A DNA stretch of 64,000 nucleotides from Natrialba magadii ATCC 43099. Its GTDB lineage: Archaea > Halobacteriota > Halobacteria > Halobacteriales > Natrialbaceae. Numbering within the stretch: the stretch's first letter is position 1; the number at the start of each line of letters is the position of its first letter. Under the pieces are notes generated by a model, which saw only the letters and a program-made list of their open reading frames with translations, did no database searches and was not told the DNA's origin. Shown here in pieces: positions 1 to 64,000 of the stretch. The stretch is from the NCBI RefSeq assembly GCF_000025625.1, contig NC_013922.1:1302001-1366000 (forward strand), in the 5' to 3' direction. A program made the position numbers and the translations under genes.

Positions 1-1401
1 GGCCCCGGCCTCGGACCGTGTCTTCGGACGGTCGGCACGGCAGCGCGGGCGCTCGCCCAGTCGCTCGACGTGCCGCTTATCGGCGTGAATCACATGGTGG
101 CCCACCTCGAGATCGGTCGCCACACAGCCGACTTCGACTCGCCGGTCTGTCTGAACGCGAGCGGCGCGAACGCGCACCTGCTCGCGTACCGCAACGGCCG
201 CTATCGCGTGCTCGGGGAGACGATGGACACCGGCGTCGGCAACGCCATCGACAAGTTCACCCGCCACGTCGGCTGGTCCCATCCCGGCGGACCGAAGGTC
301 GAGGCGGCCGCGAAAGACGGCGAACTCATCGACTTGCCCTACGTCGTGAAGGGAATGGATTTCTCCTTCTCGGGTATTATGAGTGCCGCGAAGCAGCGCT
401 ACGATAATGGGATTCCTGTCGAGGACATCTGTTACTCGCTGCAGGAGACCATCTTCGCCATGCTGACGGAAGTCGCCGAACGCGCGCTCTCGCTGACCGG
501 CAGCGACGAACTCGTCCTCGGCGGCGGTGTCGGACAGAACGCCCGCCTCCGTGAGATGCTCGCAGACATGTGCGACCAGCGCGGGGCGGACTTTCACGCA
601 CCCGAGCCGCGATTCCTGCGCGACAACGCGGGGATGATCGCCGTCCTCGGCGCGAAGATGTACGAGGCCGGCGAGACGCTTGCGATCGAAGACTCGCGCG
701 TCGACCCGAACTTCCGGCCGGATCAGGTACCCGTCACCTGGCGTACGGACGAGCCAGAGCTCGCGGTCGGCCGTGGAGGAGACAGCGCAGGCGAGGAAAC
801 AGAACAGGTCCAGGGCGCTGAGGCCGTCGTCAACCTCGACTCCACCACCGGCCGCGTCACCAAACGCCGACGGCCCAAAGCCTACCGCCACCCCGACCTC
901 GACGAACGCCTCCGCACGGAGCGGACTCGTCTCGAAGCCCGCCTGACGAACCTCGCCCGCCGCGAGGGCGTCCCTACACCCGTGCTCTCGGACATCGATC
1001 CGAAGGAGTCGGTACTCGAGTTCGCCTTCGTCGGCGACTGCGATCTGCGCGCGGTTCTCGACGACGAGTCGGGGGAGACGCACGTCCGGAACGTGGGTCG
1101 CCATCTCGCGCGACTCCACCGGGCTGGCATCGTTCACGGAGATCCGACGACACGAAACGTACGGATCGCTGCAGACCGCACCTATCTCATCGACTTCGGA
1201 CTGGGCTACCACACCGACCACGTCGAGGACTACGCGATGGACCTACACGTCTTCGACCAGAGTCTCGTCGGGACCGCGAACGACCCCGAGCCGCTCCGCG
1301 AAGCGGTCCGTGAGGGGTATCGCGAGGTCGGCGAGGAGCGGGTACTCGAGCGGCTGCTCGACGTCGAGGGACGCGGCCGGTACGTGGGCGGAGAGAGCTG
1401 A
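1..1401 (+). CDS. kae1-bud32: Kae1-Bud32 fusion, tRNA t6A synthesis (5' partial)
   Basis: Bifunctional protein of the KEOPS complex: the Kae1 part transfers threonylcarbamoyl to adenosine 37 of ANN-decoding tRNAs, and the Bud32 part is its small atypical kinase/ATPase. The open frame runs in from base 1 with GPGLGPCLR followed by the metal-binding HMVAH, both typical of Kae1, so the N-terminus lies outside the window. The Kae1 part ends near base 720; an acidic linker follows; Bud32 covers about 850-1390 with the catalytic loop HGDPTTRN and metal loop DFGLG. The loop has Pro where HGDLTTSN is usual. The fusion is common in euryarchaea. Confidence 0.95.
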   Translation, partial: GPGLGPCLRTVGTAARALAQSLDVPLIGVNHMVAHLEIGRHTADFDSPVCLNASGANAHLLAYRNGRYRVLGETMDTGVGNAIDKFTRHVGWSHPGGPKVEAAAKDGELIDLPYVVKGMDFSFSGIMSAAKQRYDNGIPVEDICYSLQETIFAMLTEVAERALSLTGSDELVLGGGVGQNARLREMLADMCDQRGADFHAPEPRFLRDNAGMIAVLGAKMYEAGETLAIEDSRVDPNFRPDQVPVTWRTDEPELAVGRGGDSAGEETEQVQGAEAVVNLDSTTGRVTKRRRPKAYRHPDLDERLRTERTRLEARLTNLARREGVPTPVLSDIDPKESVLEFAFVGDCDLRAVLDDESGETHVRNVGRHLARLHRAGIVHGDPTTRNVRIAADRTYLIDFGLGYHTDHVEDYAMDLHVFDQSLVGTANDPEPLREAVREGYREVGEERVLERLLDVEGRGRYVGGES

Positions 1402-1529
1402 CGGCCGTTCACGACCTTCCCGAGAGCTGAGAACCGAGGACCAGTTCGCGGCTTCGTTCGGTACCCACAGTCAGCTCATCGAGTGCCGAGACCCAGACAC
1501 TCTTGTCCCGACGCGAGTAGTCACGACCG

Positions 1530-2225
1530 ATGGAGACGAGTACGAATACGAGTACCGAGACACGCAGCGACACCGACGCCACTGACGCCACAGCGCCCAC
1601 CGTTCTCCTCACCGGCTACGAACCCTTCGGCGACTTCGAAACCAACCCCGCTCGCCAACTCGCCGCGCGCCTCGACGGCACCGACCTCGGCACCCACACT
1701 GTCGTCGGCCGCGAACTGCCCGTCGTGTTCGATCAGGCCGCGGACGTACTCGAGTCCGCCATCGACGAGCACGATCCTGACATCGTCTGCGCGCTGGGGC
1801 TGGCCGGCGGCCGGAACACGCTCTCGCTCGAGCGTGTGGGGATCAACCTCCGGGATACGAGCGCCTCCGGCATTCCGGACAACGACGACCGTGAGCCTGT
1901 CGACGAGTGCGTCGTCGCGGATGGGCCGGACGCCTACTTCACGACGCTGCCGGTGCGAGCGATGAAAGCGGCAATGCAGGACGCCGGCGTACCGACGACG
2001 CTTTCGACGGACGCCGGAACGCACTGCTGTAACAACCTGCTGTACGCCGCGCGCCACCTCGTGGAGACAGAGGCGAGTACAGTCGACGACTGCGACGTAG
2101 GGTTCGTTCACGTTCCGTTCTCGCACGTACAGGCAGCGGCACGCGACGAGGGTGAGCCGAGTATGGCACTCGAGACGATGCAGGAGGGGCTGCTGGTGGG
2201 ACTCGAAGCGGCGTGTTCTCGGTGA
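1530..2225 (+). CDS. pcp: Pyroglutamyl-peptidase I
   Basis: Cytosolic cysteine peptidase (family C15, 231 residues) removing N-terminal pyroglutamate. TGYEPFGDFETNPA opens the fold at about residue 28, after a Thr/Asp-rich low-complexity leader. The catalytic triad is visible as Glu in LERVGIN, Cys in GTHCCNN and His in GFVHVPF, in the family order. The ATG at 1530 is used, but the first 20 residues are not part of the fold, so a later start cannot be excluded. It stands alone, 128 bp after kae1-bud32. Confidence 0.93.
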   Translation: METSTNTSTETRSDTDATDATAPTVLLTGYEPFGDFETNPARQLAARLDGTDLGTHTVVGRELPVVFDQAADVLESAIDEHDPDIVCALGLAGGRNTLSLERVGINLRDTSASGIPDNDDREPVDECVVADGPDAYFTTLPVRAMKAAMQDAGVPTTLSTDAGTHCCNNLLYAARHLVETEASTVDDCDVGFVHVPFSHVQAAARDEGEPSMALETMQEGLLVGLEAACSR

Positions 2226-2366
2226 CGGACTGTGCGTGCTCTCGGTGACAGCCTGTGGGGGAGGACGTGGCGAATTCGGCGAACGAGTCGAAAACCGAGA
2301 GTGACCAATTTCCACAGACGAGACGGGCACACAATACTCTTAATGGGGAAGACCGTACTGTGCCGT

Positions 2367-2651
2367 ATGGCAGATAAACCGACCTCCGGTGAGATTCTTG
2401 GCGTCCCGTACAACTTCGAACGACCGAGCTTTGGCCGCATGCTCTCGTCGTACTGGCAGCCCGGCGAGGGGATGCTCGTCGAGAAGCCCTTTGGCGTCGG
2501 GTACACGCTGAACCTCGCCAACTGGCGCTCGTGGGTCGTCGTCGCGGTCGCTGGCGCACTCCTCTGGCAACAAGAACAGGGCTCCTCGGCGGACACCGAG
2601 GAGGCGCAGGACGAACCCGTCGAAGTGATCGTCGACGACGACGAGAACTGA
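2367..2651 (+). CDS. DUF5808-type small protein
   Basis: A 94-residue protein with GVPYNFERPS, a WQPGEGMLVEKPFGVGYTLN stretch and a single hydrophobic segment (WRSWVVVAVAGALLW, about 58-72), then an acidic tail. The layout (nucleotide-sugar-free, one short motif, then one membrane segment) matches what I know as DUF5808, whose function is unknown. The start at 2367 is chosen because the upstream in-frame ATG at 2232 adds basic, non-conserved residues. An AT-rich stretch about 30 bp before 2367 could be its TATA box. Confidence 0.72.
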   Translation: MADKPTSGEILGVPYNFERPSFGRMLSSYWQPGEGMLVEKPFGVGYTLNLANWRSWVVVAVAGALLWQQEQGSSADTEEAQDEPVEVIVDDDEN

Positions 2652-2711
2652 CGCGCGAGGCAACTGTTTTTCTGACAAACAGTTATAGTGAGTGCGGCTG
2701 TCTGTTCCGCC

Positions 2712-3527
2712 ATGCCCGTTCCACGTCGCGCTGCAGTGATCGGTGCCGTCGCCTGCTGGGCAGTCGCGACAGGCTACTTCGCTGCGACCGGGTACAGACT
2801 CGACGGACTCGTCCCGCCGAGGCTCCCCGCCGCCGCATTGCTCGCACTCGGCGCACTCGCTGGCGGTTCGTACGCCGCGGGGTACCGCGTCTCCCCAGTC
2901 GCGATCATCGGTGGACTCGTCCTGAGCGCCCCAGTGCTGTTCGAACCCGCCGGCGCGCCAGATCCGTCGCTCGGACGCGGGATCGACAGTCTGTCACTGG
3001 TCATCGGGGCATACCTCGCTGGTATTCTCGTGGCAATCGAGTACGCGGCTCGGAATCCTGGCCGAATTCGAGCGTGGTTCACGCCTCGAACGATTGCGAT
3101 CGGTGTCGCTGGCGGCGTTCTCCACGCGGTCGTCGTTCGGGCGATCTATGCGTCCGTTCGCCACGCACCCATCTGGGACGGCTCCGTCATCCTCGAACCG
3201 ATCGTGTTGCTCGCTGTTTCGTACATCCTCGTCGGCCAGTTACTCGTTGGTGCCGTCACCGCAGTCATGCTCGTTCGCCACCGGCTCGTCACGCCGTTGG
3301 TTGCTCTTACGGCACTCTTCTCCTGGCTCTCCTACCGAACCTGGCTCTCGCTCGAGGCCACTCGCGAACTCGGCGCAACGCCTGGCATCTCGCCGCAACC
3401 AGACGCGCTCTACGTCGCCCTCTGGTTCGTCCCGCTGACGATCGCGCTGGTGCTGGGGGGACTCGAGTACCTGCTTCGCGCCAGAGTGAGTGCTGGGCTT
3501 CCAGGGAGTGGGTCGGTAGCGGAGTGA
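2712..3527 (+). CDS. Multi-pass membrane protein, unknown function
   Basis: A 271-residue protein with about seven hydrophobic segments (starting at AAVIGAVACWAVATGYFAAT near residue 6) and short loops. I recognise no catalytic motif. The start at ATG 2712 puts MPVPRR directly before the first membrane segment, which fits the positive-inside rule; an ATG at 2688 adds eight residues. It lies 60 bp after the DUF5808 gene on the same strand and could share a transcript. Confidence 0.7.
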   Translation: MPVPRRAAVIGAVACWAVATGYFAATGYRLDGLVPPRLPAAALLALGALAGGSYAAGYRVSPVAIIGGLVLSAPVLFEPAGAPDPSLGRGIDSLSLVIGAYLAGILVAIEYAARNPGRIRAWFTPRTIAIGVAGGVLHAVVVRAIYASVRHAPIWDGSVILEPIVLLAVSYILVGQLLVGAVTAVMLVRHRLVTPLVALTALFSWLSYRTWLSLEATRELGATPGISPQPDALYVALWFVPLTIALVLGGLEYLLRARVSAGLPGSGSVAE

Positions 3528-3529
3528 GC

Positions 3530-3602
3530 GAGTGAGCGAGTGTGGGTGTGGGTGTGAGTGTGAGTGTGAGTGTGTGTGAGCGCGTGTGAGTGTGTGTGAT
3601 CG
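3530..3602. repeat. TG-rich simple repeat
   Basis: Directly after the membrane-protein stop codon the + strand carries a run of GAG(C/T)GAGTG and GTGTGAGTG units, about 70 bases with almost no C. It is a microsatellite-type tract in the 200-bp gap before the dITPase gene. No gene or promoter is evident inside it. Confidence 0.8.
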
Positions 3603-3729
3603 AATGAGCGGGACAGTGCGTGCGATCTGGGCCGCAAGCCCCGACTCGTGGAGCAGGACCCGAAACTCATCACCACTGCCACGGACGGCAACCGACGGCT
3701 ATATTCCCGCGGCGGCCGCCGCCTCGAAC

Positions 3730-4275
3730 ATGGCTATCCGCTTCGTCACCGGAAACGACGGCAAGGCGCGCGAGGCGCGGGCCTACCTCGACGGCATCGA
3801 AGCCGTCGAGCAGGTCCCCTACGACTACACCGAAATTCAGAGCGACTCGCTCGAAGAAATCGCGATTCAGGGAGCCGAAGAAGCACACGCGGAACTCGAG
3901 GGCGAGGACCCGATCCTGGTCGGCGACACCGGCCTGTTCGTCGATGCGCTCGGCGGCTTCCCGGGGCCGTACTCGGCGTACGTCGAGGACACTGTCGGCG
4001 TTGAACGCCTCTGGCGACTCGTCGAACCAGAGGACAACCACAGAGCACGATTCAAGACGGTACTCGGCTTCACGGACGGCGAGCGGACGGAGACCTTCGA
4101 GGGGACGCTCGCGGGGACCATCGTCTCCCCGCGGGGTGACGACGGCTTCGGCTACGATCCGATCTTCGAGTTCAACGGGCAGACCCTGGCCGAAATGGAC
4201 ATCGAGGAGAAGAACGCGATTTCCCACCGCGGGCGGGCGCTGGCGACGTTCTCAGACTGGTACGCAGACCAGTAA
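3730..4275 (+). CDS. XTP/dITP diphosphatase (HAM1/RdgB family)
   Basis: House-cleaning pyrophosphatase (181 residues) hydrolysing dITP, ITP and XTP to monophosphates, keeping deaminated purines out of nucleic acids. The family signs are present: substrate loop FVTGNDGKAREA at the N-terminus, metal-binding GDTGLFVDALGGFPGPYSA at about 70-88, GFGYDPIF at about 140, and the closing ISHRGRAL. The ATG at 3730 places MAIRFVTGN at the correct distance; the upstream in-frame extension is Ala/Ser-rich and non-homologous in character. Confidence 0.95.
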   Translation: MAIRFVTGNDGKAREARAYLDGIEAVEQVPYDYTEIQSDSLEEIAIQGAEEAHAELEGEDPILVGDTGLFVDALGGFPGPYSAYVEDTVGVERLWRLVEPEDNHRARFKTVLGFTDGERTETFEGTLAGTIVSPRGDDGFGYDPIFEFNGQTLAEMDIEEKNAISHRGRALATFSDWYADQ

Positions 4276-4307
4276 CACACTCGGAGACAGGCAGCCGACT
4301 TCTTCGA

Positions 4308-4802
4308 CTACTCGCGAGGGTTACAGTCCGGTCCCGGATACGGCCCCTCCTCAACTGCGGGATACAGCTTTTCAGGGTCGAACACCGCCGCGAACGCGTC
4401 CGGCGTGCGTACGCTGATCGAGAGCCGCGGCTGCATCGACAGCCCCGCCTTCGCGGAGTTCAACCGTTCGTCGTAGGAGAGCAGGTGCGCCGCCTCGCCA
4501 CGGTAGGCCGAGGCCAGCGCCGGATGGTCGTCGTCGGGGTGGTCCACCGCGACGCGGTCGGACTCGAGTCGGTCCCGATGTGCGGCCGCCAGGTCGGGGT
4601 CCGCGAGGGCGGCGACGAGTTCTTCGGTCGCCGCGAGGAGGTGGTCGCTGGCGACGAGGGCGATCCAGGAGTGACTGCGGACCAGGTCCAGCGCTCGGCG
4701 AGCGTCGCCATCGACGAACAGGTCGGCGGCGAGGACGGACGAATCCGCGACGACGCGGGCCGGATCGGGGTGGTCCGCGTCCCCTCGGGAGTGGTTAGCC
4801 AT
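4308..4802 (-). CDS. PIN-like domain protein
   Basis: A 164-residue haloarchaeal PIN-like protein. VVADSSVLAADLF near residue 20 holds the first acidic residue of the PIN metal site, and an acidic cluster (DDDHPALASAYRGEAAHLLSYDERL, about 95-118) supplies the others. PIN domains are usually RNases, often toxins. Its start codon overlaps the end of the 41-residue gene upstream (4795-4920) by 8 bp, so the two are translated from one message. The C-terminal part, ending PGPDCNPRE, is long for a simple VapC. Confidence 0.75.
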   Translation of the reverse strand: MANHSRGDADHPDPARVVADSSVLAADLFVDGDARRALDLVRSHSWIALVASDHLLAATEELVAALADPDLAAAHRDRLESDRVAVDHPDDDHPALASAYRGEAAHLLSYDERLNSAKAGLSMQPRLSISVRTPDAFAAVFDPEKLYPAVEEGPYPGPDCNPRE

Positions 4803-4920
4803 CGGTCTCACCCGACGCTGTCTCGTCGTCGGTCAGTTCCGCAGCAGTCGAACGGACTTGCTCGAGCGTGATCTCGGCGGACTCCGCGCGGTCGAAGAGG
4901 TCGCCCCAGGTAGCAGGCAT
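4795..4920 (-). CDS. 41-residue partner of the PIN protein
   Basis: Very short acidic protein: MPATWGDLFDRAESAEITLEQV followed by a helix and an acidic tail. It is probably helical; no DNA-binding fold can be recognised. ATG 4920 is preferred over the ATG at 4998, because upstream residues look like non-coding translation. The overlap with the PIN gene is the arrangement seen in antitoxin-toxin pairs, which makes it a candidate antitoxin or accessory subunit by context only. Confidence 0.6.
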   Translation of the reverse strand: MPATWGDLFDRAESAEITLEQVRSTAAELTDDETASGETDG

Positions 4921-5001
4921 TGGTGGCCGTTCGGTGTACGGGAAGAAAAGCCGCCCGGAGACTGGAGCCAGCTGCCAGCGCTCGAAGGGATCGGCCACCG
5001 G

Positions 5002-6105
5002 TCACTCGGAGAGCAGCCAGAACACGACCGCGCCGAGGACGAACGCGATACCGACGTTGACGACGAGCCCCACGACACCGACGCCGGCGACGAGTGCGAG
5101 CGCGCGGCGATCCGTAAACGGAATCGGATCGAACGCTGCCCGGCCGAGTTCGATGGCGACGACGACGAGCAAGACTCCGAGCAGGGCCATCGGAAACGCG
5201 GCTAGCAACGCGCCGGTCGCGACGAGCGCGAGGGCGATGTAGCCCACACCGAGCAACACGTTCGCACCCGCGGTCCGCGCGCCGAAGGCGTACTTGCCCG
5301 CGAGGCCGCCGCTGCCGTGACACATCGGAACCCCGCCGGCAGGGATCGCTGCGAGGCAGGTGACACCCATGCTCTGGGAGAGCCTGTCGGCCGACACGTC
5401 GCGGTCGTAGAGATCGCCACAGAGCAGCGCGGTCGCGATGGCTGCGTTGCCAATCGTCATCCCGAGCTGTGCGACGGTGCCCTCGAGTGCCGCGCCAGAA
5501 ATCGTCGGCGAGCCAGCGGGGAAGAGTGTGAGTTCGGGGAGCCGCGGAGCGGGAACGCCGGCTGCGAGCACTGCGGCGACGCCACCGAGTGCGAGCACGA
5601 CGAGCACACTCGACTGGCGATAGCCCAGAAGCGCGAGCAGGCAGACGAGCGCGAGCCCGGCGACGGCGACGCCGGGCGCGCCGAGCGAGAGGTCGACCGC
5701 GGCCTCGAGCAGGAGGAGGGCGACGGCGAACTGTACGCCACGAATAACGGGTTCACCGACGACGCGCTGGAGGTGCCCGACGAGGCCGAACGAGCCCACG
5801 ATCAGCAGAACGCCACCGGCGAGCAGCCCAGCCGCCGCGAGTTCGGGGTAAGAAAGCGAGCCGACGATCGCCAGGCCGACGAGCGCTTTCATCGGCTCGA
5901 CGGAGAGCGGCATTCCGTAGTACAGCCCCCAGATAATCTGGAAGACGCCGAAGCCGACGAGCACGTGTGCGAGCGAGACGCTCGTCGTCGCAGCGAGCGC
6001 GACGAGCAACGGCAGGACAGTAACCGAATCTCCTAGCGCACCCGTGAGTTCGCTGGCCGAGAACTCGAGTTCGGTCTGTGCGTCTCGCCTGAACGAGTGC
6101 CCCAT
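5002..6105 (-). CDS. Putative sulfate/molybdate transporter (MOT1-like)
   Basis: A 367-residue integral membrane protein with about ten hydrophobic segments and no STAS domain, matching the archaeal/plant MOT1 branch of the SulP superfamily. ELTGALGDSVTVLPLLVAL near residue 20, GLYYGMPLSVEPMKALVGLAI near 60 and the later GGVPMCHGSGGLAGKYAFG (about 255) are the characteristic loops. The likely substrate is molybdate or sulfate. It is divergent from the AIR-synthase-like gene across a 270-bp spacer holding a TTTAAG box about 75 bp before the start. Confidence 0.85.
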   Translation of the reverse strand: MGHSFRRDAQTELEFSASELTGALGDSVTVLPLLVALAATTSVSLAHVLVGFGVFQIIWGLYYGMPLSVEPMKALVGLAIVGSLSYPELAAAGLLAGGVLLIVGSFGLVGHLQRVVGEPVIRGVQFAVALLLLEAAVDLSLGAPGVAVAGLALVCLLALLGYRQSSVLVVLALGGVAAVLAAGVPAPRLPELTLFPAGSPTISGAALEGTVAQLGMTIGNAAIATALLCGDLYDRDVSADRLSQSMGVTCLAAIPAGGVPMCHGSGGLAGKYAFGARTAGANVLLGVGYIALALVATGALLAAFPMALLGVLLVVVAIELGRAAFDPIPFTDRRALALVAGVGVVGLVVNVGIAFVLGAVVFWLLSE

Positions 6106-6375
6106 TCGGTGGTGCTTTGCCGGGCAGTGATTTCACTGTTTTCAGAAATCGAGTATGGTTGCGTCAGCGGCCGTCTTAAACCGTTATTGGTTACAGGGAC
6201 GGAGTACGTATTGACGTCGAAGGTCGCCCTCATCGGCACTGTCCGCGAGCGGGACTCGAGTACACCGGATCATCACTCAGCACTACCGACTCCCAGTCCC
6301 TCAGGCAAACGAGCCGGTGGTTGCTGCCAACTGGGGATCAGCAGCCTGAAGAGCGGCCGCTGGGTGCGTGTTCGT

Positions 6376-7413
6376 ATGGCTGATCTCGGCAAGATAGATC
6401 GCGAGTTCTTCGAGCGCCGGATTGCGCCGAATCTCGGTGCTGACCGGGACGACGTGGTTCTCGGGCCGACCCACGGTGTCGACTTCGGCGTGCTCGATAT
6501 CGGCGGGCAGGCGTTCGTCACCGCGACCGATCCGCTCTCGATCCCGCCAGCGCTCGGGTTCGAACGCGCGGCACGGTTCGCGCTCGACCTCGTGCTCGCG
6601 GACGTGGCCGTCAGCGGCGTCGCGCCGTCACATCTCTCGGTCTGTTTCACGCTTCCCGAGACGATGTCCGACGGGGAGTTCGCGACCGTCTGGGAGACGT
6701 TTCACGAGGAGTGCGTCGATCTCGGTGTGTCCGTCGTGACGGGGCACACGGCCAGATACTCTGACCCGTCCCATCCGTGGGTCGGCGCAGCGACCGCGAT
6801 GGGCGTCGGCGAGCACGACGAAATCGTCCGCCCAGACGGAGCGCGTGTCGGCGACCGACTCCTGCTGACGACCGGGCCTGCCGTCGAGTCTGTCGGACTC
6901 CTGAGTACGATCTTCGCCGACGAGATCGACCTTCCGGCGGACGTGCTCGCCGACGCACAGGAGCGCCTCGACGAGGTGTACGCCGTCCGGGACGCGCTCA
7001 CGGCGGCCGCGGCAGGCTCTGGAACCGTCACCGCGATGCACGACGTAACCGAAGGCGGGCTCGCCGGCGCGCTGAACGAGATGGCCGCCGGTGCGGGTGC
7101 TCAGTTCGTGATCGACCGTGAGGCTGTACCGATGCGCCCCGGTGTCGCCGAACTCTGTGAGCATCTCGAAATCGACCCCTGGGCGATGACCAGCAGCGGC
7201 TCGCTTCTCATCGCGGTCGACCCCGACGGCGCTGCTGCGGTCACGGACGCACTCGAGAACAGGGGCACTGTCGTTGCGGACATCGGTCGAGTGGAGCGCG
7301 CCGAGTCCGCGGACGACTCTGCGGCAGGGGAGGTCGTCGTCGATGGAGAGCGGCTCGACCACCCGAACGAGGATCCGTCGTGGGCGGCATACGCGGAGCT
7401 TGCAACTGAGTAG
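6376..7413 (+). CDS. AIR synthase-related protein (HypE/PurM-like)
   Basis: A 345-residue ATP-dependent enzyme of the PurM/HypE/SelD/ThiL fold. An N-terminal domain with [19 protein letters not shown] and VTGHTARY is followed by a C-terminal domain with [17 protein letters not shown]. The haloarchaeal orthologues are usually labelled hydrogenase maturation HypE or simply AIR synthase, but no hydrogenase or other hyp genes are here and the HypE C-terminal Cys is absent (the protein ends AAYAELATE). The true substrate is unknown. ATG 6376 is chosen because [12 protein letters not shown] starts the conserved part. Confidence 0.85.
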
Positions 7414-7529
7414 CACAACCTGACGTGGCTGCAGGGTGTCGCGCTGAGTAACCCGACCCAGTCCGAATTACAATCCGCAGCGAACAGTGCACCATCATCG
7501 ATTTGTATAACCAGTGAATACCAACAGCT

Positions 7530-8915
7530 ATGAGAACACCAGCACCCGACAGCCGCCCCGTTGCGCTCACAATTGCGGGCAGTGACTCCGGCGGCGGGGC
7601 CGGTATCCAGGCCGACCTCGCGACGATGACTGCCCACGGCGTCTTCGGAACGTCGGCGATCACCGCCGTCACCGCCCAGCACACCCGCGGCGTCGAGCGC
7701 TCGTTCGCCCTCCCCACCGAGGAGGTCACAGCCCAGATTGACGCCGTCACCGGCGACTTCGCCGTTGGCGCGGCGAAAACGGGGATGCTCGCAACAACTG
7801 AACTCGTCGAAACCGTCGCCGAGAAGGCAGCCACGTTCGAGTTCCCACTCGTCGTCGACCCCGTGATGGTCGCGACGACCGGCGATCGATTGTTAGAACC
7901 CGATGCCGAGCGCGCCTACGAGGATCTCCTGTCGGAGGCGACTCTCGCCACGCCGAACGCGGACGAGGCCGAGGTGCTGACGGATATCGCAGTCACGGAC
8001 GAGGAAAGCGCCCGCGAGGCTGGCGAGGCGATCCGTGACCTCGGCGTTGACGCAGTACTAGTGAAGGGGGGCCACGTTCCCGGAGAGACAGTCACCGACC
8101 TGCTCGTCACGGAGGCGGGGACGACGACGTTCGAACATCCGCGCGTCGGAACCGCGGCGACTCACGGCTCGGGCTGTACGCTGGCGGCGGCCATCGCGGC
8201 CCGGCTGGCGACCGGCGACGACCTCGAGACCGCAGTTAGCGGTGCGACTGACTTCCTCGCTCGCGCGGTGCGCTACGCCTACGATGTCGGTGAGGGTGAC
8301 GGTGCGGTAAATCACGCCGTCGACCTGCGAAACCAGGCCGCGCGGGAGCCGACCGCCGAAGCCGTGCAAACGGTCGTCGACCGACTCGTCAACGCCGACG
8401 TCACCGCACTCGTCCCCGAGGTCGGGATGAACGTCGTCGGCGCGACGCCCTACGCCGAATCCGTCGACGAGACAGCCGCCGTCGAGGGCCGCATTACACG
8501 AACGTTGTCGGGCATCCAGCCGAACCGCGGCGTCCGCTTCGGCGCGTCGAGTCACGTCGCCCGCTTCCTCCTCTCCGCACGCGAATTCAGCCCCGACCTT
8601 CGGTTCGCCGTCAACTGCCGATTCGGACCGGATGTGGAGGCGGCGCTCGAGGCACTCGAGTGGGACGTCGCGGAGTACGATCGTGGGGACGAGCCGACGA
8701 GTAGTGCTGAACAGGAGGGCGAGACGATGGGGTGGGGCGCACAGCAGGCGTTCGGAGGCCGTGACGGCGAGCAGTCGCAGGAGTCGCAGGAGCCGTCCAC
8801 AGCCGTGATCGACCGCGGTGCAGTCGGCAAGGAGGCGATGACGAAACTCGTCGCGGCTGATCCAGCGACCCTCGCGGAGCGTGTCGTGGCGCTCGACGCG
8901 GCACTCGAGCGCTGA
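7530..8915 (+). CDS. thiDN: ThiD-ThiN fusion: HMP(-P) kinase / thiamine phosphate synthase
   Basis: Bifunctional thiamine-biosynthesis enzyme (461 residues). Residues about 8-270 are ThiD, a ribokinase-fold kinase phosphorylating hydroxymethylpyrimidine: [13 protein letters not shown], the VKGGH loop and [12 protein letters not shown] with the catalytic region. Residues about 280-461 are ThiN, the archaeal replacement for ThiE ([29 protein letters not shown], ending in the AVGKEAMTK helix). A Gln/Ser-rich insertion lies at about 385-425. No TPP riboswitch core is present upstream; a TTGTATAA box lies about 25 bp before ATG. Confidence 0.93.
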
Positions 8916-9010
8916 AGTTGCACCGATCCCGAGGCCGCGTCAGTGGCTTCCTGTGGGAACAGTCGCCGCAAACCGAACGCTCATTCCCCAACACGCCGAC
9001 AGCACGCCAC

Positions 9011-9346
9011 ATGGTCGAGAACCCATTCGACGTCGACATTCGCGTCGGCGAAGTACTCGAGGCCGAGGCATTTCCGGAAGCGAACAAACCCAAGATGACC
9101 AAACTCTGGATCGATCTGGGTGACAAACACGGCGAGATTCAGTCTGCGGCGCAGTACGACCACCACTACGAACCCGAGGAACTCGAGGGACGGCGCGTAC
9201 TGTGCGCGACGAACCTTGGTACCGTCCGCATCGCAGGGTTCAAATCCGAGGCGCTGACGGTCGGCGTCCCCGACGAGGAGGAGTATCCAGTGCTGGTCGA
9301 ACCGGACCGAGACGTGGACGTGCCGCTCGGTGGCCTGCTATTCTAA
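9011..9346 (+). CDS. csaA: CsaA-like tRNA-binding domain protein
   Basis: A 111-residue OB-fold protein like bacterial/archaeal CsaA (the same fold as the methionyl-tRNA synthetase C-terminal domain). The fold markers are FDVDIRVGEVLEAEAFPEA, MTKLWIDLGDKHGEIQSAAQ and the closing region GFKSEALTVG...VEPDRDVDVPLGG. It probably acts as a small dimer binding tRNA or as a chaperone; the native role in archaea is not settled. ATG 9011 is chosen over 8918, which adds 31 unrelated residues. Confidence 0.88.
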   Translation: MVENPFDVDIRVGEVLEAEAFPEANKPKMTKLWIDLGDKHGEIQSAAQYDHHYEPEELEGRRVLCATNLGTVRIAGFKSEALTVGVPDEEEYPVLVEPDRDVDVPLGGLLF

Positions 9347-9388
9347 GACGGTAATCACTTCCACTGCGGATCCCGCAGGGTTTTTGGG

Positions 9389-12079
9389 ATGGAAAGCCAG
9401 GCTCCGAGTATGACAGAGGCGACGGGCATCGTCGGGGAGTTCTTCTCGCTCAAGGAGGGCACCGACGCGGAGTTGCTGGCGATGCAGTGTGGCGATTTCT
9501 ACGAGTTCTTCGGCGAGGACGCGGAAACGGTCAGCGACGAACTCGATCTCAAAGTATCCCAGAAGTCCTCACACGGCTCGTCGTACCCGATGGCCGGCGT
9601 GCCATTGGACGACCTGACGCCGTATCTCAAGGCCCTGGTCGAGCGCGGCTACCGGGTCGCCGTCGCCGACCAGTACGAAACCGACTCCGGCCACGCGCGA
9701 GAGATTGTCCGCGTCGTGACGCCCGGGACGCTACTCGAGACGAGTGATGCAGACGCGCAGTATTTGGCGGCGGTAGTGGACGGTGGCTCTGGCTCGAGTA
9801 GCGGGTCGACGGACGCGCGCTACGGCCTCGCCTTCGCCGACGTGACCACCGGCCGCTTCCTCGTCGCCGAAGCCGCAGACACCGACGAGGCGCTGACGGA
9901 ACTCTACCGGTTCGATCCCGTCGAGGTACTTCCCGGGCCCGAGAGCAGAACTGACGACGACCTGCTCGGAACCGTTCGGGAGCGCATCGACGCAACCCTC
10001 ACGCTCCACGAGACGGAGGCGTTCGCACCGAAGCGCGCCGACCACGCAGTCCAGGAACAGTTCGGCAGCGAGACCGTCGATCGACTGGCGGTCGGCGAGG
10101 CAGCCATCGCCGCCGCGGGCGCGATCCTTTCCTACGTCGAGGAGACCGGCGCGGGCGTACTCGCCTCGATGACACGGATCCAGTCCCACCACGGCGACGA
10201 TCACGTCACCCTCGACGCGACGACCCAGCGCAACCTCGAGCTGACCGAAACGATGCAGGGCGAACGCGACGGCTCGCTGTTCGCGACGATCGACCACACG
10301 GAGACCAGCGCCGGCGGGCGGCTCCTCAAGGAGTGGCTCCAGCGCCCTCGTCGCGCGCTCGACACGCTCGAACAGCGCCAGGAGAGCGTCGCCGCGCTCG
10401 CCTCGGCCGCGCTCGCTCGCGACGAGATGCAGGACACGCTCGGTGAGGCCTACGACCTCGCGCGGCTGGCCTCGAAGGCAACCCACGGCAGCGCAGACGC
10501 TCGCGACCTCGTCGCCGTGCGCGAGACGCTCGCCGTGCTGCCGGCGCTCGCGGAGACAATTGAATCCGCGCCAGACCTGGCTGATTCGCCGCTCGCCGAA
10601 ATCATCGACCGGCCGGACCGCGAGACCGCACGCGAGCTTCGGGAGGCACTCGAGAACGCCATCGCTTCGGACCCCCCGTCGACGGTGACCCAGGGTGAAC
10701 TCTTCCAGTACGGCTACGACGATGACCTGGACGAGGTCATCGACAGTCACGAGGAGGTCAAGCAGTGGCTCGACACGCTCGCCGAGCGAGAGAAGCGCCA
10801 GTACTCCCTCTCGCACGTCACCGTCGACCGGAACAAGACCGACGGCTACTACATCCAGGTCGGCAAGTCCGCCGCCGACGGCGTCCCCGACCATTACGAG
10901 CAGATCAAGACGCTCAAGAACTCGAAGCGGTTCACGACCGACGAACTCGCGGAGAAGGAACGCGACGTGCTCCGACTCGAGGAGAAACGAGGGGAACTCG
11001 AGTACGAACTCTTCGAGGAGCTCCGGGAAGAGGTCGCCGAGCAGGCGGAACTCCTGCAGGACGTGGGCCGGGCGCTCGCGACGGTCGACGCGCTGGCGAG
11101 TCTGGCGACCCACGCGGCCGAGAACCGGTGGGTCAAGCCCGACCTGCACCACGGTGACGCGCTCGACATCGACCAGGGTCGCCACCCCGTCGTCGAGCAG
11201 ACGACCGAGTTCGTTCCGAACGATGTCCGACTAGACGGCGAGCAGCGAGGCTTCCTGGTCGTTACCGGCCCCAACATGTCCGGAAAGTCGACCTACATGC
11301 GCCAGGTCGCCTGTATCGTTCTGCTGGCCCAGATCGGGAGTTTTGTCCCGGCCAAGGAGGCCGAGATCGGCCTCGTCGACGGTATCTTCACCCGCGTCGG
11401 TGCGCTCGACGAACTCGCACAGGGCCGGTCGACGTTCATGGTCGAGATGAGCGAACTCTCGAACATCCTCCACGCGGCGACCGACGAGTCGCTGGTCATT
11501 CTGGACGAAGTCGGCCGCGGCACGGCGACGTACGATGGCATCTCGATCGCCTGGGCGGCCACCGAGTACCTCCACAACGAAGTCGCAGCGAAGACGCTGT
11601 TCGCAACGCACTACCACGAACTGACCGGGCTCGCGGAGAACCTGCCGCGCGTCGCCAACGTCCACATTGCAGCGGACGAACGCGACGGCGACGTGACCTT
11701 CCTCCGAACCGTCCGGGACGGTCCGACTGACCGCTCGTACGGGATCCACGTCGCCGATCTGGCGGGCGTCCCCGGCCCCGTCGTCGACCGCGCGCAGGAC
11801 GTCCTCGAGCGCCTCCGCGAGGAGAAGGCTATCGAGGCGAAGGGAGGACACACGACCGAGCCGGTCCAGACGGTGTTCGATGTGGGAAGCGGCCAGTTCC
11901 GCGGGCCGGCGAACGCGGATGGCGGTGAACCGGACGATGCGCCGGACGAGAGTGAGCGTGGGCCTGACCCCGAGACCGAGGCCGTACTCGAGGACCTCGA
12001 GGAGCTCGACGTGAACGCGACGCCGCCGGTTGAGCTTATGTCCAAGGTACAGGAATGGCAAGAGAACCTCTCTGAGTGA
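9389..12079 (+). CDS. mutS: DNA mismatch repair protein MutS
   Basis: Full-length MutS1 (896 residues) that recognises mismatches as a dimer and signals through its ATPase to MutL. The mismatch-wedge motif is QCGDFYEFF (about residue 35). The core and clamp follow, then Walker A GPNMSGKST (about 625), the STFMVEM signature, Walker B LVILDEVGRGTATYDG and FATHYHELT. The C-terminal part is acidic (about 840-880) before a final helix. ATG 9389 gives MESQAPS before MTEATGIVGEFF; the ATG at 9410 is an equally good start. Confidence 0.97.
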   Translation: MESQAPSMTEATGIVGEFFSLKEGTDAELLAMQCGDFYEFFGEDAETVSDELDLKVSQKSSHGSSYPMAGVPLDDLTPYLKALVERGYRVAVADQYETDSGHAREIVRVVTPGTLLETSDADAQYLAAVVDGGSGSSSGSTDARYGLAFADVTTGRFLVAEAADTDEALTELYRFDPVEVLPGPESRTDDDLLGTVRERIDATLTLHETEAFAPKRADHAVQEQFGSETVDRLAVGEAAIAAAGAILSYVEETGAGVLASMTRIQSHHGDDHVTLDATTQRNLELTETMQGERDGSLFATIDHTETSAGGRLLKEWLQRPRRALDTLEQRQESVAALASAALARDEMQDTLGEAYDLARLASKATHGSADARDLVAVRETLAVLPALAETIESAPDLADSPLAEIIDRPDRETARELREALENAIASDPPSTVTQGELFQYGYDDDLDEVIDSHEEVKQWLDTLAEREKRQYSLSHVTVDRNKTDGYYIQVGKSAADGVPDHYEQIKTLKNSKRFTTDELAEKERDVLRLEEKRGELEYELFEELREEVAEQAELLQDVGRALATVDALASLATHAAENRWVKPDLHHGDALDIDQGRHPVVEQTTEFVPNDVRLDGEQRGFLVVTGPNMSGKSTYMRQVACIVLLAQIGSFVPAKEAEIGLVDGIFTRVGALDELAQGRSTFMVEMSELSNILHAATDESLVILDEVGRGTATYDGISIAWAATEYLHNEVAAKTLFATHYHELTGLAENLPRVANVHIAADERDGDVTFLRTVRDGPTDRSYGIHVADLAGVPGPVVDRAQDVLERLREEKAIEAKGGHTTEPVQTVFDVGSGQFRGPANADGGEPDDAPDESERGPDPETEAVLEDLEELDVNATPPVELMSKVQEWQENLSE

Positions 12080-12178
12080 GTCTGCGCCGACGGCGGAGCC
12101 CCTCGTCCATTGTACAACTCTCGGCCGACTGGTTTTACATCGGTAAATCTATACGCCGATTCGCCATTGCATAGCACG

Positions 12179-12979
12179 ATGCACGAACCAGATTATGACG
12201 TGTCGGGCGAGACTGCCATCGTCACCGGCGCGAGTCAGGGAATCGGCAAGTCGATCGCGGAGACGCTCGCCGCGAGCGGGGCGAACGTCGCGATCTGTTC
12301 GCGCTCGATCGACCGCGTCGGCCCGGTCGCGGAGGCGATTAACGACGCCGAAGACGTGCCTGGCGAGGCCCTCGCCGTCGAGTGTAACGTCCGCGAGCGC
12401 GACCAGGTCCAGTCGTTCGTCGACGACACCGTCGAGGCGTTCGGTGACATCGACATCCTCGTCAACAACGCCGGCGGCGAGTTCATCGCGAACTTCGAGG
12501 ACATCTCGGAGAACGGCTGGAAAACCATTGTCGACCTCAACCTCCACAGCACGGTTCACTGCACCCAGCTCGCCGGCGAGGTCATGCGCGAGGGCGACGG
12601 CGGCACGATCATCAACCTCTCGTCGGTCAACGGCCAGCACGCCGCGCCGGGCGAAAGCCACTACAGCGCCTCGAAGGCGGCGATTATCCGACTGACCGAG
12701 ACGCTCGCGACCGAGTGGGCCGGCGACGGCATCCGCGTCAACTGCGTCGCACCCGGCCTGATCCAGACCCCCGGCGTCGCCGAGACGCTCGGCATCCAGA
12801 GCGAGGATATGCCACCGCGCGAGAAAACGGAGCGCCGCATCGGCCACACCGAGGAAATCGCAGACGCCGTCCAGTTCCTCGCCAGTCCGGCAGCCTCGTT
12901 CATCACCGGGGAGACGTTGACCATCAAAGGGGTTCCACGCGCCGGGAACTCGATGTCCCAGGACCTGGGACTCGAGTAG
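12179..12979 (+). CDS. SDR-family NAD(P)-dependent oxidoreductase
   Basis: Classical short-chain dehydrogenase (266 residues). Cofactor motif TGASQGIGKS at about 15-24, NNAGGEF, the catalytic Ser (INLSSVNG) and YSASK (about 160-164) are in the right order, and the end LTIKGVPRAG resembles glucose-dehydrogenase-like SDRs. Substrate cannot be read from the sequence. A TTTACATCGG/TAAATCTATA stretch 25-45 bp upstream is a plausible TATA region. Confidence 0.9.
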   Translation: MHEPDYDVSGETAIVTGASQGIGKSIAETLAASGANVAICSRSIDRVGPVAEAINDAEDVPGEALAVECNVRERDQVQSFVDDTVEAFGDIDILVNNAGGEFIANFEDISENGWKTIVDLNLHSTVHCTQLAGEVMREGDGGTIINLSSVNGQHAAPGESHYSASKAAIIRLTETLATEWAGDGIRVNCVAPGLIQTPGVAETLGIQSEDMPPREKTERRIGHTEEIADAVQFLASPAASFITGETLTIKGVPRAGNSMSQDLGLE

Positions 12980-13033
12980 ATAGTGACGGAGACGGCGTCT
13001 CGTGCCCCTCGTGGACGCTGTACTGTTTGCTGC

Positions 13034-13921
13034 TCACGTTGACGCTGCACCTGACGTATTCTCGACGAACTGCTCGCGAAGCCGGGCGATTCGCCGGTGT
13101 GTGGGTGGGTGCGTCGAAACCGGCGACAGGGAGTGCGTTGGAACGATACAGAACGCGTTGAACCCGGCGACCGTCCGGAGGTCTGCATCCGGCGGCGCGG
13201 GTTCGCCGTGCAGCGTCGCGAGTGCGCTTGCGAGGGCGTACGGATCGCCCGTGATCGCGACGGCACCGCGGTCAGCAGCGTACTCGCGATACCGCGACAG
13301 AACGAGCGTTCCCGGTAGGCTGGCGAGATACACCGGAAGCCCGACGAACAGCAGGTACGTGCCGAGCAGAAACGGCAGCCCGATCAGCCACGAACCGAAC
13401 GTGAACGTCCGTCTCGCGGTCGACAGCGCGACAGCCGAGACGACCATCGGGAAGCCGGCGACGGTCATCACCGTCGAGTCATCGTTCTTGAGGTATGCGA
13501 GTTCGTGCGCGAGGACCGCTTCGAGTTCGTCGTCCTCGAGCGTCCGCAGGAGCCCGGTCGTCACGCAGACGACGGTTCTGTTTCCCGTTCCGGCCGAAAG
13601 AGCGTTCGGCTCGTCCGATGGGATCACGGCGACTGGGGGCACCGGGAGGTCGGCCTGGCGAGCCAGCCGCTCGATGGTGTCGTACAGCAGCGGATACTGC
13701 TCGCGGTCGATGGCGACCGCGTTCGTCGCCCAGTAGGCGATGTAGTCGGCCTGCGAGACGCTTGTCAGGATGATGACGGCAAAGAGCGCACAGACCACAA
13801 GTGCCATGGTCGTCGACAGGACCGAGAGGACGACCCAGCCAAGGACGGCGTATCCGGCGAGTGTGAGGACGAGTGCCAGTAGCATCCGCCACTGAAGCCG
13901 TCTGTCGGAGGACCAATCCAT
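13034..13921 (-). CDS. M48-family (HtpX-like) membrane protease with altered HEXXH
   Basis: A 295-residue HtpX-like protein: two N-terminal membrane segments (about 12-52), a cytosolic peptidase domain, and two more hydrophobic segments near 165-200. The family landmarks PNALSAG, EAVLAHELAYLKNDDS and SRYREYAADRGAV are present. The zinc motif reads HELAY rather than HELAH, so the second histidine ligand is tyrosine (codon TAC), while the Glu of EYAAD is kept. It may be a low-activity or pseudoenzyme paralogue. Convergent with the SDR gene, with a 54-bp gap. Confidence 0.88.
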   Translation of the reverse strand: MDWSSDRRLQWRMLLALVLTLAGYAVLGWVVLSVLSTTMALVVCALFAVIILTSVSQADYIAYWATNAVAIDREQYPLLYDTIERLARQADLPVPPVAVIPSDEPNALSAGTGNRTVVCVTTGLLRTLEDDELEAVLAHELAYLKNDDSTVMTVAGFPMVVSAVALSTARRTFTFGSWLIGLPFLLGTYLLFVGLPVYLASLPGTLVLSRYREYAADRGAVAITGDPYALASALATLHGEPAPPDADLRTVAGFNAFCIVPTHSLSPVSTHPPTHRRIARLREQFVENTSGAAST

Positions 13922-14075
13922 ACGAGACGTTCACCGACACGAGTCAAATACCTAACTGAACTGGAGCCCGATCGAGTCGTATCGCACTCGTAGCGGGCTA
14001 CTACGTGCTGGAGTGGACCCAACGACCGATCTCCTGCGGGCATACGCTTTTACAGATTCCGGAAGACACCCACGT

Positions 14076-15002
<927 letters not shown>

Positions 15003-15029
15003 TACGCTGAAGTGAGTAGGTGCTGACAT

Positions 15030-16022
15030 ATGAGCGACCCCGAAGCTGACTCGACGACGGGTGTCGGTGGGTTGGCTGAACTGACCGACTCGTCCGACCA
15101 GGCCGATCTGGACGTCGGCGTGAGCACGCCTGCCGCCGTTGGACTCTATCTCGCCGTCGTCGCAGTGGGTGTGACCGCGCTCGTCTCGGTCGCCACGGGC
15201 GCGACTGCTGAGGTTCTACTTACCTCCCTGCCGACTGCGTTCACGGGAGGGGTGCTCGGTGGGATCGTTCTCGCCCGAATTCGTCCCACCGTCCTGTTCC
15301 GCCTCGGGCGCTTTCGGTGGCGGACGCTTACCCTCTGGCTACCCGCACCGCTCGTTGCCGGTGGCGCACTCGTCCTCGATTCGACGGGGCTCGTTCCAGA
15401 AACGGGGCTCACGCTCCCCCTGCTCATCCCGGCGGCTGGCGTTCTGCTGACGGGACGGCTCGCAGCGCACGCCGTACACGATCTTGCCGCCGGTGCGACG
15501 GTGGATAACGGAGCGCCGATCATCGAGTGGACGTGGTACCAGTCGGGACCCAACCCGCCGCTGATTGCACTCGGGGTTGGCTCGCTGCTGTTCGCTGGCC
15601 TCACGTACACGCTTTCAGGGTCGAACAGACTCCCGACTCGCCTCGGCGCGCTCGGCGCGATCAGTCTCCTTCTCGGCTGGGCACCGACCGTTCGACTCCC
15701 ATCGTCTGGTGACACGCCGACCACGCTGTTCTCGGTCCCCGACTTCGACTACGCGCGTGCCGAGATTCGGGCCTACGCGGACGGCCTCGTCGTCGAACCC
15801 CGATTTCGGCCGTCCTACCGGCGCGTCGTTCCCTGGGACCGAGTCACCGGCGTCCGCCTGACTGAGGACCGACTCGTGCTCGAACGGCGCTGGTGGCCAG
15901 ATATCCGGTGTGATCGCGCTGCAATCGACGACGTGGACGCCGTACTCGAGACCGTCGAGACGAGCGGCCGGAACCGACCACAGCGAGTCGACCCAGCCAC
16001 GGCCGACGAACCGCAATTCTGA
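15030..16022 (+). CDS. Membrane protein with C-terminal PH-like domain
   Basis: A 330-residue protein: acidic N-terminus, about seven membrane segments between residues 35 and 215, then a cytosolic C-terminal beta-rich region (ARAEIRAYADGLVVEPRFRPSYR...VPWDRVTGVRLTEDRLVLERR) that looks like a bacterial PH-type domain. Function unknown. It starts 27 bp after the aldolase stop and may be co-transcribed with it. Confidence 0.72.
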   Translation: MSDPEADSTTGVGGLAELTDSSDQADLDVGVSTPAAVGLYLAVVAVGVTALVSVATGATAEVLLTSLPTAFTGGVLGGIVLARIRPTVLFRLGRFRWRTLTLWLPAPLVAGGALVLDSTGLVPETGLTLPLLIPAAGVLLTGRLAAHAVHDLAAGATVDNGAPIIEWTWYQSGPNPPLIALGVGSLLFAGLTYTLSGSNRLPTRLGALGAISLLLGWAPTVRLPSSGDTPTTLFSVPDFDYARAEIRAYADGLVVEPRFRPSYRRVVPWDRVTGVRLTEDRLVLERRWWPDIRCDRAAIDDVDAVLETVETSGRNRPQRVDPATADEPQF

Positions 16023-16169
16023 CCTCCCTCGAGCCCCAGTTGGGACCATACGCCGACCGTCATCGTCCGGACCGATATCGGAGTTGTGCTCGCGCTCGTG
16101 CTCGTACTCGCACTTGCATTTGCACTCGAGTCGGTCCAACCTCAACCCACCTGAGACTGTGCCCGAACC

Positions 16170-18467
16170 ATGACCGACACACAACCACCGACCGACGAAA
16201 CCGAGATTCACCAGTTAGACGAGGACACCGTCGCCCGCATCGCCGCCGGCGAGGTCGTCGAGCGGCCCGCAAGCGCCGTCAAGGAACTCGTCGAGAATAG
16301 CCTCGACGCCGGGGCGTCGAGTATCGACGTCACCGTCGAGGCCGGCGGCACCGACCTCGTCCGCGTCGCGGACGACGGCCACGGCATGACTGAAGCCGAC
16401 CTTCGCGCTGCCGTCCGCCAGCACACGACGAGCAAGATCAGCGGCCTCGACGACCTCGAGTCGGGTGTTGCCACCCTCGGCTTTCGCGGCGAAGCCCTGC
16501 ACACTATCGGCTCCGTCTCGCGCCTGACCATCCAGTCGCGCCCGCAGGACGGCGACGGCGCGGGCACCGAACTCGTCTACGAGGGCGGCACCGTCGAATC
16601 GGTCTCGCCGACCGGCTGTCCCGCGGGAACGACAGTCGAGGTCGCGGATCTCTTCTACAACACACCTGCCCGACGAAAGTTCCTCAAGACGACGGCGACC
16701 GAGTTTGCCCACGTCAACCGCGTCGTCACCCGCTACGCGCTCGCCAACCCCGAGGTGGCCGTCTCGCTGACCCACGACGGCCGCGAGGTGTTCTCGACGA
16801 CCGGCCAGGGCGACCTTCAGGCCGCCGTGCTCGCCGTCTACGGCCGCGAGGTCGCCTCCGCGATGATCCCCGTCGACGCCGACGGCGAGGAACTGCCGCC
16901 GGGGCCACTCGAGTCCGTCGCTGGTCTCGTCTCCCATCCCGAGACGAATCGCGCGAGCCGAGAGTATCTGGCGACGTACGTCAACGACCGTGCGGTGACC
17001 TCGGACGCGCTTCGAGAAGGAATCATGGGTGCCTACGGGACGCAACTCGGCGGAGACCGCTACCCCTTCGTCGTGCTCTTTCACGAGGTCCCAGGCGACG
17101 CCGTGGACGTGAACGTCCACCCGCGAAAGCGGGAGGTCCGCTTCGACGACGACGATGCAGTGCGCCGGCAGGTCGATTCGGCGGTCGAGAGCGCCCTCCT
17201 CGAGCATGGCCTGCTTCGCTCGCGAGCGCCGCGCGGTCGCTCGGCACCGGGAGAGGCGCAGGTGACGCCGACACAGGAGGAACTCGCGGAGCGATCAGGT
17301 GCTGGAACGGAGACGAGTGCAGCGGAACCGAGTGCAGCGGAACCGAGTACGTCCGAAGGCGACGCCGACGAGTCGGGGGTACTCGAGAGCGGTGACACAG
17401 CGAGCGGGACGAACGAGGAGACAGCCACGAGCGCTGCCGGTGGCGATCGGAAACCGACGACGCCGGATCGAGCGGAAGATCCGAAATCGGCAGAGTCGGT
17501 GGACGCGACGAAGTCGCAAGCGAGTGAGTCGACGGAATCGGCTGACGCCGAGTTCCAGTCGGCTGCAGCGTTCCGTCCAGATGACGATTCGACGAGTGAC
17601 ATCTCCGCCGCATCGTCCAGTTCGCCGAGTGGTGTGGGCGGCCAGGCCGATCCAGATCCAGATACAGATACAGAAACGAATACGGATACGGATTCGGCTC
17701 CAGACCCGAAACCAAATCCGGAATCCGCGGCCGCCTCCTCGATGGAGACGCCGGGAGCCACTGAGACGAAGGATGGAAACAGCAAGTTCGACGCCACAAC
17801 GGAACAACGGACGCTCGCAGGCGACGCTGCGACAGGCGGAGACTACGACCACGAGTTCGACTCACTGCCACCCCTACGGGTACTCGGACAGCTCAGCGAC
17901 ACCTACCTCGTCTGCGAAACCGACGACGGTCTCGCACTGATCGACCAGCACGCGGCCGACGAACGGGTCAACTACGAGCGCCTGCGTACTGCGTTCGACG
18001 AGGACTCGTCCGCGCAGGCGCTGGCCTCGCCGGTCGAACTCGAGTTGACCGCCGCCGAAGCGGAGGCGTTCGCGGCCTACCGCGATGCGCTCGCCCAACT
18101 CGGATTTTACGCGGATCGGGTCGACGACCGGACGGTGGCGGTGACGACAGTGCCGGCGGTGTTCGAGAAGACGCTCGATCCGGAGCAGCTTCGAGACGTG
18201 CTCGTCTCGTTCGTCGAGGGCGACCGCGAGGCAGGGGCGGAGACGGTCGACGCGCTGGCGGACGAGTTTATCGGCGACCTGGCGTGTTATCCCTCTATTA
18301 CGGGCAACACGTCGCTGACGGAGGGCTCCGTCGTCGACCTGCTCGCAGCGCTCGACGACTGTGAGAACCCGTACGCTTGCCCGCACGGGCGACCGGTGGT
18401 CGTACAGTTCGACGAGGCCGAAATCGAGGATCGGTTCGAGCGAGATTATCCGGGCCACAGCGGCTGA
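16170..18467 (+). CDS. mutL: DNA mismatch repair protein MutL
   Basis: MutL, 765 residues. The GHKL ATPase domain has IAAGEVVERPASAVKELVEN (about 25-45), DDGHGM and TLGFRGEAL. A long disordered linker (about 360-570) is rich in Ser, Thr, Asp and Glu and contains DPDTDTETNTDTD. The C-terminal domain carries the metal-dependent nicking motif DQHAADERVNYE (DQHA-X2-E-X4-E, about 592-603) and CPHGRP near the end, so it should be an endonuclease-type MutL. The residue before the third motif is ACYPS. Encoded 4.1 kb after mutS, not in an operon with it. Confidence 0.96.
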   Translation: MTDTQPPTDETEIHQLDEDTVARIAAGEVVERPASAVKELVENSLDAGASSIDVTVEAGGTDLVRVADDGHGMTEADLRAAVRQHTTSKISGLDDLESGVATLGFRGEALHTIGSVSRLTIQSRPQDGDGAGTELVYEGGTVESVSPTGCPAGTTVEVADLFYNTPARRKFLKTTATEFAHVNRVVTRYALANPEVAVSLTHDGREVFSTTGQGDLQAAVLAVYGREVASAMIPVDADGEELPPGPLESVAGLVSHPETNRASREYLATYVNDRAVTSDALREGIMGAYGTQLGGDRYPFVVLFHEVPGDAVDVNVHPRKREVRFDDDDAVRRQVDSAVESALLEHGLLRSRAPRGRSAPGEAQVTPTQEELAERSGAGTETSAAEPSAAEPSTSEGDADESGVLESGDTASGTNEETATSAAGGDRKPTTPDRAEDPKSAESVDATKSQASESTESADAEFQSAAAFRPDDDSTSDISAASSSSPSGVGGQADPDPDTDTETNTDTDSAPDPKPNPESAAASSMETPGATETKDGNSKFDATTEQRTLAGDAATGGDYDHEFDSLPPLRVLGQLSDTYLVCETDDGLALIDQHAADERVNYERLRTAFDEDSSAQALASPVELELTAAEAEAFAAYRDALAQLGFYADRVDDRTVAVTTVPAVFEKTLDPEQLRDVLVSFVEGDREAGAETVDALADEFIGDLACYPSITGNTSLTEGSVVDLLAALDDCENPYACPHGRPVVVQFDEAEIEDRFERDYPGHSG

Positions 18468-18493
18468 GGTGTCGCCGCCTCGGTTTCTGGTCG

Positions 18494-19819
18494 CTACTCT
18501 GCACGGTGTGGCTCCGGTTCGTCGAGCGAGCGGACTGGGCTCTCGGAACGGCGTTCGTGATAGTAGAGCCAGACGCTACAGAGGAGCGCGACGAGCGCTG
18601 CACCGGTCGCAATCGCGAACGCGATCTGATAGCCGGTTTCAGTGTAGACCCGGACACCGCCGACGAGTTCGCCGGTCCAGTAGGTGTCGAGTACCCAGCC
18701 CATCACCGTCGGGAGCATCGCTGCACCGAAGAACGCCGCGCCGTTGACGGTCCCCGTCGAGAGCCCGCTGGCGCTGCTCGGATGGCGGTCTTTGACCATC
18801 GCATAGCCGAGCAGGAACGCGCCGAGTAGCGTGCCGGCCATAAAGAACGCGAGCCCGACGATGGGCAGCGGCGGATTACCGAGAATCGCGAGCACGGCGA
18901 AGCAGGCCACGAAACCGGTCCCACCGACAACCATCAGTTCGCCGCGCCGCTCGAGTCGGTCGGAGAGCCATCCAAACGCCGGTGGGCCGACCATAATGCC
19001 GACGCCGCCGAGCAGGGTGAACGTCGAGGCGTAGGCGACCGAGACGTCGTACAACTGGACTACGTAGGGAATCCCCCAGAGGCCAAATAGCGTGAGATTC
19101 AGTCCGGTCGTACAGAACAGCATGACGCTGACGACCCAGATCCACCGATCACGGAGAATCTCGGTGAGGTGCGTCCGAAGCTCCGCGTTCGTGAGCGTCG
19201 GCTGTCCCGGCACACCCTCTATCGGATCGAATCCGGCGCTTTGGGGTGTATCACGAACGAAGAGGTAGACGCCCACGCTCGCGACGAGACCGGCGATGCC
19301 GAGCCAGGCGAGCGAACTTCGCCAGCCGACTGCGTCGACGGCGAGCGCGAGCGGCGTCGTCGCGAGGACGCCACCAACGCCGGAGACAGCAAAAGTGAGC
19401 CCGCTCATCGTCGCGAACTCGTCAGCCCGGTACCAGTTTGCACAAAAGCGGAGGATACAGACGAAGATGACGCTCCCGCCTAGCCCGACGAGTCCGCGGG
19501 CCGCGATCGCGCTCAGGTAGCCGTCCGCAAACGCGAACCAGACGACACCGACGTTCATCACCAGTCCGCCGATCGTGGCAGTCCGTCGCGGCCCGATCCG
19601 ATCCGCGAGGATGCCCGTCGGAATCTGCATGAACGCATACACCCAGAAGAACATCGCGTGCAGGGTTCCGAGCTGTGCGCCGGTCGTCCCGAACGAAACC
19701 ATGAGTTCTTCCGAGAGCACCGCCGACGAGAGTCGGTTGAGGTTGACGAGCAAGAAGACGACGCCAAGTGTCAGCCACAGTATCCAGCGCCGCCGGAGCG
19801 GATCGGTCCAGAGTCGCAT
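18494..19819 (-). CDS. MFS transporter
   Basis: Major facilitator of 441 residues with 12 predicted membrane segments. The loop 2-3 signature is seen as GILADRIGPRRTATIGG, and its counterpart in the second half is GWLSDRLERRGELMVVGG. The start ATG 19819 (MRLWTDPLRRRWILW) precedes the first membrane helix directly. The substrate is unknown; the pattern resembles nitrate/glucarate-type permeases. Convergent with mutL (26 bp gap). Confidence 0.88.
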   Translation of the reverse strand: MRLWTDPLRRRWILWLTLGVVFLLVNLNRLSSAVLSEELMVSFGTTGAQLGTLHAMFFWVYAFMQIPTGILADRIGPRRTATIGGLVMNVGVVWFAFADGYLSAIAARGLVGLGGSVIFVCILRFCANWYRADEFATMSGLTFAVSGVGGVLATTPLALAVDAVGWRSSLAWLGIAGLVASVGVYLFVRDTPQSAGFDPIEGVPGQPTLTNAELRTHLTEILRDRWIWVVSVMLFCTTGLNLTLFGLWGIPYVVQLYDVSVAYASTFTLLGGVGIMVGPPAFGWLSDRLERRGELMVVGGTGFVACFAVLAILGNPPLPIVGLAFFMAGTLLGAFLLGYAMVKDRHPSSASGLSTGTVNGAAFFGAAMLPTVMGWVLDTYWTGELVGGVRVYTETGYQIAFAIATGAALVALLCSVWLYYHERRSESPVRSLDEPEPHRAE

Positions 19820-19945
19820 TCGCTGGGAGTCTCCGCCGAAGCACCGAAAACGTTCACGAAGCGGAAGTATGTGCCGCCCGCTCACCGTTGCTTCGCTGCT
19901 GCCGACAACGAAACGGCACTCCAGCCCGTACTGGCTGTCACTACT

Positions 19946-21064
19946 ATGACGACGCTCGAACTCGACGGCGAACACGCCGGCGGCCAGTTCCTGCGAACCG
20001 CACTCGCGCTGTCAGTACTCGAGTCCAGACCGATTCGAATCGAGAACATTCGCGGCGACCGGCCGACACCGGGGTTGGGCCACCAGCATCTGGCGGTCCT
20101 CGAGACGATGGCTGAACTCACCGACGCCGACGTATCGGGTGCCGACCACGGCGCGGAGACCGTCGCGTTCGATCCCGGAACGTCCCGACTGGCGGGCGGG
20201 GAGTACGCCGTCGACATCGGCACCGCCGGCAGCGTGACGCTGCTGTTCGACGCCGTTCTCCCGCTGGCGACCGTACTCGAGTCCCCGCTGTCGCTGACAG
20301 TGACCGGCGGAACGGACGTGGCGTGGTCGCCGCCGCTGGATTACACGCGATACGTGAAACTGCCGCTGCTGCGCCGATTCGGACTCACTGCCACAATCGA
20401 GTGTGAGCGGCGCGGATTCTACCCCGATGGTGACGGACGAGCGACGCTCCACCTCGCACCGTCCGAAATCGAGCCACTCGACGCTCCCTCGCTGGTCGAG
20501 CGGCCGGACGTGGCTGGGCTCCGGGCGTACTCGACAGAGGCCGCCGCGCTGGCGGAGCAGGATGTCGCACATCGACAGGCTGCGGGGGCGCTGAATCGAC
20601 TCGGACTCGAGTCGGTGGGCACCGAGACCCCCAGAACCGACTCAGCGCTCGCCGAGTGCGAGGTCGTCGAGCGGATCGAGACGACCGCAGCGAGCGCCTG
20701 TCCCGGCTCGGCAATCGTGCTCCGACTCGAGTCCGAAGACGGCGTTCCGGTCGCGGGCTGCAGCGCACTCGGCGAGCGCGGCGTGCCAGCCGAGCGCGTC
20801 GGCGAGGACGCCGCGGATGCCGCAAACCAATTTGCGGGCAGTGAGGCCGCCGTCGACCGCCACCTGGCCGATCAGCTTCTCGTCTTTCTCGCACTCGCCG
20901 GCGGCCGGGTTCGCGTGCCCGCCGTCACCGATCACGTCGACTCGAGTTGCGACCTTCTCGAGTCGTTCGGCGTGCCGGTCGTGCGCGTCGGAGAGGGGAC
21001 GGGAGAGACGGCCGTGGTCGCCGTCGAGTCGGGTGACGAAGTCGGTGAAGCCGACGGTGTCTGA
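19946..21064 (+). CDS. rtcA: RNA 3'-terminal phosphate cyclase
   Basis: RtcA (372 residues) converts RNA 3'-phosphate to 2',3'-cyclic phosphate with ATP. ELDGEHAGGQFLRTALALS and IENIRGDRPTPGLGHQHLA at the N-terminus and DIGTAGSVTLLFDAVLP near 90 are characteristic, as are ERRGFYPDGDG (about 155) and ADQLLVFLALAGG near 315. The expected catalytic histidine is probably that of TDHVDSSCDLLE (about 333). ATG 19946 gives MTTLELDGEHAGG, the conserved beginning. Divergent from the MFS gene. Confidence 0.93.
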   Translation: MTTLELDGEHAGGQFLRTALALSVLESRPIRIENIRGDRPTPGLGHQHLAVLETMAELTDADVSGADHGAETVAFDPGTSRLAGGEYAVDIGTAGSVTLLFDAVLPLATVLESPLSLTVTGGTDVAWSPPLDYTRYVKLPLLRRFGLTATIECERRGFYPDGDGRATLHLAPSEIEPLDAPSLVERPDVAGLRAYSTEAAALAEQDVAHRQAAGALNRLGLESVGTETPRTDSALAECEVVERIETTAASACPGSAIVLRLESEDGVPVAGCSALGERGVPAERVGEDAADAANQFAGSEAAVDRHLADQLLVFLALAGGRVRVPAVTDHVDSSCDLLESFGVPVVRVGEGTGETAVVAVESGDEVGEADGV

Positions 21065-21171
21065 ACCGACAGGGATGCTCACGTGACACCAGAACAACTT
21101 ATACCGGCAGCGTCCGATTGTCGCGATATGACTCGGACAGACGGCACCGACCGACGGCGGAGGGTCGACCC

Positions 21172-22125
21172 ATGAGCGAACTCGTCACCTTCGGCGAGTC
21201 CATGCTCAGACTCTCCCCGCCCGGTCACGAGCGACTCGAGAACGCGACCGAACTCGAGGTTCACGCCGGCGGTTCAGAGAGTAACGTCGCTATTGCCGCC
21301 CAGCGGCTCGGAACGGAGTCAACGTGGACATCGAAGGTACCCGAGACACCACTCGGCCGGCGCGTCGTCGGCGAACTCAGACAGCACGGCATCGAAACAG
21401 ATGTGGTCTGGAGCCACCGCGGTCGGCAGGGTACCTACTACCTGGAGCAGGGTGGCTCGCCCCGCGGCACGAACGTCATCTACGACCGCGCGGATAGCGC
21501 TATCACGACCGCCTCAGCAAGCGAGTTCAATCTCGGTTTGATCCAGAACGCGCAGGTGTTCTTCACCAGCGGTATCACACCCGCGCTCTCGGAATCACTC
21601 CGGGATGCCACAGCGAACCTGCTCAAGGCAGCCAGACAGGGCGGGACGACGACCGCCGTCGATTTTAACTACCGGCGGAAGCTCTGGAGCCCCGAGGAAG
21701 CCGAGTCGACGATGACTCGACTGTTCCCTGGTATCGATATCCTCATCATCGCCGCCCGCGACGCCCGCACCGTCCTCGGCTTCGAGGGCGACCCGCGCCA
21801 GCTCGCGCACAAACTCGGCTCTCAGTACAACTTCACCACCGTCGTCGTCACCCGCGGCGACGAGGGCGCAATCGGCTGGCACGACAGCGTCGTCCACGAC
21901 CAGGCGGCCTACGAGACCGACACCGCCGACGCCATCGGCACCGGCGACGCCTTCACCGGCGCGTTCATCGCCCGCCGACTCGACGGCGACGACGTCCCGA
22001 CGGCACTCGAGTACGCGGCTGCGACGGCGGCACTGAAGCGGACGATTCCGGGCGACGCGGCGCTGGTTACGGCGGAGGAAGTCGAGGAGGTCGTTGCGGA
22101 GCAGGGCGAGGATATTTCGCGTTGA
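21172..22125 (+). CDS. kdgK: 2-keto-3-deoxygluconate kinase (PfkB family)
   Basis: PfkB-family sugar kinase (317 residues) very like haloarchaeal KDG kinase, which phosphorylates 2-keto-3-deoxygluconate in the semi-phosphorylative Entner-Doudoroff route. FGESMLRLSPPG and GGSESNVAIAAQRLG mark the N-terminus; DFNYRRKLWSPEEA is typical of KDG kinases, and AIGTGDAFTGAFIARR contains the catalytic aspartate. ATG 21172 yields MSELVTFGESMLR; the upstream in-frame ATG adds 18 charged residues. Confidence 0.9.
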   Translation: MSELVTFGESMLRLSPPGHERLENATELEVHAGGSESNVAIAAQRLGTESTWTSKVPETPLGRRVVGELRQHGIETDVVWSHRGRQGTYYLEQGGSPRGTNVIYDRADSAITTASASEFNLGLIQNAQVFFTSGITPALSESLRDATANLLKAARQGGTTTAVDFNYRRKLWSPEEAESTMTRLFPGIDILIIAARDARTVLGFEGDPRQLAHKLGSQYNFTTVVVTRGDEGAIGWHDSVVHDQAAYETDTADAIGTGDAFTGAFIARRLDGDDVPTALEYAAATAALKRTIPGDAALVTAEEVEEVVAEQGEDISR

Positions 22126-22355
22126 CGGTGTGGCTGGCAGGTCGAGTGTTGTTTTGTCCGTTGTGCTGTCCGTTCCATTCTGTTTCCGCTCAGCTTTCGT
22201 TCTACTCCGTTCTGTTTTCGTTTCTCACTGTCCCGTCGCTTACTGTCTCTTCCTCCGCTTTCCCGCATGTGCTCCACCTACGACACTGGCCGTGGGACAC
22301 CAAGACACACCAGGCCAGTACTTTTGCCGACTCCATCTGAAATTCCACTATCACT

Positions 22356-22928
22356 ATGGACTGGACTATTCGCCAGGCACCGCCGTCGGCCGCAGCAACC
22401 ATCCGGGAAATCGCCCGCGAAAGCTGGCATGCCGCCTACGACGACTTCCTCGGCACGTCGCAGGTCGACCGGATGATCGATGACTGGTACGAACTCGAGG
22501 CACTCGAGTCATCCATCGCGACCGCAGCCGACCAAGCGAGAGCGTCGTTTCTGGTCGCCGTTCCATCCGAGGTCGACGACGCAGCCAATGGTGAGCACGC
22601 TGAGAACGCTGAGAACGCTACAGCCGCCGTCGGCTTCGCACACGCTGGCGTCGACCCAGACGAGCCCGAAACCGCATACCTCCCACGGCTGTACGCCCGG
22701 CCGAGTGTCTGGGGAGAAGGGGTCGGAACTGCGCTGATCGACCGCGTTGAAGCCGACCTGCGCTCACACAGCGACCGACTTCGACTCACCGTCCTCGCAG
22801 ACAACGAGGTCGGCGTCTCGTTCTACGAATCGCGCGGCTTCGAGCGAGTTGAAACGCGACCGTCGGATCTGGAGTCCGTGGATGGCGAGGGTGTACTCGA
22901 GGAGCACATCTACGAAAAGTCGCTGTGA
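22356..22928 (+). CDS. GNAT N-acetyltransferase
   Basis: Acetyl-CoA-dependent acetyltransferase of 190 residues. YARPSVWGEGVGTALIDRVE supplies the pyrophosphate-binding R/Q-x-x-G-x-G/A loop (about 122-134), and LTVLADNEVGVSFYESRGFE is the closing GNAT motif. The acceptor is unknown. It is preceded by a 230-bp pyrimidine-rich gap in which I see no gene. Confidence 0.9.
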   Translation: MDWTIRQAPPSAAATIREIARESWHAAYDDFLGTSQVDRMIDDWYELEALESSIATAADQARASFLVAVPSEVDDAANGEHAENAENATAAVGFAHAGVDPDEPETAYLPRLYARPSVWGEGVGTALIDRVEADLRSHSDRLRLTVLADNEVGVSFYESRGFERVETRPSDLESVDGEGVLEEHIYEKSL

Positions 22929-22990
22929 GTGTGGTGGACTGGTTTGAAAGGAGGATACCGAATCGAACGAGTTTTTCATAACGATTCAAG

Positions 22991-23002
22991 TATATAAATT
23001 TA
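22991..23002 (+). promoter_or_regulatory. TATA box of the lipoprotein gene
   Basis: TATATAAATTTA, an outstanding AT-rich box in high-GC surroundings. It is centred about 32 bp before ATG 23029, which fits leaderless or near-leaderless transcription. Confidence 0.7.
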
Positions 23003-23028
23003 TGGTGTTGTAGTGAGGTTGGTAGGGC

Positions 23029-23532
23029 ATGAATCGGCGCAAGCTGCTGCTCGGTAGTGGAACGTTCGTTGCATCGATGGCAGCAGGTTGTCTACAAGCG
23101 GGCGGAACTAGCGAAAATAAAGCGACCGTCGCCACCGACGCAGTTGAACAGTATTTCCAGGCGCTGCAAGAGAACGATCAAGAGCGGGCGAACCAGCACG
23201 CACATCCAGACGGCGAGTACTATCTCGACGATGAGAGCGATCCCGTTCTGAGCGCGGAGGGGCTCACAATTGACGAAACGGAGGTCGTCGATGTCGAAAC
23301 GGGCGTCGGACACATGCACGAAGACGCTGACGAGGTCTCCATTGACGAACGCGTCGAAGAGGAGAGAACTGCACTCGAAGCGCTGCAGGACGAGTACGGG
23401 TTCGACGACTACGCCTACGTACGTCACGACGCCGAAGCCGAGGGGCTCACATTTAATTCGATCTACGTCCTCTTCGAGAGCGATGACGGGTGGGTCATCT
23501 GGTCGGTGCCAACCGTTCTCCACGAACACTGA
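23029..23532 (+). CDS. Secreted lipoprotein, unknown function
   Basis: A 167-residue protein with a Tat-type signal (MNRRKLLLGSG) and a lipobox MAAGC at Cys21, so it should be exported folded and lipid-anchored. The mature part is acidic and begins with a helix (VEQYFQALQENDQERANQHAHPDG) reminiscent of small SnoaL/NTF2-like lipoproteins that accumulate in haloarchaea. It ends in a beta stretch (FNSIYVLFESDDGWVIWSVP). Ligand unknown. Confidence 0.8.
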   Translation: MNRRKLLLGSGTFVASMAAGCLQAGGTSENKATVATDAVEQYFQALQENDQERANQHAHPDGEYYLDDESDPVLSAEGLTIDETEVVDVETGVGHMHEDADEVSIDERVEEERTALEALQDEYGFDDYAYVRHDAEAEGLTFNSIYVLFESDDGWVIWSVPTVLHEH

Positions 23533-23605
23533 GGACCTATCGGTTGTGCTGTGGATAGAAAGCCGGTGTACGTACAAAAGCCGCTGTAACCCGGTTCGAA
23601 GAAGC

Positions 23606-23637
23606 AAACCGGTTTCTCAAGCGCTATAGCGCCTTTT
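23606..23637. terminator. Palindromes and T-run between convergent genes
   Basis: AAACCGGTTT at 23606-23615 and the perfect 12-bp palindrome GCGCTATAGCGC at 23621-23632, followed by CTTTT. They sit in the short gap between the convergent lipoprotein and RNB genes, where a hairpin plus T-run could end both transcripts. Confidence 0.45.
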
Positions 23638-23646
23638 CGGTTTCAC

Positions 23647-24945
23647 CTACAGCGTCTTTTCGGCTTCGTCGTCGTCGACGATTTCGATCCCACGGTTGTT
23701 GACCGCCATCGGATCGAGACCAACCTCCTGCAGGAACTGCTTGTACTCGCGCTCACACTGCTCTGCGTCCTTTTGCTTATCGCTCGCGCGGTCACAGAGT
23801 TCCACGAGGTTCTCCGGCACGTCGTTCTGGTAGACGATCCAGTGATTGATCAAGTCCGAGAGGCGGCGGATCGGGCTGGTGAAGTGGCCGTAGATCTCGA
23901 AGTTCAACGCGTGGTGGCCGCCAAACGGGTCGTTCATGTACTTTGCGCGGGGCATCACCTTCATCACGGCCCACTGGATCTTGTCGAGTTGGCGGCCGGG
24001 TGCCTCCTCCAGGGTCGCGTTGACGGCCTTTCGTGGGTCCTCCCAGGTATCGCCGGGGATCGAGACGCCGTCCAAGTCCTGAATCTCGCGCAGCGCCTCG
24101 GACCACTCGTCCGGGCTTGGCTGCGGGTGAACGCGGTACATCGCCTCGACGCCGCGGTCCCACATCAGCGTGTGCGTGACGGCCTTGTTGGCCTTGAGCA
24201 TACACTCCTCGATGATCGTGTGGGCGCGGTCGCGGCTCGGGTTCAAAACGAGCGAGCCGTCTTCCTTGCGCTGTTCGTGCATCCGGTCTGCGACTTCGTG
24301 GACCAGTTTGTTCTCCTTGTGCAGCGGCGCGTCGGGATCGTCGAGCCGGTTCTCGGCCTGCGAGTACGTCAGGCGCTCGTCGGACTCGATAACCGACTTG
24401 TAAATCTCGATGTTCTCGTAGCCGAGGTGCTCCTTATCCAGGTGCATCTCGACGGTGTGGGCAAAGCGCTCCTCGTTTGGCACGAGCGAGCAAACCGACT
24501 CCGCCAGAATCGGCGGGAGCATGTGGATCGTATAGCCCGGCAGGTAGACCGTGTTACTGCGCTCGACGGCCTCGTCCCACATCGCCGTCTCCGGGTTGAC
24601 GTAGTGGGTCACGTCGGCGATGTGCACCCAGAGGACGTACTCGTCTTCGCGCTCTTCGATCGAGAGCGCGTCGTCGAAGTCCTGGGCGTCGATCGGGTCC
24701 GTCGTCCAGGTCGTCAGGTCTCGCAGGTCCTTTCGGTCGTCGATCCCCTCTGAGATCTCCGACTGTACGTTCTGCGTTCGCGCTTCGGCCTCCTCGAGTA
24801 CCGCCTCGGGGAACTCGTCCCGAATCTCGAATTTCTCGAAGAGGTCATCGCGCTTGTTCTCGAGATGACGGGCGAGATCCTCCGAGATCTGGACGGGACC
24901 CTGCCCTTCGGCCGTACCGGCTTCGGCCTGTGCGTCGTCGCTCAT
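23647..24945 (-). CDS. RNB-domain exoribonuclease (RNase II/R-like)
   Basis: A 432-residue 3'-5' exoribonuclease consisting essentially of the RNB catalytic domain. DPIDAQDFDDALSIE (about 77-91) holds the magnesium-binding aspartates; NTVYLPGYTIHMLPP and the late FTSPIRRLSDLINHWIV motif are diagnostic. The cold-shock and S1 RNA-binding domains of bacterial RNase R are absent, as is usual for haloarchaeal versions. Confidence 0.93.
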   Translation of the reverse strand: MSDDAQAEAGTAEGQGPVQISEDLARHLENKRDDLFEKFEIRDEFPEAVLEEAEARTQNVQSEISEGIDDRKDLRDLTTWTTDPIDAQDFDDALSIEEREDEYVLWVHIADVTHYVNPETAMWDEAVERSNTVYLPGYTIHMLPPILAESVCSLVPNEERFAHTVEMHLDKEHLGYENIEIYKSVIESDERLTYSQAENRLDDPDAPLHKENKLVHEVADRMHEQRKEDGSLVLNPSRDRAHTIIEECMLKANKAVTHTLMWDRGVEAMYRVHPQPSPDEWSEALREIQDLDGVSIPGDTWEDPRKAVNATLEEAPGRQLDKIQWAVMKVMPRAKYMNDPFGGHHALNFEIYGHFTSPIRRLSDLINHWIVYQNDVPENLVELCDRASDKQKDAEQCEREYKQFLQEVGLDPMAVNNRGIEIVDDDEAEKTL

Positions 24946-25058
24946 GGCGTGGGGTACGGAGGTGAGGGTGAAAGTCGTGTCGGGTTCTGTGTTTGGCTCG
25001 AGGGTTCGTGAACAGGGGGGACAGAGATCACTGTCTATACATCATCCGTACATCACCC

Positions 25059-25125
25059 ACCCGCACATCACTCGCATCTCACACCACCCGCACATCACTC
25101 GCATCTCACACCACCCGCACAGCAC
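25059..25125. repeat. 27-bp tandem repeat
   Basis: About 2.5 copies of a 27-bp unit containing CCGCACATCACTCGCATCTC (copies start at 25059, 25086 and 25113). It fills most of the 191-bp gap between the RNB gene and the 3' end of the histidine kinase gene. The strand is C-rich with few G. No gene is seen here. Confidence 0.8.
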
Positions 25126-25136
25126 TGGTCACATGT

Positions 25137-26273
25137 TTAGACCGCCTGTTCTCGCTCTTCTCGCTCGCTCGTCGACGCCACCGGTAACGTGAACGAAAAC
25201 GTCGCCCCCTCGTTGGGCGCAGACTCCACCCAGAGACGCCCGTCATGTCGCTTGACGATTCGCTTACACAGCGCCAGGCCAATGCCCGTGCCAGAGCGCT
25301 CCTCGTGGCTGTGCAAGCGCTGGAATACCTCGAAAATCCGTTCCTGGTCGTCCACCGCGATACCGATCCCATCGTCGTGAAGCGAAATCTGCCATTCCGT
25401 GTCCGTTCGCTCGGCTGTGATCGTGATCTCCGGTCGCTCCCCCCCGCTGTACTCGATTGCGTTCGAAAGCAGATTCTGGAACAACTGGCGCAACTGGTCC
25501 GCATCACCCGCCACCGTCGGCAGCGACTCCGACTCGATCTGTGCGTCGTGTTCCTCGATTTTTACCTGCAGGTCCTGACGAACGTTCGCGAGCACGTCGT
25601 CCAGTTCCGTCGGCGTCAGCGGACTGCCTTCCGTGTCGATTCGAGAGTACTCGAGTAACGCGTCGATCATACTGCGCATTCGATCCGCGCCGTCGATGGC
25701 GAACTCGAGGAACTCCTCGCCGTCCTCGTCGAACCCGTCGCCGTAGCGCTGTTCGATGAGCTGGAGGTAACTCGAGACCATCCGCAGGGGTTCTTGCAGG
25801 TCGTGGGAGGCGGCGTAGGCGAACTGCTCGAGTGACTTGTTCGACGCCTCGAGCTGTGAGATGTAGTGGAGGAGGTCTTTGGACTGTTCGCGACGGACGA
25901 GCAGCGAGTTGAGTCGGCGAAAGAGCAGCAGTCGGTCTACCGGTGCGTCGATGATGTCGTCAATCAGGTAGGGAGGTTCGCGATCGTCGACGTCTGGGAG
26001 AGTGATTTGTGGGTTGCTGTCGGTCCGGCGGATGAGGACGACCGGACAGAAAATGGGGTCACTCTCCTCGACGCGTTCTTCGAGGGCGGCGTGATACTCC
26101 GGGAACGAGTGGTCGTCGACGAGATAGAGGTCGGCCTGCCCAATAGACTGCGTCGTCCGGACGGTGTAGTGGTTCTCGAGGAGTTTGCGGATCGCGGCAC
26201 GGTTTCCTTCCTCGGTGATGAGTAACTGTATCGTGGTCGTCTGTGTCCCGGCTGTGGGCGTGTTCGAACTCAT
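25137..26273 (-). CDS. Histidine kinase with degenerate receiver-like N-terminus
   Basis: A 378-residue soluble kinase. Residues about 15-125 look like a receiver fold lacking the phospho-acceptor pattern (LLITEEGNRAAIRKLLENHY, ADLYLVDDHSF). A short coiled helix leads into HisKA with the phospho-His in FAYAASHDLQEPLRMV (about 165). The HATPase domain has N-box NLLSNAIEYS, G1 DDGIGI and GTGIGLALCKRIV. No PAS domain or membrane segment is present. It lies 171 bp downstream of kaiC on the same strand. ATG 26273 (MSSNTPTAG) is preferred to the long Arg-rich extension. Confidence 0.88.
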   Translation of the reverse strand: MSSNTPTAGTQTTTIQLLITEEGNRAAIRKLLENHYTVRTTQSIGQADLYLVDDHSFPEYHAALEERVEESDPIFCPVVLIRRTDSNPQITLPDVDDREPPYLIDDIIDAPVDRLLLFRRLNSLLVRREQSKDLLHYISQLEASNKSLEQFAYAASHDLQEPLRMVSSYLQLIEQRYGDGFDEDGEEFLEFAIDGADRMRSMIDALLEYSRIDTEGSPLTPTELDDVLANVRQDLQVKIEEHDAQIESESLPTVAGDADQLRQLFQNLLSNAIEYSGGERPEITITAERTDTEWQISLHDDGIGIAVDDQERIFEVFQRLHSHEERSGTGIGLALCKRIVKRHDGRLWVESAPNEGATFSFTLPVASTSEREEREQAV

Positions 26274-26444
26274 GTGTGATCTGTGTCGCTGACGTCCGCT
26301 ACCCCATCCCTGCCGTGTAGATCGGTCGTTGTGCACGTTCCGAGGTAGCTGGCTGCTCGGGATACCCCGGTCGTTCGCGTCTGTGCTTGCGTCTCTGACC
26401 CACCCGCGCTTCGTCTCGGCTCGATACAACTCGCTGGTGACGAC

Positions 26445-27923
26445 TCATTCGCACTGGTGCTGGTGTGGATCTGCTGGCCCGCCCATTCGCGGCGTTCCCT
26501 GGAGGATGCCGTAGAGACCGGTCAGCGGTTCACCGACGCGGATGCCGTTGCTCTCGATTTTAAACTCCCGAAGGTTGTGCTCGAAACTGCCCGAGCGCTT
26601 CTTGAGGACGCCGACTACCTTCCGGAGGCTGCCGTCCATCTCGACGTAGCTCAGGAACAGCAGATTGTCCGCGACGTAGCTCAAATTGTTACTCGTTGCG
26701 TTCGAGATACCCGTGATTTCAGAGATTTCGTTCGTGATCAGGACCGTCACGCCCCGGTTCTTGAGATAGCGGGTGAGCGCGTGAAGCTTTCGGACGAGCA
26801 TGTCCTCGTTGCCCTGAATTGAGGTCGTATAGCCGTCGAGTCCGTCGATCATCACAATGTCCGTCTCGCGCTCGTCGACCTCCTGTTTGACCATATGCGC
26901 GAACTCCTCGCCTGAGAGCGTCCGCGGTTCGATTTCAGTGATCGAAAGCGTCCCCTCCTCGCGCATCGTCGTCACCGGCATCCCGATCGCCTCGGAACGA
27001 TGCTCGTAGGTCTCCATATCCTCCTCGAAGAGGTACACCGCCGATTTCATCCCGTTTTTCGCCGCCTGTGCGAGGAACTGTGTCCCAGTCGAGGTCTTCC
27101 CCGCTCCCGTCGGACCGCTGATGAACGTCACGGTGCGCTTGTCGAACCCACCGCCGACGAGTTCGTCCAGTCCCTCGATACCGAACTCGAGTTGGATCGA
27201 TTCGAACGGGTGCTCGTGGCGTTCGGGGACCAGTTGTGGGAAGATTTCGAGGCCGCTTCCGCGGATCTCCATGCCGTGGTCGCCCTCGCGCTGGCCAAGT
27301 GCGCGATGTTTGGCGACCTTGATGCGGCGACCGCCGTCGCCACGCGTGAGTTCGATGATACCGTCGCTGAGCGACCGTATTTCGGTGTCATACTCCTGGT
27401 CCGTGGAGGGCGTTGCGGTCGTGACGACGGTAATTTCGCGCTGTTTGAGAAACCGCATGAACGCGAGGATGCGCTTTCGGAACTGGTAGTCGTTCGCCTC
27501 GACGTACCGAAGTTGGGTGATAGGGTCGACGACGACCCGGTCGGGGTCGATCTCTCGGATCGCGTCGTGAATGTTCTGTGTGTACCGGTCTTGCTCGATG
27601 TCGCTCGGGTCGACCAAATCGTACGAGTAGTCTTCAGTGAAGAAATCCGAGTCGGGCCCGAGATCGAGAAACTCCGCGTCCGTAACGTCGATACCCACTG
27701 CCTCGCCGTTTGCGACGATTTCCTCTTTGGACTCCTCGCCGTGGATGAACAGCACCGTTTCGTCGTCGTTCAGCCCCTCTTCGAGGAAGTGCATCCCGAG
27801 TAACGTCTTCCCGGTGCCGGGCTGACCGTGAACGAGATACATTCGCCCTGGAACGAACCCGCCGTGCAAAATATCGTCGAGGCCACCGACCCCGCTACTC
27901 ACCGGGGACGTTCGATGTTCCAT
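26445..27923 (-). CDS. Dual-domain KaiC-like ATPase
   Basis: A 492-residue RecA-fold protein with two KaiC domains. Domain 1 has Walker A GQPGTGKT (about 33), HGEES and RVVVDPITQLRY; domain 2 has Walker A GPTGAGKT (about 270), FEEDMETY and DIVMIDGLDGY. Both glutamate pairs needed for KaiC hydrolysis (HGEES, FEED) are kept. No KaiA or KaiB genes are near. Placement upstream of a histidine kinase suggests a signalling pair. Haloarchaeal KaiC homologues (cir genes) respond to light or day cycle; that role is inferred only. Confidence 0.9.
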   Translation of the reverse strand: MEHRTSPVSSGVGGLDDILHGGFVPGRMYLVHGQPGTGKTLLGMHFLEEGLNDDETVLFIHGEESKEEIVANGEAVGIDVTDAEFLDLGPDSDFFTEDYSYDLVDPSDIEQDRYTQNIHDAIREIDPDRVVVDPITQLRYVEANDYQFRKRILAFMRFLKQREITVVTTATPSTDQEYDTEIRSLSDGIIELTRGDGGRRIKVAKHRALGQREGDHGMEIRGSGLEIFPQLVPERHEHPFESIQLEFGIEGLDELVGGGFDKRTVTFISGPTGAGKTSTGTQFLAQAAKNGMKSAVYLFEEDMETYEHRSEAIGMPVTTMREEGTLSITEIEPRTLSGEEFAHMVKQEVDERETDIVMIDGLDGYTTSIQGNEDMLVRKLHALTRYLKNRGVTVLITNEISEITGISNATSNNLSYVADNLLFLSYVEMDGSLRKVVGVLKKRSGSFEHNLREFKIESNGIRVGEPLTGLYGILQGTPRMGGPADPHQHQCE

Positions 27924-28077
27924 ATAGGGTTTAAAAGGGGCTGAGTGACATTAAGTAATCGCTTGCGGATGGGGAAAGAACCTCTCCCCGCTTGCAGGCC
28001 ATACCTGGCGCTACCAGCAGTTTTGCGCGACAATAACCAACACAGGTCGGTGACGTGATGAGGACTCACCACGACGA

Positions 28078-28935
28078 TTACAGTTCGTACGTCTCGCCAT
28101 CGAGCGCCAGCGGCTCCGCAAACGCATCGTCTGCCGGATAAAAGTGTGCGATGTGGACGAGCCTCGTTTGCTCGGCGTCGAGGTCGTCCGCGAGCGCGAG
28201 TGCACCCTCGCGCGTCATGTGTTTGGTCCCGAAGGTGCGCGCCACTCCATCGTCGTCTGTGTGTCTGCCGCCGATCGGATGTGCATCACAGAGTTCCGCG
28301 GGAACGATCGCATCCGCTAACAACAGGTCAGGATCGGCAAGCACCTCACGCGAAGCCTGCGGGATCGCATAGCTCGTATCACCCGACAGCGAGAGCTTCG
28401 CCCCGGTTTGGGGGTCCTCGATAGCAAGCCCATAACACACGAGCGGTGGGTGATCGACCGGGACGAGCGTCACATCGAACCCACAGATTCGGGTGGACTC
28501 GAGTGGCGTCGTCGGCTGGACGGTGACGGCGTCGAGGTAGTCGTAGTCGCTGGCGACGGTTTCGGCGACGCTCTGGCCGGTCTGGGGGTCGGTTTCGTCG
28601 GCGGCGTGGACGTCGAGCGAGTCAAACACGCGAAAGACGTTGCCGAGGCCGTCGAGGTGGTCGAAGTGGATGTGGGTGATGATAGCGGCGTCGGGAAGTG
28701 GAACCGACTCACGCAGGAACTGATACCGGAAGTCGGGGCTGAAGTCGACGAGCAGGGACTCGTCGGTGCGGTCGTTCTCGACGTGGACCGAAAAGCGCGT
28801 GCGTTCTATGTCGCGCTCGCGGGCGGTTTCGCAGGTGTCACACTCACAGCCGACGGTGGGTGTGCCGGTCGTATCGCCGGTTCCGAGGAGCGTTACGCGC
28901 ACGGGGTGATCACCATGGCTGTGGTTGGACTGCAC
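28078..28935 (-). CDS. MBL-fold metallohydrolase (PhnP-like)
   Basis: A 285-residue metallo-beta-lactamase-fold phosphodiesterase type enzyme. GTGDTTGTPTVGCECDTC near the N-terminus (Cys-rich, as in PhnP/Lpx-like members) is followed by HIHFDHLDG (about 86-94), the principal zinc site. SLSGDTSYAIP holds the bridging aspartate, and VHIAHFYPAD the final histidine. The substrate is not known, a cyclic phosphodiester being typical of the group. Confidence 0.88.
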   Translation of the reverse strand: MQSNHSHGDHPVRVTLLGTGDTTGTPTVGCECDTCETARERDIERTRFSVHVENDRTDESLLVDFSPDFRYQFLRESVPLPDAAIITHIHFDHLDGLGNVFRVFDSLDVHAADETDPQTGQSVAETVASDYDYLDAVTVQPTTPLESTRICGFDVTLVPVDHPPLVCYGLAIEDPQTGAKLSLSGDTSYAIPQASREVLADPDLLLADAIVPAELCDAHPIGGRHTDDDGVARTFGTKHMTREGALALADDLDAEQTRLVHIAHFYPADDAFAEPLALDGETYEL

Positions 28936-28989
28936 TGCCCTGCTTCGGCCCGTCCCGTCTCACGGCCGATCAGTCGGCGTCGGCGTCGA

Positions 28990-29418
28990 TTATACATACG
29001 TCTGCCCTTCCGCCAGCGCCTGCTGGATCAACGGGTGATTCGGTTGCGATTCGAACCGCTTCGCCGGGATGACGGACACCGAGACGACGATACCGTGCTC
29101 GATGCCGATCGATTCGCCAAGCGACTCGAGTTGGCGTTCGAGTTCGTCGTCGAGTGCGTCGTCTGCGAGGCCGACCAGGAGTTCCACCGAGGCGTGGACG
29201 GGGCGGTCGTTCTGGACGGCATCGCCGAAGGCGACGAGACGTTCGATTGCGTCGCCGTACTCGGCCTGTGCCTGGCGGGCGAACGCCGCTGCGGGGTCGG
29301 AAGGGGATCCGCTGTGAGAACCAGGATCCGAATCGGAACGCGTGACCCGATTCAGAGTGCGGTCTCCCCGACCGTCCGTATCGCGGTCTCTGTCCCCGGG
29401 TCGTGGCCCATCAGTCAT
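28990..29418 (-). CDS. Degenerate nucleotidyltransferase-like protein
   Basis: A 142-residue protein: a disordered, charged N-terminus (about 1-40) then a small alpha/beta domain. RLVAFGDAVQNDRPVHASVELLVGL sits where MNT nucleotidyltransferases have FGSxARGxxxxxSDIDLLV, and HPLIQQALAEGQTYV resembles their C-terminal helix. The catalytic GS and DxD residues are not conserved (GD and SVE instead), so it should be inactive as a transferase. Function unknown. Confidence 0.6.
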   Translation of the reverse strand: MTDGPRPGDRDRDTDGRGDRTLNRVTRSDSDPGSHSGSPSDPAAAFARQAQAEYGDAIERLVAFGDAVQNDRPVHASVELLVGLADDALDDELERQLESLGESIGIEHGIVVSVSVIPAKRFESQPNHPLIQQALAEGQTYV

Positions 29419-29614
29419 TGCTAGACCGTTTATCCCCATCGCATAAAGGGTATACTGATCACCGACACCATGGGAGAGGCGTACGCCCCGGAACCGTGAT
29501 CGATGTCGAGGATGTGTGCTTGTATGTCATTCTCTAGGTGATCGGATCCCTTTCCACCCACTATGCAGTTGGACAAATAGCCACAAATTCAGACTAGAAA
29601 TCCGTTCCTGTTCA

Positions 29615-29815
29615 GTGATTACGTATGAGAAAAACGAGACACTGATCCCACGACTCAGCGGCTACGGGAAGCTGACTGTTGGGAGCGTCGTGGCCGGTGT
29701 CGTGGTGCTGCTTCTCGGCAACTCGAGTTCGCTTGCCGACGGGGTCGTCAGTCTCGCTGTCGTCGTTCTGGTCGTCGCGATGTATCGGAATCGGTCCGAC
29801 GGGGACAACCGGTGA
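29615..29815 (+). CDS. Small two-helix membrane protein (tentative)
   Basis: A 66-residue frame beginning with GTG at 29615: a short polar N-terminus, then two membrane segments (LTVGSVVAGVVVLLLG and GVVSLAVVVLVVAMYR) separated by SSSLADG. The frame is open back to an ATG at 29516, but the upstream residues look non-coding. G/C at third positions supports coding. No family recognised. Confidence 0.5.
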   Translation: MITYEKNETLIPRLSGYGKLTVGSVVAGVVVLLLGNSSSLADGVVSLAVVVLVVAMYRNRSDGDNR

Positions 29816-29965
29816 CACGGAGACGGAACTGACTCCGGAACAGAACGGATTCGATCAAAAGAGTCGGTCGACGAGTTCGGTTTGTAGTCGTGTGGGGTCA
29901 GTGTCGGGCGTCGGGTCGATTACGAGTTCGAAGGTCGGCGTGAACTGCGGTGCGTGCTCGCGCAA

Positions 29966-31399
29966 TCAGTGGTCGTGGCTGTGATCGTGGTCATGATCAT
30001 GGTCATGGTCATGCTCGTGTCCACCATCACTCGCCGTCCCCTCGATATCTCCACCCGCGACGAGCGCGTCGTGGTCGCCCTCGATCATGTCCATATTCTT
30101 CAGGCTATCCCGTTCCTCGAACTCCTCGACCGCATTGAGCAGGTCGTCCTGGGTTAGTGTTCGTCGGTCCTCTGTGAGCGCTTCGAGGACCGCCTCGCGA
30201 AGCACCATCCGAAGGTCGCTGCCGGTCAGCCCTTCCGTGGCCTCGGCGATGAGTTGCGGATCGAACTCCTCGATGTCCATCGTACGGGTGATGACCTGCA
30301 GGATGTCCGCGCGCATGCCGTAGTCCGGCTTTGGGAAGTTGATGATCTCGTCGAAGCGCCGCCAGGCGGCGTCGTCTAGCTGATCGGGGTGGTTCGTTGC
30401 ACCGATCAACAACACGTCGTCGTCGATCAGCGAGATGTTGTCGACGGCTTTGAGCAAGGTGTTGACCGCGCGCTTTAACGCCGCGTGCTCGTCGCTGCGG
30501 CGAGTCTTGGCGACGAAGTCGAACTCGTCGATAAAGAGAATACACGGCGAGAGCCGCTTTGCGACCTCGAACGTCTTGTCCACGTTCTTCGCCGTCTCAC
30601 CGAGGTACTGGGAGGTGATCATCGAGAGTTTGACCTCGACGAACGGGAGGTCCATATCCCGCGCGAGCGCCTGTGCGGTCGAGGTCTTCCCGGTTCCCGG
30701 TGGGCCGACGAACAGCAGTTTCCCGATCTCGCGCAGACCGATTTCCGCGAGGTAGTCGCGGTGTTCGATCGCCTTCGAAATCTTGTCGATTTCGGCCTCC
30801 TGACCGTCCGTCAACACCAGATCGTCGAGCGTGATGTCGACTTCTTCGGGTGCGCGAACGTCGACGAGGTCGAGCATCTCCTCGTCCTCCTCGGTATCGA
30901 AGTACTCTTCGAGAAGGCTGTCGATCCAGACGCGGTCGGCCTGTATCGGCCGGTTGCGCTCGCGGGCTTCCTCGTGGCTCACGTCGCCGTCGATGGCGTC
31001 GTGGTCCGCGAAGTGCTTTGCGAGCGTTGGGTTCTCGTGTAAGCGGTCGGCGTCGACGCGCTCTGCGAACCAGGATTCGGCCATCTCCTGCTGAGTGAGC
31101 GAGATCGAGCCGGAGAATTCGTCGCGCTCGGTGAACATCAGTTCGGAAATGGCGTCCCACGGCCGGTCGACGCCGGTTGCCTCGCGAGCGGTGCTGTTGG
31201 TCGCCGAAAGCGGCCGGCTGATACCGGTGTGGCGACGGCGGTTCGGTTCCTCCTCTTCATCCTCCTCGTTGTCGACGCCGCCGGTCCAGAATACCCGGCG
31301 AAACGACGGTGGAAGGTCGTTCTCGTCAAGCGTCCTGTCGTCCGAGTACACGCTCGTCGTGAGCAGGAACTCCACGACATCGAGCGCTGCATCACTCAT
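29966..31399 (-). CDS. AAA-family ATPase with His-rich tail
   Basis: A 477-residue AAA protein. The N-terminal region (about 1-190) is acidic and haloarchaea-specific (MSDAALDVVEFLLTT). The ATPase core has Walker A GPPGTGKTS (about 245), Walker B ILFIDEFDFVA, sensor 1 GATNHPDQ and arginine WRRFDEI, followed by a CDC48-like C-terminal helical lid (TEGLTGSDLRMVLREA). It ends in HEHDHDHDHDHDHSHDH, a metal-chelating-like tract. Target unknown. An ATG 16 codons earlier (31447) is the alternative start. Confidence 0.87.
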   Translation of the reverse strand: MSDAALDVVEFLLTTSVYSDDRTLDENDLPPSFRRVFWTGGVDNEEDEEEEPNRRRHTGISRPLSATNSTAREATGVDRPWDAISELMFTERDEFSGSISLTQQEMAESWFAERVDADRLHENPTLAKHFADHDAIDGDVSHEEARERNRPIQADRVWIDSLLEEYFDTEEDEEMLDLVDVRAPEEVDITLDDLVLTDGQEAEIDKISKAIEHRDYLAEIGLREIGKLLFVGPPGTGKTSTAQALARDMDLPFVEVKLSMITSQYLGETAKNVDKTFEVAKRLSPCILFIDEFDFVAKTRRSDEHAALKRAVNTLLKAVDNISLIDDDVLLIGATNHPDQLDDAAWRRFDEIINFPKPDYGMRADILQVITRTMDIEEFDPQLIAEATEGLTGSDLRMVLREAVLEALTEDRRTLTQDDLLNAVEEFEERDSLKNMDMIEGDHDALVAGGDIEGTASDGGHEHDHDHDHDHDHSHDH

Positions 31400-31591
31400 T
31401 CGGTCACCGTACTCACTACACGGTCTTAACAGCGTCGTCACGTCCATCGTATGTGAGAGCGTGCCGACATCGTCATCGCCGGTCAGTGGTCACCGCTGGC
31501 GACCACGGCTGGGCCGAAACAGCGACGACAGGCAACGGTGACAACTGGCGACGGCACAACGATTTTCGTCCCCCGGTGCACACCAGTCCGT

Positions 31592-31960
31592 ATGAACGTA
31601 CTCGTAGGACTCGGCGGTAGCGACGAATCGATCAAAACGCTCCAACAGACGATCGAGCGCACCCAGGATGTGGGCGACGACCTCACCGTCGCCGTCCTCG
31701 AGAAGCCAGAGTCGAAACGCAGCCAGGACGAAATGTACGAGGAAGCCGACTCCCTGCTCTCCGAGGCCGGCGTCGACGCCGATCTCGTCCGTCTCGAGGG
31801 CGACCCCGGCAGTGCGCTCGTCGACCACGCTGAACAGGGCGAGTTCGACCAACTGGTCATCGGCGGCGGCACACTCAGTCCGATGGGGAAAATTCAGCTC
31901 GGACCGATCACCGAGTTCGTCCTGCTGAACGCGCCGACGACCGTCAAACTGGTGCGATAA
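31592..31960 (+). CDS. Universal stress protein UspA-like
   Basis: A 122-residue Usp fold: MNVLVGLGGSDESIKTLQQTI at the start and QLVIGGGTLSPMGKIQLGPITEFVLLNAPTTVKLV at the end. The glycine loop deviates from the ATP-type G-x2-G-x9-G-S pattern (Pro where Ser is expected). It overlaps nothing but lies only 2 bp before the following GNAT gene, so they form one transcript. Confidence 0.88.
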   Translation: MNVLVGLGGSDESIKTLQQTIERTQDVGDDLTVAVLEKPESKRSQDEMYEEADSLLSEAGVDADLVRLEGDPGSALVDHAEQGEFDQLVIGGGTLSPMGKIQLGPITEFVLLNAPTTVKLVR

Positions 31961-31962
31961 CG

Positions 31963-32526
31963 ATGGGCCGCGAGCGACTCTACCCCGACGAGCCGTCGGG
32001 ACCGTTTCCGTCGCCACCGTCGACTATCGAGGACCGCGAGGGTCGCGACATCGAGATTCAAGCCCCTGGCGAGCTCACGACCGACCTCGAAGCCGTCGTC
32101 GAAATGTACGACCAGTTCGATCCAACCGACCGGGCCCAGGGGATCCCACCGACAGGCGAACAACGGATCCGCAACTGGCTCGAAACGATCGCCGACAAGA
32201 GCGTCAACGTGATCGCCCGCCACGGCGAGACCGTCATCGCTCACGCAATGCTGGTGCCCGACACAGACGACCCAGCAGCGATCGAGGACAGGGATGAGAT
32301 CGAGTGGGAACTCGCCATCTTCGTCCTGCAGGACTACCAGCGGGCGGGAATCGGGACCCACCTGCTCGAACACCTGCTCGGCCACGCGAGCGACGTCGGT
32401 ATCGAACGCGTCTGGCTCACCGTCGAGCGATGGAACAATCCCGCAATCGCACTCTACGAGCGCGTCGGCTTCGAAGCCTCCGGCACCGAGAGCTTCGAAC
32501 AGGAGATGTCGATTCGACTCGAGTAG
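31963..32526 (+). CDS. GNAT N-acetyltransferase
   Basis: A 187-residue acetyltransferase with the acetyl-CoA loop VLQDYQRAGIGTHLLEHLLG (about 123-142) and the C-terminal VERWNNPAIALYERVGFE. A 40-residue proline-rich N-terminus precedes the fold. Tight coupling to the UspA gene upstream points to a stress-related acceptor, otherwise unknown. Confidence 0.9.
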   Translation: MGRERLYPDEPSGPFPSPPSTIEDREGRDIEIQAPGELTTDLEAVVEMYDQFDPTDRAQGIPPTGEQRIRNWLETIADKSVNVIARHGETVIAHAMLVPDTDDPAAIEDRDEIEWELAIFVLQDYQRAGIGTHLLEHLLGHASDVGIERVWLTVERWNNPAIALYERVGFEASGTESFEQEMSIRLE

Positions 32527-32579
32527 TTCTTCCTCGAGACTCGGTTTCCTCTCGCACTCTCTGTCTCTCCTTGTCCCTG

Positions 32580-33047
32580 TTAGACCGAGAGCACCGGCTG
32601 ACTCGCATAGGACAGCACGTACTCGGCGACCTTCTCGAGTACCTCCGCCGACGCGGCGTCGCTCACGGGTTCGCGTGGGAGAACGATGAAGTCGGCGTCG
32701 ACGTCGTCTGCGGTGTCGAGGACGACGTTGCCGGGGTGGCGCGTCTTGCGCGTCTGTGAAAAGCCGTCGTCGATCGAGGTCGACAGCGAGACGTCTCGCT
32801 GGTCGGCGATCCGGCTCACGTCTTCGAGAAAGCCCTGTGAGTTCTCGGCGACGGCGGCTTCGTCGACGGTGCCAACGTCCATCCCGCGGACGACGCCGCG
32901 GCCGAGTACGTAGAGAACGTGGACCGACGCGTCGTAGCGGTCAGCGACCGCGACGGCATACTCGACAGCAGTCGCAGACTCGTCACTTCCGTCGACGGGT
33001 GCGAGAACGGTATCTACGGTCACCGGCTCGCTGTCGTCCATGGACAT
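32580..33047 (-). CDS. Universal stress protein family protein
   Basis: A 155-residue Usp. The N-terminal VDTVLAPVDGSDESATAVEYAV is canonical, but the C-terminal loop (VLPREPVSDAASAEVLEKVAEYVLSYASQPVLSV) lacks the ATP-binding glycines. Encoded 77 bp after the permease pseudogene on the same strand. In haloarchaea Usp proteins often accompany APC transporters, so it was probably its partner. Confidence 0.88.
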   Translation of the reverse strand: MSMDDSEPVTVDTVLAPVDGSDESATAVEYAVAVADRYDASVHVLYVLGRGVVRGMDVGTVDEAAVAENSQGFLEDVSRIADQRDVSLSTSIDDGFSQTRKTRHPGNVVLDTADDVDADFIVLPREPVSDAASAEVLEKVAEYVLSYASQPVLSV

Positions 33048-33124
33048 ATGGGGAGGGTGTGCGCGCAGTCGGCAAAAAGCCTCGGGCGAGAGTCACCACA
33101 TTGGAGTCGCTCTGTCCACGCAGG

Positions 33125-34534
33125 TCAGTCGTCTTGCAGTTGTTCGATCTTCTCGAATGCGGCCTGTTCGTGTTCTTCTGAGTGGCCCTCGGAGACGAAG
33201 TAGAAGACGAGGCCAAGCACACACCACAACAACACGATCAGCCACTCGTAGGGCCACAGCAGGGCAGATTGACCGCCAGGAAGGTAGAGGTAGACGAAGA
33301 ACACCGTCAGAGCGAGGCCGAAGGAGCCGACGGCCTTGCCGCCCGGCACTTTGTACGGTCGGTCCATCTCGGGCTCGCGGTAGCGCAGAACGAGGAAGGA
33401 GACGGCGACGAGCAGCCACGCGACGACGATACCGAGTCCGCCCGCGTTGACGATCCAGTCGAGCATCTGTTCGCCGAACAGCGGTGCGAGCACGGAGAGA
33501 CCGCCGATAAAGAGGATCGCATTACTCGGCGTGTTGTACTTGGGATGGATCTTCGCAAAGGACTTCGGCAGCATACCGCTCTCTGCAAGCGCGAAGATGG
33601 CGCGGCTGCCACCGATGATGAAGGCGTTCCAGCTGGTGAGGATGCCAGCGATGCCGGCCAGCGCCATGAGCTGGCCGATGGTCTGGCTGTCGAACAGCGC
33701 GGCCATCGCATCAGCGGCCGGCAGCGTACTGTCGACGAGTTCAGCGCCGGAGAGGCCGCGACTTCCACCCCAGATCACGGCGATGTAGAACAGCGTCGCC
33801 ATCCCGACGGCGGCGATCACGAGCAAGCCGAGCGAGCGCGGATCGACGTCGGCCTCCTCGGCCGACTGAGGGATCACGTCGAACCCGACGAACATGAACG
33901 GCGTCTGGAGGATAACGGCGAAGATGCCGGCGGTGCCGGCGGTGAACGCGGGGTCCGGCGAGGGAGAGCCGTAGCCAATCGCGCCGGCGATGAGGACGGC
34001 ACCCGCAAACGCGATCACGATGGTCATGATGATCTGGAACTGCGCCGCCGGACGGATGCCGACGTAGTTCAGCGCCGTGATGAAGACGGTACCGAGGACG
34101 CCAACGAGGACCCACGTCCCGTAGACCGGTTCCCCGGCGACCGACCAAAGTTCGACCGCGTTGAAGTTCGGAATCAAGAACGCCATCGCCGAGGGGAGCG
34201 CGACGGCTTCGAACGCGGCGACGGTGACGTAGCCGAAGATGATCGCCCACGTACAGACGAACGCTCCGATCGGCCCGAGCGCCCGTAAACTGTAGACGTG
34301 CTCGCCGCCGACGATCGGCATCGCAGAGGCGAGTTCGCCGTAGAGGATCGCGACGACACCGACCATGAACCCGCCGATAATAAAGGCGAGAATCGAGCCG
34401 AGCGGGCCGCCTTCGTTGATCCACGTGCCGGAGAGGATAATCCATCCCTAGCCGATCATCGCACCGAACGCGAGAACTAACGTGTCTCGTTTTGAGAGTG
34501 TGCGAACGAGTCCACTCTCGGTTGTCTCTGACAT
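33125..34534 (-). pseudogene. APC-family amino-acid permease, broken by an amber codon
   Basis: The frame from ATG 34534 (MSETTESGLVRTLSKRDTL) to 33125 would give a 469-residue, 12-helix amino acid-polyamine-organocation permease. Codon 29 is TAG (34448-34450), inside the first membrane segment: LAFGAMIG-stop-GWIILSGTWI. Relatives have Trp there (GWGW), so one G-to-A change of TGG explains it. The rest is intact, including the sequence from MVGVVAILYGELASAMPIVGGEH onward. Restart at a downstream ATG (34366) would lose the first helix. It has a good leaderless promoter and a divergent Lrp-type regulator. Confidence 0.88.
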
Positions 34535-34556
34535 ACACACTCGCAAACCAATTGAT

Positions 34557-34566
34557 TGTATAAAAC
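34557..34566 (-). promoter_or_regulatory. TATA box of the permease pseudogene
   Basis: GTTTTATACA on the minus strand, centred about 28 bp before ATG 34534: a textbook haloarchaeal leaderless promoter, so the broken gene is probably still transcribed. Confidence 0.65.
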
Positions 34567-34582
34567 ACCATCTCTCTCGCGC

Positions 34583-34629
34583 ATATTAGACATGGTCCGT
34601 GTTTTCAATATATGGTGGGATATTAGACA
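34583..34629. promoter_or_regulatory. Direct repeat ATATTAGACA and nearby palindrome region
   Basis: The decamer ATATTAGACA occurs at 34583-34592 and again at 34620-34629, spaced 37 bp (between 3 and 4 helical turns) in the region between the divergent permease and Lrp genes. Candidate regulator boxes. Confidence 0.4.
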
Positions 34630-34664
34630 ACAATTCACAAATTAGCGCCAGTTGGGACAGCCAA

Positions 34665-34678
34665 TCTATCGCGATAGA
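34665..34678. promoter_or_regulatory. 14-bp perfect palindrome
   Basis: TCTATCGCGATAGA, self-complementary over all 14 bases, about 150 bp before the Lrp-type gene and 130 bp before the permease start. It is a plausible operator for the homodimeric Lrp-type regulator next to it. Confidence 0.45.
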
Positions 34679-34828
34679 ATCCGTTTCGAACCGTGTTCAA
34701 TTGAGAAACAGTTACAGCGGTTCGGACGACAGCATAGAGACACACCGACGCACTGTCCCACATCGGGTCACCGAGTCGGCCCGCTGCCGACCCGACTCGA
34801 GTACGGACGTGCACGGCGAGTGATCACA

Positions 34829-35380
34829 ATGAGCGACGACATGGGACGCGACACAGCCGACCTCGACGAAAAGGACATTCAGATTCTCAAAGCGGTCGCC
34901 TCGAAGGGCGTTACCAGCCCCGACAAGATCCACCAGGAGACTGGCATCCCCAAATCCACGGTTCACTACCGCCTGGATCAGCTGCAGGACGCGGGGGTAC
35001 TCGAGAACGACCGCTACGATATGAACCTCGAGAAACTGGGACTTTCGATCACACTCATCTCGGAGGTGTGGGCGGAGTTCGACGAGGGGTACCACCAGAC
35101 CGTCGGCGAGAAACTCACCGCGATCGAGGGCGTCAATCAAGTGCACTTCACGATGGGCGAGACGGATTTCGTCGTCATCGCACACGTGCCGAACCGACAG
35201 CTGGTCGAATCGCTAGTGGCGGACTACGAGGCGATCGACGAGATTCGGCGCACGAGTTCGAAGTTCGTTATCACGACGCTCAAGGACGAGCCGTTACCGG
35301 TCAACGATTTCGAGTACGAGACGCTCGTGCGTACGTTGACGGATTCGGAGCTCGACGTCGAGGATGACGCCGACAACTGA
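34829..35380 (+). CDS. Lrp/AsnC-family transcriptional regulator
   Basis: A 183-residue regulator: wHTH at about 15-65 (DEKDIQILKAVASKGVTSPDKI, GIPKSTVHYRLDQLQDAGVL), then a ligand-sensing RAM-like domain (EGVNQVHFTMGETDFVVIAHVP). It is divergent from the amino-acid permease, which is its most likely target, with an amino acid as probable effector. ATG 34829 is chosen; the ATG at 34841 is an alternative. Confidence 0.9.
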   Translation: MSDDMGRDTADLDEKDIQILKAVASKGVTSPDKIHQETGIPKSTVHYRLDQLQDAGVLENDRYDMNLEKLGLSITLISEVWAEFDEGYHQTVGEKLTAIEGVNQVHFTMGETDFVVIAHVPNRQLVESLVADYEAIDEIRRTSSKFVITTLKDEPLPVNDFEYETLVRTLTDSELDVEDDADN

Positions 35381-35462
35381 CCCCGACGACTGACCTTGAC
35401 GGAGTCCCGCCCGCGGCGGACTGCCGTCAGGGTTTATAGCAACGGCCACCCAATCGTCGGCC

Positions 35463-35924
35463 ATGTTCGACACGGTCGTCGTCGCCACAGACGGCTCCGA
35501 CAGCGTCAGCCGTGCTATCGACGTCGCACTCGATCTGGCCGGCCGATTCGACGCCGAGGTCCACGCGCTCTCGGTCGTCGACGCCAGCGAGGTCGACGCC
35601 TCACCCCAACAGCTCCGCGAGGAACTGCGCACCGCACTCGAGACGACCGCCGACGCCGCGCTCGCCACCGTCGAGGATCGGACGGACCGCGAGATTACGA
35701 CCGCGGCGCGCGAAGGCCGTCCAGCCGCCGAAATCTGTGAGTACGCCCGCGAGGTCGACGCCGACCTCGTCGCGACCGGTACCCGCGGCCGCCACGGCGA
35801 GAACCGCCTGCTGCTCGGCAGTGTTGCCGAGCGCATTGTCCGCACCTCGCCCGTCCCGGTGCTGACTGTTCGGCAACTCGAGTCGATGGCTGAGAGCGGT
35901 GACGATTCGGCTGCTGTGGCGTAA
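35463..35924 (+). CDS. Universal stress protein, ATP-binding type
   Basis: A 153-residue Usp with TVVVATDGSDSVSRAIDVAL at the N-terminus and a complete G-x2-G-x9-G-S loop (GTRGRHGENRLLLGSVAERI), so it should bind ATP. It is the only one of the three Usp proteins in this region with the full loop. Separated by 82 bp from the Lrp gene upstream. Confidence 0.92.
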   Translation: MFDTVVVATDGSDSVSRAIDVALDLAGRFDAEVHALSVVDASEVDASPQQLREELRTALETTADAALATVEDRTDREITTAAREGRPAAEICEYAREVDADLVATGTRGRHGENRLLLGSVAERIVRTSPVPVLTVRQLESMAESGDDSAAVA

Positions 35925-36017
35925 CAGCAGCTATAGTGGGAGTGGTGCCGTCCGAAACAGCTCTGAACTGTGGAAGAGGGTTCGACGGCCACTGGTCCTC
36001 GTGACCGGTGTCGGTAC

Positions 36018-36791
36018 CTACTGTGTGTTCGTCATCCCGCCGTCAACGACGAGCGATTCACCAGTTACGTAGTCCGAGAGGTCGCTTGCGAGATACAGCG
36101 CCGCGTCCGCAACGTCTTCAGGTTGACCCGCCCGGCGTGACGGGATTGCCTGCAAGAAGTCCGCTTCGGCATCTGTTCCCATGATTGGGTAGTCATCAGT
36201 CGTCATCGCCGTCTCGATCAGGCCCGGATGAATCGCGTTCACACGAACGCCATCGGGCCCCAGATTCGCCGCCATCGCATACGTGAACAGCCGCACAGCA
36301 CCTTTTGTCCCACAGTAGGTGACGAACTCGCCCGACCCCTCAAGACCAGCGACCGACGAGAGGTTGATAATCTTGCCACCGTCGGCTTCGACCATCCGCT
36401 TTGCTGCCGCTTGCGCGCCGAAAAAGACACCTTTGACGTTGATGTCCATCATCCGGCCGAACTCGTCCTCGTCGACGTCGAGGAATTCCTCGCCGTGGAA
36501 GATTCCCGCGTTGTTCACCATTACGGTGACACCGCCGAACTCCTCAGCGGCCTCGACGGCCGATTCGAGGTCATCGACATTCGTGACGTCACACTCGACG
36601 AATGTCGCCTTCGCGTCCGTTTCGGCCTCGATCAGTTCGTGCGTTGGTTTCCCATCCTCTCGAGGCGACTCCTGGATGTCTGCGACGACGATGTCGGCTC
36701 CCTCTGAAGCGAACTGGCGTGCAATCGCGCGTCCGTTTCCGCTCGAACCACCCGTAACAACGGCTACGTCATCCGTGAGTAATGGAGACAT
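36018..36791 (-). CDS. SDR-family oxidoreductase
   Basis: A 257-residue classical SDR. TGGSSGNGRAIARQF is the cofactor loop (Asn replaces the usual Ile of GIG), DVTNVDD and NNAGIFHGEEF follow, and the catalytic SSVAG...YCGTK is present. The C-terminus LASDLSDYVTGESLVVDGGMTNTQ is family-typical. The acid residue in VVADI after the second strand favours NAD over NADP. Substrate unknown. Confidence 0.9.
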   Translation of the reverse strand: MSPLLTDDVAVVTGGSSGNGRAIARQFASEGADIVVADIQESPREDGKPTHELIEAETDAKATFVECDVTNVDDLESAVEAAEEFGGVTVMVNNAGIFHGEEFLDVDEDEFGRMMDINVKGVFFGAQAAAKRMVEADGGKIINLSSVAGLEGSGEFVTYCGTKGAVRLFTYAMAANLGPDGVRVNAIHPGLIETAMTTDDYPIMGTDAEADFLQAIPSRRAGQPEDVADAALYLASDLSDYVTGESLVVDGGMTNTQ

Positions 36792-36918
36792 TACACACGA
36801 TATAGGCCACCAGAAGAGATAACGTTAGCGCGAGTGAGTCGGCCAGGAGTATAGACGGGAGCTGACAACAGCCACCCAAGACCGGCGGTTACTTCCCGCC
36901 CGCTCACCCAGTACCGGT

Positions 36919-38208
36919 ATGTTCGACGAACTCATCGACAGCGGCGAGCTCCCGATCGCTCGCAAGTCTGTCCTCCCGGGCACCGGCTTCTTTCTCCCGG
37001 ACGAACTCGAGGAGGACTTCGAAGACGAACAGACCCAGGCAGCACTCGAGGGTGCGGATGTCGCAGTCATCGCCGACTCCGACGCGGACGGCCTCGCCTG
37101 TGTCGCACTGATTCGTGAGGCGTACGACGACGTGCAGGTTGTGCCGGAGCCGGACGACGACACGGACACCGAGGACGCTGAAGGAACCGAAGAAACCGAA
37201 GAAACCGAAGCAATCGCCGCCGGCGACAACGGCGACAACCCACTCGAAGAACCCGAGCCAACACCACACTCCGTCGCGCTCGTCCCCGCCAGCCCGCACA
37301 ACGTCGAGGACGCCCTCGCCCGCGTCGCGGAATTCGGCGACGACGGCATCGATCTCTTCGTCTGTGACCTCTGTCCCGACCGCTACGAGTACGTCGAGGA
37401 CGAACTCGACGCCGCACTTGACACCGCCGACAGCGTCTCGTGGTACGACCATCACCAGTGGGGCGACGACGTGGCTGACGCGGTTCGCGATGCCGGTGTT
37501 GAACTCGTCGTCGGCGACTCCGACGAAGAGTGCAGCGCCGATGTCGTCTACCGGTCACTCGAGTACGAGTTCGATTCGATGTACGAGGAGCTCGCAGCGG
37601 TCACCCGGGATCACGACCTCTGGCTGCGCGAGGATCCGCGCAGCGACGATTTGGCGGATTACGCCTACTGGACGGATCCGGCGGAGTACGTCGAGGTCGT
37701 TCGCGAGTACGGCGTCGATCTGCCAGCGTGGGCCGAGGAGTTCATCGCCGAGCGGCGAATCGAGAAAGAGCAATTGATCGAGCAGGCGATCGGTCGCGCC
37801 GAGTTCCGCGAGATTGGCGATTACACGGTCGGGATCACCTACGGCCGATGTTCGCAGAACGAGGTGGCAGAGGCGATGCGCGAGGACGGTGCCGACGCCT
37901 CGGTGATCGTCAAGCCCGCGGGCTCGGCGTCGATCCGCGGCACGGACGAGTTCGACCGCTGTCACGAGGTCGCGGGGAAGGTAAACGGTGGCGGGCATCC
38001 GAAGGCGGCGGGCTGTAAGCCCGATATCTACAACGATATGCTCGACTACGCGAATCACTGGACCTCCCGCGGTGCGGTGACGAAGCAGGTGATTCTCACT
38101 GCGTTCCGAGATGTGGTTGAGTCAGAGCCCGAGTCCGAATCCGACGAGGCTGCAGACGACGAACACGAAGACGACGAAAGTGAGACTGACGCGAACGGCG
38201 ACGCCTGA
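36919..38208 (+). CDS. DHH-family phosphoesterase (RecJ-like)
   Basis: A 429-residue DHH/DHHA1 phosphoesterase. Metal motifs are ADSDADGLACVAL (about 53), DLCPD (about 152) and WYDHHQW (about 175); GGGHPKAAG near 358 is the DHHA1 substrate motif. Two acidic low-complexity inserts occur: a Glu/Thr-rich one (about 80-105) and the C-terminal tail (Glu/Asp/Ser). Haloarchaeal members are RecJ-like single-strand nucleases or nanoRNase/cyclic-dinucleotide hydrolases; which one cannot be told here. Confidence 0.88.
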   Translation: MFDELIDSGELPIARKSVLPGTGFFLPDELEEDFEDEQTQAALEGADVAVIADSDADGLACVALIREAYDDVQVVPEPDDDTDTEDAEGTEETEETEAIAAGDNGDNPLEEPEPTPHSVALVPASPHNVEDALARVAEFGDDGIDLFVCDLCPDRYEYVEDELDAALDTADSVSWYDHHQWGDDVADAVRDAGVELVVGDSDEECSADVVYRSLEYEFDSMYEELAAVTRDHDLWLREDPRSDDLADYAYWTDPAEYVEVVREYGVDLPAWAEEFIAERRIEKEQLIEQAIGRAEFREIGDYTVGITYGRCSQNEVAEAMREDGADASVIVKPAGSASIRGTDEFDRCHEVAGKVNGGGHPKAAGCKPDIYNDMLDYANHWTSRGAVTKQVILTAFRDVVESEPESESDEAADDEHEDDESETDANGDA

Positions 38209-38293
38209 GACGAGCGGTATACAACTCTTCGCGCCCGGAATCCACTCTTCTATCCAGGGACACCGAAACTGACGCTGGTCGCTTCCCGTCACG

Positions 38294-38596
38294 TCACAAT
38301 CTCATATCGGTTCGCCAGTAGTGGATCATAACGGACGCAGTTCCGAGGATCGAGAACGCGCCACCGATCACGCCGACTGCACTGGCCGCGAAGAACGGAA
38401 CGATGAGCGCACCGATGACGCCGCCGCCGACCTGCAGCAGTTTCCCAAATTCAGTGAGCTCGACGGTTCGAATCTGAAAAATGTTCTCGTAGCGAAACGC
38501 TCGCTCGGGGTCGACGATACTGAGTCCGGCAAAGGCCCCGATGAGGCCGAAGATAACGCCGAAAACGACGTTGAGTACGGAGATGGTGGCGGACAT
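38294..38596 (-). CDS. Small membrane protein, unknown function
   Basis: A 100-residue protein with hydrophobic segments at the N-terminus (SATISVLNVVFGVIFGLIGAFAGL) and near residues 60-90 (VGGGVIGALIVPFFAASAVGVIGGAF). The middle part FRYENIFQIRTVELTEFGKLL is polar. ATG 38596 is used because the frame upstream is Ser/Cys-rich and unlikely. No family recognised. Confidence 0.65.
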   Translation of the reverse strand: MSATISVLNVVFGVIFGLIGAFAGLSIVDPERAFRYENIFQIRTVELTEFGKLLQVGGGVIGALIVPFFAASAVGVIGGAFSILGTASVMIHYWRTDMRL

Positions 38597-38696
38597 ATGA
38601 GTATAATCTAACAATTGTCTCAAGAACCTTTCTGTCTGTTGAGACTCGGTACGAGAACTTCGGCTGCTGAGAAACGATGTGAGAACCGCTAAAAGA

Positions 38697-39401
38697 CTAC
38701 TCCTGGGAGAGCACGTACCGCAACACCAGCTGCAGCACGTGGACGAAGACACCGGCCACGGCGATGTAGACGCCGATCGTCTGCAGGGTTGCCGAGGCGT
38801 CTCTGTTATCTCTGACCTGCCAGATCTCGTAGCCGAGGCGGAGCAGGAAGCCGAGGAAGATCAGCACGAAGCCAACGAGCAGCAACTCTGGTAGGACGAA
38901 CGAACCGACGAGGATTACGAGAACGCCGCCGATGAACGAGAAGTTCGCGAATCGCCCCCAGTGCTCGAACGTCGCACTTCGCGCGTAGATGTAGCCGGAG
39001 ATCAGCGCCGTCATCACGGCGACGACGACCGCAGTCAGGGCCAGAATCTCGACCTGCAAGACCTGCGGTGCCCGCGAGAGGACGCCAGCTCCGAAGATTC
39101 CGAACGCGAGTTGCAGGATGAGCATCCCGACGAACGCGATTCCCATATCGCCGCCCGTGACGCCGCGTTCGGCGATGAGTTCGCCACCCATGATCGCTGC
39201 GCCGTAGATGATCACGCCGAGAATCGGTGCGGCCCCGAACAGGTAATTGTTGATCTCCGCAAGCTGTGGCATCTGTGCGAAGACGTACATCAGGACGACG
39301 TTGATCCCCATCAGCACGCTCGCACCGCCGATGACGCGCGCCTCACGACTCGAGAGGCCGAAGCCACGCTCTGTCTCCTGTGGTGTCTCGAAGGAACTCA
39401 T
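38697..39401 (-). CDS. Seven-helix membrane protein, unknown function
   Basis: A 234-residue protein with about seven membrane segments and the cytosolic N-terminus MSSFETPQETERGFGLSSREAR. The size and layout recall Bax-inhibitor-1/YccA-type proteins (GGASVLMGINVVLMYVF, EILALTAVVVAVMTALISGYIYA), but I see no decisive motif and would not name it so. Upstream of the small membrane protein on the same strand (100-bp gap). Confidence 0.7.
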   Translation of the reverse strand: MSSFETPQETERGFGLSSREARVIGGASVLMGINVVLMYVFAQMPQLAEINNYLFGAAPILGVIIYGAAIMGGELIAERGVTGGDMGIAFVGMLILQLAFGIFGAGVLSRAPQVLQVEILALTAVVVAVMTALISGYIYARSATFEHWGRFANFSFIGGVLVILVGSFVLPELLLVGFVLIFLGFLLRLGYEIWQVRDNRDASATLQTIGVYIAVAGVFVHVLQLVLRYVLSQE

Positions 39402-39567
39402 TGGACGTGCTACCGCAGCAGGGCTGAAAAGCGTGGTCCTTGTTGTCGGGCGGTTTTCCGGTACCGTCAGTCGACCGCCCCAGCCGTCACGATCCGTGAT
39501 CGTCACAATCCGCGACCATCACGACCGAAAGACTGTCGGTAATACCACAACAAGCGCCGCTATCCGG

Positions 39568-40935
39568 ATGGCACTACTGGACGAACTCTCGGGCTACGAA
39601 TTCGAGGACCTGATGGTCGACGTCTTTCGTCATCTCGGCTACGAGAACGTCCGCCAGTCGGCGCGTACGGCCGACGAAGGGCGCGATATTCTGATGGAAG
39701 AAGTCGTCGACGGCAGGCGACGCGCGGTCGTCGTAGAGTGCAAGCACACAGACACGGTTAGCCGCCCCGTCGTCCAGAAACTCCACTCAGCAGTGGCGAC
39801 GTACGACTACGACGGCCCCAAACGGGGAATGGTGGCGACAACTGGACGGTTCACCCGGCCGGCCAGGGAGTACGCCGCCGAACTCGGCACCACCACCGAC
39901 GGCGGCGTCGAACTCGTCGACGGCACCGACCTCCGCGAGATCGGCGAGGAAATCGGGATGGACCTCTACAACGGCCGCATCGAGATCCTCTGTGAGGAGG
40001 CACTCGCGCCAACTCACCCGACGGCCGGCCGCGACGCACCCGTCTTCGAGACACTCCGAGACGTCAGAAACATCGCCCCCGAAACGGTTCCGACACCCGA
40101 GACGAGCGTCGCGTTCGAGCCGATGGTCACCGTGAGTGCCAACACGAGCGCAACCTTCGAAACCTCCGTCGGCGTCATCCATAGCCTGAACGAGACGACG
40201 GACCTGGTGCTCCACGCCGGCGGCGACGAACCGCGCGTCGCACGCGGTGAGCGTCGCGACCTGGTCACCGACCGAACCGCACCGCGGGTTTCCCTCGAGG
40301 AGCGGAAAACTGAACTCGAGTGCACGTTCGACGAACTCGAGTACACTCGCTTCGGCCGGACCGAAACGGCGTACAAGGAGTGGGCAATCGACCGGCTTCG
40401 ACAGGTACACACGACGACGGTTCACTACACGGGCGACAACAACGTCGACTACGAAAAGACGTGCACGCCGAACCGATCTGACGTGTCAGTCCGTTCGATC
40501 GACCCGGTCTACCTGCCACGCGTTCGCTCGCGGCTCGCACTCGGCGAGTACGAGTATCGCTACGTGTACGATGCAGCAGGCTCGTCGCGGGCAGTGGTTC
40601 GAAACGAGTTTCGCGAGTGTGTCCACTGCGAGACCAGCGGCGTCGGCGGTTCGTACACCTACTGCGACAACTGTGGGAGCATCAACTGCGAGGACCATAT
40701 CAGGACGGAACGACTCGAGGACGAGCCAGTCTGTACCGGCTGTGCAGTCACCGAGCGGTTCGCGCTGAAGACGAAGTACTTCTACGACGAGGAGAATCGG
40801 GAGGCGTTCCGCGCGGAGTACGAGGAGATGGCATTGCACGAGAAGGCGATGGAGAACGTGCCGCTCGCCGTTGGGTGCGTCCTGGCGCTCCTGTTCACGC
40901 TGTTCGTCGTTGCGAGTTCGGTCGGCGTGGTGTAG
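39568..40935 (+). CDS. Membrane-anchored Mrr-like nuclease with zinc-binding region
   Basis: A 455-residue protein. Residues about 5-115 are a restriction-endonuclease-like (Mrr) domain: LSGYEFEDLMVDVFRHLGYENV, the D of DEGRDILM and the E-x-K pair in VVVECKH, then RPVVQKLHSA. A middle beta-rich region follows (about 150-340). A Cys-rich segment (CVHCETSG...YCDNCGSINCEDH...CTGCA, about 352-395) could hold two zinc ions. A single membrane helix (PLAVGCVLALLFTLFVVASSV) ends it. The nuclease would face the cytosol. ATG 39568 begins the conserved part. Confidence 0.82.
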   Translation: MALLDELSGYEFEDLMVDVFRHLGYENVRQSARTADEGRDILMEEVVDGRRRAVVVECKHTDTVSRPVVQKLHSAVATYDYDGPKRGMVATTGRFTRPAREYAAELGTTTDGGVELVDGTDLREIGEEIGMDLYNGRIEILCEEALAPTHPTAGRDAPVFETLRDVRNIAPETVPTPETSVAFEPMVTVSANTSATFETSVGVIHSLNETTDLVLHAGGDEPRVARGERRDLVTDRTAPRVSLEERKTELECTFDELEYTRFGRTETAYKEWAIDRLRQVHTTTVHYTGDNNVDYEKTCTPNRSDVSVRSIDPVYLPRVRSRLALGEYEYRYVYDAAGSSRAVVRNEFRECVHCETSGVGGSYTYCDNCGSINCEDHIRTERLEDEPVCTGCAVTERFALKTKYFYDEENREAFRAEYEEMALHEKAMENVPLAVGCVLALLFTLFVVASSVGVV

Positions 40936-40997
40936 GCACCAGTTTCTTGCTGTGGCTCCGCCCTCCGACACAGGCGTTCGTTGATACACTCGCGTAC

Positions 40998-42296
40998 TCA
41001 GGCGTCCGTCGACCACGACTCACCGAGTGCCGGCGCACTCGCGTCGAACCCGTCCGCTCGTAACTCGTCTGCGAAGGCGACACACCGGTCGCCGTGGTTC
41101 ACGAGAATCGTGCTGTCGCGATACGACTCGAGGAACGAGTGCAGCCCATCGCGGTCCGCATGCGCAGAGAAGTCGTACTGCTCGACCTGCGCGCTAACCG
41201 GCAGCATTCGGCCGTCGAGTTCGGCGCTGCCGGTGTCGAGCAGGTCACGTCCGGGCGTGCCCTCGACCTGATAGCCCGTCATCGCGATTTTGTTTACCGG
41301 GTGCGAGCGGATTTCGGGAATGTAGGTCATCGCCGGCCCACCGTGAAGCATCCCGCTGGTGGTGATAATGACGGTGTTCTGTTCGGCGATTCGCTTGCGT
41401 TGTCCGCGAGACGGCCCCCGTCTCGCGTGGCCAGCAAGAGCTCCACTCTTGCGTTGGCCGTCGCGGCCGTCGACGAATCGGGCGTTGCCTTTCGCACGTC
41501 GGACGAGATCGGGGTCGCGCAAGAACTCTCGATTCGCTGTCTGGAGGAACCGTTCCGCGACGCGGGTTCCCATCCCATCGACGTAGCACTCGAGATCGTG
41601 CTGTTCGCAGATGCACATGATCTCCTGGGTGCGCCCGATGGCGAACGCCGGGACAACGACGGTTCCACCCTCCCAGAGCGTCGTCTGGACGCTCTCGACG
41701 AATTCGGCTTCAATTTCACTTCGTGGGCGGCGACTCGTCTCCGAGTAGGTGCTCTCGCAGACGACGACATCCGCCTCGGGACGGGTCGTCGTTCCCGAGA
41801 GGAGTTGCTGGTCTTCGGTGTGGAAGTCACCGGTGTAGAGCAGGCGCGTCTCGCCGTCGTCGATCAGGACGTGGGCGCTGCCAGGGATGTGCCCGGCGTC
41901 GTAGAAAGTGACCTCGTAGCCCGCTGCCTCGAACGTCTCGCGGTAGCCGTGGGTTTCGGAAACCTGCGTGAGTCGAGCGAGTTCGGCCTCGGTAAACGGA
42001 CAGTCGTAGGTCCCGCCGTGGAGTTTGAGGGTGTCTCTCGCCAGCAACATCGTGAGATCGTACGTCGGCGGCGTCCAGTGAACTGGCGGGCGAGCATCGC
42101 CAGCGAGCAGCGCGGGAATCGAACCGACGTGATCGAGGTGGCCGTGACTGACGACGACCGCCTCGGGGTCAACGTCGCCGATCGGAAACGCGGGTGGGTT
42201 TCCCGAATCCATCCCGAAATCCACCAAGAGCGTGTCGTCGACGACCAGGGCGCTGCGACCGATCTCTCGCGCGCCGCCGACGAACTCGAGTTCCAT
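40998..42296 (-). CDS. Beta-CASP metallo-beta-lactamase ribonuclease
   Basis: A 432-residue RNA-processing nuclease of the archaeal CPSF/RNase J superfamily, of the short type without KH domains (aCPSF2-like). Motif 2 is HGHLDHVG (about 49), motif 3 HIPGSAH, motif 4 YTGDFH; the beta-CASP motifs include VCESTYSE, ITTSGMLHGGP and the final VNHGD. A basic insertion (about 285-310) is unusual. It is the last gene of a three-gene set with the TM2-like and DUF7114-like genes. Confidence 0.88.
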   Translation of the reverse strand: MELEFVGGAREIGRSALVVDDTLLVDFGMDSGNPPAFPIGDVDPEAVVVSHGHLDHVGSIPALLAGDARPPVHWTPPTYDLTMLLARDTLKLHGGTYDCPFTEAELARLTQVSETHGYRETFEAAGYEVTFYDAGHIPGSAHVLIDDGETRLLYTGDFHTEDQQLLSGTTTRPEADVVVCESTYSETSRRPRSEIEAEFVESVQTTLWEGGTVVVPAFAIGRTQEIMCICEQHDLECYVDGMGTRVAERFLQTANREFLRDPDLVRRAKGNARFVDGRDGQRKSGALAGHARRGPSRGQRKRIAEQNTVIITTSGMLHGGPAMTYIPEIRSHPVNKIAMTGYQVEGTPGRDLLDTGSAELDGRMLPVSAQVEQYDFSAHADRDGLHSFLESYRDSTILVNHGDRCVAFADELRADGFDASAPALGESWSTDA

Positions 42297-42354
42297 CGGT
42301 CTGGAGTGGGTGCTGGCGAGGTTTTCTTCTGTCGGTTCCGTGTGGACACCGCCG

Positions 42355-42699
42355 CTACTTCGGCACGCCGTTGGTGTCGTCCGGTGGCTCGGGACGGTTT
42401 GCAAGGCCGAGCAAGTAGAGATCGAGGAGACAGACCACGAGCACGGCGAGTGGGACCGCAACGTCGGTGTAGCTCACGGATTCGAACTGTAACGCGGTGA
42501 TGACGAACGGCTCGCTGAGGTCGAACGCCCCAGAGAGGGTACGCGCACTCAGGAACGCGAGCGCGAGCACGTAGAGCCCGAACCAGCTTGCGCCGCGTTT
42601 CCACTGTCCCAGATAACAGTGGCCGAGTCCGGCGACGAACGCCGAGAGAAGGTATGCTGGCCAGCGCGGGCGTGACAGCTCGAGAGCGGTCTCAGTCAT
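42355..42699 (-). CDS. Small membrane protein, TM2-like
   Basis: A 114-residue protein. LSAFVAGLGHCYLGQWKRGASWFGLYVLALAFLSA resembles the glycine-hinged helix pair of TM2/DUF5683-type proteins; a third segment is at about 78-97. Function unknown. Its ATG overlaps the stop of the DUF7114-like gene by 8 bp, showing translational coupling. Confidence 0.72.
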   Translation of the reverse strand: MTETALELSRPRWPAYLLSAFVAGLGHCYLGQWKRGASWFGLYVLALAFLSARTLSGAFDLSEPFVITALQFESVSYTDVAVPLAVLVVCLLDLYLLGLANRPEPPDDTNGVPK

Positions 42700-43999
42700 C
42701 GTCTATTGGCTCAGGTGATCCGGGCGCGAGCGACGCGGTGTCGCCACCTGGGACACGCGTCGCTCGCTCGAGTGCGGTGCGGATCGACTTCGGGCAGGTG
42801 GCGTCGGTTGCGTTGTCGAGCGTCCGGAGCGCGTCGCGTGCGGACTCGAGTGCAGCGTCACGGTTGCGCGCTTGCACGTGCACTTGGTCTTGATCTTGCT
42901 CTTGATCTTGCTCTTGCTCTTGCACTCGAACCTGTTCGTGTTCACGCTCGCTCTCACTGCAGTCCCGAGCACCGAACTGGCCGGACGAGAGCGACGGGAG
43001 CCGATAGTGGCGATACACGTCGGTCTCAGTCGCTTCAGCGTCCACGAACGAGAGTGTCGTTTCGGTCTCGTGTGCTGTTGCAGTATCCTGGTCCTGCTCC
43101 TGTTCTCGCTCCTGAACCGTCGTCCACGCTGCTGACAGCACATCAACGGCGGCTGCAACGGGCGACGAATCGATGTCGGACTCTCGAGTAGCCTCGGCTG
43201 TGAGTGCAGCCGTCAACGATCCGCCGTAAGTCGTCATCGCGGCTCTGGTGTCGGCGGACGCACCGGCGGCGATCGAACCGAGTTCCGCTGCCGTTTCCGA
43301 GAGTGTGACGAGCGGGTTTGTAACGCTGGGATTGTGCTCAGTATTGTTGTTGTTGTCACCGTCGCCGTCACCACCTTCATCTCGGTCACAATCCCCATCA
43401 TCACCATCGCAATCACCATCATCACCATCGCAATCACCATCATCACCATCACCATCACCATCTCCAGCAACCACTACCCGACTCGACCCCCCACTCGAGT
43501 GCGTCCCGGACACAGCACGACTCCGTGCCACAGCGAGGAGTTGGTGTGACAGCTGTGTCGACGCACGCGTCAACACACGGTACAACTCGAGTGTCCGCTG
43601 CTCGGAGAGTGGGGCGTCGGCGACGGCGGCATATGCGCCGGCGTGGAGGAAGTCGCTGGCGAGGATGGCTGCGTCGCGGGCTCTGGGTTGTGTGTCCGGG
43701 TAGCGGTCGGTCAGGAGGAGGTCGAGACGGAGTCGGACGTATGCCTCGAAGTACGAGAGTGCGGTTTCGAGTGGGGGAAGGACGGTCGAGAGTGGTTGTG
43801 GTGGTGTGTCGGTGGCTTGCTCGGGGGGAGCACGCTGTGGTCGACCAACTACGCCAGCGAGTCGGCAGAGCGAAACGGGAAGTGAACGGTCTCGCGGCGG
43901 GGTTGCGTCGGTTACGATGGGGTGCATCGGTGGGGTACGGTCGGCGAACGACTCGTCGGCCGTTGGCGTCGGTTCGTCAGTGGAGGTGTATTCGCTCAT
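42692..43999 (-). CDS. Polyprenyl-synthetase-like protein (DUF7114-type) with repeat tracts
   Basis: A 435-residue acidic haloarchaeal protein. Residues about 70-155 (LETALSYFEAYVRLRLDLLL, RARDAAILASDFLHAGAYAA) resemble the helical core of isoprenyl synthases, but no DDxxD motif is present, so it is unlikely to be catalytic. Two coding microsatellites interrupt it: a GDGD/DGDC tract (about 178-215) and Glu/Gln/Asp repeats (about 308-318 and 365-385). Function unknown. Confidence 0.68.
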   Translation of the reverse strand: MSEYTSTDEPTPTADESFADRTPPMHPIVTDATPPRDRSLPVSLCRLAGVVGRPQRAPPEQATDTPPQPLSTVLPPLETALSYFEAYVRLRLDLLLTDRYPDTQPRARDAAILASDFLHAGAYAAVADAPLSEQRTLELYRVLTRASTQLSHQLLAVARSRAVSGTHSSGGSSRVVVAGDGDGDGDDGDCDGDDGDCDGDDGDCDRDEGGDGDGDNNNNTEHNPSVTNPLVTLSETAAELGSIAAGASADTRAAMTTYGGSLTAALTAEATRESDIDSSPVAAAVDVLSAAWTTVQEREQEQDQDTATAHETETTLSFVDAEATETDVYRHYRLPSLSSGQFGARDCSESEREHEQVRVQEQEQDQEQDQDQVHVQARNRDAALESARDALRTLDNATDATCPKSIRTALERATRVPGGDTASLAPGSPEPIDDD

Positions 44000-44032
44000 A
44001 GCTAGGCTGAAACGCGACCGTGTCTGTTGTGG

Positions 44033-44842
44033 TCAGTTGGTGTCACTGGTGGTGTTGGATTCGATGTCGGTGCCAGTGTCGGTGTCGGTGTCAGTGCCGG
44101 TGCCGGTGTCGGTGTCAGTGCCGGTGCCGGTGTCGGTGCTGGTGTCGGAGTTAGCGTCGGTGTCGGCATCGGTATCTGCGTCGGTAGAGACAGCCGTCTC
44201 AGTCGTGACAGTGTACCCATCCCGCTGTGTTCGGGTCTCGGGAAAGTCGACATCGTCGGCCAGAATATCGTCGAAGATTCGATCGATAGCGGCGGAGCGA
44301 ACCTGGTCGACGTAGCTGTCACGGTCGAGGGTAAGCTGTCGAATGCGCGCGCCGTCGAGAGTGGCCATCAGCAGTGTGGCCATCTCTTCGGTGTCGTGGT
44401 CGACGAACTGGCCTGCGTCGATACCGTCTTGCAGGATGTCTTCGATGAGTTCGCGGAGATAGTCGTCGCTCTTCCGCAGGTTTTCACGATATGGTTCGTG
44501 ATAGGGTGCCTGCGTTCGGAGTTCGAGCATCGCCGTGTGGAACGACTGGCGCTTGTCAGTATCGTTTGCGGAGCCATAGAGGAACCAGTCGACGACCGTT
44601 GCGAGCCGATCGACCGGCGGTAGCGACGTCGTCTTGTCAACTCGTTCGTCGAACCAGTCGACCAGATACTCGATGAACTCGGCGACGAGTTCTTCTTTCG
44701 AGTCGTAGTGATAGAACAGGAGGGACTTGCTCTTGTCCGTCTTGTCGGCGATAGACTGTGCCGTAAGCTCGCTGTAGCCGTGCTCGCACAGCGCCTCGTA
44801 GGTGGCGAGCATAATCTCCTCACGAACGTCGGAATCGGTCAC
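44033..44842 (-). CDS. TetR-family regulator with (DT)n tail
   Basis: A 269-residue TetR regulator. The HTH is at about 22-44 ([27 protein letters not shown]), followed by a helical ligand domain to about 215; the last 55 residues are Asp/Thr/Gly repeats ([12 protein letters not shown]). GTG 44842 is chosen: a TTTTATGG box lies about 28 bp upstream and the remaining N-terminus has typical length. ATG 44929 is the alternative. An inverted repeat covers the space between box and start. Its target is unknown. Confidence 0.82.
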
Positions 44843-44844
44843 TA

Positions 44845-44860
44845 CTGACTCTTTGGTCAG
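44845..44860. promoter_or_regulatory. Inverted repeat CTGAC-N6-GTCAG before the TetR gene
   Basis: Perfect 5-bp arms spaced by six bases, between the TATA-like box (about 44867-44873) and GTG 44842. The position covers the expected transcription start, suiting auto-repression by the TetR protein. Confidence 0.5.
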
Positions 44861-44894
44861 GAACCCATAAAAGTCGTTTCGTTCGCCCCAGCTG

Positions 44895-45173
44895 TCACGT
44901 CCTGTAGGCTTGCACTCCGAATCGGGCATAGCCGCCAAATGCGAGTTCGAGCGACCCAATCCACCAGTTCCACCGGTTGACGACTGACTCGTCCGGGGCA
45001 TCACCCAGTTCATCGACGACGACCGCAGCAGTGAGTGTCACATCACAATCTCGTTCGTACTGGCCCGAATCGTCGAGATCAACCGCTTGCCGGACCACGA
45101 CACGTCGTTCGGCAGCCCCGCCAGCGAACGCCGCGGCCAACAGCTCGTCGAGTCGATCCGGGTCGAGTGCCAT
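44895..45173 (-). CDS. Conserved haloarchaeal protein, unknown function
   Basis: A 92-residue acidic protein, MALDPDRLDELLAAAFAGG..., with the notable NRWNWWIGSLELAFGGYARFGV near the C-terminus. No known domain. It is 52 bp upstream of the TetR gene on the same strand, and the TetR promoter lies within the gap and the end of this gene. Confidence 0.72.
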   Translation of the reverse strand: MALDPDRLDELLAAAFAGGAAERRVVVRQAVDLDDSGQYERDCDVTLTAAVVVDELGDAPDESVVNRWNWWIGSLELAFGGYARFGVQAYRT

Positions 45174-45391
45174 AGGTATCCATTGGGCGGGAAGCTCCTA
45201 ACAGTATGCCAGCCAGTCAGACGGCCTGTTGTGATTTATTGTCAGTAACCACTCGACCCTCGGCCGGAGAGGAATCGCCGGCAAAACGCCACGCCGATCC
45301 GCATCGGTATCAGGGTACTCGACGCGACAGTCCCACCATCCACCAGAAAGCGCGATAGGCTTTCAATCCCGCAACTCAGTAGCAGCCACGT

Positions 45392-45432
45392 GAAACACGG
45401 CAGCGAACCCGCCCCAGAGTGGCCCGTGTTTC
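45392..45432. promoter_or_regulatory. Inverted repeat upstream of eS6 gene
   Basis: GAAACACGG at 45392-45400 is matched by its exact complement CCGTGTTTC at 45424-45432 (9-bp arms, 23-base spacer). It sits 37 bp before the eS6 ATG within a 295-bp gap that otherwise shows no gene. It could be a leader hairpin or the end signal of an upstream transcript. Confidence 0.4.
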
Positions 45433-45468
45433 GATGTGTTTTTGAGCGGCGACCGTTTTTTCCCGTGC

Positions 45469-45873
45469 ATGGCAAGTTTCACTGTTGTCGTTGGCGACCC
45501 CGAATCCGGGTCGTCGTACCAGCTCGAAGCGGCGGAACAGGACGCAAACCGATTTATCGGCAAGGAAATCGGCGAGGAAGTCGACGGCAGCGCCGTCGGC
45601 CTCGACGGCTACACGCTCGAGATTACGGGTGGCTCCGACGCCGCTGGCCGCCCACTCAACGGCGAGGTCGCAGGTGCGGACCTGACCGAAGTCCTGATGG
45701 AAGGTCGCCAGACTGGCTACAAGCCCGAGCGTGACGGCGAGCGCCGCCGCATCACCGTCCGTGGACGCGAAGTCTCCGACGCCGTCGCACAGATCAACGC
45801 CTCGATCGTTGGCCGTGGCAGCACCGACGTCGACGACCTTCTCGGCGAGGGCGGCGACGAAGACGACGAGTAA
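45469..45873 (+). CDS. rps6e: 30S ribosomal protein eS6
   Basis: Archaeal eS6 (134 residues). [21 protein letters not shown] begins it, with [24 protein letters not shown] and [21 protein letters not shown] in the canonical order, followed by a haloarchaeal acidic tail. Start ATG 45469; the frame extends 11 codons upstream to another ATG, but the conserved protein starts at MASF. Confidence 0.96.
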
Positions 45874-45897
45874 TCCGACAGCGCGAGTTCAACTTTT

Positions 45898-46332
45898 ATG
45901 GCAGATAGAATCGCGAGCGATCACCCGTCAGTGCAGACGGTTCGATCGACGTGTTCGGAGACGGCGACGGGCGTACAGCTTGCAATTCCGGCCGACGACC
46001 GCGAGGCGTTCACGACGGGCGACGTCGTTCGTATCGTCCTCGACGGCGACGAGTGCTTTACGCAGATCGAGCGTGCACTCGTCGGTGACGAGCTGACGAT
46101 TCCTGGTGTCTACGAGACCCCTGACCTCGCGCGAGATCCAAGCGGTGGGACGGACCGCCTCGAAGCGTGGGTCGACGATCACGGAATCGCGAACGAGGGC
46201 TCGGTTCTAATCGACATCGTCGAACCCGACTTCCTCTATGGGCTGCGGGAACCAGGGTCAACGGCCTACTACGACGCCTACGAACCCCCAAGTGACAGTC
46301 TCTCGTCGATTGCGAAGGACCTCGAAGAGTAG
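45898..46332 (+). CDS. Conserved haloarchaeal protein downstream of eS6 (DUF7112-type)
   Basis: A 144-residue beta-rich acidic protein (MADRIASDHPSVQTVRSTCSE...). It is regularly found next to eS6 in haloarchaea as far as I recall, and is labelled DUF7112. No catalytic motif is visible; the central VVRIVLDGDECFTQIERALVGDELTIPGVYETPDLAR looks like a small barrel. Starts 24 bp after eS6, so co-transcribed. Confidence 0.78.
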   Translation: MADRIASDHPSVQTVRSTCSETATGVQLAIPADDREAFTTGDVVRIVLDGDECFTQIERALVGDELTIPGVYETPDLARDPSGGTDRLEAWVDDHGIANEGSVLIDIVEPDFLYGLREPGSTAYYDAYEPPSDSLSSIAKDLEE

Positions 46333-46471
46333 TTGCTGACATCCGCCACCACTGAACAGGTCGTGGGCTCTCTCACTGCGTTCCGTGGCGTTGATGATTT
46401 TGACTGAGCGTTGCTGATTGTGGCCAGCAGTGAGAGAACCCAACGACACTCACACCTCTCGACCGACCGGC

Positions 46472-47035
46472 TCAGTAACGAGCCAGGAACACCGCCAGCA
46501 ACAGACCGAACGCAAGATGTTCGAGCATCGTTTGCTCGAGTGTCGTCCGAACTGCGACCTCGTCTGCGGTCGAGTATTCTTTGGTTCGCACTTTGGCGTG
46601 CATCGAGAGGTAGCCTGCTTCCTGCAGGTCGTGCAGCGCTGGATACACCGTCCCAGGGCTCAACGTGGTCTCGAAGTGCTGTGACAGGTCCGACAGGAGC
46701 TCATTGCCGTGTGACCCATCGTGGAGTGCAATCAACAGGAGCAGAATCTCGTCGAGGTTGTGTTTGACGAGTTCGTCGGTAAATTCGACCTCGGTAACGG
46801 GCAGTTCTGCCAGTGCCTGTGCCAGCAGTTCGTCGAGGTCTGAGTCGATACTCCCGGTTGCAGCAGACTCCTGTTGGTGACTCTGGGGCCGGCCACTGTC
46901 GTCCGTCGATACACCTCTCACGCCTGCCGTTTCGATCCTATCGGCGGCCAGCGACTGTCCACCAGACAGGTCAGTTGCAGCCGTTTTCGAGAGCGCCTCG
47001 AAGAGTATGTCGATTGTCTGTGATGTATTTCCCAT
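46472..47035 (-). CDS. PadR-like HTH transcriptional regulator
   Basis: A 187-residue protein: disordered N-terminus (about 1-75), then a PadR-type winged helix (DEILLLLIALHDGSHGNELLSDLSQHF, LSPGTVYPALHDLQEAGYL) and the wing KVRTKEYSTAD. It ends in a hydrophobic helix (EHLAFGLLLAVFLARY) that could dimerise or touch the membrane. Target unknown. A TTTATAC box lies about 107 bp upstream. Confidence 0.85.
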   Translation of the reverse strand: MGNTSQTIDILFEALSKTAATDLSGGQSLAADRIETAGVRGVSTDDSGRPQSHQQESAATGSIDSDLDELLAQALAELPVTEVEFTDELVKHNLDEILLLLIALHDGSHGNELLSDLSQHFETTLSPGTVYPALHDLQEAGYLSMHAKVRTKEYSTADEVAVRTTLEQTMLEHLAFGLLLAVFLARY

Positions 47036-47280
47036 TCACTATCACCGCATCCCAGCGTGGCAACCGTCCAATCTCGGCCATGCACCGCCGAGCGACGGAC
47101 CACACTACTCACATCGAGTGAACGTCTGGCTCTTCCATCGTATAAACGACAGGGTGTCAACCACACAGAACGTAGATAAATCAATCGCTGTGAATTGACA
47201 TAATAACTGTTTGGTGGCCAGAATACGACTCTTTTCTCGGAGGCCGTCTGTCGGAGAGTGATTGTCTACTTATCTTCCAC
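47036..47280. other. AT-rich intergenic region
   Basis: Spacer of 245 bp (468 bp to the next certain gene). Base composition is far more AT-rich than the surroundings. It holds the PadR promoter region but no convincing gene of its own. Confidence 0.6.
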
Positions 47281-47505
47281 CTATGCCCTCATATATTTCG
47301 AAATAGTCCAGAATAGAATACATTGATAAGTATTATGGCCGATTTTGCCAATACAGACGGGAATTTCCGGGTCAAAATCCTCGGGCGCGGTCGGCACCAG
47401 CCCGAATGCAACACAGACCCACACTGCACTGATCACGGCGAACGCACCACGGAAACATCGCGCGAACAGCGGCCTTTTCCACGTCGAGCGCCAATCGCTG
47501 GCCAT
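47281..47505 (-). pseudogene. Truncated small membrane-protein gene
   Basis: A 74-codon frame starting with MASDWRSTWKRPLFARCF, then a membrane segment (GAFAVISAVWVCVAFGLVP) and PTAPEDFDPEIPV. Third positions are G/C-rich up to about 47355, then turn A/T-rich (CIGKIGHNTYQCILFWTISK), as in the non-coding DNA beside it. This suggests that a once longer gene lost its 3' part. Its ATG and that of the divergent DUF5807-like gene overlap in the tetramer CATG (47503-47506). Confidence 0.45.
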
Positions 47506-48097
47506 GAGTGTCCCACGCGAGGAGTTTTTGGCCGGCGAGCGGCCCGACGATGTCGCACTGTTTCTTGCAGAATCGTACGTTTCTGACGACCGACTCGAGT
47601 CCTTCGGCGAGTCCGTCGAGGGTGGCGTCCTGATTATCGTCGACGGCGAACGGGGCCGCAATGCCTTCGAGGCGGCGACCGGCAGCCAGGCAATGGAGTT
47701 CGCACAGTCCGCGATGGGTATCGAGGGACTCATCGACAGTGATCTTGCGGGCGGACGGTGTCCGGAACGCCCTGCCAGTGACGGAGATGGCGGGGGTGAC
47801 AGTGGCAGTGGCAGTGGCAGTGGCAGTGGCAGTGGCAGTGGCTGTGGCAGTGACCGTGACCGTGACCGGGACAGTGACAGTGGTGGTGACAATGACCGTG
47901 ACAGTAATCGTGACAACGACGGCGGCCCCCACGACGAAACCGACGATCACAACATCCAGTTCATCTTCGCCTTCGCCGAAGAACAGAACGAAGACGTCGG
48001 CGGAATCTATGCCGAAGGCGATGTCGTCCACGCATACGCACAGTGTTCCTGCGGAACGGCCTTCTCCGACCGCTGGAACGTCCACCAATCCCAGTAA
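47504..48097 (+). CDS. DUF5807-type protein with (SG)n/(DR)n insert
   Basis: A 197-residue haloarchaeal protein of unknown function. Its N-terminal domain is MSVPREEFLAGERPDDVALFLAESYVSDDRLESF...GRNAFEAATGSQAMEFAQSAMG, and its C-terminal part ends NIQFIFAFAEEQNEDVGGIYAEGDVVHAYAQCSCGTAF. Between them lies a low-complexity run of Ser-Gly repeats followed by Asp-Arg/Asp-Ser repeats (about 90-145). ATG 47504 is chosen over the distant 47345 because the conserved part begins here. Confidence 0.75.
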   Translation: MSVPREEFLAGERPDDVALFLAESYVSDDRLESFGESVEGGVLIIVDGERGRNAFEAATGSQAMEFAQSAMGIEGLIDSDLAGGRCPERPASDGDGGGDSGSGSGSGSGSGSGCGSDRDRDRDSDSGGDNDRDSNRDNDGGPHDETDDHNIQFIFAFAEEQNEDVGGIYAEGDVVHAYAQCSCGTAFSDRWNVHQSQ

Positions 48098-48158
48098 CAG
48101 CCCTTCCGGTCGCAACTGCGCGCAGAAACGTCTTTGAACTCCCTGCCATGTATTCACT

Positions 48159-48584
48159 ATGCCGATCAATTCCGACAACGGAGAGCACCCACCGGACGCA
48201 GATCTCGACCTCTCGGACGCGGAACTCGACGCCCTGCACAATCTCCAGCTCGGCATCGAACACGTTCACCGTGCCTACGGGTCACTACTCGAGTTCCATC
48301 ACCGACTGGGACACGCAATGGACCGTGTAAGCGACGCCGAGGACGAACTTCGCGAGGCCGGCCACGAGGAGTGGGCCGACGCGATTCGGGATGACCACCT
48401 TCCGGCAGGCGCGGTCAGCGACCAGTGGACGTACGAACTCGTCGAGGAGTTCTCCGCGGAGTTCGTCGCGGAGATGGACGAGTTCGAGACAGCAGTACGA
48501 AACGAGTTGGCCGATGGCGTCGGTCACGTGCGCGAGCGTCGCCAGCAGCGGCGGATTCGTGAGCGAGCAGTCGACGACGGCTGA
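48159..48584 (+). CDS. Conserved haloarchaeal helical protein, unknown function
   Basis: A 141-residue acidic, mainly helical protein (LDLSDAELDALHNLQLGIEHVHRAYGSLLEFHHRLGHAMDRV...). No motif recognised; the heptad-like spacing suggests a helical bundle or coiled coil. It is 61 bp downstream of the DUF5807-type gene on the same strand. Confidence 0.72.
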   Translation: MPINSDNGEHPPDADLDLSDAELDALHNLQLGIEHVHRAYGSLLEFHHRLGHAMDRVSDAEDELREAGHEEWADAIRDDHLPAGAVSDQWTYELVEEFSAEFVAEMDEFETAVRNELADGVGHVRERRQQRRIRERAVDDG

Positions 48585-48699
48585 TGCCGGTGCTGGCATC
48601 TGGCCCCTTTCTCTGACTCCACGGACCCGGCCCTTTCTGCGGACCAGACTCCGACTACGACTACTTCGCTCGACTCTGACTCCTGAACCTGATTCTAAT

Positions 48700-48770
48700 C
48701 ACTGGACTCGACCCTAACCACTGGACTCGACCCTAACCACTGAACTCGACCCTAATCACTGAACCCGACC
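48700..48770. repeat. 19-bp tandem repeat
   Basis: Units CACTGGACTCGACCCTAAC start at 48700, 48719, 48738 and 48757 (the last incomplete), with one or two changes in copies 3 and 4. It lies between the helical protein and the oxidase gene, ending 60 bp before the oxidase ATG. Confidence 0.9.
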
Positions 48771-48829
48771 ACTCCAGACAACTGCGAGAGTGAGGAAGGA
48801 TTTTCGACACCCCAGTTGTATCACCAGGC

Positions 48830-49960
48830 ATGACCGAACAGTACGACGTCATCGTCCTGGGCGTCGGCGGGATGGGAAGTGCAACGGTTTCCCATCTGGC
48901 CGAACGCGGCGTCGACGTCCTCGGCCTCGAACGATACGACATCCCGCACGGCTACGGCTCCTCGCACGGCATCACCCGCATCTTCCGGCTCGCATACTAC
49001 GAGCACCCTGCGTACGTCCCCCTGCTCACGCGTGCAGACGAATTGTGGACGGCACTCGAGTCCGACCACGACCAGCAGCTACTGCACCGCACCGGCTCGG
49101 TCGACGCCGGCCCACGCGACGGTCCGCTCGTCGAGGGCTCGAAACGCTCCTGTGTGGAACACGACCTCGACCACGAAGTGCTCTCGAGTACCGAACTCGC
49201 AGAGCGCTACCCGGGCTATCAGCTCCCGGAAGACTACGAAGCCGTCTATCAGCCCGACGGTGGCTATCTGGTCCCCGAGGAGTGTATCGTCGCGCACGTG
49301 AACCGGGCCCACCAGCACGGCGCAACGGTTCGCGCACGAGAGCGCGTCGTCGAGTGGCAGTCGACGGCGGATGACGGTGTCCGCGTCGAGACCGATTACG
49401 GCATCTACGAAGCCGACAGGCTCGTCATCACTGCGGGTGCGTGGGCGGCCGCGTTCGTCGACGAGCTAGCAGAGATTGCTGTCCCCGAACGGCAAGTTCT
49501 CGCCTGGTTACAGCCCGAGGAGCCGTCACACTTCGAGCCCGATGCGTTCCCCGTCTGGAACCTACAGGTTCCGGAAGGACGATACTACGGCTTCCCAGTC
49601 CACGGCGTGCCCGGCTTCAAGTTCGGCCGGTACAACCACCGCGAGGAGACCGTCGATCCCGAGGCGTTCGAGCGCGAGCCGACCCAGGCCGACGAGCGGC
49701 TGCTGCGGCAGTTCGCCGAGCAGTACTTCCCCGACGGCGCAGGGCCGACGATGCGACTCGAAACCTGCCTGTTCACGAACACGCCGGACGACCACTTCGT
49801 GATCGACACCCTTCCAGACCGGCCACAGGTCTCCGTCGCAGCAGGGTTCTCCGGTCACGGCTTCAAGTTCGCGAGCGTGATCGGCGAAATCATGGCCGAC
49901 CTGGCACTCGAGGGCGAGACCGAGCACGACATCGAGATGTTCTCGCTGGACCGGTTCTGA
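48830..49960 (+). CDS. FAD-dependent sarcosine / N-methyltryptophan-type oxidase
   Basis: A 376-residue flavin amine oxidase like monomeric sarcosine oxidase (MSOX) and SolA. FAD-binding GVGGMGSATVSHLAERG at the N-terminus, GSSHGITRIFRLAYYEHPAYVPLL (about 44-67) and the covalent-flavin cysteine in ETCLFTNTPDDHF (about 306) are present, then GHGFKFASVIGE. It oxidises N-methyl amino acids to formaldehyde, amine and hydrogen peroxide. Substrate preference is not predictable. Confidence 0.92.
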   Translation: MTEQYDVIVLGVGGMGSATVSHLAERGVDVLGLERYDIPHGYGSSHGITRIFRLAYYEHPAYVPLLTRADELWTALESDHDQQLLHRTGSVDAGPRDGPLVEGSKRSCVEHDLDHEVLSSTELAERYPGYQLPEDYEAVYQPDGGYLVPEECIVAHVNRAHQHGATVRARERVVEWQSTADDGVRVETDYGIYEADRLVITAGAWAAAFVDELAEIAVPERQVLAWLQPEEPSHFEPDAFPVWNLQVPEGRYYGFPVHGVPGFKFGRYNHREETVDPEAFEREPTQADERLLRQFAEQYFPDGAGPTMRLETCLFTNTPDDHFVIDTLPDRPQVSVAAGFSGHGFKFASVIGEIMADLALEGETEHDIEMFSLDRF

Positions 49961-50024
49961 CGGCGCGGCGGTACTCGAGTTGCTCCCCACTTCCAATTCA
50001 CACCAGTTCCTGATTTCGACGAGT

Positions 50025-51431
50025 CTACTGCGTGGTAGACGACGGGGTGGCGTCGTTGGCGGTCGATTCGGTGTCCGTTTCAGCACCCGAGTCTGATCCT
50101 GACGTCATCGTGTTACGTCCGTTCGTTTCGTCGACCCACTCGAGTGTGTCTTTGGCTTTGGCTTCGGCTTTGTCTTTGTCTTCGTTTCCGTTTCCGCCTC
50201 CGTCTTCGTCTTCGTCTCTGTCTCCGCTGCCGTGTTCCTCTTGTACCTGCGCCTGTCCCTGTCCCAGTTCCTGCACCTGTTGTGTCTGTTCCCGTCCCCG
50301 ATCCTGCATCCGATCCAGCCCTCGCTCACCGTCCACAGCCAGTACTCCAGCACGCGGCGGCTCGAACACGTACACCACGTCTGACCCCCGAACAAGATAC
50401 CATCCCGTCCGCTCGTCGAACACCAGCGGCGACTCGAGATCGATCGCGAGGTCGGCGAGTGTCGCGAGCGTCTCGACTGCCGCCGTCGGCCCTGTGACTG
50501 CTTCGTCGGGCAGCGTTACTCGCGTCGTCATCGGTTCGAACTCCGCGCGTGCATCGAGGTACTCGAGCCGGGTCTGATCCTCGGGCGTCAGTTCCGGGAG
50601 GCGACGCGAAGCGAGAGCCGTCCCAGCAAGACCGGCGAGTCCGAGAGCGATCAGAAGTGGTCCGCCAGCAGCCTGCGTCGTACTCGGCTCCGCTGGTACA
50701 GTAACCGGCTCGTACTCGTCGTGGCGCTCGGCATAGGCGCCCGTCTCAGCGTCGGTCTCGAACTGATACGTCGAGCCGTCGGCTGCGACTGCAACCGGCA
50801 CCTGATAGTGGTCGACGACTACCTGGGGGGTGCCGTCGAACGTCCCCTCGATTTCACGCTCGAACACGAGCACGAGTTCGGCCTCGCCGGGCGTTGCCCC
50901 CATCTCGTCGCGGATGGACTCGAGTGTCAGCTGTGCGTCGGTAACGTTCAATTCGAACGAAGCGGTGACATCGTCATCCGGGCCAACATCTGCTTCGGAG
51001 ACGCTCGTGAGCTGTTCGCGTTCGCTCCAGTAGATCCCGTCATCCGTAGCTGTCTCGCTGGTTCCGCTCTCGGAGCCACCGCCAGTCGTTTCTCGATAGA
51101 CGAGATCGACGGTGACCGTCACGTCAACATCCGTTGCGGTCGTTTCCGGTGCGGGGTCGTAGCCGGCTGTGAACGCCCCCGTCGCAGTTGGTGTCACGGC
51201 GGTGTAGTACAGGGGCTCGTCGGTGAGCTCTACACCCTCGTCGTGGACCGTCGTGGCTTCCTCGACGACTGCGGTGTGGCTGATCTCGCCGGTCGCCGTC
51301 CAGTCCGTCACGAGTTGCTGTTCAGTTTCGGCCCCCGGTGCTGCGTACGCGCCGTAGCTCAGCCAGATTCCAATCCCAAGCAAGACGACGGCCACGAGGT
51401 AGAGCACCACGCGATACTCCCAGATTGACAT
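50025..51431 (-). CDS. DUF5305-type membrane protein, N-terminus rebuilt by IS insertion
   Basis: A 468-residue protein: N-terminal membrane anchor (YRVVLYLVAVVLLGIGIWLSYGAY, about 5-28), a long extracellular beta-rich region (about 35-215), a second membrane helix (AAGGPLLIALGLAGLAGTAL, about 222-241), and a cytosolic region ending in a charged repeat-rich tail. The ATG at 51431 lies inside the right end of the IS element; the next codons leave the IS at TCAA (51425). So the native first codons are gone. It is part of the surface-protein cluster and downstream of the signal peptidase gene. Confidence 0.8.
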   Translation of the reverse strand: MSIWEYRVVLYLVAVVLLGIGIWLSYGAYAAPGAETEQQLVTDWTATGEISHTAVVEEATTVHDEGVELTDEPLYYTAVTPTATGAFTAGYDPAPETTATDVDVTVTVDLVYRETTGGGSESGTSETATDDGIYWSEREQLTSVSEADVGPDDDVTASFELNVTDAQLTLESIRDEMGATPGEAELVLVFEREIEGTFDGTPQVVVDHYQVPVAVAADGSTYQFETDAETGAYAERHDEYEPVTVPAEPSTTQAAGGPLLIALGLAGLAGTALASRRLPELTPEDQTRLEYLDARAEFEPMTTRVTLPDEAVTGPTAAVETLATLADLAIDLESPLVFDERTGWYLVRGSDVVYVFEPPRAGVLAVDGERGLDRMQDRGREQTQQVQELGQGQAQVQEEHGSGDRDEDEDGGGNGNEDKDKAEAKAKDTLEWVDETNGRNTMTSGSDSGAETDTESTANDATPSSTTQ

Positions 51432-51560
51432 CCTCCTCCGCGTGAACACGGAGGAATCCCACGGCACCGCACCGCTGGATTGGGATATTAGGGTTTGCAG
51501 TCTACCACTTGTTCTCTCGGTGAGAATCCGTGAGACAAGTCATGAAGGTAGACTCCAGGC
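51425..51560 (-). ncRNA. Candidate TnpB guide RNA (omega/reRNA) region
   Basis: In IS605-superfamily elements the guide RNA overlaps the 3' end of tnpB and ends with the right end, the guide itself being the flanking DNA. Here that would be minus-strand sequence from about 51560 to 51425, with guide bases from the start of the DUF5305 gene. Position is inferred from the family; only the hairpin and TCAA are seen directly. Confidence 0.45.
51434..51455. repeat. Right-end hairpin of the IS element
   Basis: TCCTCC...GGAGGA with inner GTG/CAC pairing (a bulge of GC on one arm). Subterminal hairpins of this kind are recognised by TnpA in IS200/IS605 elements and form the end of the TnpB guide RNA scaffold. 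Confidence 0.65.
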
Positions 51561-52801
51561 TGTGCCAACCAGCCGGTACTCCTATCCTCGCCCAAACTGG
51601 CCGAAGACTCGGAGTTACTTTGGTTCAGGTCGAGACGGATGTTCTCCGCCCCGTTCACATCAGCGTTGAACGCTGCATCACACTTCTCGCATACGTACAG
51701 GCCGCGTTCAACACGCTGACTATCATCTTCTCTACCGCAGACACAACACGTCTTGCTCGTGTCGCGTTCGGACACGTCCACGACCTCGATTCCCTCGACT
51801 TTCGCCTTGTACGTGAGGATGTTGCTGAAGCGGTCGAACGCCCATCCGTGTAAGTCGAGGTTGCCGTGCTTGCCCCAGTTTTTCGACTCACCATCGTTGT
51901 CTTCACGGACCCCCTCCAAGTCCCCGACGTTGATGCGGCCAACATCTTTCTCGACACACCGCTGGACGATGTGTTTGGCGAGACTGTGAAAGAAGTGAGT
52001 GCGGCGCTCCGACCACTTGTGATGAAGCCGCGTGGCTTCGTCGCCACCAGAATTGTCGCAGTTGGCAATTTCTTTCGGGAAGTAGTACCCGTCTTGTTTC
52101 AGGCGGTTGCCGGGATAGAGGTCGGCGTCTTCGGTGCTGTACGCGACCGCCGCGAAGTTGCTGATGCCGAGATCGATGCCCGCCGTTTCGGTGCCGGGAG
52201 CGCCAGGAGTCTCGATCTCGTCTTTGCAGACGAGATGCAGCTCCCACTGATCCTTCGCGTTATCGTAGACAGCACGAACCTGTTGTAGGTTCTCAACGGT
52301 GACGCCGGGGCGAGTTTCGTATTCGACAAGGATGTACTCCCATGCTTTCGGGTGTTCCTTGTGATTCGCGCCCTTCGAGAGCCGGACCCGGTTGTTTTTC
52401 GAGTCGTGTTTGATGCCGTTTTGCTTCCACGTCACCGTCGAACGTGGGTGTTCTTCGTGGACACGGCGGCCTTCGTCATCGTAGTAGTTTTTCTTGCGGT
52501 AGCCGGGCGGATTGTCCCTGCCATCGTCACTAGAGTACCACGAGTTGAAGGCTTCAGCGAGTTCCTCCAGAATCCGCTGACTGGACTGACTATGCAGCCC
52601 CTTGTACTTTGGATGGGTCTTCAACTCGTCTTTCAACTCCTCGTGGTTGGGGATCTCGCCTGTTTCCTCCCAGACGTCTCGGGAGTGGTAGTTGGCGACG
52701 TTCCAGAGTTTGCTGGCAGACCACCCATGCCAGTCAAGCGACTCTGCCACCTGTGAGTGGTTGCCTATTTTCGCTCGATGGGTGCGGTGGACCTCCAGCA
52801 T
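51488..52801 (-). CDS. tnpB: TnpB, RNA-guided endonuclease of IS1341 type
   Basis: A 437-residue TnpB. RuvC motif I is AGIDLGISNFAAV (about 220); motif II reads INVGDLEGVRED, with Gly in place of the usual Glu of EDL; motif III is NADVNGAENI. The zinc finger is CCVCGRE...YVCEKCD. The N-terminus MLEVHRTHRAKIGNHSQV is that of haloarchaeal members; an ATG seven codons earlier (52822) is also possible. TnpB cuts DNA guided by RNA from its own right end and helps the element persist. Confidence 0.92.
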   Translation of the reverse strand: MLEVHRTHRAKIGNHSQVAESLDWHGWSASKLWNVANYHSRDVWEETGEIPNHEELKDELKTHPKYKGLHSQSSQRILEELAEAFNSWYSSDDGRDNPPGYRKKNYYDDEGRRVHEEHPRSTVTWKQNGIKHDSKNNRVRLSKGANHKEHPKAWEYILVEYETRPGVTVENLQQVRAVYDNAKDQWELHLVCKDEIETPGAPGTETAGIDLGISNFAAVAYSTEDADLYPGNRLKQDGYYFPKEIANCDNSGGDEATRLHHKWSERRTHFFHSLAKHIVQRCVEKDVGRINVGDLEGVREDNDGESKNWGKHGNLDLHGWAFDRFSNILTYKAKVEGIEVVDVSERDTSKTCCVCGREDDSQRVERGLYVCEKCDAAFNADVNGAENIRLDLNQSNSESSASLGEDRSTGWLAQPGVYLHDLSHGFSPREQVVDCKP

Positions 52802-52924
52802 TCTGAACGTCTGTATAATCACTTATATTCGCTTGTCTTATAACTATTTGGTTTAAGGGCGGTGGAATATCCGGCCCTGCCATCGGCGGTGGGCTGTGGA
52901 GGGGTTGTCGGATTCATCCTGACC

Positions 52925-53941
52925 CTAAAGGGCCAGGTATTCTCCTCTGTTTTGTATAACTGACGCCGGCAGCACGTGTAGATACCGGTACTCCGTCACG
53001 TACGCCGGATAATAGCCCGTCTCGTCGGGTGCCGAAATCGCGACCTCGATCTCGCCCGTCGACTGCGGTCCGACCGCTTCCCGATTGGACTCGAGTGCCA
53101 CGTGCTCGCTCCCGGACTCGACGTAGGAAATGACCGGCACGTAGCCAGCGTTCGGGAGTGGGTGTGTGAGTTCGTCGGTCGTGCCACGTTCGACGACCAG
53201 CGGCTGCTCTGAGTCGAAGTCGGCGCTGACGACGTTGTAGGAGTGTGTCCCAGCAGGGACGACCATCGCGGCCGTCGCACCGACGACGACGAGCAGAGCG
53301 AACCCGAGACAGAGGTATCGTGGATCGAGGTCGGGACTCGAGTCCGGCTGCGCGAGTGACGATTCGGCCTGCTGTGCGCTGCGTTCTCGGATCGTTTCGA
53401 CCACATAGAGACCGATCGAGAGCCCGAGTAGAACGAGTGCGAGCCCAGAGCTGTCGAGCAGCGATCGAATCCCGAGTGTCGTCGCGAGCCAGATCTGAAC
53501 GCGCTCGAGCGCCGATCCTGCAGTCATGATCGCGGTTCCGAGCGATGGAATCGTCACCGGCTCACCGCCGAGTTCCCACGCTGTTGCGACGATTTGTCCG
53601 TCCTGGACGGGCGGCTCACCGTTATCCTGGTCGGTGAACGGATTCGCATCACCCTGGGTCGTGTAGCCGTGGTCGGTTTCCTCCACGATCCGGTGTGTCG
53701 TGAGTTCGCCGTCTTCGATTTCCTCTGCTTCGAAGACGACGACATCGCCGGGTTCGGGGCTTCCGGTGAGCGCTGTGGGAACGGCGACGAACCCGTCTCC
53801 GGTGTCGATCGTTGGCTCCATACTCCCCGTTTCGACGAAGCCAAACAGGATGGGCTGGCCGAGTATCTGTCCCGCAACGAGCGCGACAAGGACGAGCACG
53901 ACACCCACCTGGACCGCGAGTTCGACAGCCTCCCGGCTCAT
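52925..53941 (-). CDS. Archaeal signal peptidase I, C-terminus probably clipped
   Basis: A 338-residue S26B signal peptidase. After the N-terminal membrane helix, catalytic Ser is in GSMEPTIDTGD (about 38) and His in THRIVEE (the archaeal Ser-His type), with QGDAN further on. Two more helices (LALVLLGLSIGLYVVE, LCLGFALLVVVGATAAMVVP) and an outer beta domain follow. The end VLPASVIQNRGEYLAL meets the IS left end; relatives that I know continue with further helices. It probably processes the DUF1102-type proteins encoded next to it. Confidence 0.85.
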   Translation of the reverse strand: MSREAVELAVQVGVVLVLVALVAGQILGQPILFGFVETGSMEPTIDTGDGFVAVPTALTGSPEPGDVVVFEAEEIEDGELTTHRIVEETDHGYTTQGDANPFTDQDNGEPPVQDGQIVATAWELGGEPVTIPSLGTAIMTAGSALERVQIWLATTLGIRSLLDSSGLALVLLGLSIGLYVVETIRERSAQQAESSLAQPDSSPDLDPRYLCLGFALLVVVGATAAMVVPAGTHSYNVVSADFDSEQPLVVERGTTDELTHPLPNAGYVPVISYVESGSEHVALESNREAVGPQSTGEIEVAISAPDETGYYPAYVTEYRYLHVLPASVIQNRGEYLAL

Positions 53942-53965
53942 TGTCTGTACGGTAGCGCCAACTCT

Positions 53966-53977
53966 ACAGTATATTGA
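53966..53977 (-). promoter_or_regulatory. TATA-like box of the signal peptidase gene
   Basis: TTCAATATACTG on the minus strand, about 30 bp before ATG 53941: fits a leaderless promoter giving the peptidase gene its own start besides any read-through from upstream. Confidence 0.5.
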
Positions 53978-54080
53978 ACTTTTGGCCGAACGTGACTATC
54001 AGCTGAGTTGATACCCGATTCGATCATCTGTCTGCCAACAGGGCTGGCCAGGTCCAATCGCGCAGTAGACGGACACGTGT

Positions 54081-55739
54081 TCATGCGCGCTGCCCCCGAA
54101 AGAGGAAAACCGCGAGTGCGAATGCGACACCGACCACCACAACCACAGCAGGACCGGTTCCAAAGACGAACGGGGTCGAGTCCGCTCCACTCGACGGTGT
54201 ACCATCATCGCTTCTCTCGTCGCGATTCACGGTAGAGTCCGACGCAGATCCGTCATCGCTCCCCGCTACTGCCGTATCGATAGCCCCCTCGTCGACCAGA
54301 AACGCACTCTCGTGAGGCGTGTACGCGTAGCTGAGTTCGACCGCCTCTGCCGACTCCGCAATCTCGACCGTAACGTCGGTCGACTCGTGTGGCCCGACCA
54401 CCACGTCCCGGTCTGCGACGCGCTCGCCGTCTGCAACGAACTCGAGTGCCACGTCCGCTGCAACTGTGTCCCGATTGCTGATCGTCGTGTCGACGAGCAC
54501 TGACTCGTTCTGGGTCGCGTTCGGTTCCGTAGCGGTCAACGGCTCGACGGTCACTCGCGGCGCGTCGACGGCGATGGCGGTCAGCACCGGCTCTCCGTGG
54601 ACGACGCCCTCGATATCGTCAGTGTCTGTGTTGTCGGCACCGATCACGGGGTCGGAATCGGAATCGGAATCAGAGTCGAAGCCGAAGTCGAGGTCGGTGT
54701 CAAGGTCGAGCTCACGTTCACGCCACTCAGTGCCGTCGTACTGGTAGGCCGAGAGTGCTGTCGCATCGAGTTTTGCCTGTTCCAGCCACGCGCGATCGAT
54801 TGTAACCGTCTGCGTGGTCGAACGTGATTCAACAGCGTCGTCCGCCAGTCCGATGACGGTATAGCTCCCGACCGGAACAGCACCAGTTTCGCGGTGGAGT
54901 TCCGTGACGGGACCGACCGGTGACTTCGACCCCGCCGACTGTTCGCTCGGCGCGACGACCTCGAACTCGACCGTCCGCTCCTGGGAAAATTCAGCTCCCA
55001 TGGACTCGAGTACCATTGCATCACCGATCGGCAGCGACTGGAGTGGAATCTGCTCCGGTGTGCAGGTCTGTGTCTCCATCACTGACACCGCTCGCTCCGC
55101 AAGCGATGGTGAATCGACGGTAACCGATGCTGGCTGACACTGTGGCCCCGATTCCGGCAGTGGACTCGGCACAGCAGAACTCTCGGCGTCGTCCGCATCG
55201 TCCGACTCGCCTGTATCAGCAGGACCGACCGCGTTTACCGCAACCGTCCCCTCCAGTGAGTCGCCCGCAGTAAGCCCTTCTCTATCGATCGTAACCCCGA
55301 CCGAAACCGACTCGTTCGGCCCGAGAACCTCCGCCTCGGATTCGTTCTCGATCGGCCCCGCAACAGTGTGGTACTCGAGTTCATCGAGATCGTTCTCGAG
55401 CCACACCGAGGCCTGTTCGGAGCCAGTGTACGTGATCGTGAACACGTCCTGGATTTCGCTGACCGCACTCGACGAGAGTCCGCCGGCGTTCTCGATGGCT
55501 TCGTCCGTGAACTCGAGGGCGAGCGTCTCCGCTTCGACGGACGTGTAGACGCCGTTCGGCCCGTCGTGGGGTGCGAGAACGATGTCGTCGCCAACGTCGT
55601 CTTGCTGGTGGGTTGACCCGGAATCAAAACGGTCGCTCACGGTGTCCGCTGGGAGGGGAACCGCCCCGGTTCCGACGGCGGACGCTGTGAGCAGGAGGGC
55701 AACGACTGCGATGAGGTGGGTGGTGCGCAATCGGTTCAT
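54081..55739 (-). CDS. Large secreted, membrane-anchored protein related to DUF1102 proteins
   Basis: A 552-residue protein. Signal peptide MNRLRTTHLIAVVALLLTASAVGTGA; an N-terminal domain (about 50-170) with LSSSAVSEIQDVFTITYTG, which parallels AVTRIEEAFTIRYQG of the DUF1102-type protein at 58169; further beta domains, one with CARDB-like VEPLTATEPNATQNESVLVDTTISNRDTVAA; an SDSDSDSD tract near 350; and a C-terminal helix (GPAVVVVVGVAFALAVFLFRG) with RA after it. It looks like a cell-wall-spanning anchor of the cluster. Confidence 0.78.
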   Translation of the reverse strand: MNRLRTTHLIAVVALLLTASAVGTGAVPLPADTVSDRFDSGSTHQQDDVGDDIVLAPHDGPNGVYTSVEAETLALEFTDEAIENAGGLSSSAVSEIQDVFTITYTGSEQASVWLENDLDELEYHTVAGPIENESEAEVLGPNESVSVGVTIDREGLTAGDSLEGTVAVNAVGPADTGESDDADDAESSAVPSPLPESGPQCQPASVTVDSPSLAERAVSVMETQTCTPEQIPLQSLPIGDAMVLESMGAEFSQERTVEFEVVAPSEQSAGSKSPVGPVTELHRETGAVPVGSYTVIGLADDAVESRSTTQTVTIDRAWLEQAKLDATALSAYQYDGTEWRERELDLDTDLDFGFDSDSDSDSDPVIGADNTDTDDIEGVVHGEPVLTAIAVDAPRVTVEPLTATEPNATQNESVLVDTTISNRDTVAADVALEFVADGERVADRDVVVGPHESTDVTVEIAESAEAVELSYAYTPHESAFLVDEGAIDTAVAGSDDGSASDSTVNRDERSDDGTPSSGADSTPFVFGTGPAVVVVVGVAFALAVFLFRGQRA

Positions 55740-55742
55740 CGG

Positions 55743-55860
55743 TGGTTGGTAGTTGATGGTCGGTAGTTGGTGGTCGGTAGTTGATGGTCGGTAGTTGGTG
55801 GTCGGTAGTTGGTGGTCGGTAGTTGGTGGGTGGTGATCGGTTGCCGGTGATCGGTTGCCG
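55743..55860. repeat. 14-bp tandem repeats
   Basis: Units GGTAGTTGATGGTC / GGTAGTTGGTGGTC repeat about six times from 55747, followed by two copies of GGTGATCGGTTGCC (about 55831-55858). All share a 14-bp step. They fill the gap between the 552- and 128-residue genes, starting directly before ATG 55739 on the minus strand. Confidence 0.9.
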
Positions 55861-55938
55861 GAACTACGGATTCTCGAGTTCGATCCTCTGCGTTCCGTTC
55901 TCGCCTACGTACGGGCCGTGGCTGTTGCTGTCACGATC

Positions 55939-56325
55939 TCACTGATCTGACTGCTGCCTCGACTGTGTCGTACCGTCTGTGTTGGAGGCCACACGCACCC
56001 ACAGTTTGACCTCCGAGACGAGCGCGTGATCCTGCTGGTAGCCGTCGATGTCGTAATCGACCGTGATGTAGGTGATTTCGCGTTCCTCGACGACGTACGT
56101 CGTCTCGGTGGACTCCTCGCGGTAGCTAACGGCGTTCGTCTCGAAGTCGCCCTCCGCCTCTGCTTCGACGAAGGTGATTCGGTCGTCGACGTTGGGGATC
56201 GCGATCGACCTCGCGTCGTAGATCGCGTCGACGAGTTCGCCGCTTTCGCGCTCGTAGACGTAGAGGGAGATTTGATCGGTGTCTGTACCTGGACTCGAAT
56301 GTGCGTGTTCGTGCGTGGATGTCAT
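55939..56325 (-). CDS. 128-residue protein of unknown function in the surface cluster
   Basis: An acidic cytosolic-looking protein (no signal or helix): MTSTHEHAHSSPGTDTDQISLYVYERESGELV, then DDRITFVEAEAEGDFETNAVSYREESTETTYVVEEREITYITVDYDIDGY, alternating in a way that suggests a beta sandwich. No family recognised. It is preceded at 141 bp by the shared ATTACAATA element and followed by the 552-residue gene, which puts it in the same regulon. Confidence 0.68.
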   Translation of the reverse strand: MTSTHEHAHSSPGTDTDQISLYVYERESGELVDAIYDARSIAIPNVDDRITFVEAEAEGDFETNAVSYREESTETTYVVEEREITYITVDYDIDGYQQDHALVSEVKLWVRVASNTDGTTQSRQQSDQ

Positions 56326-56465
56326 TTGGCGAGGTCTCGTGTGTCCGCAGAACGGGCCTGGTTCATTGCGGCAACGTGTCTCGGTAAGCGAGAGAGGGCG
56401 AAACTGCAACCGCTGTATTGGACTATTCGCGCGACTATCACAACGAAACCAGCAGTCCCCACCTG

Positions 56466-56475
56466 TATTGTAATA
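56466..56475 (-). promoter_or_regulatory. Shared promoter element, copy 1
   Basis: TATTACAATA on the minus strand, 141 bp before ATG 56325. The same decamer occurs before two further genes of the cluster at nearly equal distance. It can serve as TATA box with a leader of about 110 bases or as an activator site. Confidence 0.65.
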
Positions 56476-56525
56476 TGATTATTGACGGCCGAAGGACAGT
56501 ATTCAATCCTGAACTTCCTTCTTTG

Positions 56526-56551
56526 GGTCAAAGTATAGGTCATTTTGACCT
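56526..56551. promoter_or_regulatory. Nested inverted repeats upstream of copy 1
   Basis: AGGTCA-TTT-TGACCT (56537-56551, exact) overlaps GGTCAAA (56526-56532) / TTTGACC (56544-56550). Candidate operator about 55 bp upstream of the ATTACAATA element. Confidence 0.4.
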
Positions 56552-56724
56552 GTCGCTGTTGCTGGAAATCGAAGGTTTTGGCTGCTGGTTACGTCTTCAT
56601 CAACCACAGAGAAAACACAATCCGTAGTGACATGTGGATAGTAGTGACTGAACGATTCTCGATAAATACGTGAGGTTGTGTGGGGGCCGTGTTGGCCGTC
56701 GGAAAGAAGCTGTCCGTGGTAGCG

Positions 56725-57276
56725 CTACGCTGTTTCGGTCGCGTTACCGACAATCGTTAGCGTGTCTTCAACGGTCGTTCCGGGATCAACATCTGCGGAG
56801 TCGATGAACACGCCTGCATCGAAGTCTTCGCCGGGCTCGAGTTCGATTCCACGGTCCTTGTTCGTCAGTAGGGACCGCTCGTCGTGATCGCTATCATACA
56901 GCGCGATGTCACCGAGCTCACCCGAGAACTCGCTATAGACGACGACGGGGTCAGTTCCCTGATTTCGAACTTCGACTAGCCGGTCGAAGTAGTACTCAGA
57001 GTTTGTTCCGAGGCCGTCTCCTCGAATCACATCACCCTCGCTCGCTCCTGGGAAACTGAATTTAGTTCGATATCCCGGGTTTCGGGATCGTTCGAGAACG
57101 TCTCCCTCTTCGTTTTCAGTTGGGAGAGCGTTTAATCCGAGATATGCTCTCTCGTCAGTCTCGATGTCAACCGAGATTTCTCGGTCAACTCGGCTCGTAT
57201 TGAACGCACCACTACTAACTACCAGTGAACCGCTTGCTGCGCCCGTAACGAGACCGAGGAAATTACGTCGTTTCAT
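56725..57276 (-). CDS. DUF1102-type exported surface protein
   Basis: A 183-residue protein with Tat-type signal MKRRNFLGLVTGAASGSLVVSSGAF, then the shared block SGAFNTSRVDREISVDIETDERAYLGLNAL. The mature part is beta-rich, with a late VRNQGTDPVVVYSEFSGELGDI. It lies 51 bp after the next DUF1102 gene, probably one transcript. Function is unknown; the fold may be TasA/camelysin-like, but this is inference. ATG 57276 is chosen for its position before KRR. Confidence 0.8.
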   Translation of the reverse strand: MKRRNFLGLVTGAASGSLVVSSGAFNTSRVDREISVDIETDERAYLGLNALPTENEEGDVLERSRNPGYRTKFSFPGASEGDVIRGDGLGTNSEYYFDRLVEVRNQGTDPVVVYSEFSGELGDIALYDSDHDERSLLTNKDRGIELEPGEDFDAGVFIDSADVDPGTTVEDTLTIVGNATETA

Positions 57277-57327
57277 TTGTATCACCTTGCGGCTACACGG
57301 GCTGAAAACCGTGTTCCGCAAACGGGC

Positions 57328-57891
57328 TTAGTTCGTTGCCTCAGCGTAGACGCCGAGCGTTTCTGGAAGGTCGTCTGGTTCCCCTTCAGTTTCAGCGTCT
57401 CGGCCAACGAACTCGAAGTGGACGTAGACCTCGTCACCAGGGGCGATGGTCGCTCCATCGGCAGCTGTTCCACCGGTGAAGTCACCGTCGCCGTTGACAT
57501 CGTTGCTGGTGCCGATTTCCTCGAACGAGTAATAGGCGCGTGGGTACTCTGTCTCCCACTCAATGGAATCAAGGGATTCCGAGAGAGTGACGGAAATGTC
57601 GTCTGTTCCGTTGTTACGAATCGCGAACACGTCCGTGAAAACGTAGTTTGCGTTCTCGCTCAGCCCTTGGCCGCCTTCTCCGTTCGACCCGAAGTCGATC
57701 TTGAATTCTCCGTCGTCTTCCGTCGAATAGGCACTAGTTGCTTCGAGGCCAAGGTAGGCGTTACTGTCCTCGACGATGTCGACGGTTACTTCTCTGTCTG
57801 CTCGGGCGACGTTAAACGCGCCAGTGCCCATCGCCGCAGCTGCTCCTGATGCCAGTGCTCCCATTCCGATTACGAATTTGCGTCGTTGCAT
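57328..57891 (-). CDS. DUF1102-type exported surface protein
   Basis: A 187-residue paralogue: Tat-type signal MQRRKFVIGMGALASGAAAAMGTGAF, then NVARADREVTVDIVEDSNAYLGLEATSAY. Further on, NYVFTDVFAIRNNGTDDISVTLSESLDSIEWE matches the FTIxxxG core of its relatives, ending with YVHFEFVGRDAE...LGVYAEATN. Preceded by the ATTACAATA element at 127 bp. The ATG at 57891 is the only one directly before the twin-arginine motif. Confidence 0.82.
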   Translation of the reverse strand: MQRRKFVIGMGALASGAAAAMGTGAFNVARADREVTVDIVEDSNAYLGLEATSAYSTEDDGEFKIDFGSNGEGGQGLSENANYVFTDVFAIRNNGTDDISVTLSESLDSIEWETEYPRAYYSFEEIGTSNDVNGDGDFTGGTAADGATIAPGDEVYVHFEFVGRDAETEGEPDDLPETLGVYAEATN

Positions 57892-58017
57892 TGTTGGATT
57901 CTCCGTGTGTTGTCGCCTGCACGTCGTCACCGGCGGACACCGCGTCCACCCCGACACCGGTCGCCACCGCCGCAATCCCCATCGAGGGATCACAATTCGT
58001 CCATCGGGAACACCGGA

Positions 58018-58027
58018 TATTGTAATA
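58018..58027 (-). promoter_or_regulatory. Shared promoter element, copy 2
   Basis: TATTACAATA on the minus strand, 127 bp before ATG 57891, in the 277-bp gap that otherwise holds no gene. Confidence 0.65.
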
Positions 58028-58168
58028 TATTCGTAGACTAGCTTCTGAGAAGAATTGAGTTTAGTCAACGGACCCAAGAGAACGGACTCGAGACAGTATC
58101 GGACGAGTTGAGAACACACTCGACCAGTAAACAGCAGATAGACCACCCCTCAATCAGTCATCTCTCGG

Positions 58169-58768
58169 TCAGATATCGAGGACGTCGAACGGATCAGCAG
58201 CCGCCTCGAACGAAATCTGATCGAGAAGGAGCCCCGACCCGCCGTCTTCGAGCACCGTCGTATCCAGGACGATATCGACGGCTGCCGCTTCGCCCGGCCC
58301 GAACGACGCGGCTCGCCCCGGCACAGTCAGATCGCTCTGCCCGCCATTCGGCCACGCTTCCGTCGGAACGAACTGAACGACGTCCTCTGGGAGCGCCTCG
58401 GTTACGTCTTCTCCGTCGTTGAAGAGCCGTGTATTGACCGCACCCTGATCGCCTGGACCTGAGCCGTTCGTTCCCTGATAGCGGATCGTGAACGCCTCTT
58501 CGATCCGTGTCACGGCGTTTGGGTTGACTCCCTCGCCAGCGGTAACGCTGTCATCGAGTCGCACACGAAACTGGCCGTCGGCGTCCTGATCGACGAATTC
58601 CGTTGTGTTGTCGGTCGCATCCAGAGCGAGATAGGCCGTGGAATCGTCTGCGACGGTTATCGCGACCGATCTGTCCGCTTCCACACTCGAGAACGCGCCT
58701 GTTCCCATTGCCGCGCCGATTCCAGAGACCGCTGCGCCCAGTCCGATGATGAATTTGCGTCGGTGCAT
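58169..58768 (-). CDS. DUF1102-type exported surface protein
   Basis: A 199-residue paralogue: signal MHRRKFIIGLGAAVSGIGAAMGTGAF, then SSVEADRSVAITVADDSTAYLALDATDN; a beta core with NPNAVTRIEEAFTIRYQGTN; a C-terminal strand LDQISFEAAADPFDVLDI. No cysteines are seen in the mature part. It is transcribed separately from the copy downstream, each having its own ATTACAATA element (132 bp here). Confidence 0.82.
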   Translation of the reverse strand: MHRRKFIIGLGAAVSGIGAAMGTGAFSSVEADRSVAITVADDSTAYLALDATDNTTEFVDQDADGQFRVRLDDSVTAGEGVNPNAVTRIEEAFTIRYQGTNGSGPGDQGAVNTRLFNDGEDVTEALPEDVVQFVPTEAWPNGGQSDLTVPGRAASFGPGEAAAVDIVLDTTVLEDGGSGLLLDQISFEAAADPFDVLDI

Positions 58769-58899
58769 TGGTAGGTTTCGTATCTGTGGTCGTCGTCGTG
58801 GTCGTGGTCAGCACGAAATCATCGCCTGCGACGTGAATTCCTGCCTCTCACGGCATATCATTGAAACGCCCAGTAGGTGTGGAGGTAGCGTTCGGTTAT

Positions 58900-58909
58900 T
58901 ATTGTAATA
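58900..58909 (-). promoter_or_regulatory. Shared promoter element, copy 3
   Basis: TATTACAATA on the minus strand, 132 bp before ATG 58768. Confidence 0.65.
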
Positions 58910-59100
58910 CGTTCATAGTCGCCCTTCCATTCGATGTTTCGGTTGTTCAGGGTGAGCCAGACCACTGAACTGGGTGGGAAACGGACACCCGAGAGTAGTC
59001 ACGTCAGCTCTGCTCAGATGGCTACAGCAGCCACCCCATCCCACCAACCAACTTAACTGATCACTCAAAGCAACGTATTAACCGAAATCGACAAAATCAG

Positions 59101-59136
59101 CCAAACCAGCCAAACCAGCCAAATTAGCCAAACCAC
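59101..59136. repeat. 9-bp tandem repeat
   Basis: Four consecutive units CCAAACCAG, CCAAACCAG, CCAAATTAG, CCAAACCAC in the long divergent spacer. Confidence 0.85.
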
Positions 59137-59365
59137 CTCCGAAACCACTCGCAAGGCACGATACAATCAATCGCTGAGTGTCGTATTGAGGCAATTGACT
59201 CCACAACGCCAGCAGTAACACAGCGGTTGACACGCACAGGCTCACCAATACCACCTCTTATTCAACCGTTCCGAAGCGAAAATTGGCGATAACGCCCGGA
59301 ATAGCCGCTTTGAAGCCACATAGGAGGAGTGGTAATAGCCAATTTTATTTCAAAAAGGCTGAACG

Positions 59366-59383
59366 ATAGATAGTTTTATCTAT
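59366..59383. promoter_or_regulatory. Palindrome over the regulator's TATA box
   Basis: ATAGATA-GTTT-TATCTAT: perfect 7-bp arms with a 4-base spacer. The centre (59374) is about 32 bp before ATG 59406, where the TATA box is expected (TTTTATCTATA). A dimeric regulator bound here would block TBP, so it is a good candidate for auto-repression. Confidence 0.6.
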
Positions 59384-59405
59384 AGAAGTGTTGACCCACC
59401 AACCG

Positions 59406-60023
59406 ATGCGGGGGACTGGAATTGATCATGCGCAGGAGGTACATGTCTCGCAATCGGGTCAAGAGAGGCTCACTGAGGACGAACTCTTCGAATTACTGTC
59501 GAACCGGCGACGGCGACACATCCTACACACACTCATCAACGAAACCGAACAGGTCGATATCGGAACACTCTCACAGGAAATCGCTGCCGAGGAAGACGAG
59601 CTCGCGTTCGACGAAGTCTCGAGTAGCGACCGAAAACGCGTCTACACTGCACTCCAGCAATCACACCTCCCAAAGATGGACAACGCGGGTGTTCTCGAGT
59701 TCGACCGTGATCGCGGCACTGTCGAGGCGACGCCGGCACTCGAGGACATCGAGATCTACATGGATGTCGTTCGCGGGCGCGAGATTCCCTGGAGCGACTA
59801 CTATCTCGGCTTGACGGGGATCATCGCCGTCGTACTCGGCGGCGCAACCCTGAGTGTCGGACCGTTTGCACTCCTCCCACTATCCGCGTGGGTCGCGTTT
59901 GCGATCGTTGCGCTTGCTGTCTCAGCGCTTTCGCACCGATACTACGCGCGACAGAATCGGCTGGGGATCGGCTCGTCACCACCAGCATCGAGCACCGAAC
60001 TCGAGTACGAGGAGTCAGCGTAA
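59406..60023 (+). CDS. Membrane-tethered HTH regulator (DUF7344-type)
   Basis: A 205-residue protein. The wHTH has LTEDELFELLSNRRRRHILHTLINE (about 22-46) and SSDRKRVYTALQQSHLPKMDNAGVLEFDRDRGTV. Two membrane helices follow (LGLTGIIAVVLGGATLSVGPFALL and SAWVAFAIVALAVSALSH, about 135-180) and a short polar tail. Such proteins can sense the cell surface from the membrane. ATG 59406 is preferred to GTG 59388, which would lie too close to the TATA box. Likely controller of the surface cluster. Confidence 0.83.
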   Translation: MRGTGIDHAQEVHVSQSGQERLTEDELFELLSNRRRRHILHTLINETEQVDIGTLSQEIAAEEDELAFDEVSSSDRKRVYTALQQSHLPKMDNAGVLEFDRDRGTVEATPALEDIEIYMDVVRGREIPWSDYYLGLTGIIAVVLGGATLSVGPFALLPLSAWVAFAIVALAVSALSHRYYARQNRLGIGSSPPASSTELEYEESA

Positions 60024-60100
60024 GCGTCGATCATGAACGAAACGGGACCGACGAACGGCACCAGGAGTTCGTTCGAGCGGGCTGGAGGTCGATCGAACCG

Positions 60101-61213
60101 ATGAAACGGACACGACGCGCTGCGCTTGCGCTGGTCGCCGGTTCGAGCAGCCTGCTCGCAGTCGAGACGCTCGGGTACTCGAGTAGCAGCGTGGATCGGT
60201 CGTTCACCGCCGACGTCGTCGATGACGAGCGGGCGTATCTGGGTCTCGATGAGGAGAGCCCGAACGACGGACAGTTGTTCGATAGCTCGCGAGAGGCACC
60301 GGCAGCGTTCGACGTTGTGAATCAGTTTACGGTATCGATCGAGGTTGCGGTTGCATTCGAGAGCGACGGAGGAAGCGAGAACGAGGGCGCCCACCCAACA
60401 GACAGCAACAGACCCGACCTTCGGGTTGGCACCATCGAGGACGGCGAGTTCACACCGGGAGTTCACGCGTCACTCACACCAGGAGCGCAACAGTCCAGAC
60501 TCGCCGTCGACCTGAACCCCTGTGGAATCAGTCACGGCGAACTCGCTGCCGAGCGGTCCGGAACGCTCATCATTACCGCCAAGAACGATGCCAGCGACGC
60601 AGACGGATCGGAAGCGATGGCGACGGTGTCCCGATCGTTCGTACTCGAGTCGAATCTGCTCGCGCGAATCGGCGTCCCGTGGTCAGATGCGGTTGCGGTG
60701 GTTCGAGCGGAGTCCGGCGCCGAACTGGTAGTCGAAGTCGTCGACTGTCCGAGCGGGGAAACGAGGACTCGTCTCGAGACAGGACTGGACTTCCCAGCGA
60801 TCCTCCGGTTGATTCCGGAGCGACACGACAACTCGAGTGCACGACGGGAGCAGCGAGACCTCACTGTCGATTCGATCGATGAAATCGAGGCGACGGTTGA
60901 ACAGTCGACGCCAAACGGTGAGCCCAAAAATGGGGGCAATGGATCGGGAGAGAATTCTGGAAACGGTCAAAGAGACACATCTGAGAACAATTCAGATGAT
61001 AGGACGGGGAGTGGACCCTCGAGTACGTCCGGTGACGGAGACGACGGAAATACTGAACCTGCCGAAGACAACGTAACCGACGAAGCAACGAGACAACCAA
61101 CCCAGGACAACGAGCCATACGTCGAGGTCACACCAAAATCGATTGCGCCGAATGAGTCTGACGCTGACGTTCCCGTCAAAACGATTCGGGTTCCGTTCCC
61201 GGCGACTGACTGA
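60101..61213 (+). CDS. Long DUF1102-type exported protein
   Basis: A 370-residue relative: MKRTRRAALALVAGSSSLLAVETLGY (weak twin-arginine signal), then SSSSVDRSFTADVVDDERAYLGLDEE, the block shared with the three smaller paralogues. A beta domain with NQFTVSIEVAVAFE continues to about 255; after that come an Asn/Gly/Ser/Asp-rich linker and a short conserved-looking end. It follows the regulator by 77 bp on the same strand and is probably co-transcribed. It may be a cap or adhesion subunit. Confidence 0.75.
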   Translation: MKRTRRAALALVAGSSSLLAVETLGYSSSSVDRSFTADVVDDERAYLGLDEESPNDGQLFDSSREAPAAFDVVNQFTVSIEVAVAFESDGGSENEGAHPTDSNRPDLRVGTIEDGEFTPGVHASLTPGAQQSRLAVDLNPCGISHGELAAERSGTLIITAKNDASDADGSEAMATVSRSFVLESNLLARIGVPWSDAVAVVRAESGAELVVEVVDCPSGETRTRLETGLDFPAILRLIPERHDNSSARREQRDLTVDSIDEIEATVEQSTPNGEPKNGGNGSGENSGNGQRDTSENNSDDRTGSGPSSTSGDGDDGNTEPAEDNVTDEATRQPTQDNEPYVEVTPKSIAPNESDADVPVKTIRVPFPATD

Positions 61214-61322
61214 CTGACCTCGAAACCGGCGCTTTACGTTCCAGTTTTCACGTTCGATTCTCACGTTTGGCTTTCACCGTTCAACCTGTGGGGTTTTGGC
61301 TGTAGCTGTCAGAAAAAGGCTC

Positions 61323-62243
61323 TCAGTAACGGTTCAAAACCCCATCCGCGAACCGATCCAGCCCGCGCTCTGCATCCTCGGTGTCAACTGAGACGATCAC
61401 GTGGTCGAGGCCCAGCGCGTCGAGCCGGTCAAAATAGTCCTGGAACCACTCCATCCCGGCCCGATATCCCAGATGAAGCGGCTCCGGCTCCGCGCCAGGG
61501 TCGTCGGCGAATTCGACGCGAACCGCGATGGCGAACGGTTTCTCGCCGGCAGCCTCGCGCCACTGCTCGAGGTAGCTCTCGAGTGTCGGCTCTGGCAGGT
61601 GGTAGAACAGCCAGCCGTCACCGTGGTCGGCGATCCAGGCGTCGGACTGGCGTGCGTTGCCGGTCGGCAACAGTGGAATCGTCTCCGTCGTCGGCGTCGG
61701 GACGAGATCGAGGTCGCCCTCGAGGTGGCCCCACTGGCCCTCGCGTTCGACGAAGTCCTCGCGCCAGAGCGCGCGGACGGTTTCGACGGCTTCGCGGAAC
61801 AGTGCCCCGCGTTCCTCGCGGTCGACGCCGAACGCCTCGTACTCTGGGTCGCGGTCGCCGGAGGCAACGCCGAGGACGAGTCGGCCGTCCGAGAGCTGGT
61901 CCACCGTCGCAGCGGATTTTGCGACGTGAATCGGGTGTCGAAGCGTGAGGACGACACTCGAGGTACCGAGTGCGATTTCGTCCGTGTGTGCTGCGACGTG
62001 TGAGAGCCACGGCCAGGTGTCGAACGTCTGGCCGGCATCTCCGAATTTCGGCCAGTACGTCGGAACGTCGCGCGCCCAGAGGCCGTCGAACCCGAGTGCC
62101 TCGGCTCGCTGTGCGAGTTGTATCTCGGCTTCAGCGTCGGGCATCGACCGATTCGTACCCGTTATGGGGAAGCCGACACCGAACGTCAGCCCGTCGCCGT
62201 CGAACAGCCGTCGATAGCCAGCGTTTTCGTGTCCAGTCGGCAT
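61323..62243 (-). CDS. LLM-class (F420/flavin-dependent) oxidoreductase
   Basis: A 306-residue TIM-barrel enzyme of the luciferase-like family. LTFGVGFPITGT starts the barrel; RAEALGFDGLWARDVP, IALGTSSVVLTLRHPIHVAKSAATVDQLSDGRLVLGVASGD and the LPTGNARQSDAWIADHGDGWLFY region are canonical. It uses reduced F420 or FMN; haloarchaea have F420, so either is possible. Substrate unknown. Confidence 0.9.
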   Translation of the reverse strand: MPTGHENAGYRRLFDGDGLTFGVGFPITGTNRSMPDAEAEIQLAQRAEALGFDGLWARDVPTYWPKFGDAGQTFDTWPWLSHVAAHTDEIALGTSSVVLTLRHPIHVAKSAATVDQLSDGRLVLGVASGDRDPEYEAFGVDREERGALFREAVETVRALWREDFVEREGQWGHLEGDLDLVPTPTTETIPLLPTGNARQSDAWIADHGDGWLFYHLPEPTLESYLEQWREAAGEKPFAIAVRVEFADDPGAEPEPLHLGYRAGMEWFQDYFDRLDALGLDHVIVSVDTEDAERGLDRFADGVLNRY

Positions 62244-62325
62244 TCGTCCGAGCTATCGGGGCGGAGCGGATGACGGTATCGGTCTGTACGCACGCCGAGG
62301 CGAAATTTCACAATCGGCGGCCTGC

Positions 62326-63396
62326 TCAGAGATCGACTTCGAACGGCGCAAACTCGTCTGCACGGCTCGCGAACGCACCCAGCAGCGTCGCAATCTCCTC
62401 GAGGTCGTCCGTATCGATCAGCTCAACCGGCGTGTGCATGTACCGGTTCGGCACGCTGACCACCTGCGAGGGGATCGCCCCCGCCGCAGTGAAGAAACTG
62501 TCCGCGTCCGTCCCGGTTCCGCGACCGAGCGCTTCGACCTGTAACTCGAGTTCCCGTTCGTCTGCGATCGATCGCAGCGCGTCGAAGACGGCCGGATGAT
62601 TCGTGCTGCCGCGGCCGAGGGCCGGGCCGCCGCCGAGTTCCATCTGGCTTGTCTTTGTGCTCGGCGCGGAGGGGTAGTCGACCGCGTGGCCAACGTCGAC
62701 GACGAGGACGGCGTCAGGTTCGAGGTCGAAGCCGACCATCTGTGCGCCCTTCCGACCGACTTCCTCCTGAACCGTGGAGACGGCGTAGACGGTCGCGTCG
62801 GTGCCGGTTTCGACGGCCTGTCGGAAGCCCTCGGCTGCCGCCCACGTCCCGACGCGGTTGTCGAGCCCGCGGCCGGCGAGGCGAGTTTCCGAGAGCCACG
62901 ACACTGTCGAGGAGAACGTGATCGGATCGCCAATTTCGATGCGCTCGCGCGCCGCGTCCTCGCTTTCAGCGCCGATATCGATCCAGAGATCCTCGATGTC
63001 GGCTTCCGACTCGTCCTCACGAAGGTGGATCGCGTTCTGCCCGATCACACCCTCGACAGGGCCGTCGGAAGCGTAAATCGTGACGTGTTGGCCCTGCGAG
63101 ACCGTCGGATCAGTACCGCCGACACGACCCGGCCTGACGAAGCCGTTATCGTCGATCGACTTGACGAGGAAGCCGATTTCGTCGACGTGGCCGGTAAGCG
63201 CGATTTCGGGTGCGTCAGCGTCGTCGGCACTGGCCCCCTCGTGTACTGCAACCGCGTTTCCGTAGGCGTCCGTCCGAACCTCGTCTGCGAACTGGCTGAC
63301 GTAGTCGATCCAGACCCGCTGGCCGCGCGTTTCGTAGCCCGATGGCGAGGGCGTCTCGAGTAGGTTCGTGAGGAATTCACGCGAATCGTCGTTCAT
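62326..63396 (-). CDS. M42-family aminopeptidase
   Basis: A 356-residue zinc/cobalt aminopeptidase forming large tetrahedral particles that degrade peptides after the proteasome. LETPSPSGYE starts the fold; ALTGHVDEIGFLVKSI gives the first metal histidine, GLDNRVGTWAAAEG the bridging Asp, STVQEEVGRKGAQMVGF the catalytic glutamates, VDVGHAVDYP the next metal Asp, and YMHTPVELIDTDDL the last His. ATG 63396 begins MNDDSREFLTNLL. Confidence 0.93.
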   Translation of the reverse strand: MNDDSREFLTNLLETPSPSGYETRGQRVWIDYVSQFADEVRTDAYGNAVAVHEGASADDADAPEIALTGHVDEIGFLVKSIDDNGFVRPGRVGGTDPTVSQGQHVTIYASDGPVEGVIGQNAIHLREDESEADIEDLWIDIGAESEDAARERIEIGDPITFSSTVSWLSETRLAGRGLDNRVGTWAAAEGFRQAVETGTDATVYAVSTVQEEVGRKGAQMVGFDLEPDAVLVVDVGHAVDYPSAPSTKTSQMELGGGPALGRGSTNHPAVFDALRSIADERELELQVEALGRGTGTDADSFFTAAGAIPSQVVSVPNRYMHTPVELIDTDDLEEIATLLGAFASRADEFAPFEVDL

Positions 63397-63591
63397 GGCG
63401 TCCGATTGGTCGGGTTGTACTTTACGTCCGGTGATTTCCGTGTCGGTGCGACTGGGTAGTGTCGCCACTGGTGAGCGGGTTGCATAACGCTGTGGAGTCA
63501 CCGTTCACACGTCGTTGCCTAAAAATGGAACCTAGTCGTCGAGCGGGCGAGCCACGCGACTAATCGGTGACCAGCAGTTAGCGGTCAGCGA

Positions 63592-64000
63592 TCAGTCGTC
63601 TGCCGGCGTCGCGCCGCTTGCGCCCTCGGCCTGCTCGCGCGTCCAGGCGAGCTTGCCACCGGCGGCGAGGATGTCGCGCTCACGTTCGGAGGCGTCGAGG
63701 GTTGCGGTGAACTCGTCGTCGCCAACGCGGACGGTGAACTCTTCTTGACCGCTCGTGACGGCCTCGTAGACGTCGTCGACGATTTCGATCTCGTCGCCCT
63801 GATCGATCGACTCGTAGGTGTCCTCGTCGATCGTCAGCGGGACGATACCGAAGTTGAAGAGGTTCGCGCGGTGGATCCGGGCGAAGCTCTGTGCGAGGAC
63901 GGCCTCGATGCCGAGATACATCGGACAGAGGGCCGCGTGTTCACGCGAGGAGCCCTGTCCGTAGTTCTCGCCGGCGACGAGGAAGCCGCCATCGGCGTCG
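63592..64000 (-). CDS. Aconitate hydratase, C-terminal part (5' partial)
   Basis: The frame enters from the right edge as [26 protein letters not shown], the swivelling-domain signature of aconitase with the substrate-binding GSSREH, followed by [12 protein letters not shown] and 109 residues to the stop. The iron-sulfur domains are outside the window. TCA-cycle enzyme converting citrate to isocitrate. Confidence 0.94.

Follow-up and report, generated by a model that had tools for sequence, protein, structure and literature searches.

What kind of surface structure might be built by a group of genes for secreted proteins that is accompanied by its own signal peptidase? Such a group is found in the 64,000 nucleotides analysed here (the window), segment C1:1302001-1366000 of a 4.44 Mb haloarchaeal genome, and its nearest named relatives are those of Natrialba hulunbeirensis and Natrialba sp. 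SSL1. The original prediction, made from the sequence of the window, was of a processed, perhaps fibre-forming, surface polymer. This reading is supported by sequence comparison and structural modelling, and a nearer known relative, which the prediction had not named, can be given: the tafi, described in PMC12687288, citing Galeva et al. (2025, iScience 28:111793), as thin surface filaments exported through the twin-arginine (Tat) pathway, with TafA as the core component. The locus is very probably a Tat-fimbria (tafi)-type cassette, the fibre subunits of which would be exported by Tat and processed by the S26 peptidase. The tafi system itself is already known, and the window cassette is a divergent, uncharacterised Natrialbaceae lineage of it.

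The minus-strand genes are transcribed in the order T3, T2, T1, P128, P552, S26 and DUF5305; divergent from these, on the plus strand, the DUF7344 helix-turn-helix (HTH) gene is followed by T4 (Table 1). All of the named genes are present at these coordinates and are recovered when genes are called by codon usage, in which they are distinctive. The identities originally given to the S26 peptidase, the DUF5305 protein and the HTH protein with its two hydrophobic C-terminal segments are borne out by Pfam, NCBIfam and the sequences themselves. P128 was found in just four of the sampled cassettes, those of the window, two Natrialba and one Natrinema; between it and P552, short direct repeats, ggtcggtagttg, were seen by eye at 55755-55840 of the window.

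Table 1. Genes and sequence elements of the cassette, in window coordinates
Feature	Position	Strand	Basis
DUF5305 membrane protein	50025..51467	-	PF17231 E 3e-42; near S26 in 62/65 loci
TnpB (IS200/IS605 type), inserted between the S26 and DUF5305 genes; extraneous to the system	51488..52822	-	NF040570 189.8 bits
S26 (ER/archaeal-type) signal peptidase, C-terminus truncated	52925..53941	-	TIGR02228 above cut-off; SipW 40.4 bits
P552, protein in TafF position: DUF1102-like N-domain, PGF-pre-PGF, CARDB-like domains, C-terminal transmembrane segment	54081..55739	-	Profile comparisons, domains of orthologues
P128, small protein without signal, 128 aa	55939..56325	-	No Pfam or NCBIfam match
TATTACAATA element, 150 bp before P128	56466..56475	-	
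T1, putative Tat-exported fimbrial subunit, DUF1102, 183 aa	56725..57276	-	DUF1102 above cut-off; mature-only profile E 7e-29
T2, putative Tat-exported fimbrial subunit, DUF1102, 187 aa	57328..57891	-	DUF1102 above cut-off; 9P0A E 6e-10
TATTACAATA element, 136 bp before T2	58018..58027	-	
T3, putative Tat-exported fimbrial subunit, TafE/TafA-like, 199 aa	58169..58768	-	RR signal MHRRKFIIGLG; TafE 68.7 bits, TafA 39.6; 9P0A E 2.4e-14 alone; predicted fold Z 9.2 to Tafi pilus
TATTACAATA element, 141 bp before T3	58900..58909	-	
DUF7344 winged-HTH protein with two hydrophobic segments at the C-terminus; transcribed divergently from T3 and upstream of T4	59406..60023	+	PF24035 E 1.5e-27
T4, putative TafC-like Tat-exported minor subunit, long acidic tail, 370 aa	60101..61213	+	TafC 30.6 bits (cut-off 410); profile comparisons

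The gene content is that of the tafi. Named taf loci, in which TafA, TafC, TafE and TafF score above their curated cut-offs, have TafF, TafE, TafA, a DUF7344 HTH, TafC, S26 and DUF5305 as neighbours in varying order, and the window holds a matching list, with T1-T3 standing for TafA/E, T4 for TafC and P552 for TafF alongside the S26, DUF5305 and HTH genes. Recurrence in other genomes, by which the original prediction was to be judged, is pronounced: among 65 well-flanked loci, a Tat-exported subunit and DUF5305 each occur in 62 and an HTH of the DUF7344 family in 60. Similarly, in 31 family genomes, a TafE-like gene is found no further than 9 kb from 51 of the 54 S26 peptidases of the cassette type and from none of 40 other signal peptidases (Fisher 2e-23, from genomes that are not independent), an association on which a general housekeeping role for the peptidase is rejected and which supports the earlier proposal that the system has a dedicated one. 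In a tree of S26 sequences, the window peptidase groups in a clade of Natrialbaceae (97/92) that is distinct from those of the named taf loci (100/96) and of the J7-2-type loci (100/98); on the evidence of the peptidase, the cassette represents a third lineage, that of the Natrialbaceae. It further differs from the known tafi in having three tandem subunits, the additional P128 and an upstream element of its own. A viral or plasmid origin of the cassette was also considered and set aside, with no phage match and only six haloarchaeal plasmid records.

Whether this particular copy still works is a separate matter. The cluster contains a TnpB gene that had previously been missed and is absent in the two Natrialba relatives; homology to these ends at position 52965 of the window and restarts at 51424, with approximately 404 bp of their sequence missing and TnpB in its place. 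The insertion and associated deletion have cost S26 its last ~67 residues, including the C-terminal membrane segment, with the catalytic domain being retained, and DUF5305 ~62 residues of its N-terminus relative to N. hulunbeirensis. As S26 has lost this segment, the window copy may be impaired, or may rely on peptidases from the genome's three other S26 cassettes (L006, L046, which is of J7-2 type, and L047), whose S26 genes are not truncated. That the cassette has decayed to the point of being non-functional in this strain would be compatible with its identity as a tafi cassette, and is a serious though unlikely possibility; set against the damage, every other gene is open and codon-typical, intact S26 genes are available elsewhere in the genome, and the truncated peptidase retains the invariant residues S40, H83, D98 and D104, of which Ser40 and His83 are catalytic.

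The subunits bear on the identity of the cassette. T1-T4 had been predicted to carry export signals, the nature of which went unrecognised: all four open with twin-arginine signals (MKRRNFLG, MQRRKFVIG, MHRRKFIIG and MKRTRRAALAL), as expected of members of the tafi system. Against the tafi reading, the signal of P552 resembles a Sec signal. The predicted common pattern following the signal is also present, in the form of [GS]-x-G-A-F (L-G-Y in T4), five to seven residues, D-R and then D-x-x-A-Y-L-x-L. Among 96 aligned relatives the only invariant residues are R3, R4, A25, F26 and R33, and [GS]AF occurs within the first 60 residues of 144 of 200 family members, compared with two among the 95 other proteins with Tat signals at these loci. 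The likeness is not attributable to the Tat signal alone, as a profile of the mature proteins, constructed with the signal removed and the sequences of the window left out, still matches T2 (E 3e-34), T1 (7e-29), T3 (1e-27) and the N-terminal domain of P552 (6e-18). This last match, along with a C-terminal transmembrane segment, agrees with the earlier description of P552 as a larger protein that shares the core and adds a membrane anchor. The mature part of T4 is linked to the subunit family by profile-profile comparison (96%, E 2e-9, with column-shuffled controls at 0.1%), and its full profile scores 97.9% against the same family. T2, with an N-terminus (MQRRKFVIGMGALASG) that is near-identical among relatives, is the best-conserved subunit of the cassette lineage. 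T1 and T2 exceed the gathering cut-off of 22.2 for DUF1102 (PF06510), at 25.4 and 35.2 respectively, and the Pfam search gave no match to this family for T3 or T4; a literature search returned no open paper on DUF1102. Because iterated searches merged all of the subfamilies, T1-T3 are not assigned as either major or adapter subunits.

The connection of these subunits to the tafi was made through both sequence and fold. A profile of T1-T3 relatives matches PDB entry 9P0A, the pilin listed in the structure search as 'Structure of Natrinema sp. J7-2 Tafi pilus', with an E value of 9e-42. The same entry is the best fold match of the moderately confident T3 model (pLDDT 74, with residues 5-30 under 50), at Z 9.2 and 3.5 Å over 132 residues. 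It is followed by the AbpA bundling pili of Pyrobaculum calidifontis (PDB 7UEG; Z 8.0 over 127 residues, with 9% identity over the aligned residues) and the Saci_0406 threads of Sulfolobus acidocaldarius (PDB 7PNB; Z 7.6, 6% identity over the aligned residues), both donor-strand filaments; in the threads, the N-terminal donor strand follows cleavage by signal peptidase I (PMC9715654), and export is by Sec. These two likenesses are suggestive only, because the fourth match already stands at Z 6.9, and the tafi match is additionally backed by sequence homology. The comparison with solved folds that the original prediction had proposed as its own check consequently fell in its favour, with the Natrinema Tafi pilus, bundling pili and threads as the best solved matches of T3.

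The curated families point in the same direction at lower scores. The NCBIfam pointers are TafE, TafA and TafC, all under their equivalog cut-offs (for instance, TafE for T3 at 68.7 bits against 155, and TafC for T4 at 30.6 against 410), and P552 has no TafF match in the NCBIfam search; as they score below the curated cut-offs for TafA, TafC, TafE and TafF, T1-T4 and P552 are not filed as those orthologues. These low scores count against the tafi reading, although the Tafi pilin of solved structure has a close homologue, in locus L061, that likewise scores under the TafA cut-off, at 55 of 190 bits. By profile comparison, T4 scores 97.8% against TafC, and P552 matches both the subunits (E 8e-27) and TafF (E 1e-21). 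Among 38 orthologues of P552, 22 match DUF1102, 26 CARDB and 18 PGF-pre-PGF. Its AF2 model has domains and a helix at 530-551; fold searching with the whole model is dominated by CARDB-like Ig domains, and gives little information on the N-terminal domain.

These data also bear on whether the T proteins might be Tat-exported beta-sandwich proteins of the surface or S-layer that do not polymerise, such as monomeric adhesins or ligand-binding proteins. Beta-sandwich folds are common, many unrelated structures being found at Z 5-7 in the T3 search, and the CARDB and PGF-pre-PGF domains of P552 are typical of surface proteins. However, each of the top three structural matches is a donor-strand filament, there is strong sequence homology to a pilus of known structure and the N-terminal donor segment is conserved, making a non-polymerising role very unlikely.

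The original prediction also drew a parallel with bacterial TasA/TapA/SipW operons and archaeal bundling pili. The latter part is in keeping with the AbpA fold match, although the closest system is the tafi. As to the former, a dedicated ER-type signal peptidase adjoins the fibre subunits in Bacillus too, and the mature N-terminal segment of TasA, with an F near its start, is the donor strand (residues 28-38, using F29; PMC9674648). Yet there is no family-level sequence match: no Pfam or NCBIfam match to TasA or camelysin was found for T1-T4 or P552 at E<=0.1, and S26 scores 40.4 bits against the SipW (NF046067) cut-off of 190. TasA is absent among the fold matches listed, which is no evidence against a likeness. 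That the cassette is the direct archaeal counterpart of this operon, with the T proteins as TasA, P552 as TapA and S26 as SipW, is extremely improbable, since the SipW match, the resemblance to TasA around the cut site and donor strand and the pairing of one peptidase with its substrates are outweighed by the SipW score lying far under its cut-off, the lack of a TasA or camelysin match, export by Tat rather than Sec and the closer homology to tafi. A likeness in mechanism may exist all the same, without implying common membership.

As a tafi cassette, the locus can be given a putative assembly pathway. The T1-T4 precursors would be exported by Tat on account of their twin-arginine signals, and the cassette S26 would cut after the conserved G-A and before F, so that the mature protein would start F-x-x-x-x-x-x-R. 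By comparison with solved relatives, this N-terminal segment would act as a donor strand, supplying what the beta-sandwich of the following subunit lacks, and such complementation would generate a thin head-to-tail fibre. In the 9P0A pilin, 188 of 215 residues are modelled and the numbering runs to 215; these counts, as distinct from deposited text, fit a mature start at F28 in GTGA/FSSVEADR (the slash marking the cut). In the T3 model, the low confidence of residues 5-30, a stretch spanning the cut site and the start of the mature protein, agrees weakly with a strand lacking its partner. T2 and T3 are likely to be fibre subunits, as perhaps is T1. Going by position and domains, from which we also infer the roles of DUF5305 and the HTH protein, the TafC-like T4 would be a minor subunit, perhaps located at the end, and the TafF-like P552, which has a C-terminal membrane anchor, would probably either initiate the fibre or tether it to the membrane or S-layer.

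Co-regulation of the cassette, as originally proposed, gains support from an upstream element common to T3, T2 and P128. The window contains exactly three copies of the 10-mer TATTACAATA, where none are expected by chance, and all lie in the cassette; the element is cassette-specific, at a near-constant distance upstream of the genes and conserved across Natrialbaceae. Over 1.86 Mb of cassette loci there are 20 copies, 17 of which precede genes of this lineage, namely those for subunits, P128 or P552. A longer form, CACGNNYRTATTACAATAYCC, sought in 32 family genomes with two mismatches allowed, gave nine sites, once per genome, all of them directly upstream of a TafE-like gene by coordinates; a reversed control pattern gave two. 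The conserved TATTACAATA is a candidate for either a core promoter or an operator. The DUF7344 HTH protein probably regulates the cassette, perhaps through these elements, although its binding to them is a guess.

With the tafi reading, a previously unnamed cluster of DUF1102, DUF5305 and S26 would be tied to a fibre type of solved structure, giving a cut site that can be tested and a putative operator. A fuller interpretation, which is possible if doubtful, is that a distinct Natrialbaceae tafi lineage coexists with the J7-2 type in a single genome and has a SipW-like peptidase devoted to Tat substrates, the exact cut between GA and F freeing the donor strand and licensing polymerisation, with TATTACAATA serving as a cassette-specific operator read by the linked DUF7344 regulator. 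As four such cassettes of different lineages are found in one haloarchaeal genome, why a cell should keep several kinds of Tat-exported fibre is a question now open to experiment.

Relatives also occur in other settings. The same genome has a lone subunit gene of this family at C1:1646685-1647029 (L048:8181-9047); its product is extended at the C-terminus, and there is no peptidase gene in the vicinity. Beside a J7-2-type cassette, at L054:13543-17919, is a gene for a 1458-aa protein, MKSRVFMSLGLVFLLVAGVVLFGPTFGFSSFAADRGV, with a Sec-like leader and an F..DRG block, which is possibly a giant adhesin following the same export logic.
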